Part shown: piece by piece, positions 1-64,000 of the stretch | Position numbering within the stretch: the stretch's first letter is position 1 | Layout of the letters: each line of letters starts with the position of its first letter | Assembly (NCBI RefSeq): GCF_900114035.1 | Contig: NZ_FORP01000020.1 | Span: 62,001 to 126,000 of the forward strand | DNA from: Amycolatopsis sacchari | GTDB taxonomy: Bacteria; Actinomycetota; Actinomycetes; Mycobacteriales; Pseudonocardiaceae | Direction: 5' to 3' | Length of the DNA: 64,000 nt | Program-made: the position numbers and the translations under genes | Notes under the pieces: model-generated | Seen by the model: the letters and a program-made list of their open reading frames with translations, nothing else | Told to the model about the DNA's origin: nothing | The model's database searches: none

Positions 1-1226
1 CGACCTACGACATCGAGATGATGCGGCAGGTCGGGTTCTGTTCGGGCATCGAGAACTACTCGCGCCACATCGACGACCGGCCCGCGGGGTCGGCCCCGGC
101 CACCCTGATCGACTACTTCCCGGACGACTTCCTGCTGGTCATCGACGAGTCCCACGTGACGGTGCCGCAGATCGGCGGCATGTACGAGGGTGACGCGTCG
201 CGGAAGCGCACGCTGGTGGAGCACGGTTTCCGGCTGCCGAGCGCGCTGGACAACCGGCCGCTGACGTGGGAGGAGTTCAGCGACCGCATCGGGCAGACGG
301 TGTACCTGTCGGCGACGCCGGGGCCGTACGAAATGGGGCAGACCGGTGGCGAGTTCGTGGAGCAGGTCATCCGCCCGACGGGGCTGGTCGACCCGGAGAT
401 CGTCGTCAAGCCGACCGAGGGGCAGATCGACGACCTGGTGCACGAGATCCGGGTGCGCGCCGAGCGCGACGAGCGCGTGCTGGTCACGACGCTGACGAAG
501 AAGATGGCCGAGGACCTGACCGACTACCTGCTGGAGCTCGGGATCAGGGTGCGGTACCTGCATTCCGAAGTGGACACCCTGCGGCGCGTGGAGTTGCTGC
601 GGCAGTTGCGTTCCGGTGATTTCGACGTGCTGGTGGGCATCAACCTGCTGCGTGAGGGGCTGGACCTGCCGGAGGTCTCGCTGGTGTCGATCCTGGACGC
701 CGACAAGGAGGGCTTCCTGCGCAGCGGCACATCCTTGATCCAGACGATCGGCCGCGCGGCCCGCAACGTGTCGGGCGAGGTCCACATGTACGCCGACAAG
801 ATCACGGACTCGATGCAGTACGCCATCGACGAGACGAACCGCAGGCGCGCCAAGCAGATCGCGTACAACGAGGAGCGCGGCATCGACCCGCAGCCGCTGC
901 GGAAGAAGATCGCCGACATCCTGGACAGGGTGTACAGCGAGGCCGAGGACTCGGAGAAGGACATCGAGGTCGGAGGGTCGGGCCGGAACGCGTCGCGCGG
1001 GAAGAAGCCCGTCCAGGGTGGGGGCGGCCGCTCGTCGGGAGTCCTCGTGGACCGGGACGTGTCGGCCATGCCGAGGGCGGAGCTGGCGGACCTGATCCAG
1101 TCCATGACGGACCAGATGATGCAGGCGGCGCGCGACCTCCAGTTCGAACTGGCGGCCCGCCTCCGGGACGAGATCGCGGACCTGAAGAAGGAACTGCGCG
1201 GCATGGACGCGGCAGGCATCAAGTAG
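1..1226 (+). CDS. uvrB: Excinuclease ABC subunit B, 3' part
   Basis: C-terminal ~407 residues of UvrB, the DNA-loading helicase-like subunit of nucleotide excision repair; the 5' end lies outside the window and codons are in frame from base 3. Visible are the [11 protein letters not shown] block, the Walker B-like LLVIDESH, the [10 protein letters not shown] segment, helicase motifs V/VI ([26 protein letters not shown]) and a C-terminal UVR domain ([14 protein letters not shown] to about DLKKELRG) that binds UvrC. A Gly/Arg-rich linker separates helicase and UVR parts. uvrA lies 37 kb downstream on the same strand. Confidence 0.97.
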
Positions 1227-1786
1227 GTTCGGGCGGGTCTCGGGGGTTCGGGGGACCGGCGGGCGTCGCGGGCCCGGCGGGCTTTCGGCGGATCTGGTGG
1301 GCCTGGCAGGCCTCGCCACGCGGTTTGGCGGCTTTCGGCGGATCTCGTGGGCCCGGCGGGCTTCGGGGCTTCGCGGGGCCGGGCGCCGTCAGGCAGGCCT
1401 CACCGGGCGGTCGGGTCTCGCGGGCCCGGCAGGCGTCGCGCGGTCCGGCGGCTTTCGGCAGATCTCGCAGGGCCGCGCACCGCCCTGGCGGGTCCGGCGG
1501 CTTCCGGCGCGGGTGGCCGTGCCATGCCGTGACCCGCTGGTTGGCGCCTACTGCAAGGCCTCCTGCCGCCGATGTCCCGGCGGAATGCCGTGCCCTGCCC
1601 GTGGCGGGCCAGTGCCGCTGAGCCGCGACCGCCATCCTCGGCATCCACGCCCCGGGGCATCCTCACCGCCGGTGCCTGGCGGGCCACCGTGCGTCCCGTC
1701 GCGCCGGGCGTGCCGCCACCGGCCCCGGGCGCCCCACCGCTGGTGCCCCCGACCGCCGCCCCCAGCGTCCCGCCCCGCCGCCGCCT
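1227..1786. repeat. GC-rich intergenic spacer with degenerate direct repeats
   Basis: 560 bases between convergent uvrB and the MarR gene with no credible gene. A core GCTTTCGGCGGATCT occurs at 1281 and 1331 and, with one change, at 1451, embedded in longer GGGCCCGGCGGGCTT-type blocks. Both strands stay open in several frames only because stop codons are rare at this GC content. Style is similar to the larger spacer at 21563-22651. Confidence 0.6.
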
Positions 1787-2209
1787 CTACTCCCGCACCG
1801 CATCCGCCAACGTGCGCAACGCCCGCAGGAACACGGCCCGCTCCGAGGGTGGCAGCTTGCCCAGCACCTGCTCCTCGTTCCGCTGGATCTCCGTCTGCGC
1901 CCGCTCCGCGAGGCGCCGCCCCTCGACAGTGATCGACAGCAGCCGGACGCGGCGGTCGGCCGGATCGGGGCGGCGTTCGATGAGACCGCGGTCCTGCAGG
2001 TCGTCGAGGACGGGGATCAGGCGGGTCTTGTCGGCACCGATGCGGGCCGCCAGTGCGGCCTGCGTCCGCGCGCCCTGTTCCCGCAGCGCGAGCAGCACGG
2101 AGTACGCCCACATCGTCAGGCCGTGCGCCCGCAGCACCGGCTCCTCCGCGCGCATCAGGCTCCGCCCCAGCGGCACGAGCATCGCCGCGAGATCCGGTCG
2201 GTCCGTCAC
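1787..2209 (-). CDS. MarR-family transcriptional regulator
   Basis: 140-residue winged-helix regulator. The DNA-binding part is seen in LTMWAYSVLLALREQGARTQAALAARIGADKTRLIPVLDDLQDRGLIERR followed by the wing DPADRRVRLLSIT. I chose GTG at 2209 over GTG at 2230 because TATATT lies 7 bases upstream, the leaderless spacing seen elsewhere in this window. Divergent from the TIGR03086 gene, with an operator-like inverted repeat between them, so it probably represses that gene and itself. The ligand is unknown; MarR proteins commonly sense phenolics or oxidants. Confidence 0.9.
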   Translation of the reverse strand: MTDRPDLAAMLVPLGRSLMRAEEPVLRAHGLTMWAYSVLLALREQGARTQAALAARIGADKTRLIPVLDDLQDRGLIERRPDPADRRVRLLSITVEGRRLAERAQTEIQRNEEQVLGKLPPSERAVFLRALRTLADAVRE

Positions 2210-2216
2210 GCAGGAA

Positions 2217-2260
2217 AATATAGCTTGCACAGATGATAAGCACCTGCATATCGTCTACTC
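2217..2260. promoter_or_regulatory. Divergent leaderless promoters with shared MarR-type operator
   Basis: Inverted repeat AGATGATA (2231-2238) / TATCGTCT (2249-2256), 7 of 8 positions symmetric, 10-base spacer. On the plus strand TTGCAC (2225-2230), 18-base spacer and TATCGT (2249-2254) end 6 bases before ATG 2261. On the minus strand TATATT (2222-2217) ends 7 bases before GTG 2209. The repeat fills the plus-strand spacer and overlaps its -10, a good position for repression. Inferred from sequence symmetry only. Confidence 0.6.
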
Positions 2261-2821
2261 ATGCACATCAAAGAACTCGACCGCGCGGCCGTGCTCGCCA
2301 GCGTGGCCGTCGCGACCCGGGTGACCGACGCCGATCTCTCCCGCCCCACGCCGTGTACCGAATGGACGGTCGCGAACCTGCTCACCCACATGGCCGTCCA
2401 GCACCGCGGCTTCGCGGCCGCCGCCCGCGGCGAACGAGCCGACTGGCGGCTGCCCGCGCCCGCGCCGGATCCGGTCGCCGACTACCTCGCCGCCGGCGCG
2501 GACGTGCTCATCGCGTTCCGGGAAGCGGGTTCGGCATTGCTGCTGCCCGAAATCCGCGAACAGCCGTTCCCCGCCGAGCAGGCCATGGCCTTCCACTTCA
2601 TCGACTACGTGGTCCACGCTTGGGACCTCGCCCGCGCCATCGGCACCGACGTACCCCTCGACGACACGGTGCTCGCGCCCGCGTGGGAGGTGGCGCGCCA
2701 GGTGCCCGACGGTGAGGAGCGGCGCCGCCCGGACGCCGCGTTCCAGCCCGCCGTCCCGGCACGGGACGGCGCCTTGCTCGACCGGATCGTCGCGACACTC
2801 GGCCGCGACCCCGCCTGGTGA
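2261..2821 (+). CDS. TIGR03086-type DinB-fold metal-binding protein
   Basis: 186 residues. The N-terminal phrase LSRPTPCTEWTVANLLTHM and the later HFIDYVVHAWDLARAIG are characteristic of the TIGR03086 / maleylpyruvate-isomerase-like DinB family. These proteins are four-helix bundles with a His-rich metal site (His43, His48 and the His of VVHAWDLA), and many are thought to use mycothiol. Substrate unknown. Divergent from the MarR gene and preceded by a leaderless-type promoter, so expression is probably controlled by that regulator. Confidence 0.88.
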   Translation: MHIKELDRAAVLASVAVATRVTDADLSRPTPCTEWTVANLLTHMAVQHRGFAAAARGERADWRLPAPAPDPVADYLAAGADVLIAFREAGSALLLPEIREQPFPAEQAMAFHFIDYVVHAWDLARAIGTDVPLDDTVLAPAWEVARQVPDGEERRRPDAAFQPAVPARDGALLDRIVATLGRDPAW

Positions 2822-2843
2822 CACCGAAAAGCCGGGAAAGCGC

Positions 2844-3224
2844 TTACTCCGCGCTGGGATCGTTCTCCAGCAGCCCGAACAGGTTCCCCTCGGTGTCCTT
2901 GCAGTACGCCAGCCACCCGATGCCCGGCAGCGCGGTCTTCGGCACCACGACCCCGCCACCGGCCTGCCGCACCCGCCGCAGGGCGAGGTCCAGCTCCGGC
3001 ACCTCCATCGTGTTCGGGTAGGCGTTCAGCGGCGCGTCGTCGACCGGGGCGGGGCCCTGCCGGGGGACGAGCCCGCCGTCGATCCCGGGACCGTCGCCGG
3101 TGCTGATGAGCCAGTACCGGTTGCTGCCCCACCGCTCGAAGGACCAGTCGAACACCGTCTTGTAGAACGTGATCGCGCGTTCCGGGTCGCTCGCGTGGAT
3201 CTCGAAGTGGACCGGCCGAGGCAT
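2844..3224 (-). CDS. VOC-superfamily (glyoxalase-like) protein
   Basis: 126 residues with two beta-alpha-beta-beta-beta modules: PVHFEIHASDPERAITFYKTVFDWSF and LRRVRQAGGGVVVPKTALPGIGWLAYCKDTEGNLFGLLE. The N-terminal HFEI and C-terminal GNLFGLLE positions carry the usual metal-ligand sites (His, Glu). The start at ATG 3224 is preceded by GAGGAGGT with good spacing; the upstream open frame has no support. VOC proteins include isomerases, dioxygenases and resistance proteins, so the reaction cannot be assigned. Confidence 0.9.
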   Translation of the reverse strand: MPRPVHFEIHASDPERAITFYKTVFDWSFERWGSNRYWLISTGDGPGIDGGLVPRQGPAPVDDAPLNAYPNTMEVPELDLALRRVRQAGGGVVVPKTALPGIGWLAYCKDTEGNLFGLLENDPSAE

Positions 3225-3283
3225 GGACACCTCCTCGCCTGTGGGGACGGGATCGGTCGAGTTTACGCGACCGGACGCCCCCG

Positions 3284-3754
3284 TCATCGCGGCTTCAGCC
3301 ACAGCACCGAAAGGTGTTCCCGCTCCACGGCCGCCACCAGCTCGTCGACCGTGGGCGTCCGGCCCGCCGCGAACTTCAGCCCCAGCCGCCGCTGGGCCTG
3401 CTCCGGCCCCAGCTCCTCGATCCGCTTCGCGTACGTTTCGGCCACCGTGCGCGCGTACTCCACGAGCACCCCGCGCATCGGCGTCGTCCGCCCCTCGAAC
3501 GTCACGTCGACGTCCCGCCCGCCGCGGAAGGTCACCCGCCACGGCGCGCTGGTGAGCACCATCAGCCCGTCGTCCCACCGGTGCGCCGTCACCGGCACCC
3601 GGTAGCGCCGCCCGGTCCGGCGGCCGGTGAACCGCAGCACCAGCACCGACCGCCCGAGCGGCCCGCCCAGCGGCGTGCGCAACGCCGCCAGCACCGCCGG
3701 GTTCAGCAACCGCACCACCGCGGCGGGCGGCCGCGTCACCGTGACAGCGTTCAT
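3284..3754 (-). CDS. DUF385 / F420-type nitroreductase-family protein
   Basis: 156 residues. FTGRRTGRRYRVPVTAHRWDDGLMVLTSA followed by PWRVTFRGGRDVDVTFEGR is the split-barrel signature of the deazaflavin (F420)-dependent nitroreductase / quinone reductase family common in actinobacteria. A C-terminal helical extension (residues ~95-156) is longer than in many members. GATACT ends 7 bases before the ATG, so the transcript may be leaderless. Cofactor use is inferred from the family. Confidence 0.82.
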   Translation of the reverse strand: MNAVTVTRPPAAVVRLLNPAVLAALRTPLGGPLGRSVLVLRFTGRRTGRRYRVPVTAHRWDDGLMVLTSAPWRVTFRGGRDVDVTFEGRTTPMRGVLVEYARTVAETYAKRIEELGPEQAQRRLGLKFAAGRTPTVDELVAAVEREHLSVLWLKPR

Positions 3755-3767
3755 GCCGCGCAGTATC

Positions 3768-4694
3768 TCAGCTCGTGATGTCCTTCGTCGCGAACCTCCG
3801 CGCGGCCAGCAGGGTCAGCACCGTCCCGTAGACCACCGCCGACAGCACCCCCGCCGCGATGGTGCCCCAGTCGATGTCCGTCGCGATCAGGTCGAGCCAC
3901 GCGTAGGAGTAGTGCGTCGGCAGGTAGTTCCGCAGACTGCCGAGCGCCGTGATCTGGTCCAGGATCTGCGACAGGATCGCCGCCAGCACCGCACCGCCGA
4001 CCGCGCCCAGCGGCGCGTCCGTCGACACGCTCAGCAGCAGCGACAACCCGGCCACCCACGCCAGCTGGATCACGATGTACACCGTCGCGACCACGATCAC
4101 CAGCAGGCTCCGCCCGAACGGGATCGCGTCCCCGGTCGGGCTGATCGCGTCCCCCGCGCCGTACCAGATCAGCCCCACCGCCAGCGACACCAGCGGCAGC
4201 AGCACCAGCGCCAGCACCGACAGCAGCCCCGACGCGACCGCCTTCTGCCGCAGGACCCGGTGCCGTGGCACGGGAATCGCCAGCAGGTACTTCAGGCTCG
4301 ACCACGAGGCCTCGCTCGCGATCGTGTCCCCGAAGAACAAGGCGACGATCGTCGGCAGCAGGAAGCTGCCCGCCACGAACAACGCCAGCACCACGAAGTT
4401 CGGCGCGCTGGCCGTCGCGAGGTCGACGAACCCGCCCGAGCGCCGGTTCGGGCTGGACTGCCCGATCTGGAACGCCACCACCAGGATGAACGGCAGCAGC
4501 ACGACGAACCCGAGCACCAGCTGGGTGCGGCGGCGGCGGAGCTGGCGCCGCAGCTCCACCCCCAGCCGCAGCGTCCGCCCCGCCCGGTAGCCCGCGACGG
4601 CGCCGTCCGGCCCGCTGCGCACCTGCTCGCGCGAGGCCAGTTCGGTCAGCTCGTCCAGCGCCGCGGGATCGGTGTGCACCCCGTTGTCGGCCAT
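3768..4694 (-). CDS. ABC-2 type transporter permease
   Basis: 308 residues with about six hydrophobic spans, beginning with a basic cytoplasmic segment (LRRQLRRRRTQLVLG) and the first span FVVLLPFILVVAF. It contains the ABC-2 amphipathic region EASWSSLKYLLAIPVPRHRVLRQK. GAGGAG lies 5 bases before ATG 4694 (2 before the alternative GTG 4697), favouring the ATG, which overlaps the TGA of the upstream gene (TGATG). The pair is therefore translationally coupled with the hydrolase-ATPase fusion and presumably forms one exporter. Substrate unknown. Confidence 0.9.
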   Translation of the reverse strand: MADNGVHTDPAALDELTELASREQVRSGPDGAVAGYRAGRTLRLGVELRRQLRRRRTQLVLGFVVLLPFILVVAFQIGQSSPNRRSGGFVDLATASAPNFVVLALFVAGSFLLPTIVALFFGDTIASEASWSSLKYLLAIPVPRHRVLRQKAVASGLLSVLALVLLPLVSLAVGLIWYGAGDAISPTGDAIPFGRSLLVIVVATVYIVIQLAWVAGLSLLLSVSTDAPLGAVGGAVLAAILSQILDQITALGSLRNYLPTHYSYAWLDLIATDIDWGTIAAGVLSAVVYGTVLTLLAARRFATKDITS

Positions 4695-7519
4695 CACGAC
4701 TCCTCACCCACGAGACGCAGGAACGCGTCCTCCAGCCGCCGCCGGGGCCCGGCCTGCTCGACCGCCACCCCGGCCCGCACCAGCGCCGCGACCGCGTCCG
4801 CGCGCGGCAGCCCGTCCAGGTTCGCGTGCACCAGCTCGCCCTCGATGTCCACATCGGACACCCCGCCGACCGAGCGCAGCGCCGCGGCCGCGGCCTGCGG
4901 ATCGTCCACCCGGAACGTCGCCTCGCCGCCCTCGGCGGCGATGTCGCTCACCGGGCCGGCCGCGACGAGCGCGCCCCGGTGCATGACCACGACGTGCGTG
5001 CAGGTCTGCTCGACCTCGGCCAGCAGGTGGCTCGACACCAGCACGGTCCGGCCGGTCGAGGCGTAGCGCTGCAGCACCTCGCGCATCTGGTGGATCTGGG
5101 GCGGGTCGAGCCCGTTGGTGGGTTCGTCGAGCACGAGCAGCTCCGGCAGTCCGAGCATCGCCTGCGCGATCGCGAGCCGCTGCCGCATGCCCTGGCTGTA
5201 GGTGCGCACCTTGCGGTGCACCGCCGAGCCCAGCCCCGCGATCTCCAGCGCCTCCGCGAAATGCGCCTGCTCGGCGGGCCGTCCCGTCGCGTCCCAGTAC
5301 AGCCGCAGGTTCAGCTCGCCGGACAGGTGCGGCAGGAACCCCGAACCCTCCACGAAGGACCCGATCCGCGACAGCACCGGCGCGCCGGGCCGCACCTGGT
5401 GGCCGAACACCCTGATCTGCCCCGCGGTCGGGGTGATGAGGCCCATCAGCATGCGCAGCGTCGTCGTCTTGCCCGCGCCGTTCGGCCCGAGCAGCCCGAG
5501 GACCTGCCCGGCCTCCACCCGGAACGACAGGTCCCGCACCGCGGTGAGCCCGCCGGGGTAGGACTTGGTGAGCCCTTCGATCACGAGCGGCACGCCGGCC
5601 AGCTCCGGATCCGTGGAGTGCGCCCGGCGCCGCCGCAGTGCCGCGACGACCGCGACCACCAGCGCGGCGAGCAGGACGCCGATGATCGCCAGCAGGTTGC
5701 TCAGCGGCCAGCCCGCGCCCGCCGCCGTCCCGGGGACCACCGGCACGGAAAGCCCGCCTTCGACCGAGATCTGGTACGCCGCGGGCTCGATCGGCGTCGC
5801 GAACGCCTGGTCGGTGGTGGTGACGACGAGCTGCAGCGCGTGCCCCGACTCGATCGGCCGCACGATCCCCGCGAGCGTCACGGTCACCTCGGCGGCACCA
5901 CCGGCGAGCGGCACGCGGATCGGCGCGACCGCGTTCGCGGGCAGCGTCCGCGTGCCGTCGGGGCTCACGTCGTACAGCTTCGCGAACAGCACGGCCTCGG
6001 GCGCGGTGCCCGCGATCCGCAGGCGGACCGTCGACGACCCGGCGACGAGCAGCTGGGAGTCCACGGGCGCGGTGGTGAACCGGGCGGACTGCCCCGGCGG
6101 ATCGATGCCGAACAGCCCGGAGACGCGGGAGGACCCGGCGAGGCCGTTGAGGCCGGGGATGCCGCTGACCGCCGCGGGCACGCCGCCCGGCGGGTTCACC
6201 ACGGTCTGCTCGCCACCCCGCACCGCGAGCGGGTTCCGTTGGGGCGCACCGCCGTCGAGGCCGGGGTACCCGTCGGCGGTCACGATCCGCACCGACGGCG
6301 AACCGGACGCCCGCAGCGAACCCTGCACGTCGTAGGCGAACCCGGTCACCGGGTCGCTGCCCTCACCGGTGAGCTGGAACCACAGCCAGTCGGCGATCTT
6401 CGCGCGCAGCCGCGGCCCCGGCTGCCCGCCGTCGTGCCCGCCCGCGTACCAAATCTGCTGCACCTTCCCGCCCGCCGCGGCGATCTGCCGTGCCGTCGCG
6501 TCGGACTGGTCGAGCCCGAACAGCGTGTCGTTCTCGCCTTGCACGAGCAGCGTCGGCACGGTGATCTTCGACGTCACGGTCGCGGGGGAGAGCCGGTGCA
6601 GCAGGTCGGCGGTGGCCGGGCTGACCCGGCCGGTGGTGGCGAGTTCCGTGTAGGCCTGGCAGATCTCGGCCGTGAACCGCCCGCAAACGGCCGCCGACGA
6701 GGGCAGCTGCTGCTGCGCCGCGGCGGGCGCGGCACCGCCTCCGCCGCCCTGCGCACCGCTGTCGTTTTCGCTCTCCTGCCCGGGTTCCGGTGCCTCCGCA
6801 CCGCCTCCGGCTCCCGCGCCCGTGCCCCCGGCTCCCGCGGAGAACAGGATCCCGGCCCAGGACCGCTTGAACACGCCGTCCGCGCCGAAGGCCCCGGCGG
6901 CCGGGGTCGCGGCGGGCGCGGTGGCGCTCGCGGCGTTCGGCACGAGCCCCTGCGCGAGGTCGTTGTACGTGATCACCGGTGCGATCGCGTCGACGCGCTT
7001 GTCGGTGCCGGCCAGCAGCAGCGCGAGCGCGCCGCCGTAGGAGGCGCCGAGGACGCTCACGCGCGGGTCGCCCGGGCCGTCCTGCCGCACGTCGGGCCGC
7101 TTCGCGAGGTAGTCGACGAGCCGGGCGGCGTCCGCCACTTCGAGGTTCGGGTCGTTGAGCCCGATCTGGCCCGTGCTGTGCCCGAACCCGCGGGCCGACC
7201 ACGTCAGCACCACGAACCCGCGGCGCGCCAGCTCCTGCGCCTGCCCGGCCACGCTCGTCTTGTCGCCGCCGAACCCGTGCGGCAGCAGGACGGCCGGCGC
7301 CGGGGTGCGGTCGGGCAGGTACAGCGTGGTGTCGAGGTGCACGAGCTCGGCGGAACCGGGGGCGGCGGGCACGTCGAGCACGGCGTCCTGGCTCGCGACG
7401 GGAGGGGCGTCGTCACCGGCTCCGGCCCAGACGAGCCCGGCGGCGGCGAGCAGCACCACGACGACACCCAGCGTCAGCAACCGGGAGCGGCGGGTGTGTG
7501 GCAGCGGTATTCGGGGCAC
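4694..7519 (-). CDS. Fusion: membrane-anchored S15/CocE-like hydrolase + ABC transporter ATPase
   Basis: 941 residues from GTG 7519 (VPRIPLPHTRRSR). Order: N-terminal anchor LLTLGVVVVLLAAAGLVWAG; alpha/beta hydrolase with nucleophile motif GASYGG, likely acid in GENDTLFG and His in AGGHDGG; a Gly/Ala-rich low-complexity insert; an X-Pro-peptidase-like beta domain; a second membrane span (LLAIIGVLLAALVVAVVAAL); then a complete ABC ATPase with Walker A GPNGAGKTT, signature YSQGMRQRL, Walker B LLVLDEP and switch SSH. The predicted topology puts the hydrolase outside and the ATPase inside. It overlaps its permease gene. Whether the hydrolase processes the exported molecule is unknown. Confidence 0.9.
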   Translation of the reverse strand: MPRIPLPHTRRSRLLTLGVVVVLLAAAGLVWAGAGDDAPPVASQDAVLDVPAAPGSAELVHLDTTLYLPDRTPAPAVLLPHGFGGDKTSVAGQAQELARRGFVVLTWSARGFGHSTGQIGLNDPNLEVADAARLVDYLAKRPDVRQDGPGDPRVSVLGASYGGALALLLAGTDKRVDAIAPVITYNDLAQGLVPNAASATAPAATPAAGAFGADGVFKRSWAGILFSAGAGGTGAGAGGGAEAPEPGQESENDSGAQGGGGGAAPAAAQQQLPSSAAVCGRFTAEICQAYTELATTGRVSPATADLLHRLSPATVTSKITVPTLLVQGENDTLFGLDQSDATARQIAAAGGKVQQIWYAGGHDGGQPGPRLRAKIADWLWFQLTGEGSDPVTGFAYDVQGSLRASGSPSVRIVTADGYPGLDGGAPQRNPLAVRGGEQTVVNPPGGVPAAVSGIPGLNGLAGSSRVSGLFGIDPPGQSARFTTAPVDSQLLVAGSSTVRLRIAGTAPEAVLFAKLYDVSPDGTRTLPANAVAPIRVPLAGGAAEVTVTLAGIVRPIESGHALQLVVTTTDQAFATPIEPAAYQISVEGGLSVPVVPGTAAGAGWPLSNLLAIIGVLLAALVVAVVAALRRRRAHSTDPELAGVPLVIEGLTKSYPGGLTAVRDLSFRVEAGQVLGLLGPNGAGKTTTLRMLMGLITPTAGQIRVFGHQVRPGAPVLSRIGSFVEGSGFLPHLSGELNLRLYWDATGRPAEQAHFAEALEIAGLGSAVHRKVRTYSQGMRQRLAIAQAMLGLPELLVLDEPTNGLDPPQIHQMREVLQRYASTGRTVLVSSHLLAEVEQTCTHVVVMHRGALVAAGPVSDIAAEGGEATFRVDDPQAAAAALRSVGGVSDVDIEGELVHANLDGLPRADAVAALVRAGVAVEQAGPRRRLEDAFLRLVGEES

Positions 7520-7578
7520 CCCGAAACCGTATGGGAAGTTTGCTGAGAACGAGCGGCGGCGGTCCCGGTCAAGAGTGA

Positions 7579-7592
7579 TAAGGCTGACCTTA
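7579..7592. promoter_or_regulatory. DtxR/IdeR-like dyad in divergent promoter region
   Basis: TAAGGCTGACCTTA has arms TAAGG/CCTTA and matches 11 of 14 positions of the core of the iron-box consensus (TTAGGCTAACCTAA). It lies between the hydrolase-ATPase gene and the TerC riboswitch. A metal-dependent DtxR-family regulator is plausible next to a metal riboswitch, but the match is imperfect. Confidence 0.3.
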
Positions 7593-7633
7593 GCTGGCGG
7601 GCCGGCCCGAGATCGGACAGAATGGACCGGATA

Positions 7634-7765
7634 GTGGAGGGGAGTATTCCTTCGCGGCGGTGTCGTCAGCACGGCGGCCCTTCGGGGCCCCCGGTACCGC
7701 CGGCCGGTTCTTCGGAACCGGCGGAAGAGACCTCCGGCTAGCTGCTGTGCGCGCTAACCGGAGGT
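7634..7765 (+). promoter_or_regulatory. yybP-ykoY-type (manganese) riboswitch controlling TerC
   Basis: The leader carries the hallmarks of the Mn2+-sensing yybP-ykoY aptamer: GGGGAGTA at 7639-7646, GTCGTCA at 7662-7668, the paired CCCCGGTACCGCCGG loop region, and GAAGAGACCTCC at 7724-7735. P1 can form between GGAGG (7636-7640) and CCTCC (7731-7735). The same CCTCC can instead join a 13-base anti-SD helix (7730-7742 with 7753-7765, one mismatch) that hides the GGAGG (7760-7764) before the TerC start. Metal binding should therefore free the ribosome site: a translational ON switch. Confidence 0.88.
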
Positions 7766-7775
7766 TGTTTCTCAG

Positions 7776-8756
7776 ATGTCCGTGCCCCTGTGGCTGTGGG
7801 CCGCCACCATCGTCGGCCTGCTCGTCCTGATCGCGATCGACCTCGTGATCGTCGACCGCAAACCCCACGAGGTGACTACTCGTGAGGCCGCCAAGTGGGT
7901 GGTCTTCTACGTCTCGTGCGCCGTCCTGTTCGGGGCCGGCGTGTGGATCTTCGCCGGGCACGACCCCGGCGTCGAGTTCTTCACCGGCTACCTCACCGAG
8001 TACTCGCTCTCGGTCGACAACCTGTTCATCTTCATGGTGATCATGGCGTCGTTCAAGGTGCCGCTGATCCACCAGCACCGGGTGCTGCTCGTCGGGATAC
8101 TGCTCGCGCTGGCCATGCGCAGCGTGTTCATCGCGATCGGCGCGGCGCTCATCAACCAGTTCGTGTGGGTGTTCTTCCTGTTCGGCGCCGTCCTGGTGTG
8201 GACGGCGATCAGCATGGTGCGGGGCAACGACCACGACGACGAGTACCGCGAGAACGCCGTCGTGCGGTGGATCCGCAAGGTCTACCCCGTAACCGACGAA
8301 TTCCACGGCCACAAGATGACCGTCAAGCGGGACGGCAGGCGGTGGCTGACCCCGATGTTCGTGGTGATCGTGGCCATCGGCAGCGCCGACCTGCTGTTCG
8401 CGGTCGACTCGATCCCGGCGATCTTCGGCATCACGCAGGAGGCGTTCCTCGTCTTCACCGCCAACGCGTTCGCGCTGATGGGCCTGCGCCAGTTGTTCTT
8501 CCTGCTCGGCGGGCTGGTGAACAAGCTGGTCTACCTGTCCTACGGGCTCGCGGTGATCCTCGGCTTCATCGGCGCCAAGCTGATCCTGCACGCGCTGCAC
8601 GAGTACCACGCGGTGCCGGACTGGCTGGACATCAACAACTGGATGTCGCTCGGCGTCATCGTCGTCGTCCTGACGATCACGACCGTCGCGAGCCTTTTGA
8701 AGAGCAGGCGGGACTCCGCACGGGAAGCGGCTGTGGAGCAGGCAAGCGAACGCTGA
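7776..8756 (+). CDS. TerC/Alx-family membrane protein, probable Mn2+ exporter
   Basis: 326 residues, about eight to nine membrane spans. Typical TerC motifs are FTGYLTEYSLSVDNLFIFMVI and, in the second half, GSADLLFAVDSIPAIFGIT, each with a conserved acidic residue inside the membrane (Asp of SVDN and AVDS), as in E. coli Alx and MntP-like exporters. A long cytoplasmic loop (NDHDDEYRENAVVRWIRK) separates the halves. The manganese riboswitch directly upstream supports a role in exporting excess Mn2+ or loading secreted metalloproteins. Confidence 0.93.
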   Translation: MSVPLWLWAATIVGLLVLIAIDLVIVDRKPHEVTTREAAKWVVFYVSCAVLFGAGVWIFAGHDPGVEFFTGYLTEYSLSVDNLFIFMVIMASFKVPLIHQHRVLLVGILLALAMRSVFIAIGAALINQFVWVFFLFGAVLVWTAISMVRGNDHDDEYRENAVVRWIRKVYPVTDEFHGHKMTVKRDGRRWLTPMFVVIVAIGSADLLFAVDSIPAIFGITQEAFLVFTANAFALMGLRQLFFLLGGLVNKLVYLSYGLAVILGFIGAKLILHALHEYHAVPDWLDINNWMSLGVIVVVLTITTVASLLKSRRDSAREAAVEQASER

Positions 8757-8772
8757 GTTGTACTGTCCGGGT

Positions 8773-10698
8773 ATGCGTCCCACCGACATCGAACTGCTCC
8801 GCACCCCGGGCACGCCGGCCCTCCACGGGGACCTGCTGCTCGTGGGGGACTCCGCCCCGCACGCGGAAGGCAACACCTACCGCGGCGCGCTGTGGCGGAT
8901 CGGCCTCGACGGCGAAACCACCCAGTGGACCCACGGCGAGCGTGACTCGGCGCCCGTCCTCTCCCCCGACGGGCGCCGGGTCGCCTTCCTCCGCGCGGAG
9001 GCCAAGGCGAGCCCGCAGCTGTACGTCATGCCCGTCGACGGCGGCGACGCCCGGCGCCTGACGGACCTGCCGCTCGGGGTGGGACAGCCGGTGTGGGCAC
9101 CGGATTCGCGCCGGATCGCGTTCACCGCGCGCGTGCCCGAGCCCGGCCGTTACGGCGTGCCGACCGAGGACGGCGAGAAGCTCGAACCCGCCGAGGAGGC
9201 ACCGCGGCGGATCACGCGGTACGACTACCGGATCGACAACATCGGCTTCCTGCGGGACCGGCCCCAGCGGCTGTTCGTCGTCGACACCGACGCACCCGCC
9301 GAGGAACTTTCGCCGCTGACCGACGAGCGGGTCGATGTCTCCGAGCCGACGTGGACTCCTGACGGCGAAAGGATTCTCGTCGTCGCGCAGCGCGAGTGGG
9401 GCGACGCGGAGACGGAGGAGACCGACCTCTACGCCGTGCCCGCGGCCGGGGGCGAGCCGGTGCTCGTGGTGCGCAGCGCCGGTGGGGTCGAGAAGCTGAC
9501 GGTCACCGAAGACGGCACGGTGTGGTTCATCGGGGCCGAGTTCACCTGGCCCTTCGCCGAGGCCCGCAACCCCGGGCTGTGGTCGGCGAAGCTGTCCGAG
9601 GGCGTCGCCACCCCGCGCCGGGTCACCGACGCCGAGACCGTGCACTGCTTCGGCGGCGCCGGAGCGCCCGCGGTGTTCGGCGACCAGGTGCTCGTGGCGG
9701 TGCTCAACCGCGGCGCGGTCGAGCTGCGCGCGGTGCCGCGGGACGCGGAGGAAGCGCCGCTGGACAAGCTCACCCTCGTCGCGGGGGAGCGGGCCGCGGT
9801 GCGGTCGTTCACCGCGGACGGGAACCGGATCGCCGCCGTCATCGCCCGTCCCGACAGCGCCGGTGACGTCGTGCTCATCGACGGGGACACGCAGCGGGTG
9901 CTCACCGACTGGTCGAAGCCGTTGCGGGAGAAGGGGACCCGGCCGCTGGAGGAACTGACCGCGACCGCGCCCGACGGCTACCCCGTGCACGGCTGGCTGG
10001 TCCGGCCCGAGGGCGAGGGCCCGCACCCGGTGCTGCTCGTCGTGCACGGCGGCCCCTTCGCCGCGTACGACTGGGGCCTGTTCGACGAGGCGCAGGTGTA
10101 CGCGTCGGCCGGGTACGCGGTCGTGCTCGGCAACCCGCGCGGGTCGGCGGGTTACGGGCAGAGCCACGGCCGCGCGATCGTCAAGGCCTTCGGCACCGTG
10201 GACGCCGACGACCTGCTGGCCCTGCTGGACGCCGCGCTGGCGCAGCCGGACCTCGACTCCTCGCGCGTCGGCGTCATGGGCGGTTCCTACGGCGGGTTCA
10301 TGACCACGTGGCTGTCCGCGCACCACGGCGAACGCTTCCGCGCCGCGTGGAGCGAGCGCGCGGTCAACGCGTGGGACTCGATGGTCGGCAGCTCCGACAT
10401 CGGCTGGTCCTTCGTCGACGCGTACGTCGGCGGCGACCTGGAGACGCAGCTCGACCGCAGCCCGCTGACCTACGCCGACCGCATCCGCATCCCGTTCATG
10501 GTCATGCACTCCGAGCACGACTGGCGTTGCCCGCTGGAGCAGGCGCAGCGGCTGTACGTCGCGCTCAAGCGCAACGGCACGGAGGCGGAGATGCTGCTGT
10601 TCCCCGGCGAGGGGCACGAGCTGAGCCGCTCCGGCAAGCCGCGGCACCGGATCCAGCGGTTCGACGCCATCCTCGACTGGTGGGCGCGGTACCTGTAG
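8773..10698 (+). CDS. S9-family (prolyl oligopeptidase-like) serine peptidase
   Basis: 641 residues, no signal peptide. An N-terminal beta-propeller of WD40/TolB-like repeats (LSPDGRRVAFLR, WAPDSRRIAFTA, WTPDGERILVVA) precedes a catalytic alpha/beta-hydrolase domain from about residue 400. The triad is visible: Ser in GGSYGGFMTTW, Asp in HSEHDWRCP, His in GEGHELSRSG. This is the acylaminoacyl-peptidase / DPP-type arrangement. TACTGT ends 6 bases before ATG 8773, so it probably has its own leaderless promoter. Peptide substrate unknown. Confidence 0.93.
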   Translation: MRPTDIELLRTPGTPALHGDLLLVGDSAPHAEGNTYRGALWRIGLDGETTQWTHGERDSAPVLSPDGRRVAFLRAEAKASPQLYVMPVDGGDARRLTDLPLGVGQPVWAPDSRRIAFTARVPEPGRYGVPTEDGEKLEPAEEAPRRITRYDYRIDNIGFLRDRPQRLFVVDTDAPAEELSPLTDERVDVSEPTWTPDGERILVVAQREWGDAETEETDLYAVPAAGGEPVLVVRSAGGVEKLTVTEDGTVWFIGAEFTWPFAEARNPGLWSAKLSEGVATPRRVTDAETVHCFGGAGAPAVFGDQVLVAVLNRGAVELRAVPRDAEEAPLDKLTLVAGERAAVRSFTADGNRIAAVIARPDSAGDVVLIDGDTQRVLTDWSKPLREKGTRPLEELTATAPDGYPVHGWLVRPEGEGPHPVLLVVHGGPFAAYDWGLFDEAQVYASAGYAVVLGNPRGSAGYGQSHGRAIVKAFGTVDADDLLALLDAALAQPDLDSSRVGVMGGSYGGFMTTWLSAHHGERFRAAWSERAVNAWDSMVGSSDIGWSFVDAYVGGDLETQLDRSPLTYADRIRIPFMVMHSEHDWRCPLEQAQRLYVALKRNGTEAEMLLFPGEGHELSRSGKPRHRIQRFDAILDWWARYL

Positions 10699-10709
10699 GG
10701 ACTCGGACC

Positions 10710-11252
10710 GTGAACTGGACGGTGCGGCGCGCCGTGCCCGCGGACGCGGCGCGGATCGCCGAGATCAACATCGCGGGCTGGCGCGCCGCCTACCGGGGAC
10801 TGCTGCCGGACGCCTACCTCGACGGCATGAGACAGGAGACCGTGCGGGAGCGGTGGGCGGCCCGCCTGCGCGGTGACGCCGAGCCCTCGGCGATGTTCGT
10901 CGCGGTGGGCAAGGACTCCGTGCCGTGCGCGTACGCGTTCGTCAGCGCCGCGCGGCAGGAGTCCGACCGGCACCCGGTGCTGCCGACGGGGGAGCTGTGC
11001 GCGATCTACGCCGATCCCCGGTGGCGTGGCACGGGTGCCGGGTTCGCCGTGCACCAGGCGGCGCTCGGGCACCTGGCCGCGCACGGGTTCCGGCACGCGG
11101 TGCTGTGGGTGCTGCGGGGGAACCTGCCCGCGCGGCGGTTCTACGAGGCGCGCGGCTGGAGCTGCGACGAGGTGTCGGCGGACCTGGACGTCGGCGGCGA
11201 GGCCGTGCCGGAGGTGCGGTACTCGCGGCCGCTTCAGGAGAGCAGGACGTAG
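10710..11252 (+). CDS. GNAT-family N-acetyltransferase
   Basis: 180 residues from GTG 10710, 11 bases after the peptidase gene. The start VRRAVPADAARIAEINIAGWRAAYRGLLP is typical of GNAT proteins. The acetyl-CoA loop appears as DPRWRGTGAGFAVHQAAL (a variant of R/Q-x-x-G-x-G/A), followed by LWVLRGNLPARRFYEARGW. The acceptor is unknown. Its 3' end overlaps the convergent RES gene by 19 bases. Probably co-transcribed with the S9 peptidase gene. Confidence 0.9.
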   Translation: MNWTVRRAVPADAARIAEINIAGWRAAYRGLLPDAYLDGMRQETVRERWAARLRGDAEPSAMFVAVGKDSVPCAYAFVSAARQESDRHPVLPTGELCAIYADPRWRGTGAGFAVHQAALGHLAAHGFRHAVLWVLRGNLPARRFYEARGWSCDEVSADLDVGGEAVPEVRYSRPLQESRT

Positions 11253-11887
11253 TTCAGCTGCTCGCACACCCTGGCCAGCGGGATGTCCAGGCCCGGGTGG
11301 TCCAGCGGCAGCAGCACGTCCGGTTCGGCGGGCAGCGCCCCGGCGGCCGGCGGGTCCCACAGGCACACCGAGGGCCCGCCGCCGTCCATCGACGAGCGGT
11401 ACCACAGGCCGTCGAGGTCGTCGAAGGCCGCGCGGATCGCCCGCGCCCACGCCTGCGTGACCTGCTTGGGGCCGCTGGAGATCTCCTGCGAGGCGCCGGC
11501 CCGCGTCGGCCACAGCCCGGACAGGTCGAGCAGCCGCAACGTCCGGGAGGGGTGCACGACGACCAGCTGCGGCGCGTTCGTGTGACGGTCCACAATGGAC
11601 GTCGTCTGGTACACCTCGGCAACGCTCGTCCGCACGGAAAGCCCGAAGTACGCCACGCCGTTGCCCGGGTCCTCGGCGGGGGCACCGCCGTGCCCCGGCG
11701 GCTGCGGGTCGAACCGGCCGTGGGGCAGCGGGCCGAAGCGGCGGAAGGTGTTCCAGCGCTGCGGGTGCGAGCCGCCCGCGCTGAAGATCCGGACCAGGCT
11801 GGTGGCCGGGTGCACGGCGACGACGTCCTCGTTCCGCCGAGCGGCGATGAGCGTGCCGCGTCCGGGCGGCAGGGGGAGCCGGGCCAT
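11234..11887 (-). CDS. RES-domain protein (probable NAD+-degrading toxin)
   Basis: 217 residues. The RES family reads as LVRIFSAGGSHPQRWNTFRRFGPLPHGRFD, GNGVAYFGLSVRTSVAEVYQ and RTLRLLDLSG, keeping the Arg, Tyr, Glu and Ser positions that line the active site in MbcT/RES NAD+ phosphorylases. It follows an upstream gene by 18 bases in the order antitoxin-then-toxin usual for these modules. Activity is inferred from the family; some RES proteins are diverged and not shown to be toxic. Confidence 0.82.
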   Translation of the reverse strand: MARLPLPPGRGTLIAARRNEDVVAVHPATSLVRIFSAGGSHPQRWNTFRRFGPLPHGRFDPQPPGHGGAPAEDPGNGVAYFGLSVRTSVAEVYQTTSIVDRHTNAPQLVVVHPSRTLRLLDLSGLWPTRAGASQEISSGPKQVTQAWARAIRAAFDDLDGLWYRSSMDGGGPSVCLWDPPAAGALPAEPDVLLPLDHPGLDIPLARVCEQLNYVLLS

Positions 11888-11905
11888 CAGGTGCGGGGGC
11901 CCGCC

Positions 11906-12490
11906 TCAGAAGGCCGTGCCGAGCGTGGCGGCGAGCGCCGCCACGGGACGGGGATCGCCACCGGCGAGCAGCCACTGCCGCGGGCTGACCGGTTCACCGG
12001 CGATCACCAGGTCGTCCTGCGGGTGGGTCATGAACGCGGCGACCACGAGCGCGGGCTGGTCGGCGGGCACAGCGGCGAGCACGGTGTCGAGGCCCGGCAG
12101 CACGCCGTCGTCGGTGAACTGCCACGCGGGCAGCCGCCAGCCACCCTGGTCCTTCCAGCCGGTGAGCCTGCGCTCGGCGAGGCGGTGCCGGACGCGGCTG
12201 GCGTCGACGCCGAGCCGGTCGGCCGCCGCGGGCACGGTGAGCGCGGACTCGGCCAGCACGGCGTGTGCGGCGACCGCGCGGGCGCGGGGGTCGGGCTCGT
12301 CCTCGTGGTAGGGCGAGAGGTCGAGACCCGCTTCGGCGAGCGCTTTCCCTTGCGCGGGCGTGAAGAACCGGGACGGTTCCGGGTCCGGTGCGTCCAGGCG
12401 GCGGGCCGCGTCCTCGACCAGCGCGAGGAAGTCCGCGGCGTCGATCCGGAGGCCCGCCCTGGCGAGCACGGCTTTCAGCGCGACCGTCAC
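11906..12490 (-). CDS. Probable antitoxin / DNA-binding partner of the RES protein
   Basis: 194 residues from GTG 12490, chosen because TAGCCT ends 7 bases upstream (leaderless pattern). A helix-turn-helix-like stretch, TVPAAADRLGVDASRVRHRLAERRLTGWKDQGGWRLPAWQF, sits mid-protein. The C-terminal part (GLDTVLAAVPADQPALVVAAFMTHPQDDLVIAG, then SPRQWLLAGGDPRPVAALAATLG) resembles the helical toxin-binding end of MbcA/Xre-type antitoxins. Position directly before the RES gene supports this. I do not recognise an exact family. Confidence 0.6.
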   Translation of the reverse strand: MTVALKAVLARAGLRIDAADFLALVEDAARRLDAPDPEPSRFFTPAQGKALAEAGLDLSPYHEDEPDPRARAVAAHAVLAESALTVPAAADRLGVDASRVRHRLAERRLTGWKDQGGWRLPAWQFTDDGVLPGLDTVLAAVPADQPALVVAAFMTHPQDDLVIAGEPVSPRQWLLAGGDPRPVAALAATLGTAF

Positions 12491-12544
12491 GTCCCTCAGG
12501 CTAGCGCAGGTGTGCGCTTCCGTGCGCGGTCGCGGGGAATGTGC

Positions 12545-12591
12545 TTGACATGTGTCCTGTGTCACTCTAGCTTGCCTGGTAATCGATTTCC
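12545..12591 (+). promoter_or_regulatory. Promoter and LacI-type operator of the sugar ABC operon
   Basis: TTGACA (12545-12550), 17-base spacer, TAGCTT (12568-12573), then GTAATCGATTTCC (12579-12591), a near-palindrome with central CG typical of LacI-family operators. The same arrangement, with the same 5-base gap between -10 and operator, precedes the isomerase operon at 17200-17247. The repressor is most likely the LacI protein encoded at 16187-17176. Confidence 0.75.
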
Positions 12592-12612
12592 CGGGCGACG
12601 GCGGAGGTGCGC

Positions 12613-14175
12613 GTGGACCACGACGGCGCTCCGCTGGCCCAGCTGACGGGGATCAGCAAGTCCTTCGGCGGCACCCAGGCCGTCCGCGGGGTCGACTTCA
12701 CCCTCCACGCCGGCGAGGTGCACGCGCTGCTGGGCGAGAACGGCGCCGGGAAGTCGACGCTGATGAAGGTGCTGTCCGGCGAGCTCACCCCCGACCACGG
12801 CGAGATCAGGATCGACGGCAGGCCCGTCCGCCTCACCGGACCCGCCGACGCGCAGCACGCCGGCATCGCGATGATCCACCAGGAACTCGACCTCGTGCCC
12901 GCGTTGTCCGTGGCGGAGAACGTGTTCCTCGGCCGCGAGCCCCGCACCCGGCTCGGCGCCGTCGACCGGCGGCGGATGGTGCGCGGCACCGCCGCGCTGC
13001 TGGAGCGGGCCGGCGTCGGCTTCGACCCGCGGCGGCCCGTGGAGCAGCTGCGCACCGGCGAGCAGCAGCTCGTCGTCATCGCGAAGGCGCTCTCGCTCGA
13101 CGCCCGCATCCTCGTCATGGACGAGCCGACGTCCGCGCTGTCCGCGCCCGAGGTGGAGCGCCTGCTGGAGGTGATCGGTGAACTGCGGCGCGCGGGCGCC
13201 GGGATCGTCTACATCTCGCACCGGATGGAGGAGATCGGCCGCGTCGCCGACCGCGCGACCGTCCTGCGCAACGGGCGGGTGGTGGCGGGGTTCGACGCGC
13301 GGTCGATGACGGCGGCACAGGCGTCCGAGGCGATGGTCGGGCGCCCGGTGCACCTCGTGTTCCGCACCACCGGGAACGCCGCGGCGGGGGAGGAGCTGCT
13401 GCGGGTCGAGGGTCTGGCGGTGCGGACGCGGCGGCCCCGGCCGGGGCGCAGGGACCCGGCCGGGGTCGACCTGCGGGTCGGGAAGGGGGAGATCGTCGGG
13501 CTCGCCGGGCTGCTCGGCTCGGGGCGCACGGAGCTGCTGGAGACGCTGTACGGCGCCGGCACCAAGGGGACCTGGCAGGGGAAGGTCCTGTTGGCGGGCG
13601 AGGAGGTCCGGCCGCGCAGCCCGCGGCACGCGCTCCGGCTCGGGCTGGCGTTCGTGCCGGAGGACCGGCGGATCTCCGGGCTCGCGCTGGAGCACTCGGT
13701 GCTCGCCAACGCGGTGCTGTCCGTTGTGGACAGGATCGCGCGGCTGGGCTGGGTGCCGCGCAGGCGCGAGCAGCAGGTGGCACGGGCTTCCGTGGAACGA
13801 CTGGGGGTGAAGCTCGCGTCCCTGCGCGCCCCGGCGGGCGCGTTGTCCGGCGGTAACCAGCAGAAGGTGGTGCTCGGGCGCGGGCTGCTCACCGAGCCCC
13901 GCCTGCTGCTGCTCGACGAGCCGACGCGAGGGGTGGACGTCGGCGCCAAGGCCGAGATCTACCGGCTGCTCGGCGAGGTCGCGGAGCGCGGGGTGGGCGT
14001 GCTGCTCGCCTCGTCCGAGCCCGCGGAGCTGATCGGCGTCTGCCACCGGGTCGTCGTGCTGCAGGGCGGGCGCACGGTGCGGGAGCTGGACACCGGGCAC
14101 ACCTCCGAGGCGGACCTGCTCGCCGCCGCGATGGGGCAGGGGCAGCTGGAGGACCTGGTGGGAGGCAGGCGATGA
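12613..14175 (+). CDS. Sugar ABC transporter ATP-binding protein (RbsA/XylG/MglA type)
   Basis: 520 residues with two fused ABC ATPase domains. Domain 1: Walker A GENGAGKST, a signature degenerated to RTGEQQL, Walker B ILVMDEPTSAL. Domain 2: degenerate Walker A (LLGSGRTEL), signature LSGGNQQK and LLLLDEPTRGVDVG. This asymmetry is normal for monosaccharide importers of the CUT2 class. GTG 12613 is preferred because GGAGG lies 5 bases before it. The stop overlaps the permease start by 4 bases. It powers uptake of the sugar metabolised by the isomerase and kinase downstream. Confidence 0.95.
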   Translation: MDHDGAPLAQLTGISKSFGGTQAVRGVDFTLHAGEVHALLGENGAGKSTLMKVLSGELTPDHGEIRIDGRPVRLTGPADAQHAGIAMIHQELDLVPALSVAENVFLGREPRTRLGAVDRRRMVRGTAALLERAGVGFDPRRPVEQLRTGEQQLVVIAKALSLDARILVMDEPTSALSAPEVERLLEVIGELRRAGAGIVYISHRMEEIGRVADRATVLRNGRVVAGFDARSMTAAQASEAMVGRPVHLVFRTTGNAAAGEELLRVEGLAVRTRRPRPGRRDPAGVDLRVGKGEIVGLAGLLGSGRTELLETLYGAGTKGTWQGKVLLAGEEVRPRSPRHALRLGLAFVPEDRRISGLALEHSVLANAVLSVVDRIARLGWVPRRREQQVARASVERLGVKLASLRAPAGALSGGNQQKVVLGRGLLTEPRLLLLDEPTRGVDVGAKAEIYRLLGEVAERGVGVLLASSEPAELIGVCHRVVVLQGGRTVRELDTGHTSEADLLAAAMGQGQLEDLVGGRR

Positions 14176-15191
14176 CGGCGGAACTGACGGAGGTCCCCGC
14201 GCGGCGGCACGACGTGCTGGCGGCGGTGTTCCGGTTCCAGAGCCTGTTCGGGCTGGTGGTGGTGTTCCTCGCGGCCGTCGTGTACTCGCCGAGCAAGAAC
14301 GGGCAGCTGCTGTTCCTGGACTCCGGCAACCTGTTCAACGTCGTCCGCTCGATCTCAGAGATCGGCATCCTCGCGGTCGGGATGACGCTGGTGATCCTCA
14401 TCGGCGGGATCGACCTGTCGGTCGGCTCGGTGCTCGGCCTGGCCAGCGTCGGCTCGGCGGTGCTGCTCGTCGACAACGGCCTCGGCGTCGTGCCGGTGGT
14501 GCTCGCCGTGCTGGCGATCGGGCTCGGTTTCGGTCTGCTGCAAGGGTTCGCGGTCTCGCAGTTCAAGATCCAGGCCTTCATCGTGACGCTCGCGGGGATG
14601 CAGATCGCCCGCGGCCTGGCCCGGATCTGGTCGGGCGGGCAGGGCGTCACGATCACCTACGGCGACGCGCCGGGGCAGGCGCCGGTGGCGTTCTCGCTGC
14701 TCGGCGAGCGGACGTTCGACGGCGTGGTGCCGATCCCCGCGCTGATCTTCGTCGGGGTCGCCGCGCTCGCGGTGGTGCTGCTGCGGGTCAGCGCGTTCTC
14801 CCGGCACGTCTACGCGATCGGCGGCAACGAGAAGGCCGCGCGGCTGTCCGGGGTGCCGGTCCGCCGGGTGAAGGTCGTGGTGTTCGGGATCTGCGGCCTG
14901 CTCGCGGCGCTCGCGGGCATCGTGCACGCGGGGCAGCTCAACTTCGGCGGGCCGAACGACGGCGCGATGTACGAACTGGACGCCATCGCCGCGGTCGTGA
15001 TCGGCGGGACCAGCCTGTCCGGCGGCCGCGGCTCCGTCGTCGGCACCGTGGCCGGGGCGCTGCTGGTCGGGGTGCTGCGCAACATCCTCGCGCTCAACAA
15101 CGTGGACTCCAACGTCCAGCTGCTGGTCATCGGGCTGGTGATCGTCCTCGCGGCGGGCCTGCAGCGGCTGCGGCCCGCCTCGGTGTCCTGA
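14172..15191 (+). CDS. Sugar ABC transporter permease (RbsC type)
   Basis: 339 residues, about nine to ten membrane spans. CUT2 permease hallmarks include EIGILAVGMTLVILIGGIDLSVGS near residue 70 and the cytoplasmic coupling-loop segment YAIGGNEKAARLSGVPVRRVK, then AVVIGGTSLSGGRGSVVGTVAGALLVGVLRN. It overlaps the ATPase gene by ATGA and is followed 22 bases later by the binding-protein gene, so the three form one operon. It acts as the homodimeric channel of the importer. Confidence 0.95.
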   Translation: MTAELTEVPARRHDVLAAVFRFQSLFGLVVVFLAAVVYSPSKNGQLLFLDSGNLFNVVRSISEIGILAVGMTLVILIGGIDLSVGSVLGLASVGSAVLLVDNGLGVVPVVLAVLAIGLGFGLLQGFAVSQFKIQAFIVTLAGMQIARGLARIWSGGQGVTITYGDAPGQAPVAFSLLGERTFDGVVPIPALIFVGVAALAVVLLRVSAFSRHVYAIGGNEKAARLSGVPVRRVKVVVFGICGLLAALAGIVHAGQLNFGGPNDGAMYELDAIAAVVIGGTSLSGGRGSVVGTVAGALLVGVLRNILALNNVDSNVQLLVIGLVIVLAAGLQRLRPASVS

Positions 15192-15213
15192 ACAGACTAC
15201 AAAAGGGGTTGGT

Positions 15214-16203
15214 ATGACAAGGAAGTCAGCCCTCGTCCTCGGCGCGTGCGTCGTGCTGGCGGCCTGCGGGACGACGCACGAGAACACCGGCGCGGGCGGG
15301 CCGTCCGCCCCGGGGAAGTGCGGGGGCCCGTCCAGCAGCTACACGATCGGCATGAGCCAGGCCAACGTCGCCGAGCCCTACCGGCAGCGGATGGACGACG
15401 ACATCCGCGCCGCCGCGGCGCAGGTGCCGCAGTTCAAGGTCAACTTCGCCGACGCCGCGCAGGACAACTCCAAACAGGTCGAGCAGGTCGACAACTTCGT
15501 GACGCAGCAGGTGGACCTGCTCATCATCAGCCCGAACGAGGCGACCCCGCTGACCGCGCCCGTCAAACGCGCCTACGACAAGGGGATCCCGGTGCTGGTC
15601 CTCGACCGCAAGGTCGACGGCGACGCGTACACCGAGTTCATCGGCGCGGACAACGTGGACATCGGCAGGCAGGCCGGGCAGTACTTCGCGAAGGTGCTGC
15701 TGCCGAACGGCGGCAAGATCGCCGAGATCCGCGGGCTCGCCGGTTCGACCCCGGCGAAGGAGCGCGGCGACGGGTTCGCGCAGGGCATCGAGGGCAGCGG
15801 CATCCAGATCGTCGCCACGCAGGACGGCGACTGGCTGCGCGACAAGGGGCAGCAGCAGGCCGACGCGATCCTCAAGGCGCACCCCGAGGTGCAGGCGATC
15901 TACTCGCAGAACGACCCGATGGCCGAGGGCGCGCGGATCGCGGCGCAGAACGCCGGCCGCGCGGACCTGCCGATCACCGGGATCGACGGGCTGCCCATCG
16001 AATCCGGCGGCATCAAGGCCGTCGAGGCGGGCAGGCTGTCCGCCACCTTCCTCTACCCCACCGGCGGCAAGGAGGCGATCGACGCTGCCAAGCGCATCCT
16101 GCTGGACTGCCAGCCGGTGCCCAAGACGCAGACCCTGGGCACGCAGCTGGTCACCAGGGACAACGCGGCCCAGGTCTACGCGAGGCTCAACGCCGGGGGG
16201 TGA
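15214..16203 (+). CDS. Sugar ABC transporter substrate-binding lipoprotein (RbsB type)
   Basis: 329 residues. The signal peptide ends in lipobox VLAAC with Cys18 as the lipid attachment site. The mature part is a type-1 periplasmic-binding fold: YTIGMSQANVAEPYRQRMDDDI, LIISPNEATPLTAPVKRAYDKGIPVLVLDRKV and a second lobe with GRADLPITGIDGL. It captures a monosaccharide outside the membrane and delivers it to the RbsC-type permease. The ligand cannot be read from the sequence; the linked isomerase suggests an aldose of the fucose/arabinose type. The 3' end overlaps lacI (opposite strand) by 17 bases. Confidence 0.93.
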   Translation: MTRKSALVLGACVVLAACGTTHENTGAGGPSAPGKCGGPSSSYTIGMSQANVAEPYRQRMDDDIRAAAAQVPQFKVNFADAAQDNSKQVEQVDNFVTQQVDLLIISPNEATPLTAPVKRAYDKGIPVLVLDRKVDGDAYTEFIGADNVDIGRQAGQYFAKVLLPNGGKIAEIRGLAGSTPAKERGDGFAQGIEGSGIQIVATQDGDWLRDKGQQQADAILKAHPEVQAIYSQNDPMAEGARIAAQNAGRADLPITGIDGLPIESGGIKAVEAGRLSATFLYPTGGKEAIDAAKRILLDCQPVPKTQTLGTQLVTRDNAAQVYARLNAGG

Positions 16204-17176
16204 CGCGCCGGGTGCTGCCGCGCTCGATGAGCCGGGCCTCGAGCACGGTCGAGGAGGGCGGCAGCGAGGGATCGGCGATCCGCGCGAGCAGCAGCCGCGC
16301 GGCGGCGGTGCCGATGTCGTAGGCGGGCTGGGCGACGACCGTCAGCGGCGGGTCCACGAGCGTGGCCCACGGGACGTCGTCGAACGCGACCACGCCGACG
16401 TCGCGGCCGGGGCGCAGGCCCGCCTCGCCCAGCACCTCCAGCACGCCGATCGCCATCGCGCTGTTCGCCACGAGCAGCGCGTCGGGCGACTCGGCGAGCA
16501 GGGCCTCGGTGGCCTGCCTGCCGCCGGAAGCGCGGTACTCGCCCCGGCGTTCGAGGTAGCGGTCGCGGCCCGCGGCTTCGAGCGCGTCGCGGTAGCCCGC
16601 GAGGCGGTCGTCGGCCGTGCGCACGCCGGCGGGGCCGGTGACGCAGCCGATGCGCGTGTACCCGGCGCCGAGCAGGTGCTCGGTGGCCTGCCGCGCGGCG
16701 AGCCGCGAGTCCACGAGCACCTGGTCGCATTCGGTCAGCGGGCGGTCCACGGCGACGACGGGGGTGCCGCGCTGCCGGAGCCGTTCGACGCTGGAGGACG
16801 CGTCGGCGGGGGAGAGCACGACGCCCGCGACCCGTTCCTGCAACGCGACGTCGATGTACCGCAGCTCCTTTTCGGCGTTCTCGTCGGAGTTGCACAGCAC
16901 CACGGAGTACCCGGCGGTCTGCGCCACGTCCTCGACCCCGCGCGCGATCGCCGTGAAGAACGGGTTCTCCACGTCGGCGATGATCAGCGCGAGCACCGCC
17001 GTCTCCTGGCGACGCAGGTTCCGCGCCAGTCCGTTGGGGTGGTAGCCCAGCTCGTCGGCCGCCGCGCGGACCCTCGCCACCAGCGCCGGGTCCACTGTGG
17101 ACTTGCCGTTGAGCGCCCTGGACACCGTCGCCGTGGAGACGCCCGCCCTCCTGGCGACGTCGCTGATGGTCGCCAC
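16187..17176 (-). CDS. LacI-family transcriptional repressor
   Basis: 329 residues from GTG 17176, preceded by GGGAGGT; the longer upstream frame is not needed. The N-terminal HTH and hinge helix ATISDVARRAGVSTATVSRALNGK are classic, followed by a periplasmic-binding-like effector domain (LALIIADVENPFFTAIARG, GVVAFDDVPWATLVDPPLTVV). It sits between the transporter operon and the isomerase-kinase operon, both of which have a GTAATCGATT operator just after their -10. It most likely represses both until the sugar or a phosphorylated derivative binds. Confidence 0.95.
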   Translation of the reverse strand: MATISDVARRAGVSTATVSRALNGKSTVDPALVARVRAAADELGYHPNGLARNLRRQETAVLALIIADVENPFFTAIARGVEDVAQTAGYSVVLCNSDENAEKELRYIDVALQERVAGVVLSPADASSSVERLRQRGTPVVAVDRPLTECDQVLVDSRLAARQATEHLLGAGYTRIGCVTGPAGVRTADDRLAGYRDALEAAGRDRYLERRGEYRASGGRQATEALLAESPDALLVANSAMAIGVLEVLGEAGLRPGRDVGVVAFDDVPWATLVDPPLTVVAQPAYDIGTAAARLLLARIADPSLPPSSTVLEARLIERGSTRRVTPRR

Positions 17177-17199
17177 GGCGACCTCCCTTCCCGGCACCC

Positions 17200-17247
17200 T
17201 TGACAGTGCCGTCCGTCGAAGCATAGCGTCCCGAGTAATCGATTACC
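17200..17247 (+). promoter_or_regulatory. Promoter and LacI-type operator of the isomerase-kinase operon
   Basis: TTGACA (17200-17205), 18-base spacer, TAGCGT (17224-17229), then the perfect palindrome core GTAATCGATTACC (17235-17247). It lies 16 bases before the isomerase GTG and upstream of the divergent lacI, so it may also autoregulate lacI. Same geometry as 12545-12591. Confidence 0.78.
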
Positions 17248-17263
17248 CGCACTAGGAGGCATT

Positions 17264-18679
17264 GTGGCCCGCATCGGCGTCGTCAGTATTTCCGATGGGC
17301 GTGACCATGTGCACGCCCGCAACGCGGGGTTCATCCAGTCCAAACAGGACGCGCTCGTCCGGTCGCTGAGCGCAGCGGGGCACGACGTGGTCGCGGGGAG
17401 CGAACTGGTCGCCACCAACACCCTCGCCACGTCCGTCGCCCGCGAGGTCGCCGCGGCCGGCGTGGACGTCACCGTGTTCTACTACGCCGTCTGGAGCTTC
17501 CCGCACTTCACGATGCTCGCCGCGGACGCCACGCGCAGCCCGCTCGTGCTCGTCGCCAGCACCGATCCGACGGAGCCGGGGCTCGTCGGCATGCTCGCCG
17601 CGGGCGGGGCGCTCGACCAGATCGGCCGCGCGCACACGCGGTTGTGGGGCGCACCGGACGACGCGGAGCTGGTCGAAAAGATCGGTGTGCAAGCGCGCGC
17701 GGCGAGCGCCGTCGCGTCGTTGCGGGGGTCGACGTTCGGCCGCTTCGGCGGGCGTCCTATGGGCATGAACACCGCCGTCGCCAACACCGACCAGTGGATG
17801 CGCCAGTTCGGGATCGACGTGGAGGAGATCGACCAGTACGAACTGGTCCTGCGCGCGGAGCGGGCCGACGCGGGCGAAGCGGCCAAGGCGCGCGAGTGGA
17901 TCGAGGCGCACGCCGCGGGCGTGCACTACGACGGCAGGAAGCTCACCCCGGAACTGCTGGAGCGGCAGATCCGCTCGTACCTGGCGATCCGCGACATCAT
18001 CGCCGAGCGGAAGCTGGACTTCTCCGGCATCAAGGGCCAGCCCGAGCTGACCGAGCACTTCGCCACGATGGACGTCACCGAAGCGTTCCTCAACGACCCG
18101 TACGACTGGAACGGTCCGAAGGACGTGCACGTCACCGCCACCGAGGCGGACATGGACGGCGCGCTGACCATGCAGCTGTTCCACCGGATCACCGGCACCC
18201 CGGTGTTGTTCGCCGACGTCCGGCACTACCACGCCGACCGCGACATCTGGGACCTGTGCAACTCCGGCCAGCACGCCACCTGGTACGCCGCCCGCAGCGA
18301 CGACCCGGCGGAAAACCTGGCGAAGGTGCACTTCTACCCCGAGGTGTTCTTCTTCCCCGCGGGCGGCGCGTCCGTCCAGCACATCGCCGCGCCGGGGCGG
18401 ATGACGCTGGGCCGGCTGACCCGCGAGGCGGGGGAGTACCGGCTTCAGCTCATGCTCGGCGAGTTCGAAAGCTACGACGACGCCACGAACACCGAGCTGA
18501 TGCGGCAGTCCACACCGGAGTGGCCGCACGCGTTCGCGCGGCTCGACGTGGCGGGGGAGCGGTTCCTGTCGGAGTTCGGGGCCAACCACATCCACGCCGT
18601 GCCCGGCGACGTCCGCGCCGAACTGCGCGCCGCCGCGGCACTGCTGGGCGTGCGGGTCGACGAGTGGTCCCGTGGCTGA
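17264..18679 (+). CDS. L-fucose/L-arabinose isomerase-family protein
   Basis: 471 residues. Family features: N-terminal RIGVVSISDGRDHVHARNAGF, the GRPMGMNT segment near residue 165, a metal-ligand region TEADMDGALTMQLFH (Glu at about 294) and NHIHAVPGD near residue 441 providing the His ligand. This fold interconverts aldoses and ketoses with a divalent metal. The start GTG 17264 has AGGAGG 4 bases upstream. It overlaps the kinase gene by 8 bases, so an isomerase-then-kinase route is clear. The exact sugar (fucose, arabinose or another) is not determined. Confidence 0.9.
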   Translation: MARIGVVSISDGRDHVHARNAGFIQSKQDALVRSLSAAGHDVVAGSELVATNTLATSVAREVAAAGVDVTVFYYAVWSFPHFTMLAADATRSPLVLVASTDPTEPGLVGMLAAGGALDQIGRAHTRLWGAPDDAELVEKIGVQARAASAVASLRGSTFGRFGGRPMGMNTAVANTDQWMRQFGIDVEEIDQYELVLRAERADAGEAAKAREWIEAHAAGVHYDGRKLTPELLERQIRSYLAIRDIIAERKLDFSGIKGQPELTEHFATMDVTEAFLNDPYDWNGPKDVHVTATEADMDGALTMQLFHRITGTPVLFADVRHYHADRDIWDLCNSGQHATWYAARSDDPAENLAKVHFYPEVFFFPAGGASVQHIAAPGRMTLGRLTREAGEYRLQLMLGEFESYDDATNTELMRQSTPEWPHAFARLDVAGERFLSEFGANHIHAVPGDVRAELRAAAALLGVRVDEWSRG

Positions 18680-20174
18680 GCGCGGCCTGCTGCTCGGGAT
18701 CGACATCGGCACGTCGAGTTCGAAGGGGGTTCTGGTCACGTCGCGCGGCGAGATCCTCGCCCGCGCTTCGCGCTCGCACGAGACGTCGTACCCGCACCCG
18801 GGCTGGGTGGAGCACGACGCGGAAACCGTGTGGTGGCAGGACTTCCTGGCACTGTGCCGGGAGCTGGTGGCGGCGGCGGACGGCAGGCCGCTGGCGGGAC
18901 TGGCCGTCAGCGGCATCGGTCCGGTGCTGCTGCCCGCCGACGCCGGCGGACGGCCGCTGCGGCCCGCGATCCTGTACGGCGTGGACACCCGCGCGCACCG
19001 GGAAATCGAGGAGCTGACCGAGGAGTTCGGCGCCGAGGCGATCCTGGAGCGGGCGGGCACGGCGTTGTCGTCGCAGGCCGTCGGGCCGAAGTGGCGGTGG
19101 CTGGCGCGGCACGAGCCCGAGGTGTTCGAGCGCGCGCGGCTGTTCCTGATGGCCAGCTCGTACCTCGTGCACCGACTCACCGGTGAGTACGTGCTGGACC
19201 ACCACTCGGCGAGCCAGTGCGACCCGATGTACGACCTGCGCGCGGGGGAGTGGGCCACGGACTGGGCCGGGCGCGTCGCACCCGGCATCGAGCTGCCGCG
19301 GCTCGTGTGGCCCACCGAGGTGGCGGGCACGGTCACCGCCGCCGCGGCCGCGGAAACCGGTCTGCCTCAAGGACTTCCGGTCACCGGCGGCACGGTCGAC
19401 GCGTGGGCGGAGGCGGCCAGCGTCGGCGTGTCCGACCCCGGCGACACGATGGTCATGTACGGCACGACGATGTTCCTCGTCCAGGTGCTCGCCGACCCGA
19501 GGCCGCACACCGGGCTGTGGACGACGTGCGGGGCGTTCCCCGGCACGTACTCGCTCGCGGCGGGCATGGCGACGTCCGGCGCGATCACCGACTGGCTGCG
19601 GAAGCTCGTCGGCGGCGACTTCGCGGAACTGGTGCGGCAGGCCGCCGCCGTGCCCGCGGGCAGCCGTGGGTTGTTGCTGCTGCCGTACTTCGCGGGCGAG
19701 CGCACCCCGCTGTTCGACCCGGACGCCCGGGGCGTGATCGCCGGGCTGACGACCGGGCACGGGCTGGGCGAGCTGTACCGGGCGGCGCTGGAGGGCATCG
19801 CGTACGGGGTGCGGCACAACCTCGAAGCGATGCACGCCTCCGGCGGCGAGGCGCGGCGTCTCGTCGCGGTCGGCGGGGGCACGCAGGGCGGGCTGTGGAC
19901 GCAGATCGTGAGCGACGTGACGGGCAGCGAGCAGCAGGTGCCCGCCGAGACGATCGGCGCGGCGTACGGCGACGCCCTGCTGGCCGCCGTCGCGACCGGC
20001 GCCGAGCCCGGCTCCTGGAACCCGGTCGCCACGACGGTGCGGCCGGATTCCACGCGTGCCGCCGTGTACGAGGAGTTCTACGCCCACTACCGGGCGCTCT
20101 ACCCGGCCACGAGGGACACCGCGCACTTCCTCGCCGCCCAGCAGCAGGCCGCCGACCGCACCGGGGCATCATGA
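18672..20174 (+). CDS. FGGY-family carbohydrate kinase
   Basis: 500 residues. ATPase-core motifs: phosphate-1 LLLGIDIGTSSSKGVLV at the N terminus, GGTVDAWAEAASVGV, and the adenosine motif LVAVGGGTQGGLWTQIVSDV near residue 400. PGWVEHDAETVWWQDF is typical of xylulokinase-like members. It should phosphorylate the ketose made by the upstream isomerase, whose gene it overlaps. No matching aldolase or epimerase lies nearby, so later steps must be encoded elsewhere. Confidence 0.92.
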   Translation: MAERGLLLGIDIGTSSSKGVLVTSRGEILARASRSHETSYPHPGWVEHDAETVWWQDFLALCRELVAAADGRPLAGLAVSGIGPVLLPADAGGRPLRPAILYGVDTRAHREIEELTEEFGAEAILERAGTALSSQAVGPKWRWLARHEPEVFERARLFLMASSYLVHRLTGEYVLDHHSASQCDPMYDLRAGEWATDWAGRVAPGIELPRLVWPTEVAGTVTAAAAAETGLPQGLPVTGGTVDAWAEAASVGVSDPGDTMVMYGTTMFLVQVLADPRPHTGLWTTCGAFPGTYSLAAGMATSGAITDWLRKLVGGDFAELVRQAAAVPAGSRGLLLLPYFAGERTPLFDPDARGVIAGLTTGHGLGELYRAALEGIAYGVRHNLEAMHASGGEARRLVAVGGGTQGGLWTQIVSDVTGSEQQVPAETIGAAYGDALLAAVATGAEPGSWNPVATTVRPDSTRAAVYEEFYAHYRALYPATRDTAHFLAAQQQAADRTGAS

Positions 20175-20211
20175 AGGGCTCTTGATCCCCGACGCGGAGG
20201 AGGTGGTCGCG

Positions 20212-20964
20212 GTGTCGTTCGGCGAGCCGATGGGCCAGGGCTGGACGCAGATCTGGGAACTGCTGCTCGCGCTGCTGCTGTGCTCGCTGATCGGGCTCGA
20301 ACGCGAGCTCAAGCAGAAGAGCGCGGGGCTGCGGACGCACACGCTCGTCGGCGTCGGCGCGGCGCTGTTCCTGCTGGTCAGCAAGTACGGTTTCACCGAC
20401 GTGCTGGCGGAGGGCCGGATCGTGCTGGACCCGTCACGGGTCGCGGCGCAGATCGTGTCCGGGATCGGGTTCATCGGCGGCGGGCTGATCTTCGTCCGCC
20501 GCGACGTCGTGCGTGGTCTCACCACCGCGGCCGTGGTGTGGATGAGCGTCGCGGTGGGCTGCGCGTGTGCGGCGGGCCTGCCGGTGCTCGCGACCGTGGT
20601 GACCGCGGCGCACTTCCTCGTCGTGTACGGCTACCCGCCGCTGATCCGGCTCGCGACGCGCCGCAGGCCCGCGACGTCCGTGGTGCGCGTCACCTACCGT
20701 GACGGCGAAGGGGTGCTGCGGAAGGTCCTGGAGCTGGCCACACGATCGGGTTACGCGGTGGAACACGCCGTGACCGAGCAGCGGAGCCTGGAACGCGAGG
20801 AGGAGGACGAGCACGGCCGCACTATGGTGCAGGCCCGCCACCTCATCGACCTGCGGATGCGCCTGGTCGGGCCGCGGAACGTGAACGAGCTGCTGGCCGT
20901 GCTGGCCGACCAGCCGGGCGTCGTCGGCGTGGAGACCGGCGATATCGATGATCGAAGTGAGTGA
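20212..20964 (+). CDS. MgtC/SapB-family membrane protein
   Basis: 250 residues from GTG 20212, with GAGGAGG 8 bases upstream. MgtC signatures are LLLCSLIGLERELKQKSAGLRTHTLVGVGAALF and IVSGIGFIGGGLIFVRRDVVRGLTTAAVVW; four to five membrane spans. The C-terminal ~90 residues form an ACT-like cytoplasmic domain (VVRVTYRDGEGVLRKVLE to GVVGVETGD). MgtC proteins are linked to survival in low Mg2+ and to control of the F-type ATP synthase. It follows the kinase by 37 bases but is functionally unrelated. Confidence 0.93.
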   Translation: MSFGEPMGQGWTQIWELLLALLLCSLIGLERELKQKSAGLRTHTLVGVGAALFLLVSKYGFTDVLAEGRIVLDPSRVAAQIVSGIGFIGGGLIFVRRDVVRGLTTAAVVWMSVAVGCACAAGLPVLATVVTAAHFLVVYGYPPLIRLATRRRPATSVVRVTYRDGEGVLRKVLELATRSGYAVEHAVTEQRSLEREEEDEHGRTMVQARHLIDLRMRLVGPRNVNELLAVLADQPGVVGVETGDIDDRSE

Positions 20965-21091
20965 TCAGCTCCCTACCCCGTCCGAGTGAAAGAAGTTGGC
21001 ACGGCGTCAGCACGGTAACGATTCGTGCTCTTCTCCCGAGTAGTAGTTGACGCGCTCGGCGGAAGCGCGATGAGTCGGAAGAAGACCTGCC

Positions 21092-21562
21092 ATGGGTGTA
21101 GTCCCCGCGGTAGGCCCCGCGCCAAGGCGGAGGCTCCGGTCCGGAACGGTCGTGCTGCTGGCCGGGCTCGGTGCGGTGCTGGCGATCGGGGTGGTTTCGG
21201 TGCTGGTCGCCGTGCAGCGCGCGGACGGCCCGGCACCGGCGACGCTGAACGGCGTCAACGTCCCGGCCGCGCCGCCGCCCCCCGTCGTGACGCACGTGAT
21301 CACCTACGAGCTGTCCGGGACGGGCACGGCCCGCAACGTCACCTACGTGGGCAAGGGCGCGGCCATCGAGCAGGTCGCGCAGGCGGGGGCGCCGTGGAGC
21401 GTCACCGTCGAGGGCAGCGCCGCGCGGTACGTCAGCCTGACCGCCCAGCACGCCGGCGAGGGCACCCTGACGTGCCACATCCTCGTCGACGGGGTGGCGG
21501 TCAGCTCGTCGACCGTGAGCACCCCGGAGGCCATGCTCCGCTGCTCGAAATCCCTGGACTGA
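21092..21562 (+). CDS. MmpS-like membrane-anchored protein
   Basis: 156 residues: a short basic cytoplasmic tail, one membrane anchor (TVVLLAGLGAVLAIGVVSVLVAV) and an extracytoplasmic beta-domain with THVITYELSGTGTARNVTYVG and TLTCHILVDGVAVSSSTVSTPEAMLRCS. This matches the MmpS transport-accessory family, including the conserved cysteine pair. MmpS proteins normally serve an MmpL lipid exporter, but no mmpL is adjacent, so the partner is unknown. Confidence 0.85.
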   Translation: MGVVPAVGPAPRRRLRSGTVVLLAGLGAVLAIGVVSVLVAVQRADGPAPATLNGVNVPAAPPPPVVTHVITYELSGTGTARNVTYVGKGAAIEQVAQAGAPWSVTVEGSAARYVSLTAQHAGEGTLTCHILVDGVAVSSSTVSTPEAMLRCSKSLD

Positions 21563-22651
21563 GAGGGCGGCGGCGCGGGCGGCGGCCCTGATCTGATCGG
21601 CGTGGCTTCGGGGGCGGAACGCCGGGAGTGCGGCCGACCGCTCGACGGCTCACCCACCGCACCCCGCTCGCTGCGGCAGTCGGTGGCTTCCGCCGCCCGC
21701 GGGGGCCCGCCTCCCGAGGCCACCAGCCTCGCCACTCATCCCGGTGCTCGGCTTCCGCCGCCCCGCGATCGCCGGCCCGCCGCTCGTCTCGGCGGTCGGC
21801 GCCTCGCCGCCTTCCCGCCGACGGCGCCTCGCGATCGCCAGCCCGCCGCTCGTCTCGGCGGTCGGCGCCCCGCCGCCTTCCCGCCGACGGCGCCTCGCCG
21901 CCTTCCCGCCGACGGCGCCTCGGCCGTTCCGTCGTGATGGTCTGGCGGCTTTCCGCCTTCCGCCGGAGGTGTGGCCTTCCGAGGCCACCGGCGCTCGGCT
22001 TCCGCCGCCCGCTGGCAGCCTTGCCACCTGCGGCCTCCTGCGCCGTTCCGCCACGGCCCCGCCTGCGCCGTCCGCCGTCGTAGTCGGCGCCTTCCGGTCG
22101 CTCGCTGGCGGCCCCACCCGCCGCTGGTCTCGGCACTCGGCGGCTGCCCACCGCTCGCTGGCGGCCTCGTCACTTGTGGCGCCCACCTGCGCTACCAACC
22201 CCGCCGCTCATCCTGGCGCTCGGCGGCTTCCCGCCACCGTGGGTCCCGCCGTCGCGGCAGCTTCCCGCCGCCTGCGGCCCCCGCCTGCACCGTCCGCCTC
22301 CGCCTGCACCGTCCGCCTCCGCGGTCGGCGCCGTCCGCCCGGTCGCTCGCTGGCGGCCCCGGCCCCGCCGCTGGTCTCGGTCCTCGGCAGCTTCCCGCCG
22401 CCTGCGGCCCTCACCTGCGCCGTCGGCCGCCGTAGTCAGCGCCTTCCGGCCGCTCGCTGGCGGTCCCACCCCCGCCGCTCATCCTGGCGCTCGGCGGCCC
22501 CACCACCGCCGCTGGTCTCGGCGCTCGGCGGCTACCCGCCGCCGCGGGCAGCCTCGCCACCTGCGGCCCCCACCCCCCCTCGGCGCCTCCCCACCACCCC
22601 CCACCGCCGCTCCAACCCCCCCGGACCGGAGTTCATGGCACGATCACCCCC
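21563..22651. repeat. 1.1-kb repetitive GC-rich spacer with no credible gene
   Basis: Long open frames exist on both strands, but all read as Pro/Arg/Ala-rich shadows and none has a ribosome site or recognisable domain. The spacer consists of degenerate blocks built on words such as CCGCTGGTCTCGGCGCTCGG and TTCCCGCCGCCTGCGGCC, repeated many times between 22110 and 22560. The first third contains a clear 66-bp tandem duplication. It separates mmpS from the FetB-like gene. Confidence 0.65.
21767..21923. repeat. 66-bp tandem duplication with partial third unit
   Basis: Units 21767-21832 and 21833-21898, each beginning GATCGCC and ending GACGGCGCCTCGC, differ at two positions. A third partial unit (CCTTCCCGCCGACGGCGCCTCG) follows to about 21923. 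The near-identity indicates a recent slippage or duplication event in non-coding DNA. Confidence 0.85.
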
Positions 22652-23395
22652 GTGACGGGTGGGATGATCGTCCTCGGCCCGCTGTTCGCCGTTGTGCTGG
22701 TGGCGCTCACCGCGCTGGGCGCGGTCGTGCTGTGGCTGGGCGAGCTGGGGCCCGCGCGGGCCGTGGTCACCGCCGCGGTGCGGGCCGTCGTGCAGCTGGC
22801 CGCGGTGTCCCTGGTGATCACCGCCATCCTGCGGGCCGGGTGGCTCACCGCCTTGTTCGTGCTGCTGATGTTCGCCGTCGCCGCGGTCACCTCCGCCCGC
22901 CGCATCGGCGTGCCGCGTGCCGTGCCCGCCGTCGCCGCGGCGATCGGCGCCGGGGTGCTGCCCGTGCTGGCGCTCGTGCTGGTCACCGGCGTCGTGCCGT
23001 GGCGGACGATCGCGGTCGTGCCGATCGCGGGCATCGTGATCGGCGGCGCGATGTCGGCGACCTCGCAGGCGGCCCGCCGCGCCCTCGACGAGCTGAAGAC
23101 GCGGCACGGCGAGTACGAGGCGGCGCTGGCCCTCGGCTTCCTGCCACGGGCCGCCGCACTGGAGATCTGCCGCCCGTCCGCTGGGCAGGCCCTGATCCCC
23201 GCGCTGGACCAGACCCGCACCGTCGGCCTGGTGACGTTGCCGGGCGCCTACGTCGGCGTGCTGCTGGGGGGCGCCAGCCCGCTGCAGGCCGGCGTCACGC
23301 AGGTGCTCGTGCTCGTCGGCCTGCTCGCGGCCGAGGCGGTCGCGGTGCTGGTGGCGGTGCAGCTCGTGGCGGCGGGATCGATCGCGCGGTCCTAG
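22652..23395 (+). CDS. FetB/UPF0014-family ABC permease
   Basis: 247 residues, about seven membrane spans. AAVRAVVQLAAVSLVITAIL, the mid-protein GGAMSATSQAARRALDEL and TVGLVTLPGAYVGVLLGGASPLQAGVTQ are diagnostic of the FetB (YbbM) family, the permease of the iron-export FetAB transporter in E. coli. The usual ATPase partner FetA is not adjacent, so the gene is an orphan or its partner lies elsewhere. Start GTG 22652; ATG 22664 is an alternative. Confidence 0.88.
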   Translation: MTGGMIVLGPLFAVVLVALTALGAVVLWLGELGPARAVVTAAVRAVVQLAAVSLVITAILRAGWLTALFVLLMFAVAAVTSARRIGVPRAVPAVAAAIGAGVLPVLALVLVTGVVPWRTIAVVPIAGIVIGGAMSATSQAARRALDELKTRHGEYEAALALGFLPRAAALEICRPSAGQALIPALDQTRTVGLVTLPGAYVGVLLGGASPLQAGVTQVLVLVGLLAAEAVAVLVAVQLVAAGSIARS

Positions 23396-23404
23396 GTTGG
23401 GGGC

Positions 23405-23911
23405 ATGACACTCGCCGATCTCGTGATCGATGGTTTCGACCGCGTCCAGCAGGTGGTGCACGGCGCGGTCAAGGGACTGACCGACGACCAGCTGGCCACC
23501 CCGCCCGCGGAGGGCGCCAACACGATCGCCTGGCTCGTCTGGCACCTGACCCGCGTGCAGGACGACCACCTCGCCGACCTGGAGGACGCCGACCAGGTGT
23601 GGACCTCCCAGGGCTGGCACGAACGCTTCGATCTCCCGTTCAGCCCCGGCGCCACCGGCTACGGCCAGAGCGCGGAGGACGTCGCCGCGGTGCGGGCGTC
23701 CGCGGACCTGCTGACCGGCTACCACGACGCCGTGCACGACCAGACCGTGGCGTGGCTCGCCGGGCTGGAGGAGTCCCAGCTGGACCGCATCGTCGACGAG
23801 AACTGGGACCCGCCGGTGAGCCTCGGGGTGCGGCTGGTCAGCGTCCTGTCCGACGACCTCCAGCACGCCGGCCAGGCCGCTTACGTCAGGGGAATCCTGC
23901 TGCGGCGATGA
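23405..23911 (+). CDS. DinB-fold mycothiol-transferase-like protein
   Basis: 168 residues. NTIAWLVWHLTRVQDDHLADL and DDLQHAGQAAYVRGIL supply the three-His metal site of the DinB_2/DUF664 family (bacillithiol/mycothiol S-transferases), with a four-helix-bundle pattern throughout. TAGGTT ends 6 bases before ATG 23405 and starts two bases before the stop of the FetB gene, so the gene probably has its own leaderless promoter. Substrate unknown. Confidence 0.88.
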   Translation: MTLADLVIDGFDRVQQVVHGAVKGLTDDQLATPPAEGANTIAWLVWHLTRVQDDHLADLEDADQVWTSQGWHERFDLPFSPGATGYGQSAEDVAAVRASADLLTGYHDAVHDQTVAWLAGLEESQLDRIVDENWDPPVSLGVRLVSVLSDDLQHAGQAAYVRGILLRR

Positions 23912-23941
23912 GTTTCCCGCGCCGCCGCGGTCTGCACTGGC

Positions 23942-24691
23942 ATGGGTGACTACGCGACCGTCAACGGGCAGCAGCTGTACTACGAGGTGCACGGGGAGGG
24001 CAGGCCCGTCGTGCTGCTGCACGGGGGTCTGCTCACCTTCGAGTCCTCCTTCGGCCCGCTCCTGCCCCGCCTCACGAAGAGCCGGCAGGTCATCGGCGTC
24101 GAGCTGCAAGGCCACGGCCACACGCCGGACACCGACCGCCCGCCGTCCCTGCCCGCCTTCGCCGACGACGTCGCCGGGCTGCTCGACCACCTCGGCCTGG
24201 CGCGGGCGGACCTGTTCGGGTTCAGCCTCGGCGGCCTCGTCGCCCTGCAGCTGGCGGTGTCCCGGCCGGAACGCGTGGACCGGCTGGTGCTCGCGTCGGC
24301 GCACTACCGGCCCGACGGCTACCACGACGAAATCCGAGACCCCGCGTTGCAGGCGAACTCCACCCGCATGCCGACAGCGGACGACTTCCGGGACATGGTG
24401 ACGGCCTACCAGCAGGTCGCGCCCGACCCGTCGCGGTTCGACGCGGTCGCCGTGAAGACGTCCGCACTGGTGGGGGCCTTCACCGGCTGGTCGCCCGAGC
24501 AGCTGCGGGGACTGCGGGCACCCACGTTGCTCGTCTTCGGTGACCACGACTTCGTGCGCCTCGAGCACGCCACCGAGATGGCGGGCCTCATCCCGGAGGC
24601 GCACTTGGCGATCCTGCCCCACACGACGCACACGCAGGTCCTTCGGCGGACGGACCTCGTCGCGCCGATGGTGGAGTCCTTCCTGGACTGA
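23942..24691 (+). CDS. Alpha/beta hydrolase
   Basis: 249 residues, cytoplasmic. Oxyanion region PVVLLHGGLLTFESSF, nucleophile elbow GFSLGGLVAL (Ser near residue 98), acid in FGDHDFVR and His in LPHTTHTQV. This is a compact canonical fold of the kind acting as esterase, lactonase or dehalogenase; the substrate cannot be told. A 10-bp hairpin 17 bases after the stop probably terminates the transcript before the geosmin synthase gene. Confidence 0.92.
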   Translation: MGDYATVNGQQLYYEVHGEGRPVVLLHGGLLTFESSFGPLLPRLTKSRQVIGVELQGHGHTPDTDRPPSLPAFADDVAGLLDHLGLARADLFGFSLGGLVALQLAVSRPERVDRLVLASAHYRPDGYHDEIRDPALQANSTRMPTADDFRDMVTAYQQVAPDPSRFDAVAVKTSALVGAFTGWSPEQLRGLRAPTLLVFGDHDFVRLEHATEMAGLIPEAHLAILPHTTHTQVLRRTDLVAPMVESFLD

Positions 24692-27204
<2,513 letters not shown>

Positions 27205-28757
27205 TGCAGCAGTACTCGCAGGGCACCAGCTCGCCGGGACTGACCTCCGCCCACGCGATCGGCACCGGCTCGTGGATGTTCATGCCCTGGCGGGCGGCGC
27301 GGCGCTGTCCTTTGTGGAGCCAGAGGCAGTGCGGATCGTTGTGGTACGCGTACCCCTCGACGCGGTACCCGCGCGGTAACACCCCCGGCGGCAGGGGTTT
27401 GCAGAGCGCGCACCAGGACACGGGCATCTGGTGGACGCACTCGTCCTCGTCGGGGGGTGGCTTGGTGGGGGCTGGGGGTGTGGGGGAGGGGTCGGTGGGC
27501 GCTGCGCTCTGCTGCCGCTCGCTGGCGGTGGGCGCTCCGAAGGCGAGGCGCGGTCTGGTGGCTGCCGGGGCCGCAGGGGAGGGGGCGGTCGCGGGCAGCT
27601 GCTGGGCAGCGGCGAGCGGGCCGGTGGCGGGTGCCGGGGGCGGCTTGGTGGCTGATGCTGGGGCCGTGGCGGAGCGGCTCGTGGCGGGTACCGGGGCGGC
27701 GTGCGACTGCGTGGCGGGCGCCGGGGGCCTGCCCTGCTGTCGCCTGCCGTCGGCGGGCGCTGCGGAAGCGGGGCGCGGTCTGGTGGCTGCCGGGGCAGCG
27801 GCGCCTGGCTGCGTGGCGGGCGCCGGGGGCCTGCCCTGCTGTCGCCTGCCGTCGGCGGGCGCTGCGGAACCGGGGCGCGGTCTGGTGGCTGCCGGGGCAG
27901 CGGCGCCCGGCTGCGTGGCGGGCGCCGTGGGGCCGCTCTGCTGTCGCGCGCCGGTGGCGGCCGCCGAGGGAGCGCGGTCCGGTTGGCTGGCGGCGCCCGC
28001 GGTAGCCGGGCGCGGCCGCCCGCCCGCGGCTGCCGCCGCCGAAGCCGGGCGTGCCTGGCCGGTGGTCGCCGGAGCCCCCGCAGCGGGAGCAGGCCCGCCC
28101 TGCCGCCGCTCACCGCCGCCGGGAGCCCCGCCCTGCCGCCGCTCGCCGCCGCCGGGAGCCCCGCCCTGCCGCCGCTCGCCGCCGGAGGCCTGCGTCGCGG
28201 ACGCCCGCGACCCGGACGCCTGCGGCCCGGGGACCTGCCGCCGAACGGCGAGCGGCAGCACCCCCTCCTCCTCGACGGGCTCCGGCTCCGGAGCCACCGG
28301 CGCCGGCGGCAGCTTCGCCGCCTCCTTCGCGCCCCGCACGGCCAGCCGGTCGGCGCGCTCGTTGTCCGGGTGCCCCGCGTGGCCCTTGACCCAGTGCCAC
28401 TCGACCTCGTGCCGGTGCAGCGCCGCGTCCAGGCGCCGCCACAGGTCGGCGTTCTTCACGGGCTGCTTCGCCGACGTCAGCCAGCCGTTGCCCTTCCAGC
28501 GCGGCATCCACGACAGCACACCGCTGCGCACGTACGTGCTGTCCGTGTAGAGCCGCACCGCCGACGGCCGCTTCAGGGTCTCCAGCGCCTGGATGGCCGC
28601 CATCAGCTCCATCCGGTTGTTGGTCGTCGGCCCCGGATCCGGGCCGTACAGCTCCCGCTCGTGACCGCCGTAGCGCAGCACCACACCCCAGCCGCCCGGC
28701 CCGGGGTTCGGGCTGCAGGCGCCGTCGGTGTAGATCTCGACGAAGGCTTCCCCCACG

Positions 28758-31700
28758 TCAGGAATCTAGCAACGGCGCCGTGACGCAGGCCCGCAGCACC
28801 GGGTCACCCCGCTCGCCGAGCAGGGCGGCCACCTCGTCCCGGTGCCCGCTCTCGACGAGGCAGCGGGCGGCGAGCACGGCCTGGTCGAGCGCTCTGCCGT
28901 GGTGGCGGACCACGTCCAGCCACAGCCGCGCGGCCGGCTCCAGCAGGCCGAGCTTGGCGAGCTTGTCCGCGGCCTCCATCCGCTTGTCGGCCGGGGTGTC
29001 CACGCTGACCAGCACCGCCACGATCTCCCGCCCGGCCTCGGCGCCGCCGGCGTCGATCCAGTTCTCGACGCAGTACGACACCCAGATCTCGTCGGTCGCG
29101 AGCGTCGCCAGGCGGGCCGCCGCGACCGCCTGCTCGCGCCGCCCGATCTTGGTGAGCGCACGCACGAGCTGGTGGCGCTGGTAACCGTCGCAGTCGAGCA
29201 GGCGGGGGTAGGCGGCGTCCAGCAGCTTCGCCGCGAGCGCGGGGCGGTGCTCGGCGGCGGCCAGCGCCACCTCGACCAGGAGGTCCGTCTGCGCCTGGGC
29301 GGCGAGCAGCTTGCCGGCGAGTTCGTCGGCGGCCTCGCCGTGCCCTTGCGCGCACAGCACCCCCGCCAGCCTCGCCCAGTACTCCGGGCCGCGAACGCTC
29401 GCCGCCCGCACCACGCGTTCCGCCGTGGCCGCGTCCCCGTCCTCGAGCAGGGCCTGCACGACGTTGGCGAGGTCCCACTTGTCCAGCCCCGGATGGTCCA
29501 AACTGGACAGTGCCTCTTCGCGAAGGGCGCCCTGGTCACCGAGGTCGGAACCCAGCGCCAGGAGCCGGAGCTTGTACTCGATCCCCAGGCCCGGCTTGTT
29601 CTCGACCAGTCGCAGGAGCTCACCGCTCTCGCCGCAGTTCGCGAGCACGCGGGCGGCCCGCACGAACTCGTACGGCCCCGCGTTGGGCCGCTCCAGCACG
29701 TTGCGCGCCAACGCGGCGGCCGCTCGCGGGTGCGACTCCTCCTGCAGGGTCACCGCCACGCCGAGCACGTGTTCGACGGGCCGCGTTTCGGTCGCCGCGA
29801 GGATTTCCGGTACGCCGTCGCCGCCCTTCGCCGCCAGTACGGCCAGCACCGCGTCGTTGAGCTCGTCCGCGGACGACGACTCCCGCGCGAAGACCTTCTC
29901 CGCGGCCCACAGCCCTTCCTCGGCGCAGTGCAGCCGGACCGCGAGATCGGCGAGGTTGCCCCAGCTCGCGGTGCCGTCCTCCCAGACGTCCACCAGCCGC
30001 GAGCCGAGCGGGAAGCCCGCGCCGTCGGTCACCGCGGGATCGGCCCGCAACCGCACCACCACCTCCCGCAGCAGTGGCGCCGCTGCCTCGCCGCGGCCGA
30101 GTTCGTCCAGCAGGTACAGCAGGGCGAGCTGCCTCGCGAAGTCCGCCGCCGCGCCGGCCACCAGGCGCACGAGCAGGCGTTCGCCGATCGTCGCCCCGTC
30201 GGGGACCAGCTCCTTGAGCACCAGCACACACCGGTGCAGCGCGGGCAGGCTCGCCCGCTCGGCGAAGGACTCCAGCCACCGGGCGGCTTCGGCGGTGTCG
30301 GCGACGCGGCCCAGCACCGCCGCGCACTCGAGCCTGGTGGCCTCCGACAGCTCCGGAGCGTCCCGCAGTTCCCGCAGCCGGGCGATCGCGGGCGCGCCGA
30401 GCGTCTCGGGCACGAACGAGACGAGCACCTGGCCGATCTCCTCCACGTCGGACCAGGGATGCCTGCGGGCGCCGTTCGCCAGCAACGCGTCGAGGATCCG
30501 GTCCACGACAGCGGCGGCGAGCCGGTCCCCGATCTCGATGCCCTCGGCGAGCAGCCGTCCCGCGAAGAGCACCTCGTCCTTCGCCCCGGCGAGCAGCACC
30601 TCGAACACGCGGCCCAGTTCGTTGCCCGCCCGGCCCCACAGCACGAACGTGAACAGGGCGAACGCCTGCGTCGCGAGGCCCATGCCGCGCTCGATCCACT
30701 CGTCGAGCCCGGGGAAGTCGGCGGAGATCTCGCGGGCGCGCCTGCGCGCGGCGAGGAACTCGGCGAACGAGTAGTGCCGGAAGTCGAGGACGTCGTCGGT
30801 CTGCTCGAACACGCCCGTGCTCGCGAGCAGCGCCCGCAGGTCCTCCTGCCAGCCCTCCGGCAGCTCCAGGCCCTGGCCGGCCACCCACTCGCACGCCGCT
30901 TCGAACAGCGGCGACTCGCTCTCCAGCCGGTGCGCGGCGAGCTGCTCGACGATGTCCGTGCGGTGCTTGCGCAGCCATTCGGCGAACGCGAGCCGTTCCG
31001 GTTGGTCCCGCAGGGAGCGGCGCAGCTCGGCCACGGTGTCGCGCCTGCTGGGCGTTTCGTCGAGCAGGTACGCCATGAACCGGTCGTAGAGGTCGACGCG
31101 GCTGTTGGGCAGCGGGCGCTGGGGTTCGAGCGTGTGCGCGATCGCCGCGATCGTGGCGAGCAGCGGGTTGCGGACCAGCTCCCGCAACCGGCCGTCGCCG
31201 ACCTGGCGGACGAACTCGGCGGCCCGGCCGGTCGCGGTGACCGGGTTCTGCGCGCGGAACCACGCGCCGGCGAACTCGGCCAGCTCGCCGGGACCGAACG
31301 GCTGGAGGTGGTAGGTGTCGAGCCCGGCCCGTTCGAACGGCGCCAGCTCGCGGCCCGGCAGCGGGCGGGTGGTGACGACCAGGCGGTGGTCGGCGCCGCG
31401 GCGCACCTGGTAGGCGATGGCGTCGATCACCTGCGCGCGGGTCTCCGGCTCGATGATCTCGTCCAGCCCGTCGACGAACACCAGCCAGCGGGCGCCGAGC
31501 GCGCGGCGCGCGAACACCTCGGGCCGCGGCCGTTCCGACAGCAGGCGGCCCAGCGCTTCCTCGGTGCCGGCGGCGAGCAGTTCCGCCCAGGCCCGGTTCG
31601 CCGCGAGCGCCCGCGCGGGCACGCGCAACGGCAGGAGGGGCTCGCTCAGCGGGGGCTGGCCGTCACCGTCGCCGAGCCAGTACGCGGAAAGCTGCTGCAC

Positions 31701-32144
31701 GTACAGGTAGCCGACGGTCGACTTGCCGCTGCCCGGTTCGCCGGTGAGCACGAGGTGCCCGCCGCGGTCGAGCGCTTCGGTGATGCTCAGCACGCGCTCG
31801 GCGGACTCCGGTGCCTGCTTGCGCTCCGGCTCCGGCTTGCGCCCGGGCTCGGGCGGCCGCTCGGCGAGCTGGGGGCGGATCGTCTGCTGCACGTACACCT
31901 GCGTCAGCTCGGGCTGACGCACGCCGAGCAGCTTGTACGGCAGCGCCTCCGTCGCGCGCTGCTGGGCCTCCAGCAGGTCACGCAGGGCCGGGGACAGCGG
32001 GGGCCGGTCCCGCCAGGACGTCAGCGGCCGGTCCGGCTCGACGGGCCCGCCGTGGAAGTGCAGCGTCAGCCGGTCGATGCTGCCCGCCTGCACGACGGGA
32101 CCGTCGAACCGGCCGCCGCTGATCTCGTTGTGCCGCTCGACCAT
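28758..32144 (-). CDS. NACHT-family NTPase with RHIM/BASS-like N-terminal motif and helical-repeat C terminus
   Basis: 1128 residues from ATG 32144. Residues 6-24 ([19 protein letters not shown]) resemble bacterial amyloid signalling motifs found at NLR-like N termini. Walker A GEPGSGKS at 135-142; Walker [12 protein letters not shown] at 220-230, with the extra acidic residue typical of NACHT; then [14 protein letters not shown] and winged-helix-like segments. From about residue 560 the protein is an alpha-solenoid of degenerate Ala/Leu-rich repeats, a likely ligand sensor. No signal peptide or membrane span. Divergent from a small unknown gene. It probably acts as a STAND switch in immunity or conflict; the effector is not obvious. 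Confidence 0.85.
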
Positions 32145-32228
32145 GGTCCAGTTGTACGGCACGGGGACGCCGTTCCGGGCGAAAAGCGGCCACTCGGTGC
32201 GGTCGGGTTTCAGGGTGTGGGGGTTCTC

Positions 32229-32261
32229 GGTGTAACGACACCACGGAGTATTCCGACTCCG
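32229..32261. promoter_or_regulatory. Two adjacent dyads in the NACHT divergent promoter region
   Basis: GGTGT-AACG-ACACC (32229-32242) is followed at once by CGGAGT-ATTCCG-ACTCCG (32244-32261). Both have perfect arms and lie 5-37 bases before the GTG at 32266 and 85 bases upstream of the NACHT start. They may be operators or the hairpin of an untranslated leader. Confidence 0.4.
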
Positions 32262-32265
32262 GGGC

Positions 32266-32688
32266 GTGTTCGAGCTCATTCTGGACCCGCGGGCGGTCGG
32301 CACCCCGGTGGAGACGCTGCACAAGCTGGTCGGTGCCGCCGGCTTCGTCGTCACCGTCTCTGGCACGGCGCCTGCGGGCACCACGGAGCGAGCGATCCTC
32401 ACCGCCGCCCCGAGGCTGGCAGAAGACCGGGACATCAGGACAGACGGGCTGAGCACCAGCCGGATCGGCATGTACCGCGTCTTCTGGGGAGTGGTTCCTC
32501 ACCCCAGCGGAAGCCTCGCGCTGCTCGTCCCGCTGGCGGGGGAAGACGGCTGGGTCCACCACTTTCGCGTCGAGGTCCTCGACCCGGTGCAGGCTCTGGC
32601 GCAGCAGGGTTATTCGACGGGCGGCGGAGGCAACGGCGCGGTCACGGACGCCGGGTTCGCCCAGGCCTTCCGGCAGGCCGGAATCTGA
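32266..32688 (+). CDS. Small uncharacterised protein linked to the NACHT/protease locus
   Basis: 140 residues from GTG 32266. I do not recognise a family. It begins FELILDPRAVGTPVETLHKLVGAAG, has alternating beta-like stretches (GFVVTVSG, GSLALLVPL, HHFRVEVLD) and a Gly-rich patch before a final helix, suggesting a small alpha/beta fold. No signal peptide or membrane span. It is 18 bases upstream of the membrane coiled-coil gene, so the two are probably co-transcribed, and divergent from the NACHT gene. Small constant partners are common in such conflict loci, which makes a regulatory or effector-associated role plausible. Confidence 0.65.
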   Translation: MFELILDPRAVGTPVETLHKLVGAAGFVVTVSGTAPAGTTERAILTAAPRLAEDRDIRTDGLSTSRIGMYRVFWGVVPHPSGSLALLVPLAGEDGWVHHFRVEVLDPVQALAQQGYSTGGGGNGAVTDAGFAQAFRQAGI

Positions 32689-32705
32689 TCGCGGAGGTGG
32701 TGCCC

Positions 32706-33188
32706 GTGGCTGAAGCGGATGATCAACGGCCACAGTGGACGTGGCGGTTCTGGACCGCCGTGGGCATCGTGCTCGCGTTCACGGTGCTCGTGGTGGTCAT
32801 GTTCCTGAACTCCGGCGGCGACGAGATCGTGTGGCAGCGGCGTGTGTACCTGTTCGGTGCCGTCGAAGCCCTCACGTTCACAGCGGTCGGCTGGATCTTC
32901 GGACGCGAGGTGGGCCGCGGTGCTGTCACGGCGGCCCGGCAGAACGCGGCCGCGGCGCAGGACGACGCCGACGCGGCACGATCCGAGGCGCGGGCGAAGA
33001 CCGAGGAGGCGGCCGCCGCCGACCGGCGCGCTGTCGAAGAGAGGATCAAGGGCGAAGCCGTCGTGGCCGCGGTGCGCAGCTTCACCGAACCGGTCGCACC
33101 GGACGGGCTCAGCGACGTGACCGTCCGCCCCGGCGGACCCGCCGCCCTGCGGGATCTGCGCGCGTTCGTGGACGACCTCTACGGCTGA
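32706..33188 (+). CDS. Two-span membrane protein with cytoplasmic coiled coil
   Basis: 160 residues from GTG 32706, with GGAGG 8 bases upstream. Two hydrophobic spans (about 12-33, FWTAVGIVLAFTVLVVVMFL, and 44-63, VYLFGAVEALTFTAVGWIFG) are joined by a short loop. They are followed by an Ala/Glu/Arg-rich helix of about 45 residues (TAARQNAAAAQDDADAARSE onward), likely a coiled coil, and a C-terminal DLRAFVDDLYG. No enzyme motif is seen. Probably a membrane anchor or pore-forming partner of the neighbouring NTPase proteins. Its 3' end overlaps the convergent protease-STAND gene by 10 bases. Confidence 0.75.
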   Translation: MAEADDQRPQWTWRFWTAVGIVLAFTVLVVVMFLNSGGDEIVWQRRVYLFGAVEALTFTAVGWIFGREVGRGAVTAARQNAAAAQDDADAARSEARAKTEEAAAADRRAVEERIKGEAVVAAVRSFTEPVAPDGLSDVTVRPGGPAALRDLRAFVDDLYG

Positions 33189-36100
33189 CCCCCGTTCAAC
33201 GCGTTCACGAGGAACGCACAGCGTTCTTCGGCCCGGGCGAGTGCCTTCCGGTACCGCGGCGTGTCCGGCAACTCCCGCCGGATCGCGACCGCCTCGCGCG
33301 CGGAGTCCAGTGCCTCGGCCAGCCGCCCGAGATCCTGCAGGCGGCTGGCTCGCTGGAGCAGCGACGTCGCCAGGCTCTCCCGGTTCGCGGGCACTGTGGG
33401 CGGAAGTTCTCGCTTGAGCGCGATCGCCCGGTCGACGTGGGGGAGCGCTTCCTCGTGATAACCGAGTGCACCCAGGCGGGCCGCCAGTGAGTTCAGCGAA
33501 ACCGCGAGCGACGATCGGTAGCGGTCCGGCATCAGGTACGCCAGCCGTTCCCGGATGTGTACGGCCTCTTGGATCGTCTTCCACGCCGCCTCCGGGTCGG
33601 AGTTCGCGAGCCGGGCGGCGAGGTTGTTCAACGACAGCGCGAGAGCGGGCAGGTACGAGTCCGGAGACCTCTCCGCGAGGAGCCTGCGCAACTCCACCGC
33701 CTCGCCGACGACGTCTCGGGCCTCGGACTCGCGTCCCAGCCTGGACAGCCGTACCGCGAGGTTGTTCAGCGACACGGCGAGCGAGGCCTGCGAGGTGTCC
33801 GAGTCTTCCCGGTACAGTCCGCGTTTGAGGGCAACGGCTTCCTCGATCGCGGCGAGCGCTTCTTCGTCCTCCCCGAGCTCCGCGAGCCGCACGCTCAGAT
33901 TGTTGAGCGACGCGGCCAGCTCCCGGCGCGAGTCCTCCGTCCCGGCCTCGGCGAGCCGTCGGCGGATCTCGACCGCTTCGCGTGCGTACGCGCCGGCGTC
34001 CTCGTGTTCTCCCGCACGGGCCAGCCGGATCGCCATCTGGTGCACCGACTGGGCCAGCAGCGGTTCCGCGGCCGGGTCCGCCGCCGCGAGCTCCCGGCGG
34101 ATCGCCAGCGCCTGCTCGGTGTGGCGGCGCGCTTCGGGATAACGCCGCGCGTCGCTCAGGCGTGTCGCACACCTGCTCAACAGCAGTGCCCTGTCCGTCG
34201 GGGGTAGTTCAGCCGACAGCACGACCGCGGTCTCCGCGAGCGTCAGCGCGGCACCGGCCAGAGCCAACGAGGTAGCCGGAATCCGCTGCTCCACCTCGGT
34301 CAGCACGAGGGGATCGGGGATCAGCGGCGTTCCGGCCTCGATGAGGGGGGCCGCGACGGCCGGTTCGCCGGCGGAGATCGCGCCGGACACAGCGGGCCCG
34401 AGCCACCGGCGTGCATCCGCCCGCACAGCGGCCGACAGCGCCTCCGCCACCGCGGGGTGCCGGGCGGCCGCGCGAGCCGCGACCGTCCACGCTCGATCGC
34501 TCTGCGCCTCGGTGGCTCCGGTCAGCAGGATCTGCAGCAGGTCTGGCCGACGTCGTAGGCAGCGGGCCAGGAGGTCCTCACCGAGCCGGTCGGGTTCCAG
34601 CGGTGCGACACCGGCTTCGGCGGGGTACAACCCGCGCAACCACTGCAGGTACCGCCATTCGTATCCTGCGGGGGACTCCGGCACGGCGGCGACGACGTGT
34701 TCGGCCTCGGCGGGATCGTCCGCCCCCAGCAGCGTTGCCGCGCACACGAGGGTGCGGAGCAGCTCCGGATGGGTGTCCGGCAGCTGTTCGGCGTGGGCGG
34801 CATCGAGCCAATAGCGGGCCTCGTGGTGCAGCAGGCGGGCACTCGGCCCGGAGTCTTCCGTGGCGGCTGTGGGTACTGCCTCGTCGAGGACCTGGGTGAG
34901 CGCGGTCAGGCAGACCGTGAGTGCGTGTCCGTCCGCCGGCGGAGCGAACTCCTCGCGGACAGCCGTGCCGAACCGCTCCGCGAACCGGCGCAGGGCTTCC
35001 GCGTGCAGCGGTGCTGCCTCCGCGAGTGGGGGCAGTGCCCAGACCGGCGCCGACTCCAGCATCAGGGCCACGCGATCCGGACTTCGGGCTTGCAGGCGCT
35101 CCAGCCAGTCCCCGGTCGACCTGGCCAGCAGCAGTACCCGGACGACGTTCGTCCGCTCCCCGTTCCGCGCGAGCGTGTCCAGCAACCGCACCAGTTCGTC
35201 CTCACGCGTGTCGGCGTAGTCGACGACGAGCAGTACGGTTCCGCTCAGTGCCGCGAGCCGGTCCACGACCTCCGCGGGCACGTCCTTGTGCAGCAGGCCC
35301 GCGATCGTTCCCGGCCGCGTGGCCGCCCGCGCGCAGAGCTGCCTCGCGAGACGGGTCTTGCCCTCCCCGCCCCGCCCGGTCAGCAGCGCCACCCCCAGGT
35401 GGCCGCGTTGCCGCTGCCACGTCTCGATCCGTTCGATCAGGTCGTTGCGGCCCAGGAAGGGCACGAATTCGTATTCGCTCTTGAGGAGCAGGCTCGGCGG
35501 GGCGTCTTCCGGCAGGACGGGCCGGGGGACGAACGCGTCACGGACCACCTCGTCCCAGCCTTCGGCGACCCGCGTCCAATCCATCCGCTCGACGGTTTCG
35601 AGCGCGAGTTCCGCGAGCGTCTGCCGGAGCCGCGCCGCGGGCACCACCCAGGCACCGAGTGCGCTGGTCGCGTCGCGGGTGGTGCGCAACATCCCGCCGA
35701 CGCGACCGGTACGCAGGCTCAGTACCGGGCTGCCGCTCATCCCCGGCACGGCCTGACCCCGTCCGAGCTTGACGATGTCCCCACCGCTGAACCACTTCTG
35801 CCCGGTCACGTCGAACGTCTCCGATTCGAGGGCGTGGCCGAACGCCGGAGCCACCCCGCAGGCCAGCACCCGGTCCGTGGTCCGCAGCGGCTCATCGTCG
35901 AGAACCACGCACGGGTGGTCCACCGCCTCCGCATCGGACAGGCGCAGTACGGCCAGGTCCGGCGGTGGGCAGGGGTTGGCGTTGACCACAGCGGGCTCTG
36001 CGTGCACGACGTCGGCGGCGAACCGCCGTCCACCCCATTCGACCTCGACAGCGCCGGAAACTCCGTCCGTCACGTGCGCGCAGGTCAGCACGGTGCCCGG

Positions 36101-36211
36101 GGCGACGAAGAACCCGGAACCCCGCAACGACCCTTCGCGGTGGACACGGACGGATGCCTGGGTGAGCAGCTCGACGAGTTGCGCCAGCCGGCCTGACTCG
36201 ATCTCGCTCAC
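33179..36211 (-). CDS. Trypsin-like protease - STAND NTPase - TPR protein
   Basis: 1010 residues, cytoplasmic (no signal peptide). Residues 15-200: chymotrypsin-fold protease with His46 (TCAHV), Asp85 (PPDLAVLRL) and Ser159 (PGMSGSP). Residues 250-~480: P-loop NTPase preceded by FLGRNDLIERIETW, Walker A GRGGEGKT at 279-286, Walker B VLLVVDYAD ending near 334. Residues ~700-990: at least six 42-45-residue TPR units (SLNNLSVRLAELGEDEEALAAIEEAV, SLNNLAVRLSRLGRESEARDVVGEAV and so on). Such protease-NTPase-TPR proteins occur in actinobacterial conflict systems. The protease may be unleashed when the NTPase/TPR senses a trigger. Confidence 0.9.
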   Translation of the reverse strand: MSEIESGRLAQLVELLTQASVRVHREGSLRGSGFFVAPGTVLTCAHVTDGVSGAVEVEWGGRRFAADVVHAEPAVVNANPCPPPDLAVLRLSDAEAVDHPCVVLDDEPLRTTDRVLACGVAPAFGHALESETFDVTGQKWFSGGDIVKLGRGQAVPGMSGSPVLSLRTGRVGGMLRTTRDATSALGAWVVPAARLRQTLAELALETVERMDWTRVAEGWDEVVRDAFVPRPVLPEDAPPSLLLKSEYEFVPFLGRNDLIERIETWQRQRGHLGVALLTGRGGEGKTRLARQLCARAATRPGTIAGLLHKDVPAEVVDRLAALSGTVLLVVDYADTREDELVRLLDTLARNGERTNVVRVLLLARSTGDWLERLQARSPDRVALMLESAPVWALPPLAEAAPLHAEALRRFAERFGTAVREEFAPPADGHALTVCLTALTQVLDEAVPTAATEDSGPSARLLHHEARYWLDAAHAEQLPDTHPELLRTLVCAATLLGADDPAEAEHVVAAVPESPAGYEWRYLQWLRGLYPAEAGVAPLEPDRLGEDLLARCLRRRPDLLQILLTGATEAQSDRAWTVAARAAARHPAVAEALSAAVRADARRWLGPAVSGAISAGEPAVAAPLIEAGTPLIPDPLVLTEVEQRIPATSLALAGAALTLAETAVVLSAELPPTDRALLLSRCATRLSDARRYPEARRHTEQALAIRRELAAADPAAEPLLAQSVHQMAIRLARAGEHEDAGAYAREAVEIRRRLAEAGTEDSRRELAASLNNLSVRLAELGEDEEALAAIEEAVALKRGLYREDSDTSQASLAVSLNNLAVRLSRLGRESEARDVVGEAVELRRLLAERSPDSYLPALALSLNNLAARLANSDPEAAWKTIQEAVHIRERLAYLMPDRYRSSLAVSLNSLAARLGALGYHEEALPHVDRAIALKRELPPTVPANRESLATSLLQRASRLQDLGRLAEALDSAREAVAIRRELPDTPRYRKALARAEERCAFLVNALNGGQP

Positions 36212-36315
36212 GCGCGTTGAGTCGCGCCGCCCGTCGCTGGCATTACACGCGCTCAGGTCGTCACCGGCGTCAGCGCCGCGGGTGCTGCCACCGGGCTACC
36301 GGCCCCACAACAAAA

Positions 36316-36344
36316 CGGGGCCGCCCAGCACCTGGGCGGCCCCG
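36316..36344 (-). terminator. Intrinsic terminator of the MBL hydrolase gene
   Basis: CGGGGCCGCCCAG / CTGGGCGGCCCCG, a perfect 13-bp stem with a 3-base loop. Read on the minus strand it is followed by TTTTGTTG, a U-tract. It separates the MBL gene from the protease-STAND gene. Confidence 0.9.
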
Positions 36345-36361
36345 TTCGGGTGATTTCCGGC

Positions 36362-37039
36362 TCACCAGCCCCGTTCGCGCCATTCGGCGAGCTTCGGGCG
36401 CTCCGCGCCCAGCGTGGAGTCGTCCCCGTGGCCGGGGTAGAACCACGTCTCGTCGGGCAGCACGTCGAAGATCCGTGACTCCACGTCGTCGATCAGTGAG
36501 CGGAAATCCTCCGGAGAGGTGGTGCGGCCGACGCCGCCCGGGAACAGGGAGTCACCGGTGAACAGGTGCGGCGGGCCGTCCGGGTCGCGGTACAGCAGGG
36601 CGATCGACCCCGGCGTGTGCCCGCGCAGGTGGATCACCTCGAGCGTGCAGTCGCCGACGGTGAGGGTGTCGCCGTGCTCCACCAGGAAGTCCGGCGGCAC
36701 CGGCAGCGGACCGGCGTCGAGCGGGTGCGCGGCCGTGTTCGCGCCGTTCGCGCCCGCCACCGCGCCCAGCGCCTGCCAGTGGTCGCCGTGCTGGTGCGTC
36801 GTCACGACGGTGCGCAGCGCCGGCCGGTCGGGGCCGTGCCCGATGAGGTCCGAGATGCGCTCGGGGTCGGCGGCCGCGTCGATGAGCAGCGCCTCGTTCT
36901 GCGCCCGGCACACCAGCAGGTACGCGTTGTTGTCCATCGGCCCGACGGACAGTTTGGTGATGGTCAGCGCCCCGAGCGTGCGCCGTGCGGCGTCCCCGCC
37001 CGGCTCGACGTGCCCGGTGTAGTCCTCCACGACGTTCAC
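36362..37039 (-). CDS. Metallo-beta-lactamase-fold hydrolase (glyoxalase II-like)
   Basis: 225 residues. Metal-binding motif THQHGDHW, further ligands in LRGHTPGSIALLY, FTGDSLFPGGVGRT and a final YPGHGDDST: the full MBL metal-site set. The opening VEDYTGHVEPG and KLSVGPMDNNAYLLVC are typical of the actinobacterial homologue usually found before uvrA. GTG 37039 is chosen over GTG 37048 because TACCGT ends 7 bases upstream (leaderless pattern). Natural substrate unknown, perhaps a thioester. Confidence 0.9.
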   Translation of the reverse strand: MNVVEDYTGHVEPGGDAARRTLGALTITKLSVGPMDNNAYLLVCRAQNEALLIDAAADPERISDLIGHGPDRPALRTVVTTHQHGDHWQALGAVAGANGANTAAHPLDAGPLPVPPDFLVEHGDTLTVGDCTLEVIHLRGHTPGSIALLYRDPDGPPHLFTGDSLFPGGVGRTTSPEDFRSLIDDVESRIFDVLPDETWFYPGHGDDSTLGAERPKLAEWRERGW

Positions 37040-37155
37040 CTGGCACACGGTAGCCGTCGCGCTGCGGCGAGTTCCACCCGTTCAGCCCGGTCTCAGATTC
37101 GTAACGTAACCTCGCTTCCCGTTGCCAGACCCCGCTCGAACTCCCCAGGAAGCCC

Positions 37156-38385
37156 GTGCCCCGCCAGAAATCGCGCAGAATCAGCTGGGACGCCGTCCGC
37201 GTCGCCGCCGTGCTGGCGGTGATGCTGGGCCACATCACCCACCAGGGCCCGCTCGCGCACCCCGAACTCGCCGACTACCCGTTCCGCGTCACCGGCCAGT
37301 TCGGCGCCGCCGGGCTCATGGTCATCTCCGGTTTCTTCGTCTGCCAGACGATCCGGCGCGGCTCGACGGGCCGCTGGCTGTGGCGCAAGGTCGCGCGCCT
37401 GCTGCCGCCGTACCTCGTCGCCGTCGTCGTCACCTACTTCGTGATGCGGACGGCGGGCGCGGTCTTCAACGGGCAGGGCTTCGGCGGCGGCTGGTTCGCG
37501 ACGCTGTTCGGCCCGACCTCGGACGGCATCGCGTGGAAGACGTCGTGGTACGTCCCCGTCGGCAAGGACCTGCTGATCAACCTGTTCATGGTGCAGGGCT
37601 GGCACCAGTCGTTCATCTGGCTCGACGGCTCGTACTGGACGCTGCCGGTGCAGCTGATGGTGTTCGCGGCGGCCGCGCTGCTGTGGGCGCGCGTGCCGTG
37701 GCTGCGGGGCGACCGGCGGCTCCAGGCGCTCGCGTGGGGGCTGACGCTGGTGCCGCTGTTCGTCCGGTTCGTCGTGATCGGCGTGCACAACCCGGCGCCG
37801 TGGGCGTACAGCGTGGTGTTCGGCTTCGGGCTGCACCGGATGCACGCCTTCGCCGCGGGCATCGCCGTGTGGCTGTGGTCCCGCGACCGCATGCGCGGCG
37901 CGCACCTGGCGCTGCTGCTCGCCGCCGTGGTGTGCGCGCAGGACCTGCACCTCTACCCTGACCACGTGGCGCTGCCCACCGATCCCGCGCGGCTGCCGTC
38001 GGACCTCGGTTTCGCCGTGCTCCTCGTCACGATCTGCGCCGCGGCGAAGGGGCCGGACTGGACGTTCCTGCGCCCGCTGGCCCCGGCGATCAGGTGGCTG
38101 GCCGGGATCTCCTACGGCGTGTACCTGGTGCACCAGGAGCTGGGCTACGTGCTCGCCAGGGTGCTGCTGGACCTCGGGGTGCCGGGCTGGGCGCGGCTCC
38201 CGCTCGTCGTCGCCGCGGCGATCCTGACCGGCTGGCTGCTCACTACACTGGTTGAACGACCGGTGCACGAGCGGCTGACCCGACCGCGCCGGACGGCGCC
38301 ATCGCCCCGATCCGCGCCGGACGACCTCCTGCCCGAGCGGGCGGGCGGTCCGCCGGCGCCCGTTTCTGTCGGTGGTCCGTCCTAG
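37156..38385 (+). CDS. Acyltransferase-3 (OafA/YrhL-type) membrane protein
   Basis: 409 residues, about ten membrane spans. ISWDAVRVAAVLAVMLGHI holds the catalytic His region, FGAAGLMVISGFFVCQTI the second signature and WRKVARLLPPYLVAV the RxxR-like motif of the acyltransferase-3 family, which O-acylates cell-surface sugars or lipids. A Pro/Arg-rich cytoplasmic tail ends the protein. Start GTG 37156 has AGGA upstream. It lies 53 bases before uvrA on the same strand; no functional link is evident. Confidence 0.9.
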   Translation: MPRQKSRRISWDAVRVAAVLAVMLGHITHQGPLAHPELADYPFRVTGQFGAAGLMVISGFFVCQTIRRGSTGRWLWRKVARLLPPYLVAVVVTYFVMRTAGAVFNGQGFGGGWFATLFGPTSDGIAWKTSWYVPVGKDLLINLFMVQGWHQSFIWLDGSYWTLPVQLMVFAAAALLWARVPWLRGDRRLQALAWGLTLVPLFVRFVVIGVHNPAPWAYSVVFGFGLHRMHAFAAGIAVWLWSRDRMRGAHLALLLAAVVCAQDLHLYPDHVALPTDPARLPSDLGFAVLLVTICAAAKGPDWTFLRPLAPAIRWLAGISYGVYLVHQELGYVLARVLLDLGVPGWARLPLVVAAAILTGWLLTTLVERPVHERLTRPRRTAPSPRSAPDDLLPERAGGPPAPVSVGGPS

Positions 38386-38438
38386 CATGGCCGCGGCCGC
38401 AGCCTGACGGCCGGAATATCCAGTGAAGGGACCTTGGC

Positions 38439-41300
<2,862 letters not shown>

Positions 41301-41307
41301 GGCAGCT

Positions 41308-41340
41308 CGGTGAGGCCGGTTTCCGGGCCGGTCTCACCGG
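41308..41340 (+). terminator. Hairpin after uvrA
   Basis: CGGTGAGGCCGG (41308-41319) pairs with CCGGTCTCACCGG (41328-41340) with one mismatch, starting 8 bases after the uvrA stop. No U-tract. Confidence 0.6.
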
Positions 41341-41499
41341 AGTTCGCAGGCCCCTCGGGCTCAAGGGCCGACCACTGCTGTCGCTGTCGTGAGGAAGTCG
41401 TTCCAGCCGGAACCGGCGACCACCGGGTCGTGGACGATCGTGACCGCCGTTCCGGCGGACGACTCCACGAGAGCCGCCCGCCGGAACGCGGGGAGATGC

Positions 41500-41820
41500 T
41501 CAGCCCGCCAGCGAGCCGTCGCCGGTTTCCGGCGCACCGTGCGGAAGGACGCGGACCTGCTTGGCCCTGGCCAGCGCCTTGGCCCGGGCGTCCTTGTCCG
41601 GCGTGGCATGCGCGTCCGCCCGGGCCTTCTTGGCTTCCAGCGCCTTCAGGCACTCGGCGTCGCGGGCAGCGGCGAGCTTGCCTGCGTCGGCCTGGGTGGC
41701 CGCCTTGTCCGACAGAGCCTCGCAGGGGCTGGGGGCCGAGGCGCTCGCGGTGGGCAGGACGACGAGACTGCCGGCAGCGGCGAGCAGGCCGGCCGCGGTG
41801 AGGAGCTTCATGGTGGGCAT
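41500..41820 (-). CDS. Small secreted Ala/Lys-rich protein
   Basis: 106 residues from ATG 41820 (AAAGGA upstream). Sec signal peptide MPTMKLLTAAGLLAAAGSLVVLP with an ASASA cleavage region; the mature part is a predicted helix rich in Ala/Lys/Asp with two cysteines (SPCEALS, DAECLKALE), probably disulphide-linked. The tail reads LPHGAPETGDGSLAG: APETG is sortase-motif-like, but no hydrophobic anchor or basic tail follows, so it is not a classic sortase substrate. It starts 11 bases after the sortase gene and is presumably co-transcribed. No family recognised. Confidence 0.75.
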   Translation of the reverse strand: MPTMKLLTAAGLLAAAGSLVVLPTASASAPSPCEALSDKAATQADAGKLAAARDAECLKALEAKKARADAHATPDKDARAKALARAKQVRVLPHGAPETGDGSLAG

Positions 41821-41831
41821 GGGTTTTCCTT

Positions 41832-42407
41832 TCAGGACAGTTTGGCGTAGACGATGATGTTGTCGCGATAGCTGTGCGCGGCGTGGTCGAAGCTGCCGCC
41901 ACACGTGATCAAGCGCAGCTCGGGATCGGAGGTGTCGCCGTAGACAGCCTCGGTGGGGAACTGGTCCTTGTCGACCTGATCGACGCGGGTGACGGAGAAC
42001 CTGGCGACGGAACCGTCCACTCTGGACACGGTGACCTCGTCTCCCGGCTTCAGTTCGTGCAGCCGGTAGAAGACGCCCTTCTGCCCCTTCCCGTCGACGT
42101 GACCGAGGATCACCGCGGGCCCGACGTCACCGGGCGGAGGGCCTTCGTGATACCAGCCCGCCTGCTGGGGAGTCTCCACCGGCGGCACCTGGACGGTGCC
42201 GTCGGCGTTCACCCCCAGCGGGACGAGACTCGAGTGCGCCCCGATCTTCGGGATGTCCACCGCGCTCGGGTCCGCGACCGCCACGGTCACCGGGCCCCCG
42301 GCGTTTTCCGCGGGTGGTGTGGTGCCCGCGCCGGCTGATCCGGTACCCGTGCACCCGGCGAGCAGCAGGCCGAGCACGGCCAGCAGGGACAGCACCGCGT
42401 TCCGCAT
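41832..42407 (-). CDS. Class F sortase, predicted lipoprotein
   Basis: 191 residues from ATG 42407. The N terminus MRNAVLSLLAVLGLLLAGC contains a lipobox with Cys19, so it may be lipid-anchored rather than membrane-spanning. The sortase domain shows His103 (ILGHVDG), Cys169 (LRLITCGG) and Arg181 (SYRDN), plus the FYRLHELKPGDEV loop typical of class F enzymes in actinobacteria. It would cleave and transfer a cell-surface peptide, but no LPxTG-type substrate gene is next to it apart from the small secreted protein downstream. An upstream TTG is an alternative start. Confidence 0.88.
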   Translation of the reverse strand: MRNAVLSLLAVLGLLLAGCTGTGSAGAGTTPPAENAGGPVTVAVADPSAVDIPKIGAHSSLVPLGVNADGTVQVPPVETPQQAGWYHEGPPPGDVGPAVILGHVDGKGQKGVFYRLHELKPGDEVTVSRVDGSVARFSVTRVDQVDKDQFPTEAVYGDTSDPELRLITCGGSFDHAAHSYRDNIIVYAKLS

Positions 42408-42714
42408 CGATGCCGGCCGTCTTCTTGTTCTCAACAAGGACCCCCATCGCTTTCTGCGCTTGACGCCCCACAAGGCGCCGGAGGGGCGCCTTCGTGTTGC
42501 GATCGTTATCTCACCGTTATCCGGGATCGCGTCGTGAGAGGCCCGCCGCCAGTAGCGGGGAAAACGAGGTTTGCCGTGGACAGCCACTGATTCGCGCTCA
42601 GCTGGAACCGTTACCGGCGCAACGACGTGTGCCCGATGGGGCACATCCGACCTTTCCACGCCGGCCTCACCGGGGTTCGCGGGCTGCCGCGAAAGATCGC
42701 TCATACTGGAGGTC
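42408..42714. other. Intergenic region between divergent sortase and SRPBCC genes
   Basis: 307 bases without a supported gene. It holds a hairpin AAGGCGCC-GGAGG-GGCGCCTT (42472-42492), the repeated word CGTTATC (42504 and 42514 area), and CATACT ending 7 bases before GTG 42715, a possible -10. Otherwise I see nothing in it. Confidence 0.5.
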
Positions 42715-43155
42715 GTGCGGCTCAACGGCTACCGGTTCCGGGACACGTGGTTCCTGCCCGCCCCGCGGCGGGCCGTGTTCGACGCCGTGGCCGATCTCGA
42801 GGGCTACCCGCGCTGGTGGCCCGACGTCCGTTCGGTGCGCAAGATCGACGAAGACACGGCGGAGCTGGTCTGCCGGGCGACGCTGCCGTACCGACTGGTG
42901 ATCCGCATGCGCCGCGCGGAGCAGGACGCGTCCGCGGGCCGCCTGCGCGTCCACCTCGACGGTGACCTCCAGGGCTCACTCGCCGCGCGCGTGCTCGGCC
43001 ACCCCCGTGGCACGACGCTGGACATCACGCAGGAGGTCGTGGCCACGAAACCGTTGCTGCGCCGCCTCTCCCCGGTCGCGCGCCCGCTCTTCCAGCTCAA
43101 CCACGCGCTCATGATGCGCCGAGGTCGGCGCGGTCTCCTCGACCGCCTGGCCTGA
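42715..43155 (+). CDS. SRPBCC (START-like) family protein
   Basis: 146 residues. The pattern FRDTWFLPAPRRAVFDAVADLEGYPRWWPDVRSVRKID is the polyketide-cyclase/dehydrase-like START fold, a helix-grip cavity that binds hydrophobic ligands; a C-terminal helix (RRLSPVARPLFQLNHALMMRRGRRGL) follows. Start GTG 42715 is the best supported: CATACT ends 7 bases before it, while GGAGG is only 2 bases away. A role as a small-ligand carrier or lipid-modifying enzyme is possible but unassigned. Confidence 0.85.
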   Translation: MRLNGYRFRDTWFLPAPRRAVFDAVADLEGYPRWWPDVRSVRKIDEDTAELVCRATLPYRLVIRMRRAEQDASAGRLRVHLDGDLQGSLAARVLGHPRGTTLDITQEVVATKPLLRRLSPVARPLFQLNHALMMRRGRRGLLDRLA

Positions 43156-43168
43156 CCCCCACGAAAGA

Positions 43169-43196
43169 CGCCCGCCCGGGAAAACCCGGGCGGGCG
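43169..43196. terminator. Bidirectional terminator between SRPBCC and dctA genes
   Basis: CGCCCGCCCGGG-AAAA-CCCGGGCGGGCG, a perfect 12-bp stem centred between two convergent genes. Confidence 0.85.
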
Positions 43197-43211
43197 CCGA
43201 CGAACCAGCAC

Positions 43212-44567
43212 TCAGGCGAGCGCCTTCTCCCTGGCGGGTTCCTCCGGGGTCTGCTCGTCCTCGTCCAGCAATGTGGTCTCGTTGAACGGTTCCCGGCCCG
43301 CCAGCACCGCCGCGGCCTTCTCCCGGTCGAACTCCTTCGTCCACGAGCCGATCAGCACGGTCGCCACCGCGTTGCCCGCGAAGTTGGTCACCGCACGCGC
43401 CTCCGACATGAACCGGTCGATGCCGAGGATGAACCCGACGCCGTCGACGAGGTCCGGCCGGTGCGACTGCAGCCCGCCCGCGAGCGTCGCGATGCCGGCG
43501 CCGCTCACGCCCGCCGCACCCTTCGACGCGATGATCATGAACACCAGCAGCGAGATCTGCTCCCCGATGGACAGCGGGCTGCCCTGCGCCGTCGCGATGA
43601 ACAGCGTCGCCATCGTCAGGTAGATCGCGGTGCCGTCGAGGTTGAACGAGTACCCCGTCGGCACGGTGATCCCGGCGACCGACCGGCTCACGCCGAGGTG
43701 CTGCATCTTCGCGATCAGCCGCGGCAGCGCCGACTCCGACGACGAGGTCGACACGATCAGCAGGAACTCCCGCGCGAGGTACCGCAGCAGGCTGAAGATG
43801 TTGATCCGCGCCCCGAACCACAGGATCGCGCCGAGCACGATGGACACGAACAGCACGCACGTGATGTAGAACCCGAGCATCACGACCAGCAGGCTCCGCA
43901 GCGCCGCCCAGCCGGTGTTGCCGACGACGGCGGCGATCGCCCCGAACGCGCCGATCGGCGCGGCCCACATGATCATCGACAGGATCCGGAACACCAGCTT
44001 CTGGATGTGCTCGATCCCGCGCAGGATCGGCTTGCCCGCCGGCCCGAGCTTCTGCAGCGCGAACCCGGCCAGCAGCGCGACGAGCAGCGTCTGCAGCACC
44101 GAGCCCTCGGTGAACGCCGACAGCAGCGACGTCGGGATGATGCCGAGCAGGAAGTCCGTGCTGCCCTCGCCGCCGGTCGCCTGCTGGTGCGCCTTCGCTG
44201 CGGCGCTGGGGTCCAGGTGCAGCCCCGAGCCCGGGTGCAGCACGTTGCCCACGACGAGCCCGATGATCAGGGCCACGGTGGACATCGCGAGGAAGTACCC
44301 GATGGCGATCAGGCCGACCTTGCCGACCTTCGCGGCCTTCGCGACCGAGCCGATCCCGAGCACGATGGTGCAGAAGATGATCGGCGAGATCATCATCTTG
44401 ATGAGGTTGACGAACCCGGTGCCCAGTGGCGCGAGGCCCTTGGCGAACCCGGGCGCGAGGAACCCGACGATGACGCCGAGCACGACCGCCGCGACGACGG
44501 CGAGATACAGGTAGTGCATCCGGTCGCGGCGCCGTGGCGTGGCGTCGGCGGATTGCGTTGTCGGCAC
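43212..44567 (-). CDS. dctA: Dicarboxylate/amino acid:cation symporter
   Basis: 451 residues from GTG 44567 (GGAGG 5 bases upstream). SDF/DAACS-family transporter: eight spans plus two hairpins; the serine-rich hairpin STSSSESALPRLIAKM, TGYSFNLDGTAIYLTMATLF (the NxDG motif) and GIDRFMSEARAVTNFAGNAVATVLI carry the substrate- and cation-binding residues. Closest in style to DctA (succinate, fumarate, malate uptake). The DcuS/DcuR-type two-component genes 1 kb away are the likely regulators. Confidence 0.93.
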   Translation of the reverse strand: MPTTQSADATPRRRDRMHYLYLAVVAAVVLGVIVGFLAPGFAKGLAPLGTGFVNLIKMMISPIIFCTIVLGIGSVAKAAKVGKVGLIAIGYFLAMSTVALIIGLVVGNVLHPGSGLHLDPSAAAKAHQQATGGEGSTDFLLGIIPTSLLSAFTEGSVLQTLLVALLAGFALQKLGPAGKPILRGIEHIQKLVFRILSMIMWAAPIGAFGAIAAVVGNTGWAALRSLLVVMLGFYITCVLFVSIVLGAILWFGARINIFSLLRYLAREFLLIVSTSSSESALPRLIAKMQHLGVSRSVAGITVPTGYSFNLDGTAIYLTMATLFIATAQGSPLSIGEQISLLVFMIIASKGAAGVSGAGIATLAGGLQSHRPDLVDGVGFILGIDRFMSEARAVTNFAGNAVATVLIGSWTKEFDREKAAAVLAGREPFNETTLLDEDEQTPEEPAREKALA

Positions 44568-44685
44568 CCTTGCCTCCAAGTGGGGACGGCGCGCCCTCAC
44601 CGGCGCGACTCGACAGGGAACTATGCGGGGCGCCGTGGCCGCGGTCACGGTTGTGTTCATTGAGTTCACGCGGCCCGCGCCCGCC

Positions 44686-45546
44686 TCACCCCGTCCTGGC
44701 GTGCAGCGCCAGCCGGTCCACGCCGATCGCGGTCGTCAGCAGCCGCTCCTTGCGGTCGCTGAGCAGTTTCGCCGTCCAGTCGGTGAAGCCGCCGTCGCCG
44801 ATCTCGAACCGGTCCTCGCCGCCGGTCAGGAAGACCTTGAAACAGAGGTGCCGGTAGTAGTCGCGCCCGCGCTCCCTGGCGGGATCGTCGACGACGCCGG
44901 GCAGGGACCGGACGGACTCGGCGATCGCCTCGCCCTGGCGGTCGAGGCACGTCAACGCGATCCGGAACTCCCGCCCCCGCAGCGCCTCGATCAGGAACCG
45001 CAGGTGCTCGGCGAGGTGCTCCCGTTCGAAATCCGGAGCACGGCCCGCCGTCACGAACGCGAAGAGCTGGAAGTGCGCTCCCGCCCCGTCGAACAGCTGG
45101 GCCCGCGTCACGCGCTGAGTGGTAGCGAGCCGGACCGTGCCCGCACCCGTCCGCCGTGCGGCGGCTTCGAGTGCGAGACCCACCGTCGAGTCGGCCGCGA
45201 CCTCGGTGCCCCGCACGGTCGCGACCGCCTTGCGCGGGTCCACCCCGCCCAGCACCCAGTGCGTGCCGAGCGGCACGAGCGGAGCCAGCGACACGGTGTC
45301 GGTGCCGGGCGGGAGCGCGGTCAGCAGCGCGTCCTCGGCCCGGCGCAGCGACAACAGGTCCACGGTGCCAGGCGTCGCGAACCGGTCCTCCCGGTAGCGG
45401 CGCAGCACGTCGGCCGGACGGCGCTCCCGCGCGCGACGCCGGAACACGTCGAGCAGGAACGTCGTCAGGTCGGACCCGGTGAGCCCGTCCAGGACGCTCG
45501 GCCCACCGGTCAGCTCGCGCACGCGGCGCACCGCCCGTTCGCTCAT
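44686..45546 (-). CDS. Uncharacterised protein between dctA and the two-component genes
   Basis: 286 residues from ATG 45546 (ATG 45558 and GTG 45564 are alternatives). I do not recognise a named family. A conserved-looking block reads VSLAPLVPLGTHWVLGGVDPRKAVATVRGTEV, then ADSTVGLALEAAARR, TTQRVTRAQLF and RGRDYYRHLCFKVFL, reminiscent of a class II tRNA-synthetase-like or HisZ-like core, but key motifs are not clear. Soluble; no signal peptide. Same strand as dctA and divergent from the sensor kinase. Confidence 0.75.
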   Translation of the reverse strand: MSERAVRRVRELTGGPSVLDGLTGSDLTTFLLDVFRRRARERRPADVLRRYREDRFATPGTVDLLSLRRAEDALLTALPPGTDTVSLAPLVPLGTHWVLGGVDPRKAVATVRGTEVAADSTVGLALEAAARRTGAGTVRLATTQRVTRAQLFDGAGAHFQLFAFVTAGRAPDFEREHLAEHLRFLIEALRGREFRIALTCLDRQGEAIAESVRSLPGVVDDPARERGRDYYRHLCFKVFLTGGEDRFEIGDGGFTDWTAKLLSDRKERLLTTAIGVDRLALHARTG

Positions 45547-45601
45547 CGCCGCAAGCATGCCCACCCCGCCGCGGTCCTGTCAGCTCTTTTAGGCTCGACG
45601 G

Positions 45602-47188
45602 GTGCGGAACCGGCGCTGGAGTCTGGCCCGCCAGCTGCTGCTGGTGCAGGTCGCGGGCGTCGTCGCCCTGGTGGGCGTCGGGGCGGGGCTGGCGTTCCTC
45701 GACGCGTCGCGCTCCGCGGACCAGCGGGCCACGCGCGAGGTGCTGGCGGTCTCCCGCACCATCGCCGACGCGCCGACCGTGCTCGACGCACTGTCCACTC
45801 CGGACCCGAGCACGCGGCTGCAGCCGTACGCGGAACAGGTGCGGGCCGACACCGGGGTCGACTTCGTCACGATCATGGACCCCGACGGCATCCGCTACAC
45901 GCACCCCAATCCGGCGGTGATCGGGCAGCGGTTCCTCGGCAACACGGCGGAGGCGCGCCAGGGCGGTGTCGTCGTCGAGACCTACAGCGGCACCCTCGGG
46001 CCTTCGATGCGTGCCGTGGTGCCGGTGTTCGACCGCGAGCACCGGGTGGTGGCGCTCGTCGCGGTGGGCATCCGCGTCGAGGCGATCTCCGCGGAGCTGG
46101 CGCAGCGGCTGCGGCCGTTGTTCGCGGTCGCGGCCGCCGTGCTCGTGGTGGGGCTGACGGGCAGCGTGCTCGTCAGCGGACGGCTGCGGCGGCAGACGCG
46201 TGGCCTCGCCCCGGCCGAGCTGAGCAGCGTGTTCGCCTACTACGAGGCGACGCTGCGCGCGGTCCGCGAGGGTTTGGTGCTGCTGGGCGAGGACCGCCGT
46301 GTGGTGCTGTGCAACGACGGCGCCCGGGCGCTGCTCGGTCTGCGGGACGACCCGGTCGGCAAGCCCATCGCGGAACTGGGGCTGCCCGCCGACCTGGTGA
46401 CCGCCTTCCGCGACGACGAGCCCCGCACCGACGAGATCCACCTGACCGACACGCGGGTGCTGGTGGTGAGCACCGCGCCCGTCCGCTCCGACGAGCGCGC
46501 CCGCGGCATCGTGGTGACGCTGCGGGACCACACCGATCTGCAGCTGCTCACCGGTGAGCTGAACACGACACGCGGGCTCGCGGAATCCCTCCGTTCCCAG
46601 GCTCACGAGGCGGCCAACCGGCTGCACACCGTGGTGTCGCTCGTGGAAATGGGCCGTACCGAGGAGGCGGTCGAGTTCGCGACGGCGGAGCTGGAGATCG
46701 CGCAGCGGCTGACCGACCGGGTCGTGGGCGCCGTCGCCGAGCCGGTGCTCGCCGCGCTGCTGCTGGGCAAGGCCGCCGAGGCGAGCGAACGCGGCGTGGA
46801 GCTGGTGCTCACCGACGACACCGCGCTCGACGAGCTGGACCTCGAACCGCGTGACCTCGTCACGGTGCTCGGCAACCTGGTCGACAACGCCATCGACGCC
46901 GCCATCGAGAACGCGGCCGCCGCCCGCCCGCGCGTAACCGTCACGGTGCGGGACGACGACGGGCGCCTGCTCCTGCGGGTCGCGGACAGCGGCCGGGGCG
47001 TGGCGGAATCGGCGAAGGACGCGGTGTTCCAGCGCGGCTGGACGACGAAACCGCAGGAGGGGCACGGGCTGGGACTGGCGCTCGTCGGGCAGGTGGTGCG
47101 CCGCTACGGCGGGGAGATCACCCTCGGCCACGACGGCGGCGCGGTGTTCAGCGTCCGCCTGCCGTTGCGCCGGGAGGTGGCGCGGTGA
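45602..47188 (+). CDS. Sensor histidine kinase, CitA/DcuS type
   Basis: 528 residues. One span (about 8-32), an extracytoplasmic sCache/PASp sensor (~33-175, with VDFVTIMDPDGIRYTHPNPAVIGQRF, the citrate/dicarboxylate sensor signature), a second span (~177-196), a cytoplasmic PAS (VREGLVLLGEDRRVVLCNDGARALLGL), an H-box (RSQAHEAANRLHTVVSLVEMG) and an ATPase with NLVDNAIDAA and GHGLGLALVGQVV. It likely senses C4-dicarboxylates or citrate and controls dctA through the next gene, which it overlaps by 4 bases. TAGGCT ends 6 bases before GTG 45602 (leaderless). Confidence 0.93.
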   Translation: MRNRRWSLARQLLLVQVAGVVALVGVGAGLAFLDASRSADQRATREVLAVSRTIADAPTVLDALSTPDPSTRLQPYAEQVRADTGVDFVTIMDPDGIRYTHPNPAVIGQRFLGNTAEARQGGVVVETYSGTLGPSMRAVVPVFDREHRVVALVAVGIRVEAISAELAQRLRPLFAVAAAVLVVGLTGSVLVSGRLRRQTRGLAPAELSSVFAYYEATLRAVREGLVLLGEDRRVVLCNDGARALLGLRDDPVGKPIAELGLPADLVTAFRDDEPRTDEIHLTDTRVLVVSTAPVRSDERARGIVVTLRDHTDLQLLTGELNTTRGLAESLRSQAHEAANRLHTVVSLVEMGRTEEAVEFATAELEIAQRLTDRVVGAVAEPVLAALLLGKAAEASERGVELVLTDDTALDELDLEPRDLVTVLGNLVDNAIDAAIENAAAARPRVTVTVRDDDGRLLLRVADSGRGVAESAKDAVFQRGWTTKPQEGHGLGLALVGQVVRRYGGEITLGHDGGAVFSVRLPLRREVAR

Positions 47189-47871
47189 TCCTGGTGCTGG
47201 TGGTCGAGGACGACCCGGTCGCCGCCGAGGCGCACCGGCAGTACGTCGAGCGCGTCGCCGGGTTCACGGTCGCCGGCGTGGTGCACTCGGGTGGCGAGGC
47301 GCTGCGGTTCTGCGAACGGCACGCCGTCGACCTCGTCCTGCTCGACTTCTACCTGCCCGACACGCACGGGCTCGCGGTGTGCCGTGCGTTGCGGGCGTCG
47401 GGGAATCCCGCCGACGTGATCGCCGTGACCTCCGCGCGCGACCTCGCCGTGGTGAAGGCGGCGGTGTCCGTCGGGGTCGTGCAGTACCTGCTCAAGCCGT
47501 TCACCTTCGGTTCCCTGCGGGACAAACTGGAGCGGTACGCGGAGTTCCGCGGGAGCAGCGGCGAGGCGGCCGACCAGACCGACGTGGACCGCGCGCTCGC
47601 CGCGTTGCGCACGCCGGGGCACAACGCACTCCCGAAGGGGATGAGCGCGCAGACCATGGACGCGATCGTCGGCGCGCTGCGGGCCGCGCCCGACGGGATG
47701 CCCGCGGGTACCGCCGCGGAGGTGACCGGCGTGTCCCGCGTGACGGCGCGCCGTTACCTGGAGTACCTGGCCGACAACGGGCTCGCGCGACGCGAGCCGC
47801 GCTACGGGCACGTGGGCAGACCGGAGGTTTGGTACCGCGCGAACCCCTCATCGCTTAGGCTGCGGCCATGA
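47185..47871 (+). CDS. Response regulator, CitB/DcuR type
   Basis: 228 residues. Receiver domain with acidic pocket VVEDD, phospho-acceptor Asp54 (LLDFYLPDTHG), Thr of TSARD and Lys of YLLKPF. The C-terminal HTH (ALPKGMSAQTMDAIVGALRAAP to SRVTARRYLEYLADNGLARREPRYGHVGRPEVWYR) is the CitB/DcuR/MalR-type output domain. It is translationally coupled to the kinase (GTGA overlap). Expected targets are dicarboxylate-uptake genes such as the nearby dctA. Confidence 0.94.
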   Translation: MILVLVVEDDPVAAEAHRQYVERVAGFTVAGVVHSGGEALRFCERHAVDLVLLDFYLPDTHGLAVCRALRASGNPADVIAVTSARDLAVVKAAVSVGVVQYLLKPFTFGSLRDKLERYAEFRGSSGEAADQTDVDRALAALRTPGHNALPKGMSAQTMDAIVGALRAAPDGMPAGTAAEVTGVSRVTARRYLEYLADNGLARREPRYGHVGRPEVWYRANPSSLRLRP

Positions 47872-48335
47872 CCCAGGGATATCCCCAGCAGCAGTTCCCG
47901 ATCCTGCTGTCCACGATGAACGATTTGCCCGGCTACAAAGTGGTCCGGGTGTTCGGCGAGGTCTTCGGCCTCACCGTGCGCAGCCGGAACATGTTCTCCA
48001 CCATGGGCGCGGGGTTCAAGGCGATGGCGGGCGGTGAGCTGAAGGGTCTGTCCAAACTGCTCTCGGACTCCCGGTACGAGGCGCTCGGCCGGCTCGCGCA
48101 GGAGGCGATGAACTACGGCGCGAACGCGGTGCTCGCGCTGCGCTTCGACTGCAACGAGATCGCCCAGACCGCCAGCGAGATCGCCGCCTACGGCACCGCG
48201 GTGTACGTCGTGCCGGAGGGTGCCGAGCAGGCGCCCCAGCAGCAGGCCGCGCCCCAGCAACAGCCGCAGCAGTACCAGCAGTACGCCCCGCCGCAGCAGC
48301 AGTACCAGCAGCCGCAGGGTTATCCGCAGCAGTGA
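47868..48335 (+). CDS. YbjQ/UPF0145-family protein with Gln-rich tail
   Basis: 155 residues. The core (20-115) with DLPGYKVVRVFGEVFGLTVRSRN and ALGRLAQEAMNYGANAVLALRFDCNEI is the YbjQ putative heavy-metal-binding domain, which forms pentamers. It is flanked by a short YPQQQ start and a C-terminal Gln/Pro/Tyr-rich tail (~35 residues) that looks disordered. The start overlaps the response-regulator stop by 4 bases, and TAGGCT ends 6 bases before the ATG, suggesting an internal leaderless promoter. Function unknown. Confidence 0.88.
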   Translation: MTQGYPQQQFPILLSTMNDLPGYKVVRVFGEVFGLTVRSRNMFSTMGAGFKAMAGGELKGLSKLLSDSRYEALGRLAQEAMNYGANAVLALRFDCNEIAQTASEIAAYGTAVYVVPEGAEQAPQQQAAPQQQPQQYQQYAPPQQQYQQPQGYPQQ

Positions 48336-48344
48336 CGGCGCACT

Positions 48345-48391
48345 CCGGCCGGTCCAGCTCGGCGGCGATCTCGCCGAGGTGGACCGGCCGG
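48345..48391. terminator. Long interrupted stem between convergent genes
   Basis: CCGGCCGGTCCA (48345-48356) pairs perfectly with TGGACCGGCCGG (48380-48391); inside, CTCGGCG (48358-48364) pairs with CGCCGAG (48372-48378). Total 19 bp of stem between the YbjQ and permease gene ends; a likely bidirectional terminator. Confidence 0.7.
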
Positions 48392-48420
48392 TACTGCGAG
48401 CCATGCAGCCCGGCGACCTC

Positions 48421-49800
48421 CTACACGACGGCCATCAGCACCGCGGCGACGGCGAAACCGGTCACGGACAACAGGGTTTCCAGCACGGTCCAGGTCTTGA
48501 GCGTGTCACCGACCGACAGCCCGAAGTAGCGCGAAACGATCCAGAAGCCGCCGTCGTTGACGTGCGAGGCGATGATCGACCCGGCGGAGATCGCGACCAC
48601 CAGCAGCGCCAGCTGCACCTGCGAGTAGCCCAGCTCGGTGACCGTCGGCGCGATGATGCCGCTCGTCGTCACGATCGCCACGGTCGCCGAACCCTGCGCG
48701 ATCCGCAGCCCGCAGCTGATCACGTACGCCGCGAAGATCACGGGCAGGCCCGCGTCGTGCAACGAGTCCGCGACCGCCTTGCCGATCCCGGTCGCCGACA
48801 GCACCGCCCCGAAGAACGCCCCGGCCCCGACCACGAGCAGCAGCATCGCGACCGGCCGCAGCGAGGCCGCCGCCAGCTCGGAGAGGTCCTTGCCGCTCAT
48901 CCCGCGCCGGTAGCCCAGCAGCCAGGACGCGAGCAGCACGGTGATCGTCAGCGCGACCGCGGGCGTGCCGACGAAGGCCGCGATCCCGGCCAGCACCGAG
49001 TTCTTCGGCAGCCAGATGCTGCCGAACGTGCCCGCGAGGATCAGCACGAGCGGCACCGCGATGATGCCCGTGACGAGGCCCAGCGACGGCGGGTGCTCGT
49101 CCTCCTCCTCGACGACGATCATCTCCTCCGGCACGGACCGGTTCATCCGCTTGCCGATCCAGCTCGGGAACAGCACGCCGCTGACGAACCAGGCGGGGAT
49201 CCCGCACACCGCGCCCATCAGGATGATCCAGCCGAGGTCCACGTGCAGCAGCCCGGCGGCCGCGACCGGCCCGGGGTGCGGCGGGATGAACGCGTGCGTC
49301 ATCGACAGGCCCGCGAGCAGCGGCAGGCAGTACGGCAGGATCGACCGGCCACCCTGCCGCGCCGCGACGTACACCAGCGGCGCGAGCACGAAGATGCCGA
49401 TGTCGAAGAACACCGGGATGCCGAAGATCAGGCCGGCCAGCCCCATCGCGAGCGGCGCCCGCTTCTCGCCGAACGACCGCAGCAGCGCCCCGGTCAGCAC
49501 GCGCGCCCCGCCGGAGCGTTCGAGTATCGAGCCGAGCAGCGTGCCGAGCCCGATGATCGCCGTGATGTGCCCGAGGATGCCCCCGAAACCCTTTTCCAGC
49601 AACGAATCCGACGTCTTCTGCGCGGTGCCGACGATCGTGCCGACGGGCAGTCCCGCGGCGAGCGCGGTCAGCAGGCCCACCACGATCAACGCGATGAACG
49701 GCTCGACCTTCAGCTTGATGATCATCAGCAGCAGGACGGCGATGGACACGGCGGCGAGCGTGAGCAGCCCGCCCGTCGTGTGCTGCAACCAGTGGATCAA
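48421..49800 (-). CDS. GntP-family permease
   Basis: 459 residues starting at TTG 49800, with GGAGG 5 bases upstream and a TTGA overlap with the deacylase gene. About twelve to fourteen spans; GntP hallmarks include FGGILGHITAIIGLGTLLGSILERSGGA, AGLIFGIPVFFDIGIFVLAPLV and LSMTHAFIPPHPGPVAAAG. Members carry gluconate or related hydroxy acids; DsdX-type members carry D-serine. Given the neighbouring D-amino-acid enzymes, an N-acyl-D-amino acid or D-amino acid is the likely cargo here. Confidence 0.9.
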   Translation of the reverse strand: MIHWLQHTTGGLLTLAAVSIAVLLLMIIKLKVEPFIALIVVGLLTALAAGLPVGTIVGTAQKTSDSLLEKGFGGILGHITAIIGLGTLLGSILERSGGARVLTGALLRSFGEKRAPLAMGLAGLIFGIPVFFDIGIFVLAPLVYVAARQGGRSILPYCLPLLAGLSMTHAFIPPHPGPVAAAGLLHVDLGWIILMGAVCGIPAWFVSGVLFPSWIGKRMNRSVPEEMIVVEEEDEHPPSLGLVTGIIAVPLVLILAGTFGSIWLPKNSVLAGIAAFVGTPAVALTITVLLASWLLGYRRGMSGKDLSELAAASLRPVAMLLLVVGAGAFFGAVLSATGIGKAVADSLHDAGLPVIFAAYVISCGLRIAQGSATVAIVTTSGIIAPTVTELGYSQVQLALLVVAISAGSIIASHVNDGGFWIVSRYFGLSVGDTLKTWTVLETLLSVTGFAVAAVLMAVV

Positions 49801-51380
49801 ACGGACCTCCGTCGGAGCGAGTGCCCGGCGAGCGCGCCGGTCGGGGAGCCGTCGTCGAGGGCGGCGACGCCGTTGACGAAGACGTGGGAGATGCCCTCGG
49901 CGGGTTGCCGGGGGTCGTCGAAGGTGGCGGTGTCCCGGACGGTGTCCGGGTCGAACAGCACCAGGTCGGCGGCGTAGCCCTCGCGGACCAGCCCCCGGTC
50001 GGTCAGGCGCAGCCGCCGCGCGGCCCTGCCGGTCAGGTGGGCGACGCATTCGGGCAGGCTCAGCACACCGAGCTCCCGCACGTAGCGGGCGAGGTAGCGG
50101 GGGAACGTGCCCCACGCGCGCGGGTGCGGCCGGTCGCCGACGAGCAGCCCGTCGCTGCCGCCGGTGTGCGTGCGGTGCTTCATGATCGTCCGCACGTTCT
50201 CCTCGTGCCCCACGTGCATCAGGCACGAGGCGCCCAGCCGCTCGGACACGAGCACGTCGAAGTACAGCCGCGCGGGCGGAACCCCTTGGCGCCGCGCGGC
50301 TTCCGCGACGGTCAGCCCGACGAGGTGCGCGTTCTCGGCCTTCCGGACGCCGTTGATCTCGATGGTCGACCAGTCCATCGGCACCCCGTGCGCGCCGTCG
50401 GACCCGGTTTCCTCGATGTCCGCGCGGATGCGCTCACGGGTGTCCGGATCGGACAGTCGCGCCAGCGTCGCGTCCAGCCCGCCCTCGGCGGCCCAACTCG
50501 GCAGCAGCGCGGACAGGTAGGTCGCGCCGGGCAGGTACGGGTAGGTGTCGAGCGTGATGTCCACGCCGTCGTCGAGCGCTTCGTCGAGCAGGCGCAGCAG
50601 GTCGGACGCCTTGCCCTTGTTGACGGAGAAGTTCATCGTCGCGTGAGCCAGGTGCAGCGGGCAACCCGCACGGCGTGACACGTCGACCATCTCCGCGAAC
50701 GCCTCCAGCGCGCCTGCGCCGTAGCTGCGGTGGTGGGGGCTGTAGTAGCCGCCGAGCTCGCCGACGACTTCGCACAACGCGACCAGCTCGGCGGTACTGG
50801 CGTACATCCCGGGTGTGTAGGTGAGGCCGGACGAGAGCCCTGCCGCGCCCTCCCGCAGCCCGGTCGCCACCAGCTCCCGCATCCGGTCCATTTCGGACTC
50901 TGTCGCCGGCCGGTCGTCGTGCCCGACGACGAGCATCCGCACGGTTCCTTGTGGCACGAGATAAGCGGCGTTGACCGCGATGCCCTCGTCCAGCCGGTCC
51001 AGGTACTCGCCGACCGACCGCCACGACCACGCGAAACCGGCCGGGTCGTCGTTCCAGCCCGCGAGCTGCTGCCGCAACGCGGCGAGCGTCTCGTCGTCGA
51101 CCGGGGCGTAGGACAGCCCGTCCTGCCCCAGCACCTCCGTCGTGACACCCTGGGACACCTTCGCCAGGTGGTCCGGCTGGGCGAGGATCTGCAGGTCCGA
51201 GTGCGAGTGCATGTCGATGAACCCGGGTGCGAGCACGAGCCCGTCCGCGTCGATCACCCGGCGCCCGGTGAGCGAGTCCCCGATCGCGGCGATGCGGCCC
51301 TCGCTGATCCCGACGTCGGCACGCACGAGAGGGGCCCCGGTGCCGTCGGCGATCCGGGCACCGCGGATCACTGTGTCCAT
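49797..51380 (-). CDS. N-acyl-D-amino-acid deacylase (D-aminoacylase)
   Basis: 527 residues from ATG 51380. Amidohydrolase-superfamily enzyme: VIRGARIADGTGAPLVRADV opening, metal site PGFIDMHSHSD, the D-aminoacylase-type GTVRMLVVG and SSGLTYTPGMYAS segments, HLAHATMNF, MHVGHEENVRTIMKH and GGSDGLLVGDRPHPRAWGTFPRYLARYVRE. It hydrolyses N-acyl-D-amino acids to the free D-amino acid. It lies between the PLP enzyme (8 bases upstream) and the permease in one operon. Confidence 0.92.
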   Translation of the reverse strand: MDTVIRGARIADGTGAPLVRADVGISEGRIAAIGDSLTGRRVIDADGLVLAPGFIDMHSHSDLQILAQPDHLAKVSQGVTTEVLGQDGLSYAPVDDETLAALRQQLAGWNDDPAGFAWSWRSVGEYLDRLDEGIAVNAAYLVPQGTVRMLVVGHDDRPATESEMDRMRELVATGLREGAAGLSSGLTYTPGMYASTAELVALCEVVGELGGYYSPHHRSYGAGALEAFAEMVDVSRRAGCPLHLAHATMNFSVNKGKASDLLRLLDEALDDGVDITLDTYPYLPGATYLSALLPSWAAEGGLDATLARLSDPDTRERIRADIEETGSDGAHGVPMDWSTIEINGVRKAENAHLVGLTVAEAARRQGVPPARLYFDVLVSERLGASCLMHVGHEENVRTIMKHRTHTGGSDGLLVGDRPHPRAWGTFPRYLARYVRELGVLSLPECVAHLTGRAARRLRLTDRGLVREGYAADLVLFDPDTVRDTATFDDPRQPAEGISHVFVNGVAALDDGSPTGALAGHSLRRRSV

Positions 51381-51388
51381 GGGAGTTC

Positions 51389-52657
51389 CTAGAAGTAGGT
51401 CCGGACGAGGTCGACGACGGTTTCGCCGTCCACTACCGGGATCAGCTGCCACTTGTCGAACACCGTGCACGGGTGCGACAGCCCCAGCCCGATCCAGTCA
51501 CCCACGCGCACCGGGGAACCGGCGGGCAGTGACAGGAACGAGTGCTGGTCGTTCATCGCGGTGATCGCGTGCCCGTCCAGCGGCTCGGTTTTCCCGTCAT
51601 GGCGCAGGAACTGCGGTTCGGGCAGCCCCTCGTCGAACGACGCGTCCCGCTTGCCGAGCGTCAGCAGCGCGAGGTCGTCCGTGGGTTTTGAGGTGACCTG
51701 GGCCCACGCGCGCAGCGCGGAGCGGAAGCGGTCGTGCAGCGGGGAAATCGAGCGGTAGAACCCGTCGTCGTGCGTGACGTACGCGCCACTGCGCAGCACC
51801 GGCACCACGTCCAGCCCGTCGGGCCAGCCGGTCAGTTCGTCCGCCACGAGGTCGAAGTAGGCGCTGCCGCCCGCGGTGACCACGATCGTCCCGTCGAAGA
51901 AACCACGCTCCGCCAACGTGATCGTCAGCGCCTTCAGCCGCCGCAGGTAGGCGGCAACGATCTGTCGCGAGTGCGTCGAGCTGTCGTGCGCCAGCGCACC
52001 CTCGTAACCGCTGACGCCGATCAGCCGCAGCGACGGGCTTTCCCGCACCGCCTCGGCGATCGCGAGCGCGGTCGCTTCGTCACGCGCCCCGGTACGGCCG
52101 CCGTCGCCACCCAGCTCGACCAGGACGTCCACGGGCCGCTTCGCCCCGGCCAGCGCCTCGGTCATCAGCTCCACGGAGCGGACCGAGTCCACCCAGCAGC
52201 TGAACTCGAACCCCGGATCCCGCTCCAGCTCGGCGGCCAGCCAGCGCAGCGCGGCCGCGTCCACCAGCTGGTTCGCCAGCAGCACGCGGGAAACGCCGAA
52301 CGCGCGGTAGACCCGCAGCTGGCTCGCGTTCGCGGCGGTCATGCCCCAGGCGCCGAGTTCGAGCTGGCGCGCGAACAGCTGGGGCGCCATCGTGGTCTTG
52401 CCGTGCGGCGCGAGCCGGACGCCGTGGCCGGCACACCAGTCGGCCATCGTGCGGAGGTTGTGCTCGAGCGCGTCGGCTTCGAGCACGACCACGGGCGCGA
52501 CGAAGCCGTCGTCGAACAGGTGGAGCCGCTGCTTCGCGGCCTGTCCGAGCGACAGCCCCCACAGTGCCGGAGGGATCGCCTTGAACCGCCAGTCGAGCGG
52601 TTCGTCCCGCAGCGCGGTGAGCGCGGCGGGGTCGAGCGAGCAGTCGGAGGAGGTCAT
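51389..52657 (-). CDS. D-serine deaminase/D-threonine aldolase-like PLP enzyme (DSD1 family)
   Basis: 422 residues from ATG 52657 (GAGGAG overlapping the start region). Alanine-racemase N-terminal fold with the PLP lysine Lys87 in LAPHGKTTMAPQLF; the C-terminal zinc-dependent domain carries the His-x-Cys metal motif LSHPCTVFDKW and MNDQHSFL. The family removes ammonia from D-serine or cleaves D-3-hydroxy amino acids. Together with the deacylase it would turn N-acyl-D-amino acids into keto acids. First gene of its operon, divergent from an IclR regulator. Confidence 0.9.
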   Translation of the reverse strand: MTSSDCSLDPAALTALRDEPLDWRFKAIPPALWGLSLGQAAKQRLHLFDDGFVAPVVVLEADALEHNLRTMADWCAGHGVRLAPHGKTTMAPQLFARQLELGAWGMTAANASQLRVYRAFGVSRVLLANQLVDAAALRWLAAELERDPGFEFSCWVDSVRSVELMTEALAGAKRPVDVLVELGGDGGRTGARDEATALAIAEAVRESPSLRLIGVSGYEGALAHDSSTHSRQIVAAYLRRLKALTITLAERGFFDGTIVVTAGGSAYFDLVADELTGWPDGLDVVPVLRSGAYVTHDDGFYRSISPLHDRFRSALRAWAQVTSKPTDDLALLTLGKRDASFDEGLPEPQFLRHDGKTEPLDGHAITAMNDQHSFLSLPAGSPVRVGDWIGLGLSHPCTVFDKWQLIPVVDGETVVDLVRTYF

Positions 52658-52675
52658 CGGTACTCCGTTGCGTGA

Positions 52676-52695
52676 TGTGCAATGGTGGTTGCACA
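52676..52695. promoter_or_regulatory. Operator-like inverted repeat between DSD1 and IclR genes
   Basis: TGTGCAA-TGGTGG-TTGCACA, perfect 7-base arms. A second weaker dyad, ATGC-N10-GCAT, follows within 52700-52720. Position in the divergent region makes it a candidate IclR-regulator site. Confidence 0.55.
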
Positions 52696-52749
52696 TGATG
52701 AATGCAGTAGATGTAGCATCGTCACTCGTGCGGGTCAATGGGAGCGGCC

Positions 52750-53496
52750 GTGAGCCAGAGTCTTGATCGCGGGCTGAGCGTGCTCGGCGCGCTCGCCCAG
52801 GGCGCGGACACGCTCGACGCGCTCGCCGAGGAGCTGGGCGTGCACAAGTCCACGGTGCTACGGCTGCTGCGCACCCTGGAGGCACACCACTTCGTCCGGC
52901 GCGAGGGCACGCGGCACTACCGGCTCGGCAGCGCGTTGTTCGACCTCGCCAGCCGCGCGCTGGAGGATCGCGACGTCCGCCGCAGCGCCGCGCCCGCGCT
53001 CGCGGAGCTGAACGCGCGCACCGGCCACACCGTGCACCTCGCGACGTACGAGGACGGCGAGGTCGTATACGTCGACAAGTACGAGGGCACGCACAGCGTG
53101 CGCATGTACTCGCGGATCGGCAAGCGCGCCCCGCTGCACTGCACGGCCGTCGGCAAGGTGCTCGTCGCCGCGCTCGACCCGGTGCGCCGCGCGGAGGTCG
53201 CGCGGTCGCTCGACTACCCGGCCCTGACGGAGAACACGATCACCAGCGCGGAGGCGTACCTGGCCGAGCTGGAGCGCGTCGCCGAGCAGGGGTACGCGGT
53301 CGACAACGCCGAGCACGAGGACTTCATCCACTGCGTCGCGGCCCCCGTGCGCGGGCCGGGCGGAGCGGTGCTCGCCGCGGTCTCGCTGTCGGTGCCGAGG
53401 GTGCTACTGGACTACGACGGGCTGCTCGCGCTCCTGCCGGAGCTGACGGCCGCGGCGGACGAGGCGTCCGTCCACAGCGGATGGACGGGACAGTGA
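52750..53496 (+). CDS. IclR-family transcriptional regulator
   Basis: 248 residues from GTG 52750 (GGGAG 5 bases upstream; ATG 52738 has none). Winged helix: SQSLDRGLSVLGALAQGADTLDALAEELGVHKSTVLRLLRTLEAHHFVRRE. The effector domain has HTVHLATYEDGEVVYVDKYEGTHSVRMYSRIGKRAPLHCTAVGKVLVAAL and ends VRGPGGAVLAAVSLSVP. Divergent from the D-amino-acid operon and 14 bases before ridA; it probably controls both in response to a D-amino acid or keto acid. Confidence 0.93.
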   Translation: MSQSLDRGLSVLGALAQGADTLDALAEELGVHKSTVLRLLRTLEAHHFVRREGTRHYRLGSALFDLASRALEDRDVRRSAAPALAELNARTGHTVHLATYEDGEVVYVDKYEGTHSVRMYSRIGKRAPLHCTAVGKVLVAALDPVRRAEVARSLDYPALTENTITSAEAYLAELERVAEQGYAVDNAEHEDFIHCVAAPVRGPGGAVLAAVSLSVPRVLLDYDGLLALLPELTAAADEASVHSGWTGQ

Positions 53497-53510
53497 GAGA
53501 GGGAGATTCG

Positions 53511-53891
53511 ATGGGCAAGGTCGCGATCAGCACCGAGAACGCGCCGAAACCCGCGGCGAACTACTCGCCGGGTGTGCGCAAGGGGAACATCCTGCAGGTC
53601 GCCGGCCAGGTGGGCTTCGACCCCAAGACGGGGGAGGTCGCGGGGGCCACCGTCGCCGAGCAGGCGCGGCAGGCGTTCGCCAACGTGGAGGCGGTGCTCG
53701 CGGCGGCCGGTTCGAGCTTCGACGACGTGGTGATGGTGCGGGTGTACCTGACCGACACCGCGCACTTCGCGGAGTTCAACGAGGTCTACAACCAGCTGGT
53801 CAAGGAGCCCTACGCGGCGCGCACCACGGTCTACGTGGGCCTGCCCGAGGGGCTGCTGGTGGAGATCGACGCGCTCGCGGTGCTGGACTGA
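53511..53891 (+). CDS. RidA-family enamine/imine deaminase
   Basis: 126 residues from ATG 53511 (GAGGGAG upstream). YjgF/RidA signatures: AANYSPGVRKGNILQVAGQVGFDPKTGE, EQARQAFANVEAVLAAAGSSFDDVVMVRVYLTD and the C-terminal ARTTVYVGLPEGLLVEIDALAVL. RidA proteins hydrolyse 2-aminoacrylate and other imines released by PLP enzymes. The genetic link to a D-serine-deaminase-like enzyme fits this: RidA would clear its reactive product. Confidence 0.93.
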   Translation: MGKVAISTENAPKPAANYSPGVRKGNILQVAGQVGFDPKTGEVAGATVAEQARQAFANVEAVLAAAGSSFDDVVMVRVYLTDTAHFAEFNEVYNQLVKEPYAARTTVYVGLPEGLLVEIDALAVLD

Positions 53892-53897
53892 GCACGG

Positions 53898-53932
53898 CCG
53901 CCGCGGGGCCCGGGTTCGTGGCCCCGCGGCGG
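53898..53932. terminator. Bidirectional terminator between ridA and DUF1844 genes
   Basis: CCGCCGCGGGGCC / GGCCCCGCGGCGG, a perfect 13-bp stem with a 9-base loop, starting 6 bases after the ridA stop. Confidence 0.8.
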
Positions 53933-53939
53933 GTGCGCG

Positions 53940-54299
53940 TCAGTGGACGGGGCCGGTGTACTTCTCGCCGGGGCCCTGACCGGGCGCGTCGGGCACGGCC
54001 GAGGCCTCGCGGAAGGCCTTCTGGAGGGACTGGAGGCCGTCGCGCAGCGGCGCCGCGTGCAGGCCGAGGTACTCGACGGAGGACGTGACGAGCCCGGCCA
54101 GCGCGGTGATCAGGCGGCGGGCTTCGTCGAGGTCGCGGTGGGGGCTGGCGTCCGGGTCGGGATCGGCCAGGCCGAGGCGCTCGGCCGCGGCCGACATGAG
54201 CATGACGGCCGCGCGGCTGATCACCTCGACGCTGGGGATGTCCTCCAGTTCGCGCACGCCCGGGGAATTCTCGGGCTGGGAGGAAGCGTTGTAAGACAC
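53940..54299 (-). CDS. DUF1844-family protein
   Basis: 119 residues from GTG 54299. The phrase [25 protein letters not shown] followed by [16 protein letters not shown] is the DUF1844 helical signature, always found divergent from infC in actinobacteria. Small, soluble and acidic; function unknown. It shares the divergent region with the infC leader. Confidence 0.85.
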
Positions 54300-54564
54300 G
54301 TCTGCTACCCTTCCACGTGCGACCAGCCTCCGAGCGATCGGGGGCGGCAAGTGGAGCCCCGCTCCCACCCGTGTTGCCGGACAGGCGGCCGGGTCCGGTC
54401 TCGCCACCTCCGCGGTGGCGAAGCGCCCGCTTTCGGCGGGTGCGATCGGAACAGGGCCCCGCATGTCGGCGTTTCCCCAGGGGGAAGCCGGCGCCGGGGC
54501 CCGTGTGGTATGTGGGCACCAGGTCGAGCAGGCTGGACAACTTACCTCGGACCAAGGAGGCCAC
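54300..54564 (+). promoter_or_regulatory. Structured 5' leader of infC
   Basis: 265 bases with three consecutive strong stems: TCGCCACC/GGTGGCGA (54401-54421), GCGCCCGC/GCGGGTGC (54423-54443 area), and a long nested stem from 54454 to 54502 (GGGCCCCG with CGGGGCCC; inner CGGC with GCCG and TTCCCC with GGGGAA). No U-tract follows. Likely the leader through which IF3 or ribosomal protein levels feed back on the operon. Confidence 0.5.
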
Positions 54565-55119
54565 ATCAGCTCCGAGACACGTATCAACGAACGCATCCGT
54601 GTTCCCGAAGTCCGTCTTGTCGGACCCAACGGTGAGCAGGTCGGGATCGTCCGGATCGAGGATGCGCTCAGGCTGGCCCAGGAGGCGGATCTCGACCTCG
54701 TCGAGGTCGCGCCGCAGGCGCACCCGCCCGTCTGCAGGCTCATGGACTACGGCAAGTTCAAGTACGAGAGCGCGCAGAAGGCCCGCGAGTCCCGCCGGAA
54801 CCAGCAGCTGACCGTCATCAAAGAGCAGAAGCTGCGTCCCAAGATCGACCAGCACGACTACGAGACGAAGAAGGGGCACGTGTCCCGCTTCCTCTCGGCC
54901 GGCAACAAGGTCAAGGTGACGATCATGTTCCGCGGCCGCGAGCAGTCGCGGCCCGAGCTGGGCTTCCGCCTGCTGCAGAAGCTCGCCGACGACGTGCAGG
55001 AGCTCGGCTACGTCGAGTCGTCGCCGAAGCAGGACGGCCGGAACATGATCATGGTGCTGGCGCCGCACAAGAACGCGAAGGCGAAGCAGAAGGCCGCCAA
55101 GGAACCGGTCGAGTCCTGA
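54565..55119 (+). CDS. infC: Translation initiation factor IF-3 (AUC start)
   Basis: 184 residues. [26 protein letters not shown] starts the N-domain; [27 protein letters not shown] and [23 protein letters not shown] mark the C-domain; a basic tail ends it. No ATG/GTG/TTG lies at the conserved N terminus. Instead AAGGAGG (54554-54560) precedes ATC 54565 by 4 bases, so I call an AUC start, in line with the rare AUU/AUC starts used by infC for autoregulation (IF3 rejects non-AUG starts). First gene of infC-rpmI-rplT. Confidence 0.9.
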
Positions 55120-55190
55120 CGGCGCTTCGCGCAGACGCAGTCCGCAGCACACCGGGCGACCGGTGTGCTGCACTCTGAAGGAGAGCAATC

Positions 55191-55385
55191 ATGCCCAAGA
55201 TGAAGACGCACAGCGGGACCTCCAAGCGGGTCCGCGTGACCGGCAGCGGCAAGCTGCGCCGCCAGCGGGCCGGCCGTCGTCACCTGATGGAGAAGAAGGC
55301 CAGCAAGGTGACCCGCCGCCTGGAGGGCACCACCGAGCTCGCCAAGAACGACGTGGGCCGGGTCAAGCGGCTCCTCGGCCGCTGA
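55191..55385 (+). CDS. rpmI: 50S ribosomal protein L35
   Basis: 64 residues, standard length. [21 protein letters not shown] and [22 protein letters not shown] are the conserved L35 core; strongly basic and buried in 23S rRNA. ATG 55191 is preceded by GAAGGAGAG. Lies 71 bases after infC and 68 before rplT, the usual operon order. Confidence 0.97.
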
Positions 55386-55453
55386 GCTCCCCGCAGACCC
55401 GCTGACAACCCCGGGGCGCCCGCCGCGCCCCCCGAGATCGACAGGATGGACCC

Positions 55454-55840
55454 GTGGCACGCGTCAAGCGGGCGGTGAACGCCCAGAAGAAGCGTCGCGC
55501 AACTCTCGAACTGGCCAGCGGCTACCGCGGTCAGCGTTCGCGGCTGTACCGCAAGGCCAAGGAGCAGACGCTCCACTCGCTCAACTACGCCTACCGGGAC
55601 CGCCGCGCCCGCAAGGGTGACTTCCGCCAGCTGTGGATCACCCGCATCAACGCGGCCGCCCGGCAGAACGGCGTGACCTACAACCGGTTCATCCAGGGCC
55701 TCAAGGCCGCCGGTGTCGAGGTCGACCGGAAGGTGCTGGCCGACCTGGCCGTCAACGACGCCGCGGCGTTCGCGGCGCTGGCCGAGGTCGCCAAGCAGAA
55801 CGTGACGACCGGTCCCGACGCGGAGAAGAAGTCGGCCTGA
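55454..55840 (+). CDS. rplT: 50S ribosomal protein L20
   Basis: 128 residues, standard length. [37 protein letters not shown] is the long basic N-terminal extension that inserts into 23S r[30 protein letters not shown] and [12 protein letters not shown] form the globular part. L20 is essential for early 50S assembly. Start GTG 55454. The final [14 protein letters not shown] tail is variable. Confidence 0.97.
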
Positions 55841-55863
55841 GCACGAACACCTCCCGGCCCGGG

Positions 55864-57201
55864 GTGGATCCGTTCACCGAGCGGACCCCCCGGGTCGTTG
55901 CTGCCCGGCGCCTGCTGCGCAGGGCCGAGCGCGAGAAGACGGGCCGCTTCCTGGCCGAGGGCGCGAACGCGGTCGCCGCGGCGCTGGCCCACGGGGGCGG
56001 TTTCATGCACGAGCTGTTCGTGACGGCGCGCGCCGAGCAGGCGTACCCGGAGCTGGTGACCGCCGCCCGCGAGGCGGGGGTGCGGGTGTCCCCGGTGACG
56101 GACCGCGCCGCCGACGGCCTGTCGGAGACGGTCACCCCGCAGGGCATCGTCGCGGTCTGCGACCTGCTGACCCGCCCCCTGGACGGCCTACTCTCGGCCG
56201 CACTCGCGGAGGCCTCGGACGCTGCCTCTGGCCTGTCGCCGGTCGCCGCCCCGGCTGAGCCGGGCGCTGCCTCTGCCGTGCCGCCTCCCGCCGCCCCAGC
56301 CGAGCCGGGCGCTGCCGAGGCTGGGACCGTCTCGACTGAGCCGGGCGCCCGCGCGACTGCCGCCGCGTCGGCTGACGCGGGTGTTGGCCTGGTCGCCGGG
56401 CCGGGCCCCGCTGGCCCGTCGGCGCCGCCTCCCGCCGCCCCGGCCGAGCCGGGCGCTGGTTCGGGCGCTGCCGTCCCGGCTGAGCCCACCGCTGGCTCGA
56501 CGGCTGCCGCCTCGCCGGTCACCGACTCTGCTGCGCCCGGCACCGCCCCGGCTGGGCCGGGCGTCGCTGGCCAGTCCGCAACACCCGCCGCCGAGCCGGA
56601 AGCCACCCCGGTGGATGCCGTCGCGCTGGCGACCCCCGATCCCGCCGGGGCGCGCCTCATCCTCACCGAGCCCGCGGCGGAGCCTGCGCCCACGCAACCC
56701 GTCACCGAGCCCGCGCCCCGACTGCCCGCCGCCGCCCGCCTGGTCGCCGTCCTCGTGGACGTTGCCGACCCGGGCAACGCGGGGACGGTCATCCGGGTCG
56801 CCGACGCGGCCGGCGCCGATGCGGTGATCCTCGCCGGCGACAGCGTCGACCCGCACAACGGCAAATGCGTCCGCGCCTCCGCCGGCAGCCTCTTCCACCT
56901 CCCCCTCGCGCGGGAACGCGACGTCACCGCCGTGCTCGCCGCGTGCCGTGCCGCCGGGCTGCGCCTGCTCGGCGCCCACGGCTACGCCGAGACCGAGCTC
57001 GACGACCTGCCGCTGGACGCCCCTGTGGCCTGGGTTTTCGGCAACGAGGCACACGGACTGCCCGCCGAGGTCCTCGACGCCGTCGACGAGGCGGTCCGCA
57101 TCCCGATCTACGGCAGGGCGGAAAGCCTCAACCTGGCGACGGCCGCCGCCGTCTGCCTGTACGGCAGCGCGATGGCCCAGCGCAGGTCGAGCGGAGGGTG
57201 A
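55864..57201 (+). CDS. SpoU/TrmH-type rRNA 2'-O-methyltransferase with Ala/Pro insertion
   Basis: 445 residues from GTG 55864; homologues are about 270. Residues 1-106 are the substrate-binding domain (ERTPRVVAARRLLRRAEREKTGRFLAEG, ETVTPQGIVAVCDL). Residues ~107-285 are an Ala/Pro/Glu-rich insertion with recurring APAEPGA. Residues 290-445 are the SPOUT catalytic domain with VLVDVADPGNAGTVIRVADAAGADAVIL, VFGNEAHGLPAEV and PIYGRAESLNLATAAAVCLY (the three SpoU motifs). The insertion lies exactly between domains, so activity is probably kept. A CTG overlapping the rplT stop is an alternative start. It sits in the usual place between rplT and pheS. Confidence 0.88.
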   Translation: MDPFTERTPRVVAARRLLRRAEREKTGRFLAEGANAVAAALAHGGGFMHELFVTARAEQAYPELVTAAREAGVRVSPVTDRAADGLSETVTPQGIVAVCDLLTRPLDGLLSAALAEASDAASGLSPVAAPAEPGAASAVPPPAAPAEPGAAEAGTVSTEPGARATAAASADAGVGLVAGPGPAGPSAPPPAAPAEPGAGSGAAVPAEPTAGSTAAASPVTDSAAPGTAPAGPGVAGQSATPAAEPEATPVDAVALATPDPAGARLILTEPAAEPAPTQPVTEPAPRLPAAARLVAVLVDVADPGNAGTVIRVADAAGADAVILAGDSVDPHNGKCVRASAGSLFHLPLARERDVTAVLAACRAAGLRLLGAHGYAETELDDLPLDAPVAWVFGNEAHGLPAEVLDAVDEAVRIPIYGRAESLNLATAAAVCLYGSAMAQRRSSGG

Positions 57202-57291
57202 CCGGCCGTCACCAGGAGGCAGTCGCCTAGAATTCCCCGGTAATCGCTTACGTGTGCTCGCCGTGCCGCGGACGAGTCCAGCGGACGCTGA

Positions 57292-58364
<1,073 letters not shown>

Positions 58365-58365
<1 letters not shown>

Positions 58366-60887
58366 TGCGAGTCCCCGTGAGCTGGCTCCTCGAGCATCTC
58401 GACGCCGGCGAGGTCGGACCGCAGGAGCTGGCCGACGCCTTCGTCCGGATCGGCATCGAGGTCGAGGACGTCCAGCCCCTCAACCGGATCACCGGCCCGG
58501 TCGTGGTGGGCCGCGTCGCCGAGATCGAGGAGCTGACCGGCTTCAAGAAGCCGATCCGCTACTGCCGCGTCGAGACCGGCGAGGAGGACCTGCCGGGCGA
58601 CGAGACCGAGGACGAGGACGGGCTGCAGGGCCTGAAGACCCGCGGCATCGTCTGCGGCGCCACCAACTTCGCCGAAGGCGACCTCGTGGTCGTCGCGCTG
58701 CCGGGCAGCGAGCTGCCGGGCGGGTTCGCGATCGCCCAGCGCAAGACCTACGGCCGCATCAGCGACGGCATGATCTGCTCGGCCCGCGAGCTCGGCCTCG
58801 GCGAGGACCACACCGGCATCCTCGTGCTGCCGCCGTCGACGGCCTCGCCCGGCGACGACGCGCGGGAGGTGCTCGGCCTCGAGGACACCGTGCTCGACGT
58901 GGTGCCCACCCCGGACCGCGGCTACGCGTTGTCGGTCCGCGGGCTGGCCCGCGAGCTGGCGTGCGCGCTCGACGTGCCGTTCGGCGACCCGGCCGCGCTC
59001 GACCTGCCCGAGCCGGAGGGCGAGGCCTGGCCGGTCCGCATCGAGGACGAGGACGGCTGCAAGCGGTTCGTGCTGCGCCGGATCACCGGCCTCGACGCCA
59101 CCGCGCCGACGCCCTGGTGGATGCGCCGCCGCCTGCTGCTGGCCGGGATCCGGTCCATCTCGCTGGCCGTGGACGTCACCAACTACGTGATGCTCGAACT
59201 CGGGCACCCGCTGCACGCCTTCGACACGGCGTCGGTGAAGGGCGAGCTGGTGGTGCGCCGCGCCCAGCCCGGCGAGAAGCTCACCACGCTGGACGACGTG
59301 GAGCGCGCGCTCGACCCCGACGACATCGTGATCGCCGACGACAGCGGCGTGATCTCGCTCGCCGGCACGATGGGCGGCGCGAGCACCGAGATCAGCCCGG
59401 AGAGCACCGACGTGCTGCTCGAGGCCGCGCACTGGGACCCGGCGTCGATCAGCCGCACGGCACGCCGGCACAAGCTGTTCTCCGAGGCCGCCAAGCGGTT
59501 CGAGCGGTTCACCGACCCGCAGCTGTGCGCCGCGGCGGTCGAGCTGGCCGCGCGCCTGCTGCGCCGCTACGGCGAGGGCAGCATCCAGCCGGGCCGCACG
59601 GACGTCGGGCACGTCGAGCCGATGGCTCCCGTGACCATGCCGATCGACCTGCCCGACCGCATCGCGGGCGTGCGCTACGAGCGCGGCGTCACCGTGCGGC
59701 GGCTCGGCCAGATCGGCTGCAAGGTCCAGGTCGGCACCTCGGACGAGGGTGCGGCCATCGTCACGGCCGTGCCGCCGAGCTGGCGTGGCGACCTGCTGCA
59801 GCCCGCGGACCTGGTGGAGGAGGTGCTGCGGCTCGAGGGCTACGACAGCATCCCGTCCACGCTGCCGCCCGCGCCGCCGGGCCGGGGCCTCACCGAGACC
59901 CAGCGCCGCCGCCGGACCGTGTCGCGCGCGCTGGCCGAGGCTGGCTACGTCGAGGTGCTGCCGTTCCCGTTCATGTCGCCCGCGACGTGGGACGCGTTCG
60001 GCCTCGCCGAGGACGACGTGCGCCGCCGCACGGTGAAGGTGCGCAACCCGCTGGAAGCCGACAAGGACCAGCTGGCCACCTCGCTGCTGCCGGGGCTGCT
60101 GGAAACCTTGCAGCGCAACGTTTCCCGCGGTTTCCGTGATCTCGCGCTGTTCCACGTCGGACAGGTCGTCCTGCCCAGCGCCGCGCCGGTGCCCATGCCC
60201 GACCTCGGCGTCGCGCACCGGCCCAGCGACGAGGAGCTGGCCCAGCTGGAGGCCGCCGTGCCCGCGCAGCCGCTGCACGTCGCCGTGGTCCTGGCCGGGC
60301 AGCGGATCCGCCCGGGCTGGTGGGGCGACGGCGAACAGGCGAGCTGGGCCGACGCGGTGCAGGCCGCCCGCACGGTCGGCGCCGCCGCCGGGATCGAGCT
60401 GCGCGTGCGTGCCGCCGACCTCGCGCCGTGGCACCCGGGCCGCTGCGCCGAGCTGCTCGTCGGCGACTGGCCGGTGGGGCACGCCGGTGAGCTGCACCCG
60501 AAGGTCGTCGAGGCGCTCGGCCTGCCCAAGCGGACGGTCGCGATGGAACTGGACCTCGACGCGATCCCGCTGCCCGACAGCAGGCCGGCTCCCGCGGTGT
60601 CGCCGTACCCGCCGGTCCTGCTGGACGTCGCGCTCGTGGTCGACGCCAAGGTGCCGGCCGCGGACCTCGCCGAGGCGATCACCGCCGGCGGCGGCGAGCT
60701 GCTGGAGGACGTGACGCTGTTCGACGCCTACACCGGTGACCAGGTGGGCGAGGGCAAGCGGTCGCTGGCCTACAAGCTGCGCTTCCGCGCGCCGGACCGG
60801 ACGCTGACCGTCGAAGAGGCCACGAAGGCCCGCGACGCGGCGGTCGCCGAAGCGGCCACACGGTTCGGCGCGGTGCTGCGGGGCTGA
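58365..60887 (+). CDS. pheT: Phenylalanyl-tRNA synthetase beta subunit
   Basis: 840 residues. Begins MRVPVSWLLEHLDAG; tRNA-binding domain with KKPIRYCRVE and GIVCGATNFAEGDLVVVALPGS; B3/B4 editing region (ISLAVDVTNYVMLELGHPLHAFD); B5 module (VRRLGQIGCKVQ, then PPSWRGDLLQPADLVEEVLRLEGYDSIPS); catalytic-like core; and the C-terminal anticodon-binding (FDX-ACB) domain SPYPPVLLDVALVVD to SLAYKLRFRAPDRTLT. GTG shares one base with the pheS stop (TAGTG), giving tight coupling. Confidence 0.97.
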
Positions 60888-60897
60888 GCTCGTTCCC

Positions 60898-60929
60898 GCG
60901 GTGAGCCTCCGGAGCCGGAGGCTCACCGC
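60898..60929. terminator. Terminator after pheT, overlapping the alkD-like 3' end
   Basis: GCGGTGAGCCTCCGG (60898-60912) pairs perfectly with CCGGAGGCTCACCGC (60915-60929). It serves convergent genes and includes the stop codon of the minus-strand gene. Confidence 0.85.
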
Positions 60930-61621
60930 GGCACGTATTTGAGCGCTTCCCGCACGGACAAGGGCGAAAGCCCGGGATGCGTGGCGACGAACTCGGCGAC
61001 CCAACCGGGGTCCAGCCGCGAGTGCTGCCGCAGCGCCCAGCCGATCCCCTTGCGGAGGAAGAACTCGCGCTCGCCGATGCTCGCTTCGATCGCGTGGGTG
61101 AGCAGGCTGAGGTCCGTCGCCTCCTTGGCGCCGACCTGGCAGATGATCGCCGTCCGCCGCCGCCAGAGGTCCGGGTCCACCGCCCACCGCCGCAGCACCG
61201 GGCCGAGCACGCCGGGCTCGGCCCGCAACAACGGGCCCACCCTGCGGATCGCGATCTCGTCGACGTAGTCCCACCAGGCGCCGGTCACGATCATCTCCTC
61301 GTACAGCGGCAGCAGACCGCTGTCCTGCCACGGCGCGTAGGCACGGTGCCCGGTCAGGTCGATCGCGACGTAGCGTTCCTCCCGGAACTCCGCCTCCCGC
61401 CACAACTCCCTGGTGACGGCTACGAGCGTCGCCTTGTCCGGCAAGGGATGCTCGGCGAACAGCTGCCGGGTCAGCCGCTGCCGGACCGGTTTCGGCACTC
61501 CGCGAAACGGCAGCGCGGACTTCATGTAGGCCCGCATCTCCTCCGCCTTGGCGGGATCTCCCGCCGCCGCGAGCGCCTTCCGGGCCGCCGCTACCAAAGC
61601 GTCCACTGTGTACACCTCCAT
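60923..61621 (-). CDS. DNA alkylation repair (AlkD-like HEAT-repeat) protein
   Basis: 232 residues. The opening AAARKALAAAGDPAKAEEMRAYMKSALPFRGVPKPVRQRL is the typical AlkD-family start; REERYVAIDLTGHRAYAPW, WWDYVDEIAIRRVGPLL and DLWRRRTAIICQVGAKEATD form stacked HEAT-like helices, ending FFLRKGIGWALRQHSRLDPGWVAEFV. AlkD is a glycosylase removing bulky cationic N3/N7-alkylpurines without base flipping. Stand-alone gene with its stop inside the pheT terminator. Confidence 0.92.
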   Translation of the reverse strand: MEVYTVDALVAAARKALAAAGDPAKAEEMRAYMKSALPFRGVPKPVRQRLTRQLFAEHPLPDKATLVAVTRELWREAEFREERYVAIDLTGHRAYAPWQDSGLLPLYEEMIVTGAWWDYVDEIAIRRVGPLLRAEPGVLGPVLRRWAVDPDLWRRRTAIICQVGAKEATDLSLLTHAIEASIGEREFFLRKGIGWALRQHSRLDPGWVAEFVATHPGLSPLSVREALKYVPR

Positions 61622-61739
61622 CGGGTGACGGCTTCAGGCCGGGCTCGGGTGGCGAAACCCGGCCGGATCGGAGAGGTTGTCGCGAGGCGTTGCTCGTTCC
61701 CGCCATGGCGTGGCGGAATTGTCGACGAAAAGGACCACA

Positions 61740-63293
61740 GTGAACAAACTCGTCTCCGCGCTCGCGGCGACCGTTCTGCTCTCCGGTGCCGTGGTCGCAG
61801 GCGGCCCGGCCCACGCGACCCCGGGCGTGCCCGAGTTCGACCCGGCCCCGATCACGTGGGGCGCCTGTGCTTCGGCGGGCCTGCGCAGGGCCGGAGCCGA
61901 GTGCGGCTTCCTGGAGGTACCGCTGGACTACCGCGATCCGGACGGCACCAAGATCTCGCTCGCGGTCTCCCGGGTCCGCCACACCACGCCCGATTTCCAG
62001 GGCGTCATGCTGGTCAACCCCGGTGGCCCCGGTGGCTCCGGCCTCACCCTGTCCGTACTCGGGCGGCACGTGCCCCACGGGGCGGGCGCCTCCTACGACT
62101 GGATCGGCTTCGACCCGCGCGGCGTCGGCGCCAGCAAGCCCGCGCTGGCCTGCGACCCCGGCCGGTTCGGCTACAACCGCTCCGCCTACGTGCCGACCAC
62201 CCCCGAACTTGAGCAGTCGCACCTCGCCTCCGCCGAGGCGTACGCGAACGCGTGTGCCCGGAACGGCGAGCTGCTCGAGCACATGAAGACCACGGACTCC
62301 GCGCGGGACATGGAGTCGCTGCGCAAGGCGCTCGGCCAGGAGCAGATCAACTACTACGGCTTCTCCTACGGCACCTACCTCGGGCAGGTGTACGCGACGT
62401 TGTTCCCACAGCGGGTCCGCCGCATGGTGCTCGACGGCAACGTGGATCCCCGGAAGGTCTGGTACCAGGCCAACCTCGACCAGGACGTGGCCTTCGACCG
62501 CAACATCAAGATCTACTTCGACTGGGTGGCGAAGTACGACGCCGTCTACCACCTCGGCACGTCCGGCGACGCCGTCGAGCGGCTCTGGTACGAGCAGCAG
62601 GAGCAGCTCACGCGGCAGCCCGCGGGAGGTGTGATCGGCCCCGCGGAGTGGACCGACATCTTCCTGCAGGCCGGGTACTACCGCTTCGGGTGGACCGACA
62701 TCGCGGAGGCGTTCAGCGGCTGGGTGCACCGGGGTGACTGGCAGGCGCTCAAGGCGCTCTACGACGACAGCGCCGGCGACGACAACGGTTACGCCGTCTA
62801 CGCCGCCGTGCAGTGCAGCGACGTGCGCTGGCCGGCCGCGTGGGCGAAGTGGCGGGCCGACAACTGGCGGACGCACCAGCGCGCGCCGTTCGAGACGTGG
62901 GCCAACGCCTGGTACAACGCGCCCTGCCTGTTCTGGCCCGCGAAGCCCGGCATCCCGGTCCGCGTCGACGGCACGAAGGTGGCCGGTGCGCTGCTGATCA
63001 GCGAGGAACTCGACGCCGCCACGCCGTTCGAGGGCAGCCTCGAGGTGCGCAGGCTCTTCCCGCGCTCTGCGCTGATCGGCGAGCCCGGCGGGGCGACGCA
63101 CGCCGACTCCCTCAACGGCAACGCGTGCGTGGACGACCAGGTCGCGGACTACCTGGCGACGGGCAAGCTGCCCGCCCGCAAGCGCGGCGAAGGCCCGGAC
63201 ACGACGTGCGACCCGCTGCCCGATCCCGTCCCCGCGGGCGCGGGACGGGCGGAACCGCGCGCGGCGGTGCCGGCCGCGTCCGCGTGGCGCTGA
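61740..63293 (+). CDS. Secreted alpha/beta hydrolase, tripeptidyl-aminopeptidase-like
   Basis: 517 residues from GTG 61740 (AAGGA 5 bases upstream). Sec signal peptide NKLVSALAATVLLSGAVVAG with cleavage near AHA-TP. The enzyme shows ITWGACA, CGFLEVPLDYRDPDG, NPGGPGGSG (oxyanion), DWIGFDPRGVGAS, nucleophile YGFSYGTYLGQVYATLFP and a TAP-like C-terminal domain (SEELDAATPFEGSLEVRRLFP, HADSLNGNACVDDQVADYLATGKLP). Homologues in Streptomyces remove tripeptides from extracellular proteins; some release other groups. Confidence 0.93.
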   Translation: MNKLVSALAATVLLSGAVVAGGPAHATPGVPEFDPAPITWGACASAGLRRAGAECGFLEVPLDYRDPDGTKISLAVSRVRHTTPDFQGVMLVNPGGPGGSGLTLSVLGRHVPHGAGASYDWIGFDPRGVGASKPALACDPGRFGYNRSAYVPTTPELEQSHLASAEAYANACARNGELLEHMKTTDSARDMESLRKALGQEQINYYGFSYGTYLGQVYATLFPQRVRRMVLDGNVDPRKVWYQANLDQDVAFDRNIKIYFDWVAKYDAVYHLGTSGDAVERLWYEQQEQLTRQPAGGVIGPAEWTDIFLQAGYYRFGWTDIAEAFSGWVHRGDWQALKALYDDSAGDDNGYAVYAAVQCSDVRWPAAWAKWRADNWRTHQRAPFETWANAWYNAPCLFWPAKPGIPVRVDGTKVAGALLISEELDAATPFEGSLEVRRLFPRSALIGEPGGATHADSLNGNACVDDQVADYLATGKLPARKRGEGPDTTCDPLPDPVPAGAGRAEPRAAVPAASAWR

Positions 63294-63377
63294 CGGCGTT
63301 GTTTCAGCTCGTCGACGGTGTTTCATCAGGTCCCCCCAGACCGCTCGTGTGTGGTGCCGAGCACGCTACGACAGGGG

Positions 63378-63433
63378 TACGACAATTTCGGACCGCGACC
63401 GCCCGGAAGCGCTCGGTGACGAAAATTGTCGTA
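63378..63433. promoter_or_regulatory. Inverted repeat in the promoter of the HTH-protein gene
   Basis: TACGACAATTT (63378-63388) and AAATTGTCGTA (63423-63433) are perfect inverted arms 34 bases apart. A further half-site TACGACA lies at 63367. TAGCCT (63443-63448) ends 7 bases before ATG 63456, so the right arm lies just upstream of the -10. Looks like a repressor-loop or autoregulatory site. Confidence 0.55.
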
Positions 63434-63455
63434 GGGGGTCGCTAGCCTCCCCGGC

Positions 63456-63932
63456 ATGAACATCATCGAAGAGCACCGGAGCAAGGTCCGGGCCGGAGAA
63501 GACACCTATTCGATCGAGATCACGACCGTGCCGGGCGATGACGGGCCCGCGCGGCTGGTCGTCAGCGTCGGCGGGGCGGGGCCGCAGGGTGACCAGGTCG
63601 CCGACGGGCACCTCGAGGTCGCCGCGGCGGCCGCGGAGACGTTGGGGACCGTGCTGGCGGAAGCGCTGCGACATACGGTGGGCATCACGGGCGCTGGCGG
63701 TCGCCGGGCCCGTGCCCGGCCGGCGAGCCAGGGGCTGCCCTGGACACCGGAGCAGGACGCGGAGCTGGAGAGCCGGTGGATCACCGGCAGTTCCGTCGCG
63801 GACATCGCCGCCGACTTCGGGCGCTCGCCGGGTGCGGTGCGGGCGCGGCTGCCGAGGGTCGGCTGTGATCCCGAGCGTCCGGGGGAGTACCTGCCGGAGC
63901 CACCGAGCAGGCGCCTGGCGGGAGATCCGTGA
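63456..63932 (+). CDS. Small protein with C-terminal helix-turn-helix-like domain
   Basis: 158 residues, no named family recognised. The N-terminal half (RAGEDTYSIEITTVPGDDGPARLVVSVGG) looks like a small beta domain followed by a helix (EVAAAAAETLGTVLAEALRH). The C-terminal part PWTPEQDAELESRWITGSSVADIAADFGRSPGAVRARLPRVG is a Myb/HTH-like DNA-binding segment of the kind seen at the ends of some helicase-linked proteins. The inverted repeat upstream suggests it may bind its own promoter. Leaderless-type -10 before the ATG. Confidence 0.7.
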   Translation: MNIIEEHRSKVRAGEDTYSIEITTVPGDDGPARLVVSVGGAGPQGDQVADGHLEVAAAAAETLGTVLAEALRHTVGITGAGGRRARARPASQGLPWTPEQDAELESRWITGSSVADIAADFGRSPGAVRARLPRVGCDPERPGEYLPEPPSRRLAGDP

Positions 63933-63938
63933 TCGGTA

Positions 63939-63970
63939 CCGGGAGGGCGGCCGGAGCGCCGCCCTCCCGG
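63939..63970 (+). terminator. Hairpin after the HTH-protein gene
   Basis: CCGGGAGGGCGGC (63939-63951) pairs perfectly with GCCGCCCTCCCGG (63958-63970), 13 bp with a 6-base loop, 6 bases after the stop. Confidence 0.8.
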
Positions 63971-64000
63971 GTACGGCACCCTGGCTTTGATTGAACTTGC

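Follow-up and report, generated by a model that had tools for sequence, protein, structure and literature searches.

A block of four genes in Amycolatopsis sacchari is best explained, in our judgment, as two separate conflict modules, probably anti-phage systems acting by cell suicide, that occupy one variable chromosomal site. Module A is a NACHT NTPase, while module B comprises a protein of 140 aa (p140), a predicted two-transmembrane (TM) coiled-coil protein (TMcc) and a trypsin-STAND-TPR protein, whose protease would act with TMcc as its membrane partner. To this explanation as a whole, site and modules together, we assign a probability of roughly 0.5 (0.52), just on the favorable side of even. 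A conflict role for the genes is supported, and what we say of the functions of both modules is inferred throughout. The new part is the linkage of TMcc to proteases.

The window, i.e. the whole stretch of DNA that was analyzed, spans 64,000 nt (GCF_900114035.1, NZ_FORP01000020.1, positions 62,001-126,000, forward strand). The four linked reading frames described in the initial annotation are all present where it had placed them: the NACHT gene at 28758..32144 (-), p140 at 32266..32688 (+), TMcc closely behind it at 32706..33188 (+) and the trypsin-STAND-TPR gene at 33179..36211 (-). They fill an insertion of about 7.5 kb (approximately 28777..36310, the left edge being surer than the right) between a conserved RNase H gene (27173-28756) and a conserved MBL gene (36362-37048), and none of the four was found at comparable sites in relatives (0/14). 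NACHT and p140 diverge across a gap of 121 bases, and the 10-base overlap reported for the convergent TMcc and trypsin genes was verified (33179-33188). A common insertion is evidence of co-location, not of joint function.

The initial annotation had recognized conflict-type parts in the block, which is borne out, and had taken them for a single unit, which is not. If the genes formed one NTPase-centered system, NACHT would be the sensor, p140 the adaptor, TMcc the pore and the trypsin-STAND protein the effector. The shared insertion would fit such a system, as would the divergent starts of NACHT and p140 and the overlapping ends of TMcc and the trypsin gene, and in Terrabacter there are in fact two loci, L182 and L186, at which TMcc clusters with genes for a STAND NTPase and an EAD1-trypsin. 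However, third-position GC sets NACHT (0.947) apart from p140 (0.858), TMcc (0.857) and the trypsin-STAND gene (0.851), with host genes of the window at 0.943 +/- 0.028 (n=47), although the lowest host value, 0.862, is near those of module B and speaks against the split. Homologue distribution separates the genes as well. With each gene queried against one set of 150 family genomes, NACHT relatives were found in 42 (E<=1e-10), trypsin-STAND relatives in 30 (E<=1e-20), TMcc matches in 5 and p140 solely in its own genome (1/150). Of the four other genomes with a TMcc match, only G042 has a convincing one, and it has no NACHT relative; G068 does have a NACHT relative, but its TMcc match (E 9.8e-4) was rejected. 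All three near-full-length NACHT homologues (43-57%) lie at loci without p140, TMcc or trypsin-STAND neighbors, and NACHT is paired by motif with a candidate partner of a separate kind. Because both composition and homologue distribution divide NACHT from the other three genes, we consider the block to be two modules and a single four-gene system to be improbable. The genes are thus found separately as far as NACHT is concerned, an outcome that the initial annotation had named as counting against a unit; TMcc, by comparison, recurs beside trypsin, CHAT or caspase genes in several genera.

Two further explanations concern the site itself. The block might be a passive mosaic of decaying genes, devoid of present function, at an insertion hot spot. 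The site is indeed variable within the genus, p140 is an orphan, and the 3' end of NACHT is built from host sequence: of the 1128 residues of the protein, similarity to its homologues stops at 1109-1111, and the final codons fall in the old RNase H leader, which together suggest that NACHT is possibly slightly damaged. Nevertheless, the open frames are long, catalytic residues and Walker motifs are intact, and codon-position GC is of the coding type in all four genes, so decay seems doubtful. Far less credible is a role for the neighboring MBL gene as a pro-nuclease cut by the trypsin domain, as in AVAST type 1. This MBL-fold gene does lie directly upstream of the trypsin gene on the same strand, in the layout that part of PMC12799240 describes for Avs1/Hachiman nuclease-protease pairs. 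However, MBL is present in 41/41 genomes searched, keeps the acyltransferase and uvrA as neighbors in genus members that lack a trypsin-STAND gene, and is separated from the trypsin gene by an inverted repeat that, by eye, would suit a terminator. As a conserved host gene, it was rejected as an Avs1 nuclease.

In the two-module reading, NACHT is likely, judging by motif resemblance, to be the sensor of an amyloid-type NLR, a known kind of system, with a candidate partner encoded in trans. Its frame is open over 28758-32471 (-), and we place its start at the ATG at 32144, giving 1128 aa, since codon-position GC farther upstream is not of the coding type (0.55/0.65/0.86 versus 0.80/0.48/0.95) and the homologues open with the same motif. 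The protein carries a Walker A motif (GEPGSGKS at 135), the sequence VFVDGLDE at 222 and, over a long C-terminal stretch, what are probably helical repeats. Its Pfam NACHT score of 19.6 bits is below the cut-off of 26.7, no match was found among PDB sequences, and the NCBIfam match, to EruA, scored 28.6 bits where the cut-off is 1000. The N-terminal signaling-like motif noted previously occupies the first 37 residues (32034..32144, -) and resembles the C-termini of small, presumably Bell-like proteins, a label that in part follows the description in PMC7889193.

A profile of 11 rows (A3), in which the NACHT motif is row 1, matches such Bell-like C-termini and detects a 107-aa protein on another contig of the same genome (G000:C32, E 6.6e-8), whose last residues are the motif. 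It shares 35-54% identity with five proteins from other genomes that likewise end in the motif, and for each of the five a larger motif-bearing protein is encoded on the same fetched stretch. A second motif-bearing protein of the genome (G000:C58, E 6.3e-4) was also detected and could be the real mate of NACHT. As A3 itself contains one Bell-like C-terminus, the partner search is partly circular; the NACHT motif alone, searched against its own genome, returned itself plus two chance matches at E about 1 and missed the C32 protein. Within the window, a motif pattern scan identified only NACHT and hence no adjacent partner. The candidate signaling partner is encoded elsewhere in the genome, and if receptor and killer protein are truly encoded apart, adjacency-based searches would miss such pairs.

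Module B is centered upon a single chain that holds a trypsin triad, a STAND NTPase and TPRs. The chymotrypsin-type triad previously read from the sequence is intact in the translation (His46 in TCAHV, Asp85 in PDLAV and the GxSG serine Ser159 in GMSGSP from 157), and the Walker A/B NTPase and TPRs that were said to follow it are evident from motifs (Walker A GRGGEGKT at 279, LLVVDYAD at 327) as well as Pfam matches (Trypsin_2, 61 bits; nSTAND_NTPase5, 43.8 bits, cut-off 34; TPR_10). PDB sequences matched only through kinesin light chain TPRs, and PADLOC yielded weak partial matches, the best being RT-Protease_XI through the trypsin domain (E 1e-6). Presumably, the TPRs would sense a trigger, upon which the STAND domain would cluster and then switch on the N-terminal trypsin domain, and the activated protease would act with its dedicated membrane partner TMcc. 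The remaining member, p140, is probably a gene in view of its coding-type codon-position GC (0.73/0.53/0.86). It keeps its description as an unrecognized 140-residue protein, as no convincing homologue was found in the 150 family genomes, genome contigs, viral contigs, plasmids or PDB sequences, nor anything convincing in Pfam, PADLOC or NCBIfam. In 394 class genomes, matches at E<=0.1 occurred in 98 other genomes (best 4e-4), all of which were taken as chance because they are partial or low-scoring. Its single-sequence model is uninformative (mean pLDDT 40).

By its sequence, TMcc founds an unnamed family of predicted two-TM coiled-coil proteins, for which no description was found in the main-text parts of the literature searched. 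As first described, it has two hydrophobic spans; the second is weak, and the structure model shows two TM helices and a long helix. In 19/19 aligned rows, a variable Gly/Pro-rich linker is followed by a conserved short tail; this alignment (A2) leaves out L193, a fragment, and L186, whose TMcc reading frame passes over into other sequence. Conservation is strong around the second TM segment, which includes an invariant Glu, and not in the linker. The fold search returned nothing better than E 2.5, leaving an all-helical protein with no sequence or fold match to solved structures. In a comparison of sequence families, neither EACC1 nor SLATT appears in the Pfam list of the window TMcc (E<=1), nor among the 25 families, out of 44, that were listed for the 19 members together. 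TMcc was likewise not found in viral contigs, nor in plasmids when two of its relatives served as queries.

The linkage of TMcc to proteases is evident from 21 distinct loci, a set which includes L186 and L193 and counts L148 (G423) and L198 once as the same locus. A trypsin, CHAT or caspase gene is present in the cluster in 15/21, the CHAT gene of L190 being assigned from where it lies and from its resemblance to L195 and L148, and it lies directly downstream of TMcc in 10 of those 15; the window TMcc, in contrast, is convergent with its trypsin gene rather than upstream of it in one operon. For a base rate, the 7.59-Mb A. sacchari genome has 14 Trypsin_2 and 2 CHAT matches, about one per 470 kb. 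No protease was recognized in the other six loci (L181, L187, L188, L189, L193 and L199), where neighbors were mostly judged by eye and a few genes were Pfam-scanned. The contig ends close to three of these (L187, L188 and L199), and L193 is no more than a fragment, while L181 encodes a TMcc 49% identical to that of the window and shows no protease in the 7 kb flanking it on either side. The loci are not independent, as they include 4 from Herbidospora, 3 from Terrabacter and 4 from Actinoplanes/Paractinoplanes; TMcc is joined to CHAT in Herbidospora and to trypsin-VMAP in Paractinoplanes. On the TMcc tree, the protease labels are clustered (5 changes versus 9.8 when shuffled; 0/200 as low), with the six CHAT-linked rows forming one group (93/91) and the trypsin-linked rows not forming one (3 changes). 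Ten weaker matches (G037, G068, G071, G297, G321, G403, G524, G536, G255 and G336; E 1e-6 to 1e-3) were dropped before counting, and in a scan of fetched loci none of them fits the pattern W.R...EA..F...G..FG. Many bacterial suicide systems are predicted to act through a trypsin or CHAT protease, and many of these proteases have no known target; a family associated with trypsin, CHAT and caspase alike is a concrete candidate for a target or docking site that they share.

TMcc is built as a hairpin of two TM spans plus a long helix that is probably cytoplasmic if we infer its orientation correctly, as would befit a protein that the protease either partners at the membrane or cuts, its short tail perhaps held on a flexible and possibly cleavable linker. 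In our view, TMcc would be not just an anchor but the membrane-bound target or co-effector of the protease. The contrary proposal, that it is only an anchor or assembly platform, a membrane-bound counterpart of Trypco or EACC1 that is never cut, is a serious if less probable contender: TMcc takes the same gene slot as Trypco1 of related trypsin-VMAP systems, the parallel with EACC1 as a proposed membrane sensor is apparent (section 33 of PMC7159879), and it is the second TM region rather than the linker that is strongly conserved. However, a linker and conserved tail in every aligned row exceed the needs of an anchor, and the invariant Glu in the second TM segment argues against that role as well. 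The more specific scenario, in which an NTPase-activated trypsin, CHAT or caspase cuts the linker, the tail is lost and the freed hairpins form a lesion, would make TMcc a proteolytically released membrane-killing effector, gasdermin-like in logic and not in fold, and we hold it to be rather unlikely. A weak hint in its favor is a linker Arg in 14/14 protease-linked versus 2/5 unlinked rows, a count that was seen after the fact and is confounded by linker length and relatedness; moreover, Arg is not necessarily where these proteases would cut.

Several known systems bear comparison. Dyrka 2020 is reportedly the original BASS study of amyloid NLR pairs. Module A resembles the Bell/BASS pairs of filamentous bacteria, as described in parts of PMC7889193, PMC8086366 and PMC9815663, in that a large NTPase with a STAND/NACHT core (seen in its Walker motifs, with Pfam NACHT below cut-off) bears an N-terminal motif of ~25 residues, which a small protein repeats at its C-terminus. 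Unlike those pairs, its candidate partner is distant in the genome rather than adjacent. Like AVAST type 1, a nuclease-protease-STAND system (PMC12799240, in part), the window encodes a trypsin and a STAND NTPase, but here a single protein combines trypsin, STAND and TPR, and MBL is a conserved host gene. The two-gene EACC1 system, in which, according to the section of PMC7159879 cited above, a single-TM protein gene precedes caspase-like effectors, similarly has the gene for a small membrane protein on the 5' side of an effector gene, caspase-like or other, yet EACC1 has one TM whereas TMcc has two and a long helix. With bacterial gasdermins, encoded beside a protease and bearing an inhibitory C-terminal part (PMC9079055, in part), the likeness is one of logic only, TMcc being all-helical with two TM spans. 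Also alike in arrangement are the Trypsin/Trypco modules of ternary and STAND conflict systems (Kaur 2020, PMC7159879, in part), in which the trypsin domain likewise precedes a regulatory NTPase or VMAP in the chain and a small dedicated gene lies next to it. Related trypsin genes elsewhere have Trypco1 or Trypco2 in the neighbor position, but BLAST detected neither in the 21 fetched TMcc loci, two of which (L148 and L198) are one place, or in the window block (8/8 known Trypco genes were found as a control), p140 and TMcc gave no Pfam match to PF19493 or PF19631, and p140 aligned to both Trypco profiles with an hhalign probability of about 0.1%. The neighbor in the window is instead TMcc, together with p140.

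The four genes lie between two conserved genes, encoding an RNase H protein (27173-28756) and an MBL protein (36362-37048), and both the edges of flanking homology and a survey of relatives indicate that they occupy one insertion (~28777-36310) at a variable site. Homology to the RNase H leader reaches ~28776 and MBL-side homology begins at ~36358, or at 36314 in another genus; the last NACHT codons fall inside the old RNase H leader. The survey comprised 19 new sequence pieces that surround the MBL gene in relatives (a 20th was an earlier-fetched locus). Both flanking genes were present on 14, the other five (L165, L168, L170, L175 and L176) being pieces that end early or on which RNase H was not seen, and in 0/14 did blastp of the gene calls (1e-5) detect any of the four genes between RNase H and MBL. 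Across the genus, this interval (window 28777-36310, L158-L176) varies from nearly empty to unrelated gene clusters: just 15 bases separate the called genes in L163 and ~0.2 kb in L162, one small gene intervenes in L158, and unrelated cargo is found in L161, L164, L169 and L171-L173. In the 27173-28756 protein, a long linker of Pro/Ala-rich repeats comes after the RNase H domain and leads to a small C-terminal region that contains His and Cys residues.

The four open reading frames, the catalytic triad and both P-loops were found where the initial annotation had placed them, and the 10-base convergent overlap and the two-span coiled-coil protein (TMcc) were likewise borne out. GC by codon position favors coding for all four genes, including that of the 140-residue protein p140 (32266-32688, plus strand), and the NACHT gene (28758-32144, minus strand) probably starts at 32144 rather than where its open frame begins. 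The proposal that the four genes form one unit was not supported, because GC3 splits NACHT from the other three and NACHT homologues occur without them alongside. GC3 is 0.947 for NACHT, within the host range (0.943 +/- 0.028 for 47 window genes of at least 120 aa; lowest host gene, 0.862), versus 0.858, 0.857 and 0.851 for p140, TMcc and trypsin-STAND. None of these three was found beside the blastp homologues of NACHT in G088 (57%), G115 (50%) and G119 (43%). Among 150 genomes of the family, relatives of NACHT occur in 42 and of trypsin-STAND in 30, TMcc matches in five (convincing in two, the own genome and G042) and p140 in the own genome alone. The block thus comprises two co-located modules: NACHT, which appears to belong to a known kind and to have its partner in trans, and a new variant formed by the other three genes, in which the novelty is an unnamed membrane family, TMcc, accompanying a trypsin-STAND protein.

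The NACHT protein begins with a signaling-type motif, and a candidate partner emerged from a profile of 11 such motifs: ten lie at the N-terminus of large proteins or close to it (relatives of NACHT, STAND/TPR proteins and one unscanned protein), and one is C-terminal in a small protein. Run on 61 genomes, the profile gave matches at E<=1 in 45, many of them weak and probably due to chance. In the own genome, its second-best match (E 6.6e-8) falls on the last residues of a 107-aa Bell-like protein on contig C32 (302804-303127; L233 5805-6128), which ends in NNQITGTVHGKVVQAGDIHGNISF; the 12 kb fetched around it hold no second motif match. As the NACHT motif alone did not find this protein in the own genome, the link between the two leans on the profile. 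The C32 protein aligns end to end (35-54% identity) with motif-ended proteins of G107, G009, G014, G244 and G008, and for all five a second, larger protein with the motif is encoded on the piece fetched: in an overlapping gene in G244, a near neighbor in G107 and G014, and ~2 kb and ~5 kb away in G008 and G009. Of these larger proteins, the one scanned, that of G107, was matched to NACHT. This arrangement resembles bacterial amyloid signaling as described in PMC7889193, in which the NLR carries the motif at its N-terminus and a small helical Bell protein carries it at its C-terminus. The published BASS3 peptide (PMC8086366 Table 2) is not close to the NACHT motif. The C32 protein would act in trans, and a 675-aa motif protein on contig C58 (E 6.3e-4) may compete for it. 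By eye, a third protein of L237 (3941-6043) also begins with a VIQARDI-type motif, so that two receptors for a single Bell-like protein may be encoded at this one locus. Also by eye, in L067 a 128-aa protein (14236-14622) beginning MSDNRFRVHVGGDLSGNVVVGANNTV lies next to a gene for an NTPase-like protein of 539 aa; the two may be an amyloid-type pair with a different motif.

TMcc (32706-33188, plus strand) has no Pfam match with a meaningful score (the three matches of the window member reach E 0.022 at best), and each listed family matches at most 5/19 members. Scanning genome_contigs (84,980 species) yielded 19 loci, giving 21 distinct loci with the window and G042; these cluster by genus into about eight genus-and-architecture contexts, and 15/21 have a protease gene within the cluster, directly downstream of TMcc in ten. 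In the window, the trypsin-STAND-TPR gene (33179-36211, minus strand) is convergent with TMcc. Trypsin directly follows TMcc in L071 and L192, trypsin-VMAP-C and then an AAA gene in L183 and L184, and CHAT in L190, L191, L194, L195, L196 and L198; the clusters of L182 and L186 include an EAD1-trypsin and a STAND gene, that of L185 a partial homologue of this EAD1-trypsin, and in L197 a C14 caspase lies shortly upstream. TMcc overlaps the downstream protease gene by 4 bases in L183, L184, L190 and L195. No protease was recognized, mostly by eye, in L181, L187, L188, L189, L193 (a fragment) and L199. Since the scan used the TMcc sequence only, protease neighbors were not favored, and with 14 Trypsin_2 and 2 CHAT matches in the 7.59-Mb own genome, a random 14-kb stretch would by our arithmetic have one ~3% of the time. 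TMcc is likely a dedicated membrane partner of the protease. Variants of the family include two TMcc-like genes (5085-5702 and 6863-7489) near the STAND and partial trypsin genes of Terrabacter sp. Root181 (L185); an open frame of Streptomyces chryseus (L197 5708-7417), directly after the caspase gene, shared by TMcc and a ~400-aa upstream protein, a possible natural fusion; and a relative outside Actinomycetota, at a contig end in Bradyrhizobium (L199 194-640).

The alignment of 19 TMcc rows has 11 invariant positions (W43, R45, E54, A55, F58, A60, G62, F65, G66, V69 and A88). The AlphaFold model (mean pLDDT 82, pTM 0.39) contains helices at 5-34, 40-127 and 146-159 and a low-confidence stretch at 134-143, and a Foldseek search with it gave no match to a solved structure at E<=0.001. 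In 19/19 rows, a mostly Gly/Pro/polar-rich linker of 8-34 residues precedes a conserved short tail, which is a helix in the window member's model. By analogy with other STAND proteins, the TPRs of trypsin-STAND-TPR would be the sensor, the NTPase domain would form clusters and the trypsin would be activated. Among relatives of its STAND-TPR part, a TIR-like stretch (L073 and L076, by eye) or a VQAG/VQTG motif (L074 and L077) replaces trypsin at the start, as expected if the effector position is interchangeable. TMcc could be a cleaved target, in analogy to the protease-activated pro-effectors shown in several anti-phage systems (per PMC12799240) and the gasdermins released by proteases (per PMC9079055), or it could be an anchor or sensor, the role proposed for EACC1 in section 33 of PMC7159879.

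In the tree of the 19 rows, the CHAT-linked rows, six in all, fall into a single group (93/91). The number of changes needed is 3 among the seven trypsin-linked rows and 5 for all labels together, versus a shuffled mean of 9.8 (as low in 0/200 shuffles). The row of the window member falls in a group with L181, L183 and L184 (100/99). Related trypsin genes have other companions, Trypco2 in L072 (Pfam), L075 and L149 (alignment), and Trypco1 in L078, L079 and L150 (Pfam), L151 and L152 (alignment). A search that recovered 8/8 known Trypco proteins, each left out of the query set in turn, detected no relative in the fetched TMcc loci or the window block. Trypco1 and Trypco2 are described as mutually exclusive trypsin neighbors (Kaur 2020, PMC7159879), and TMcc seems to offer a third option, one that is membrane-bound and serves CHAT proteases as well.
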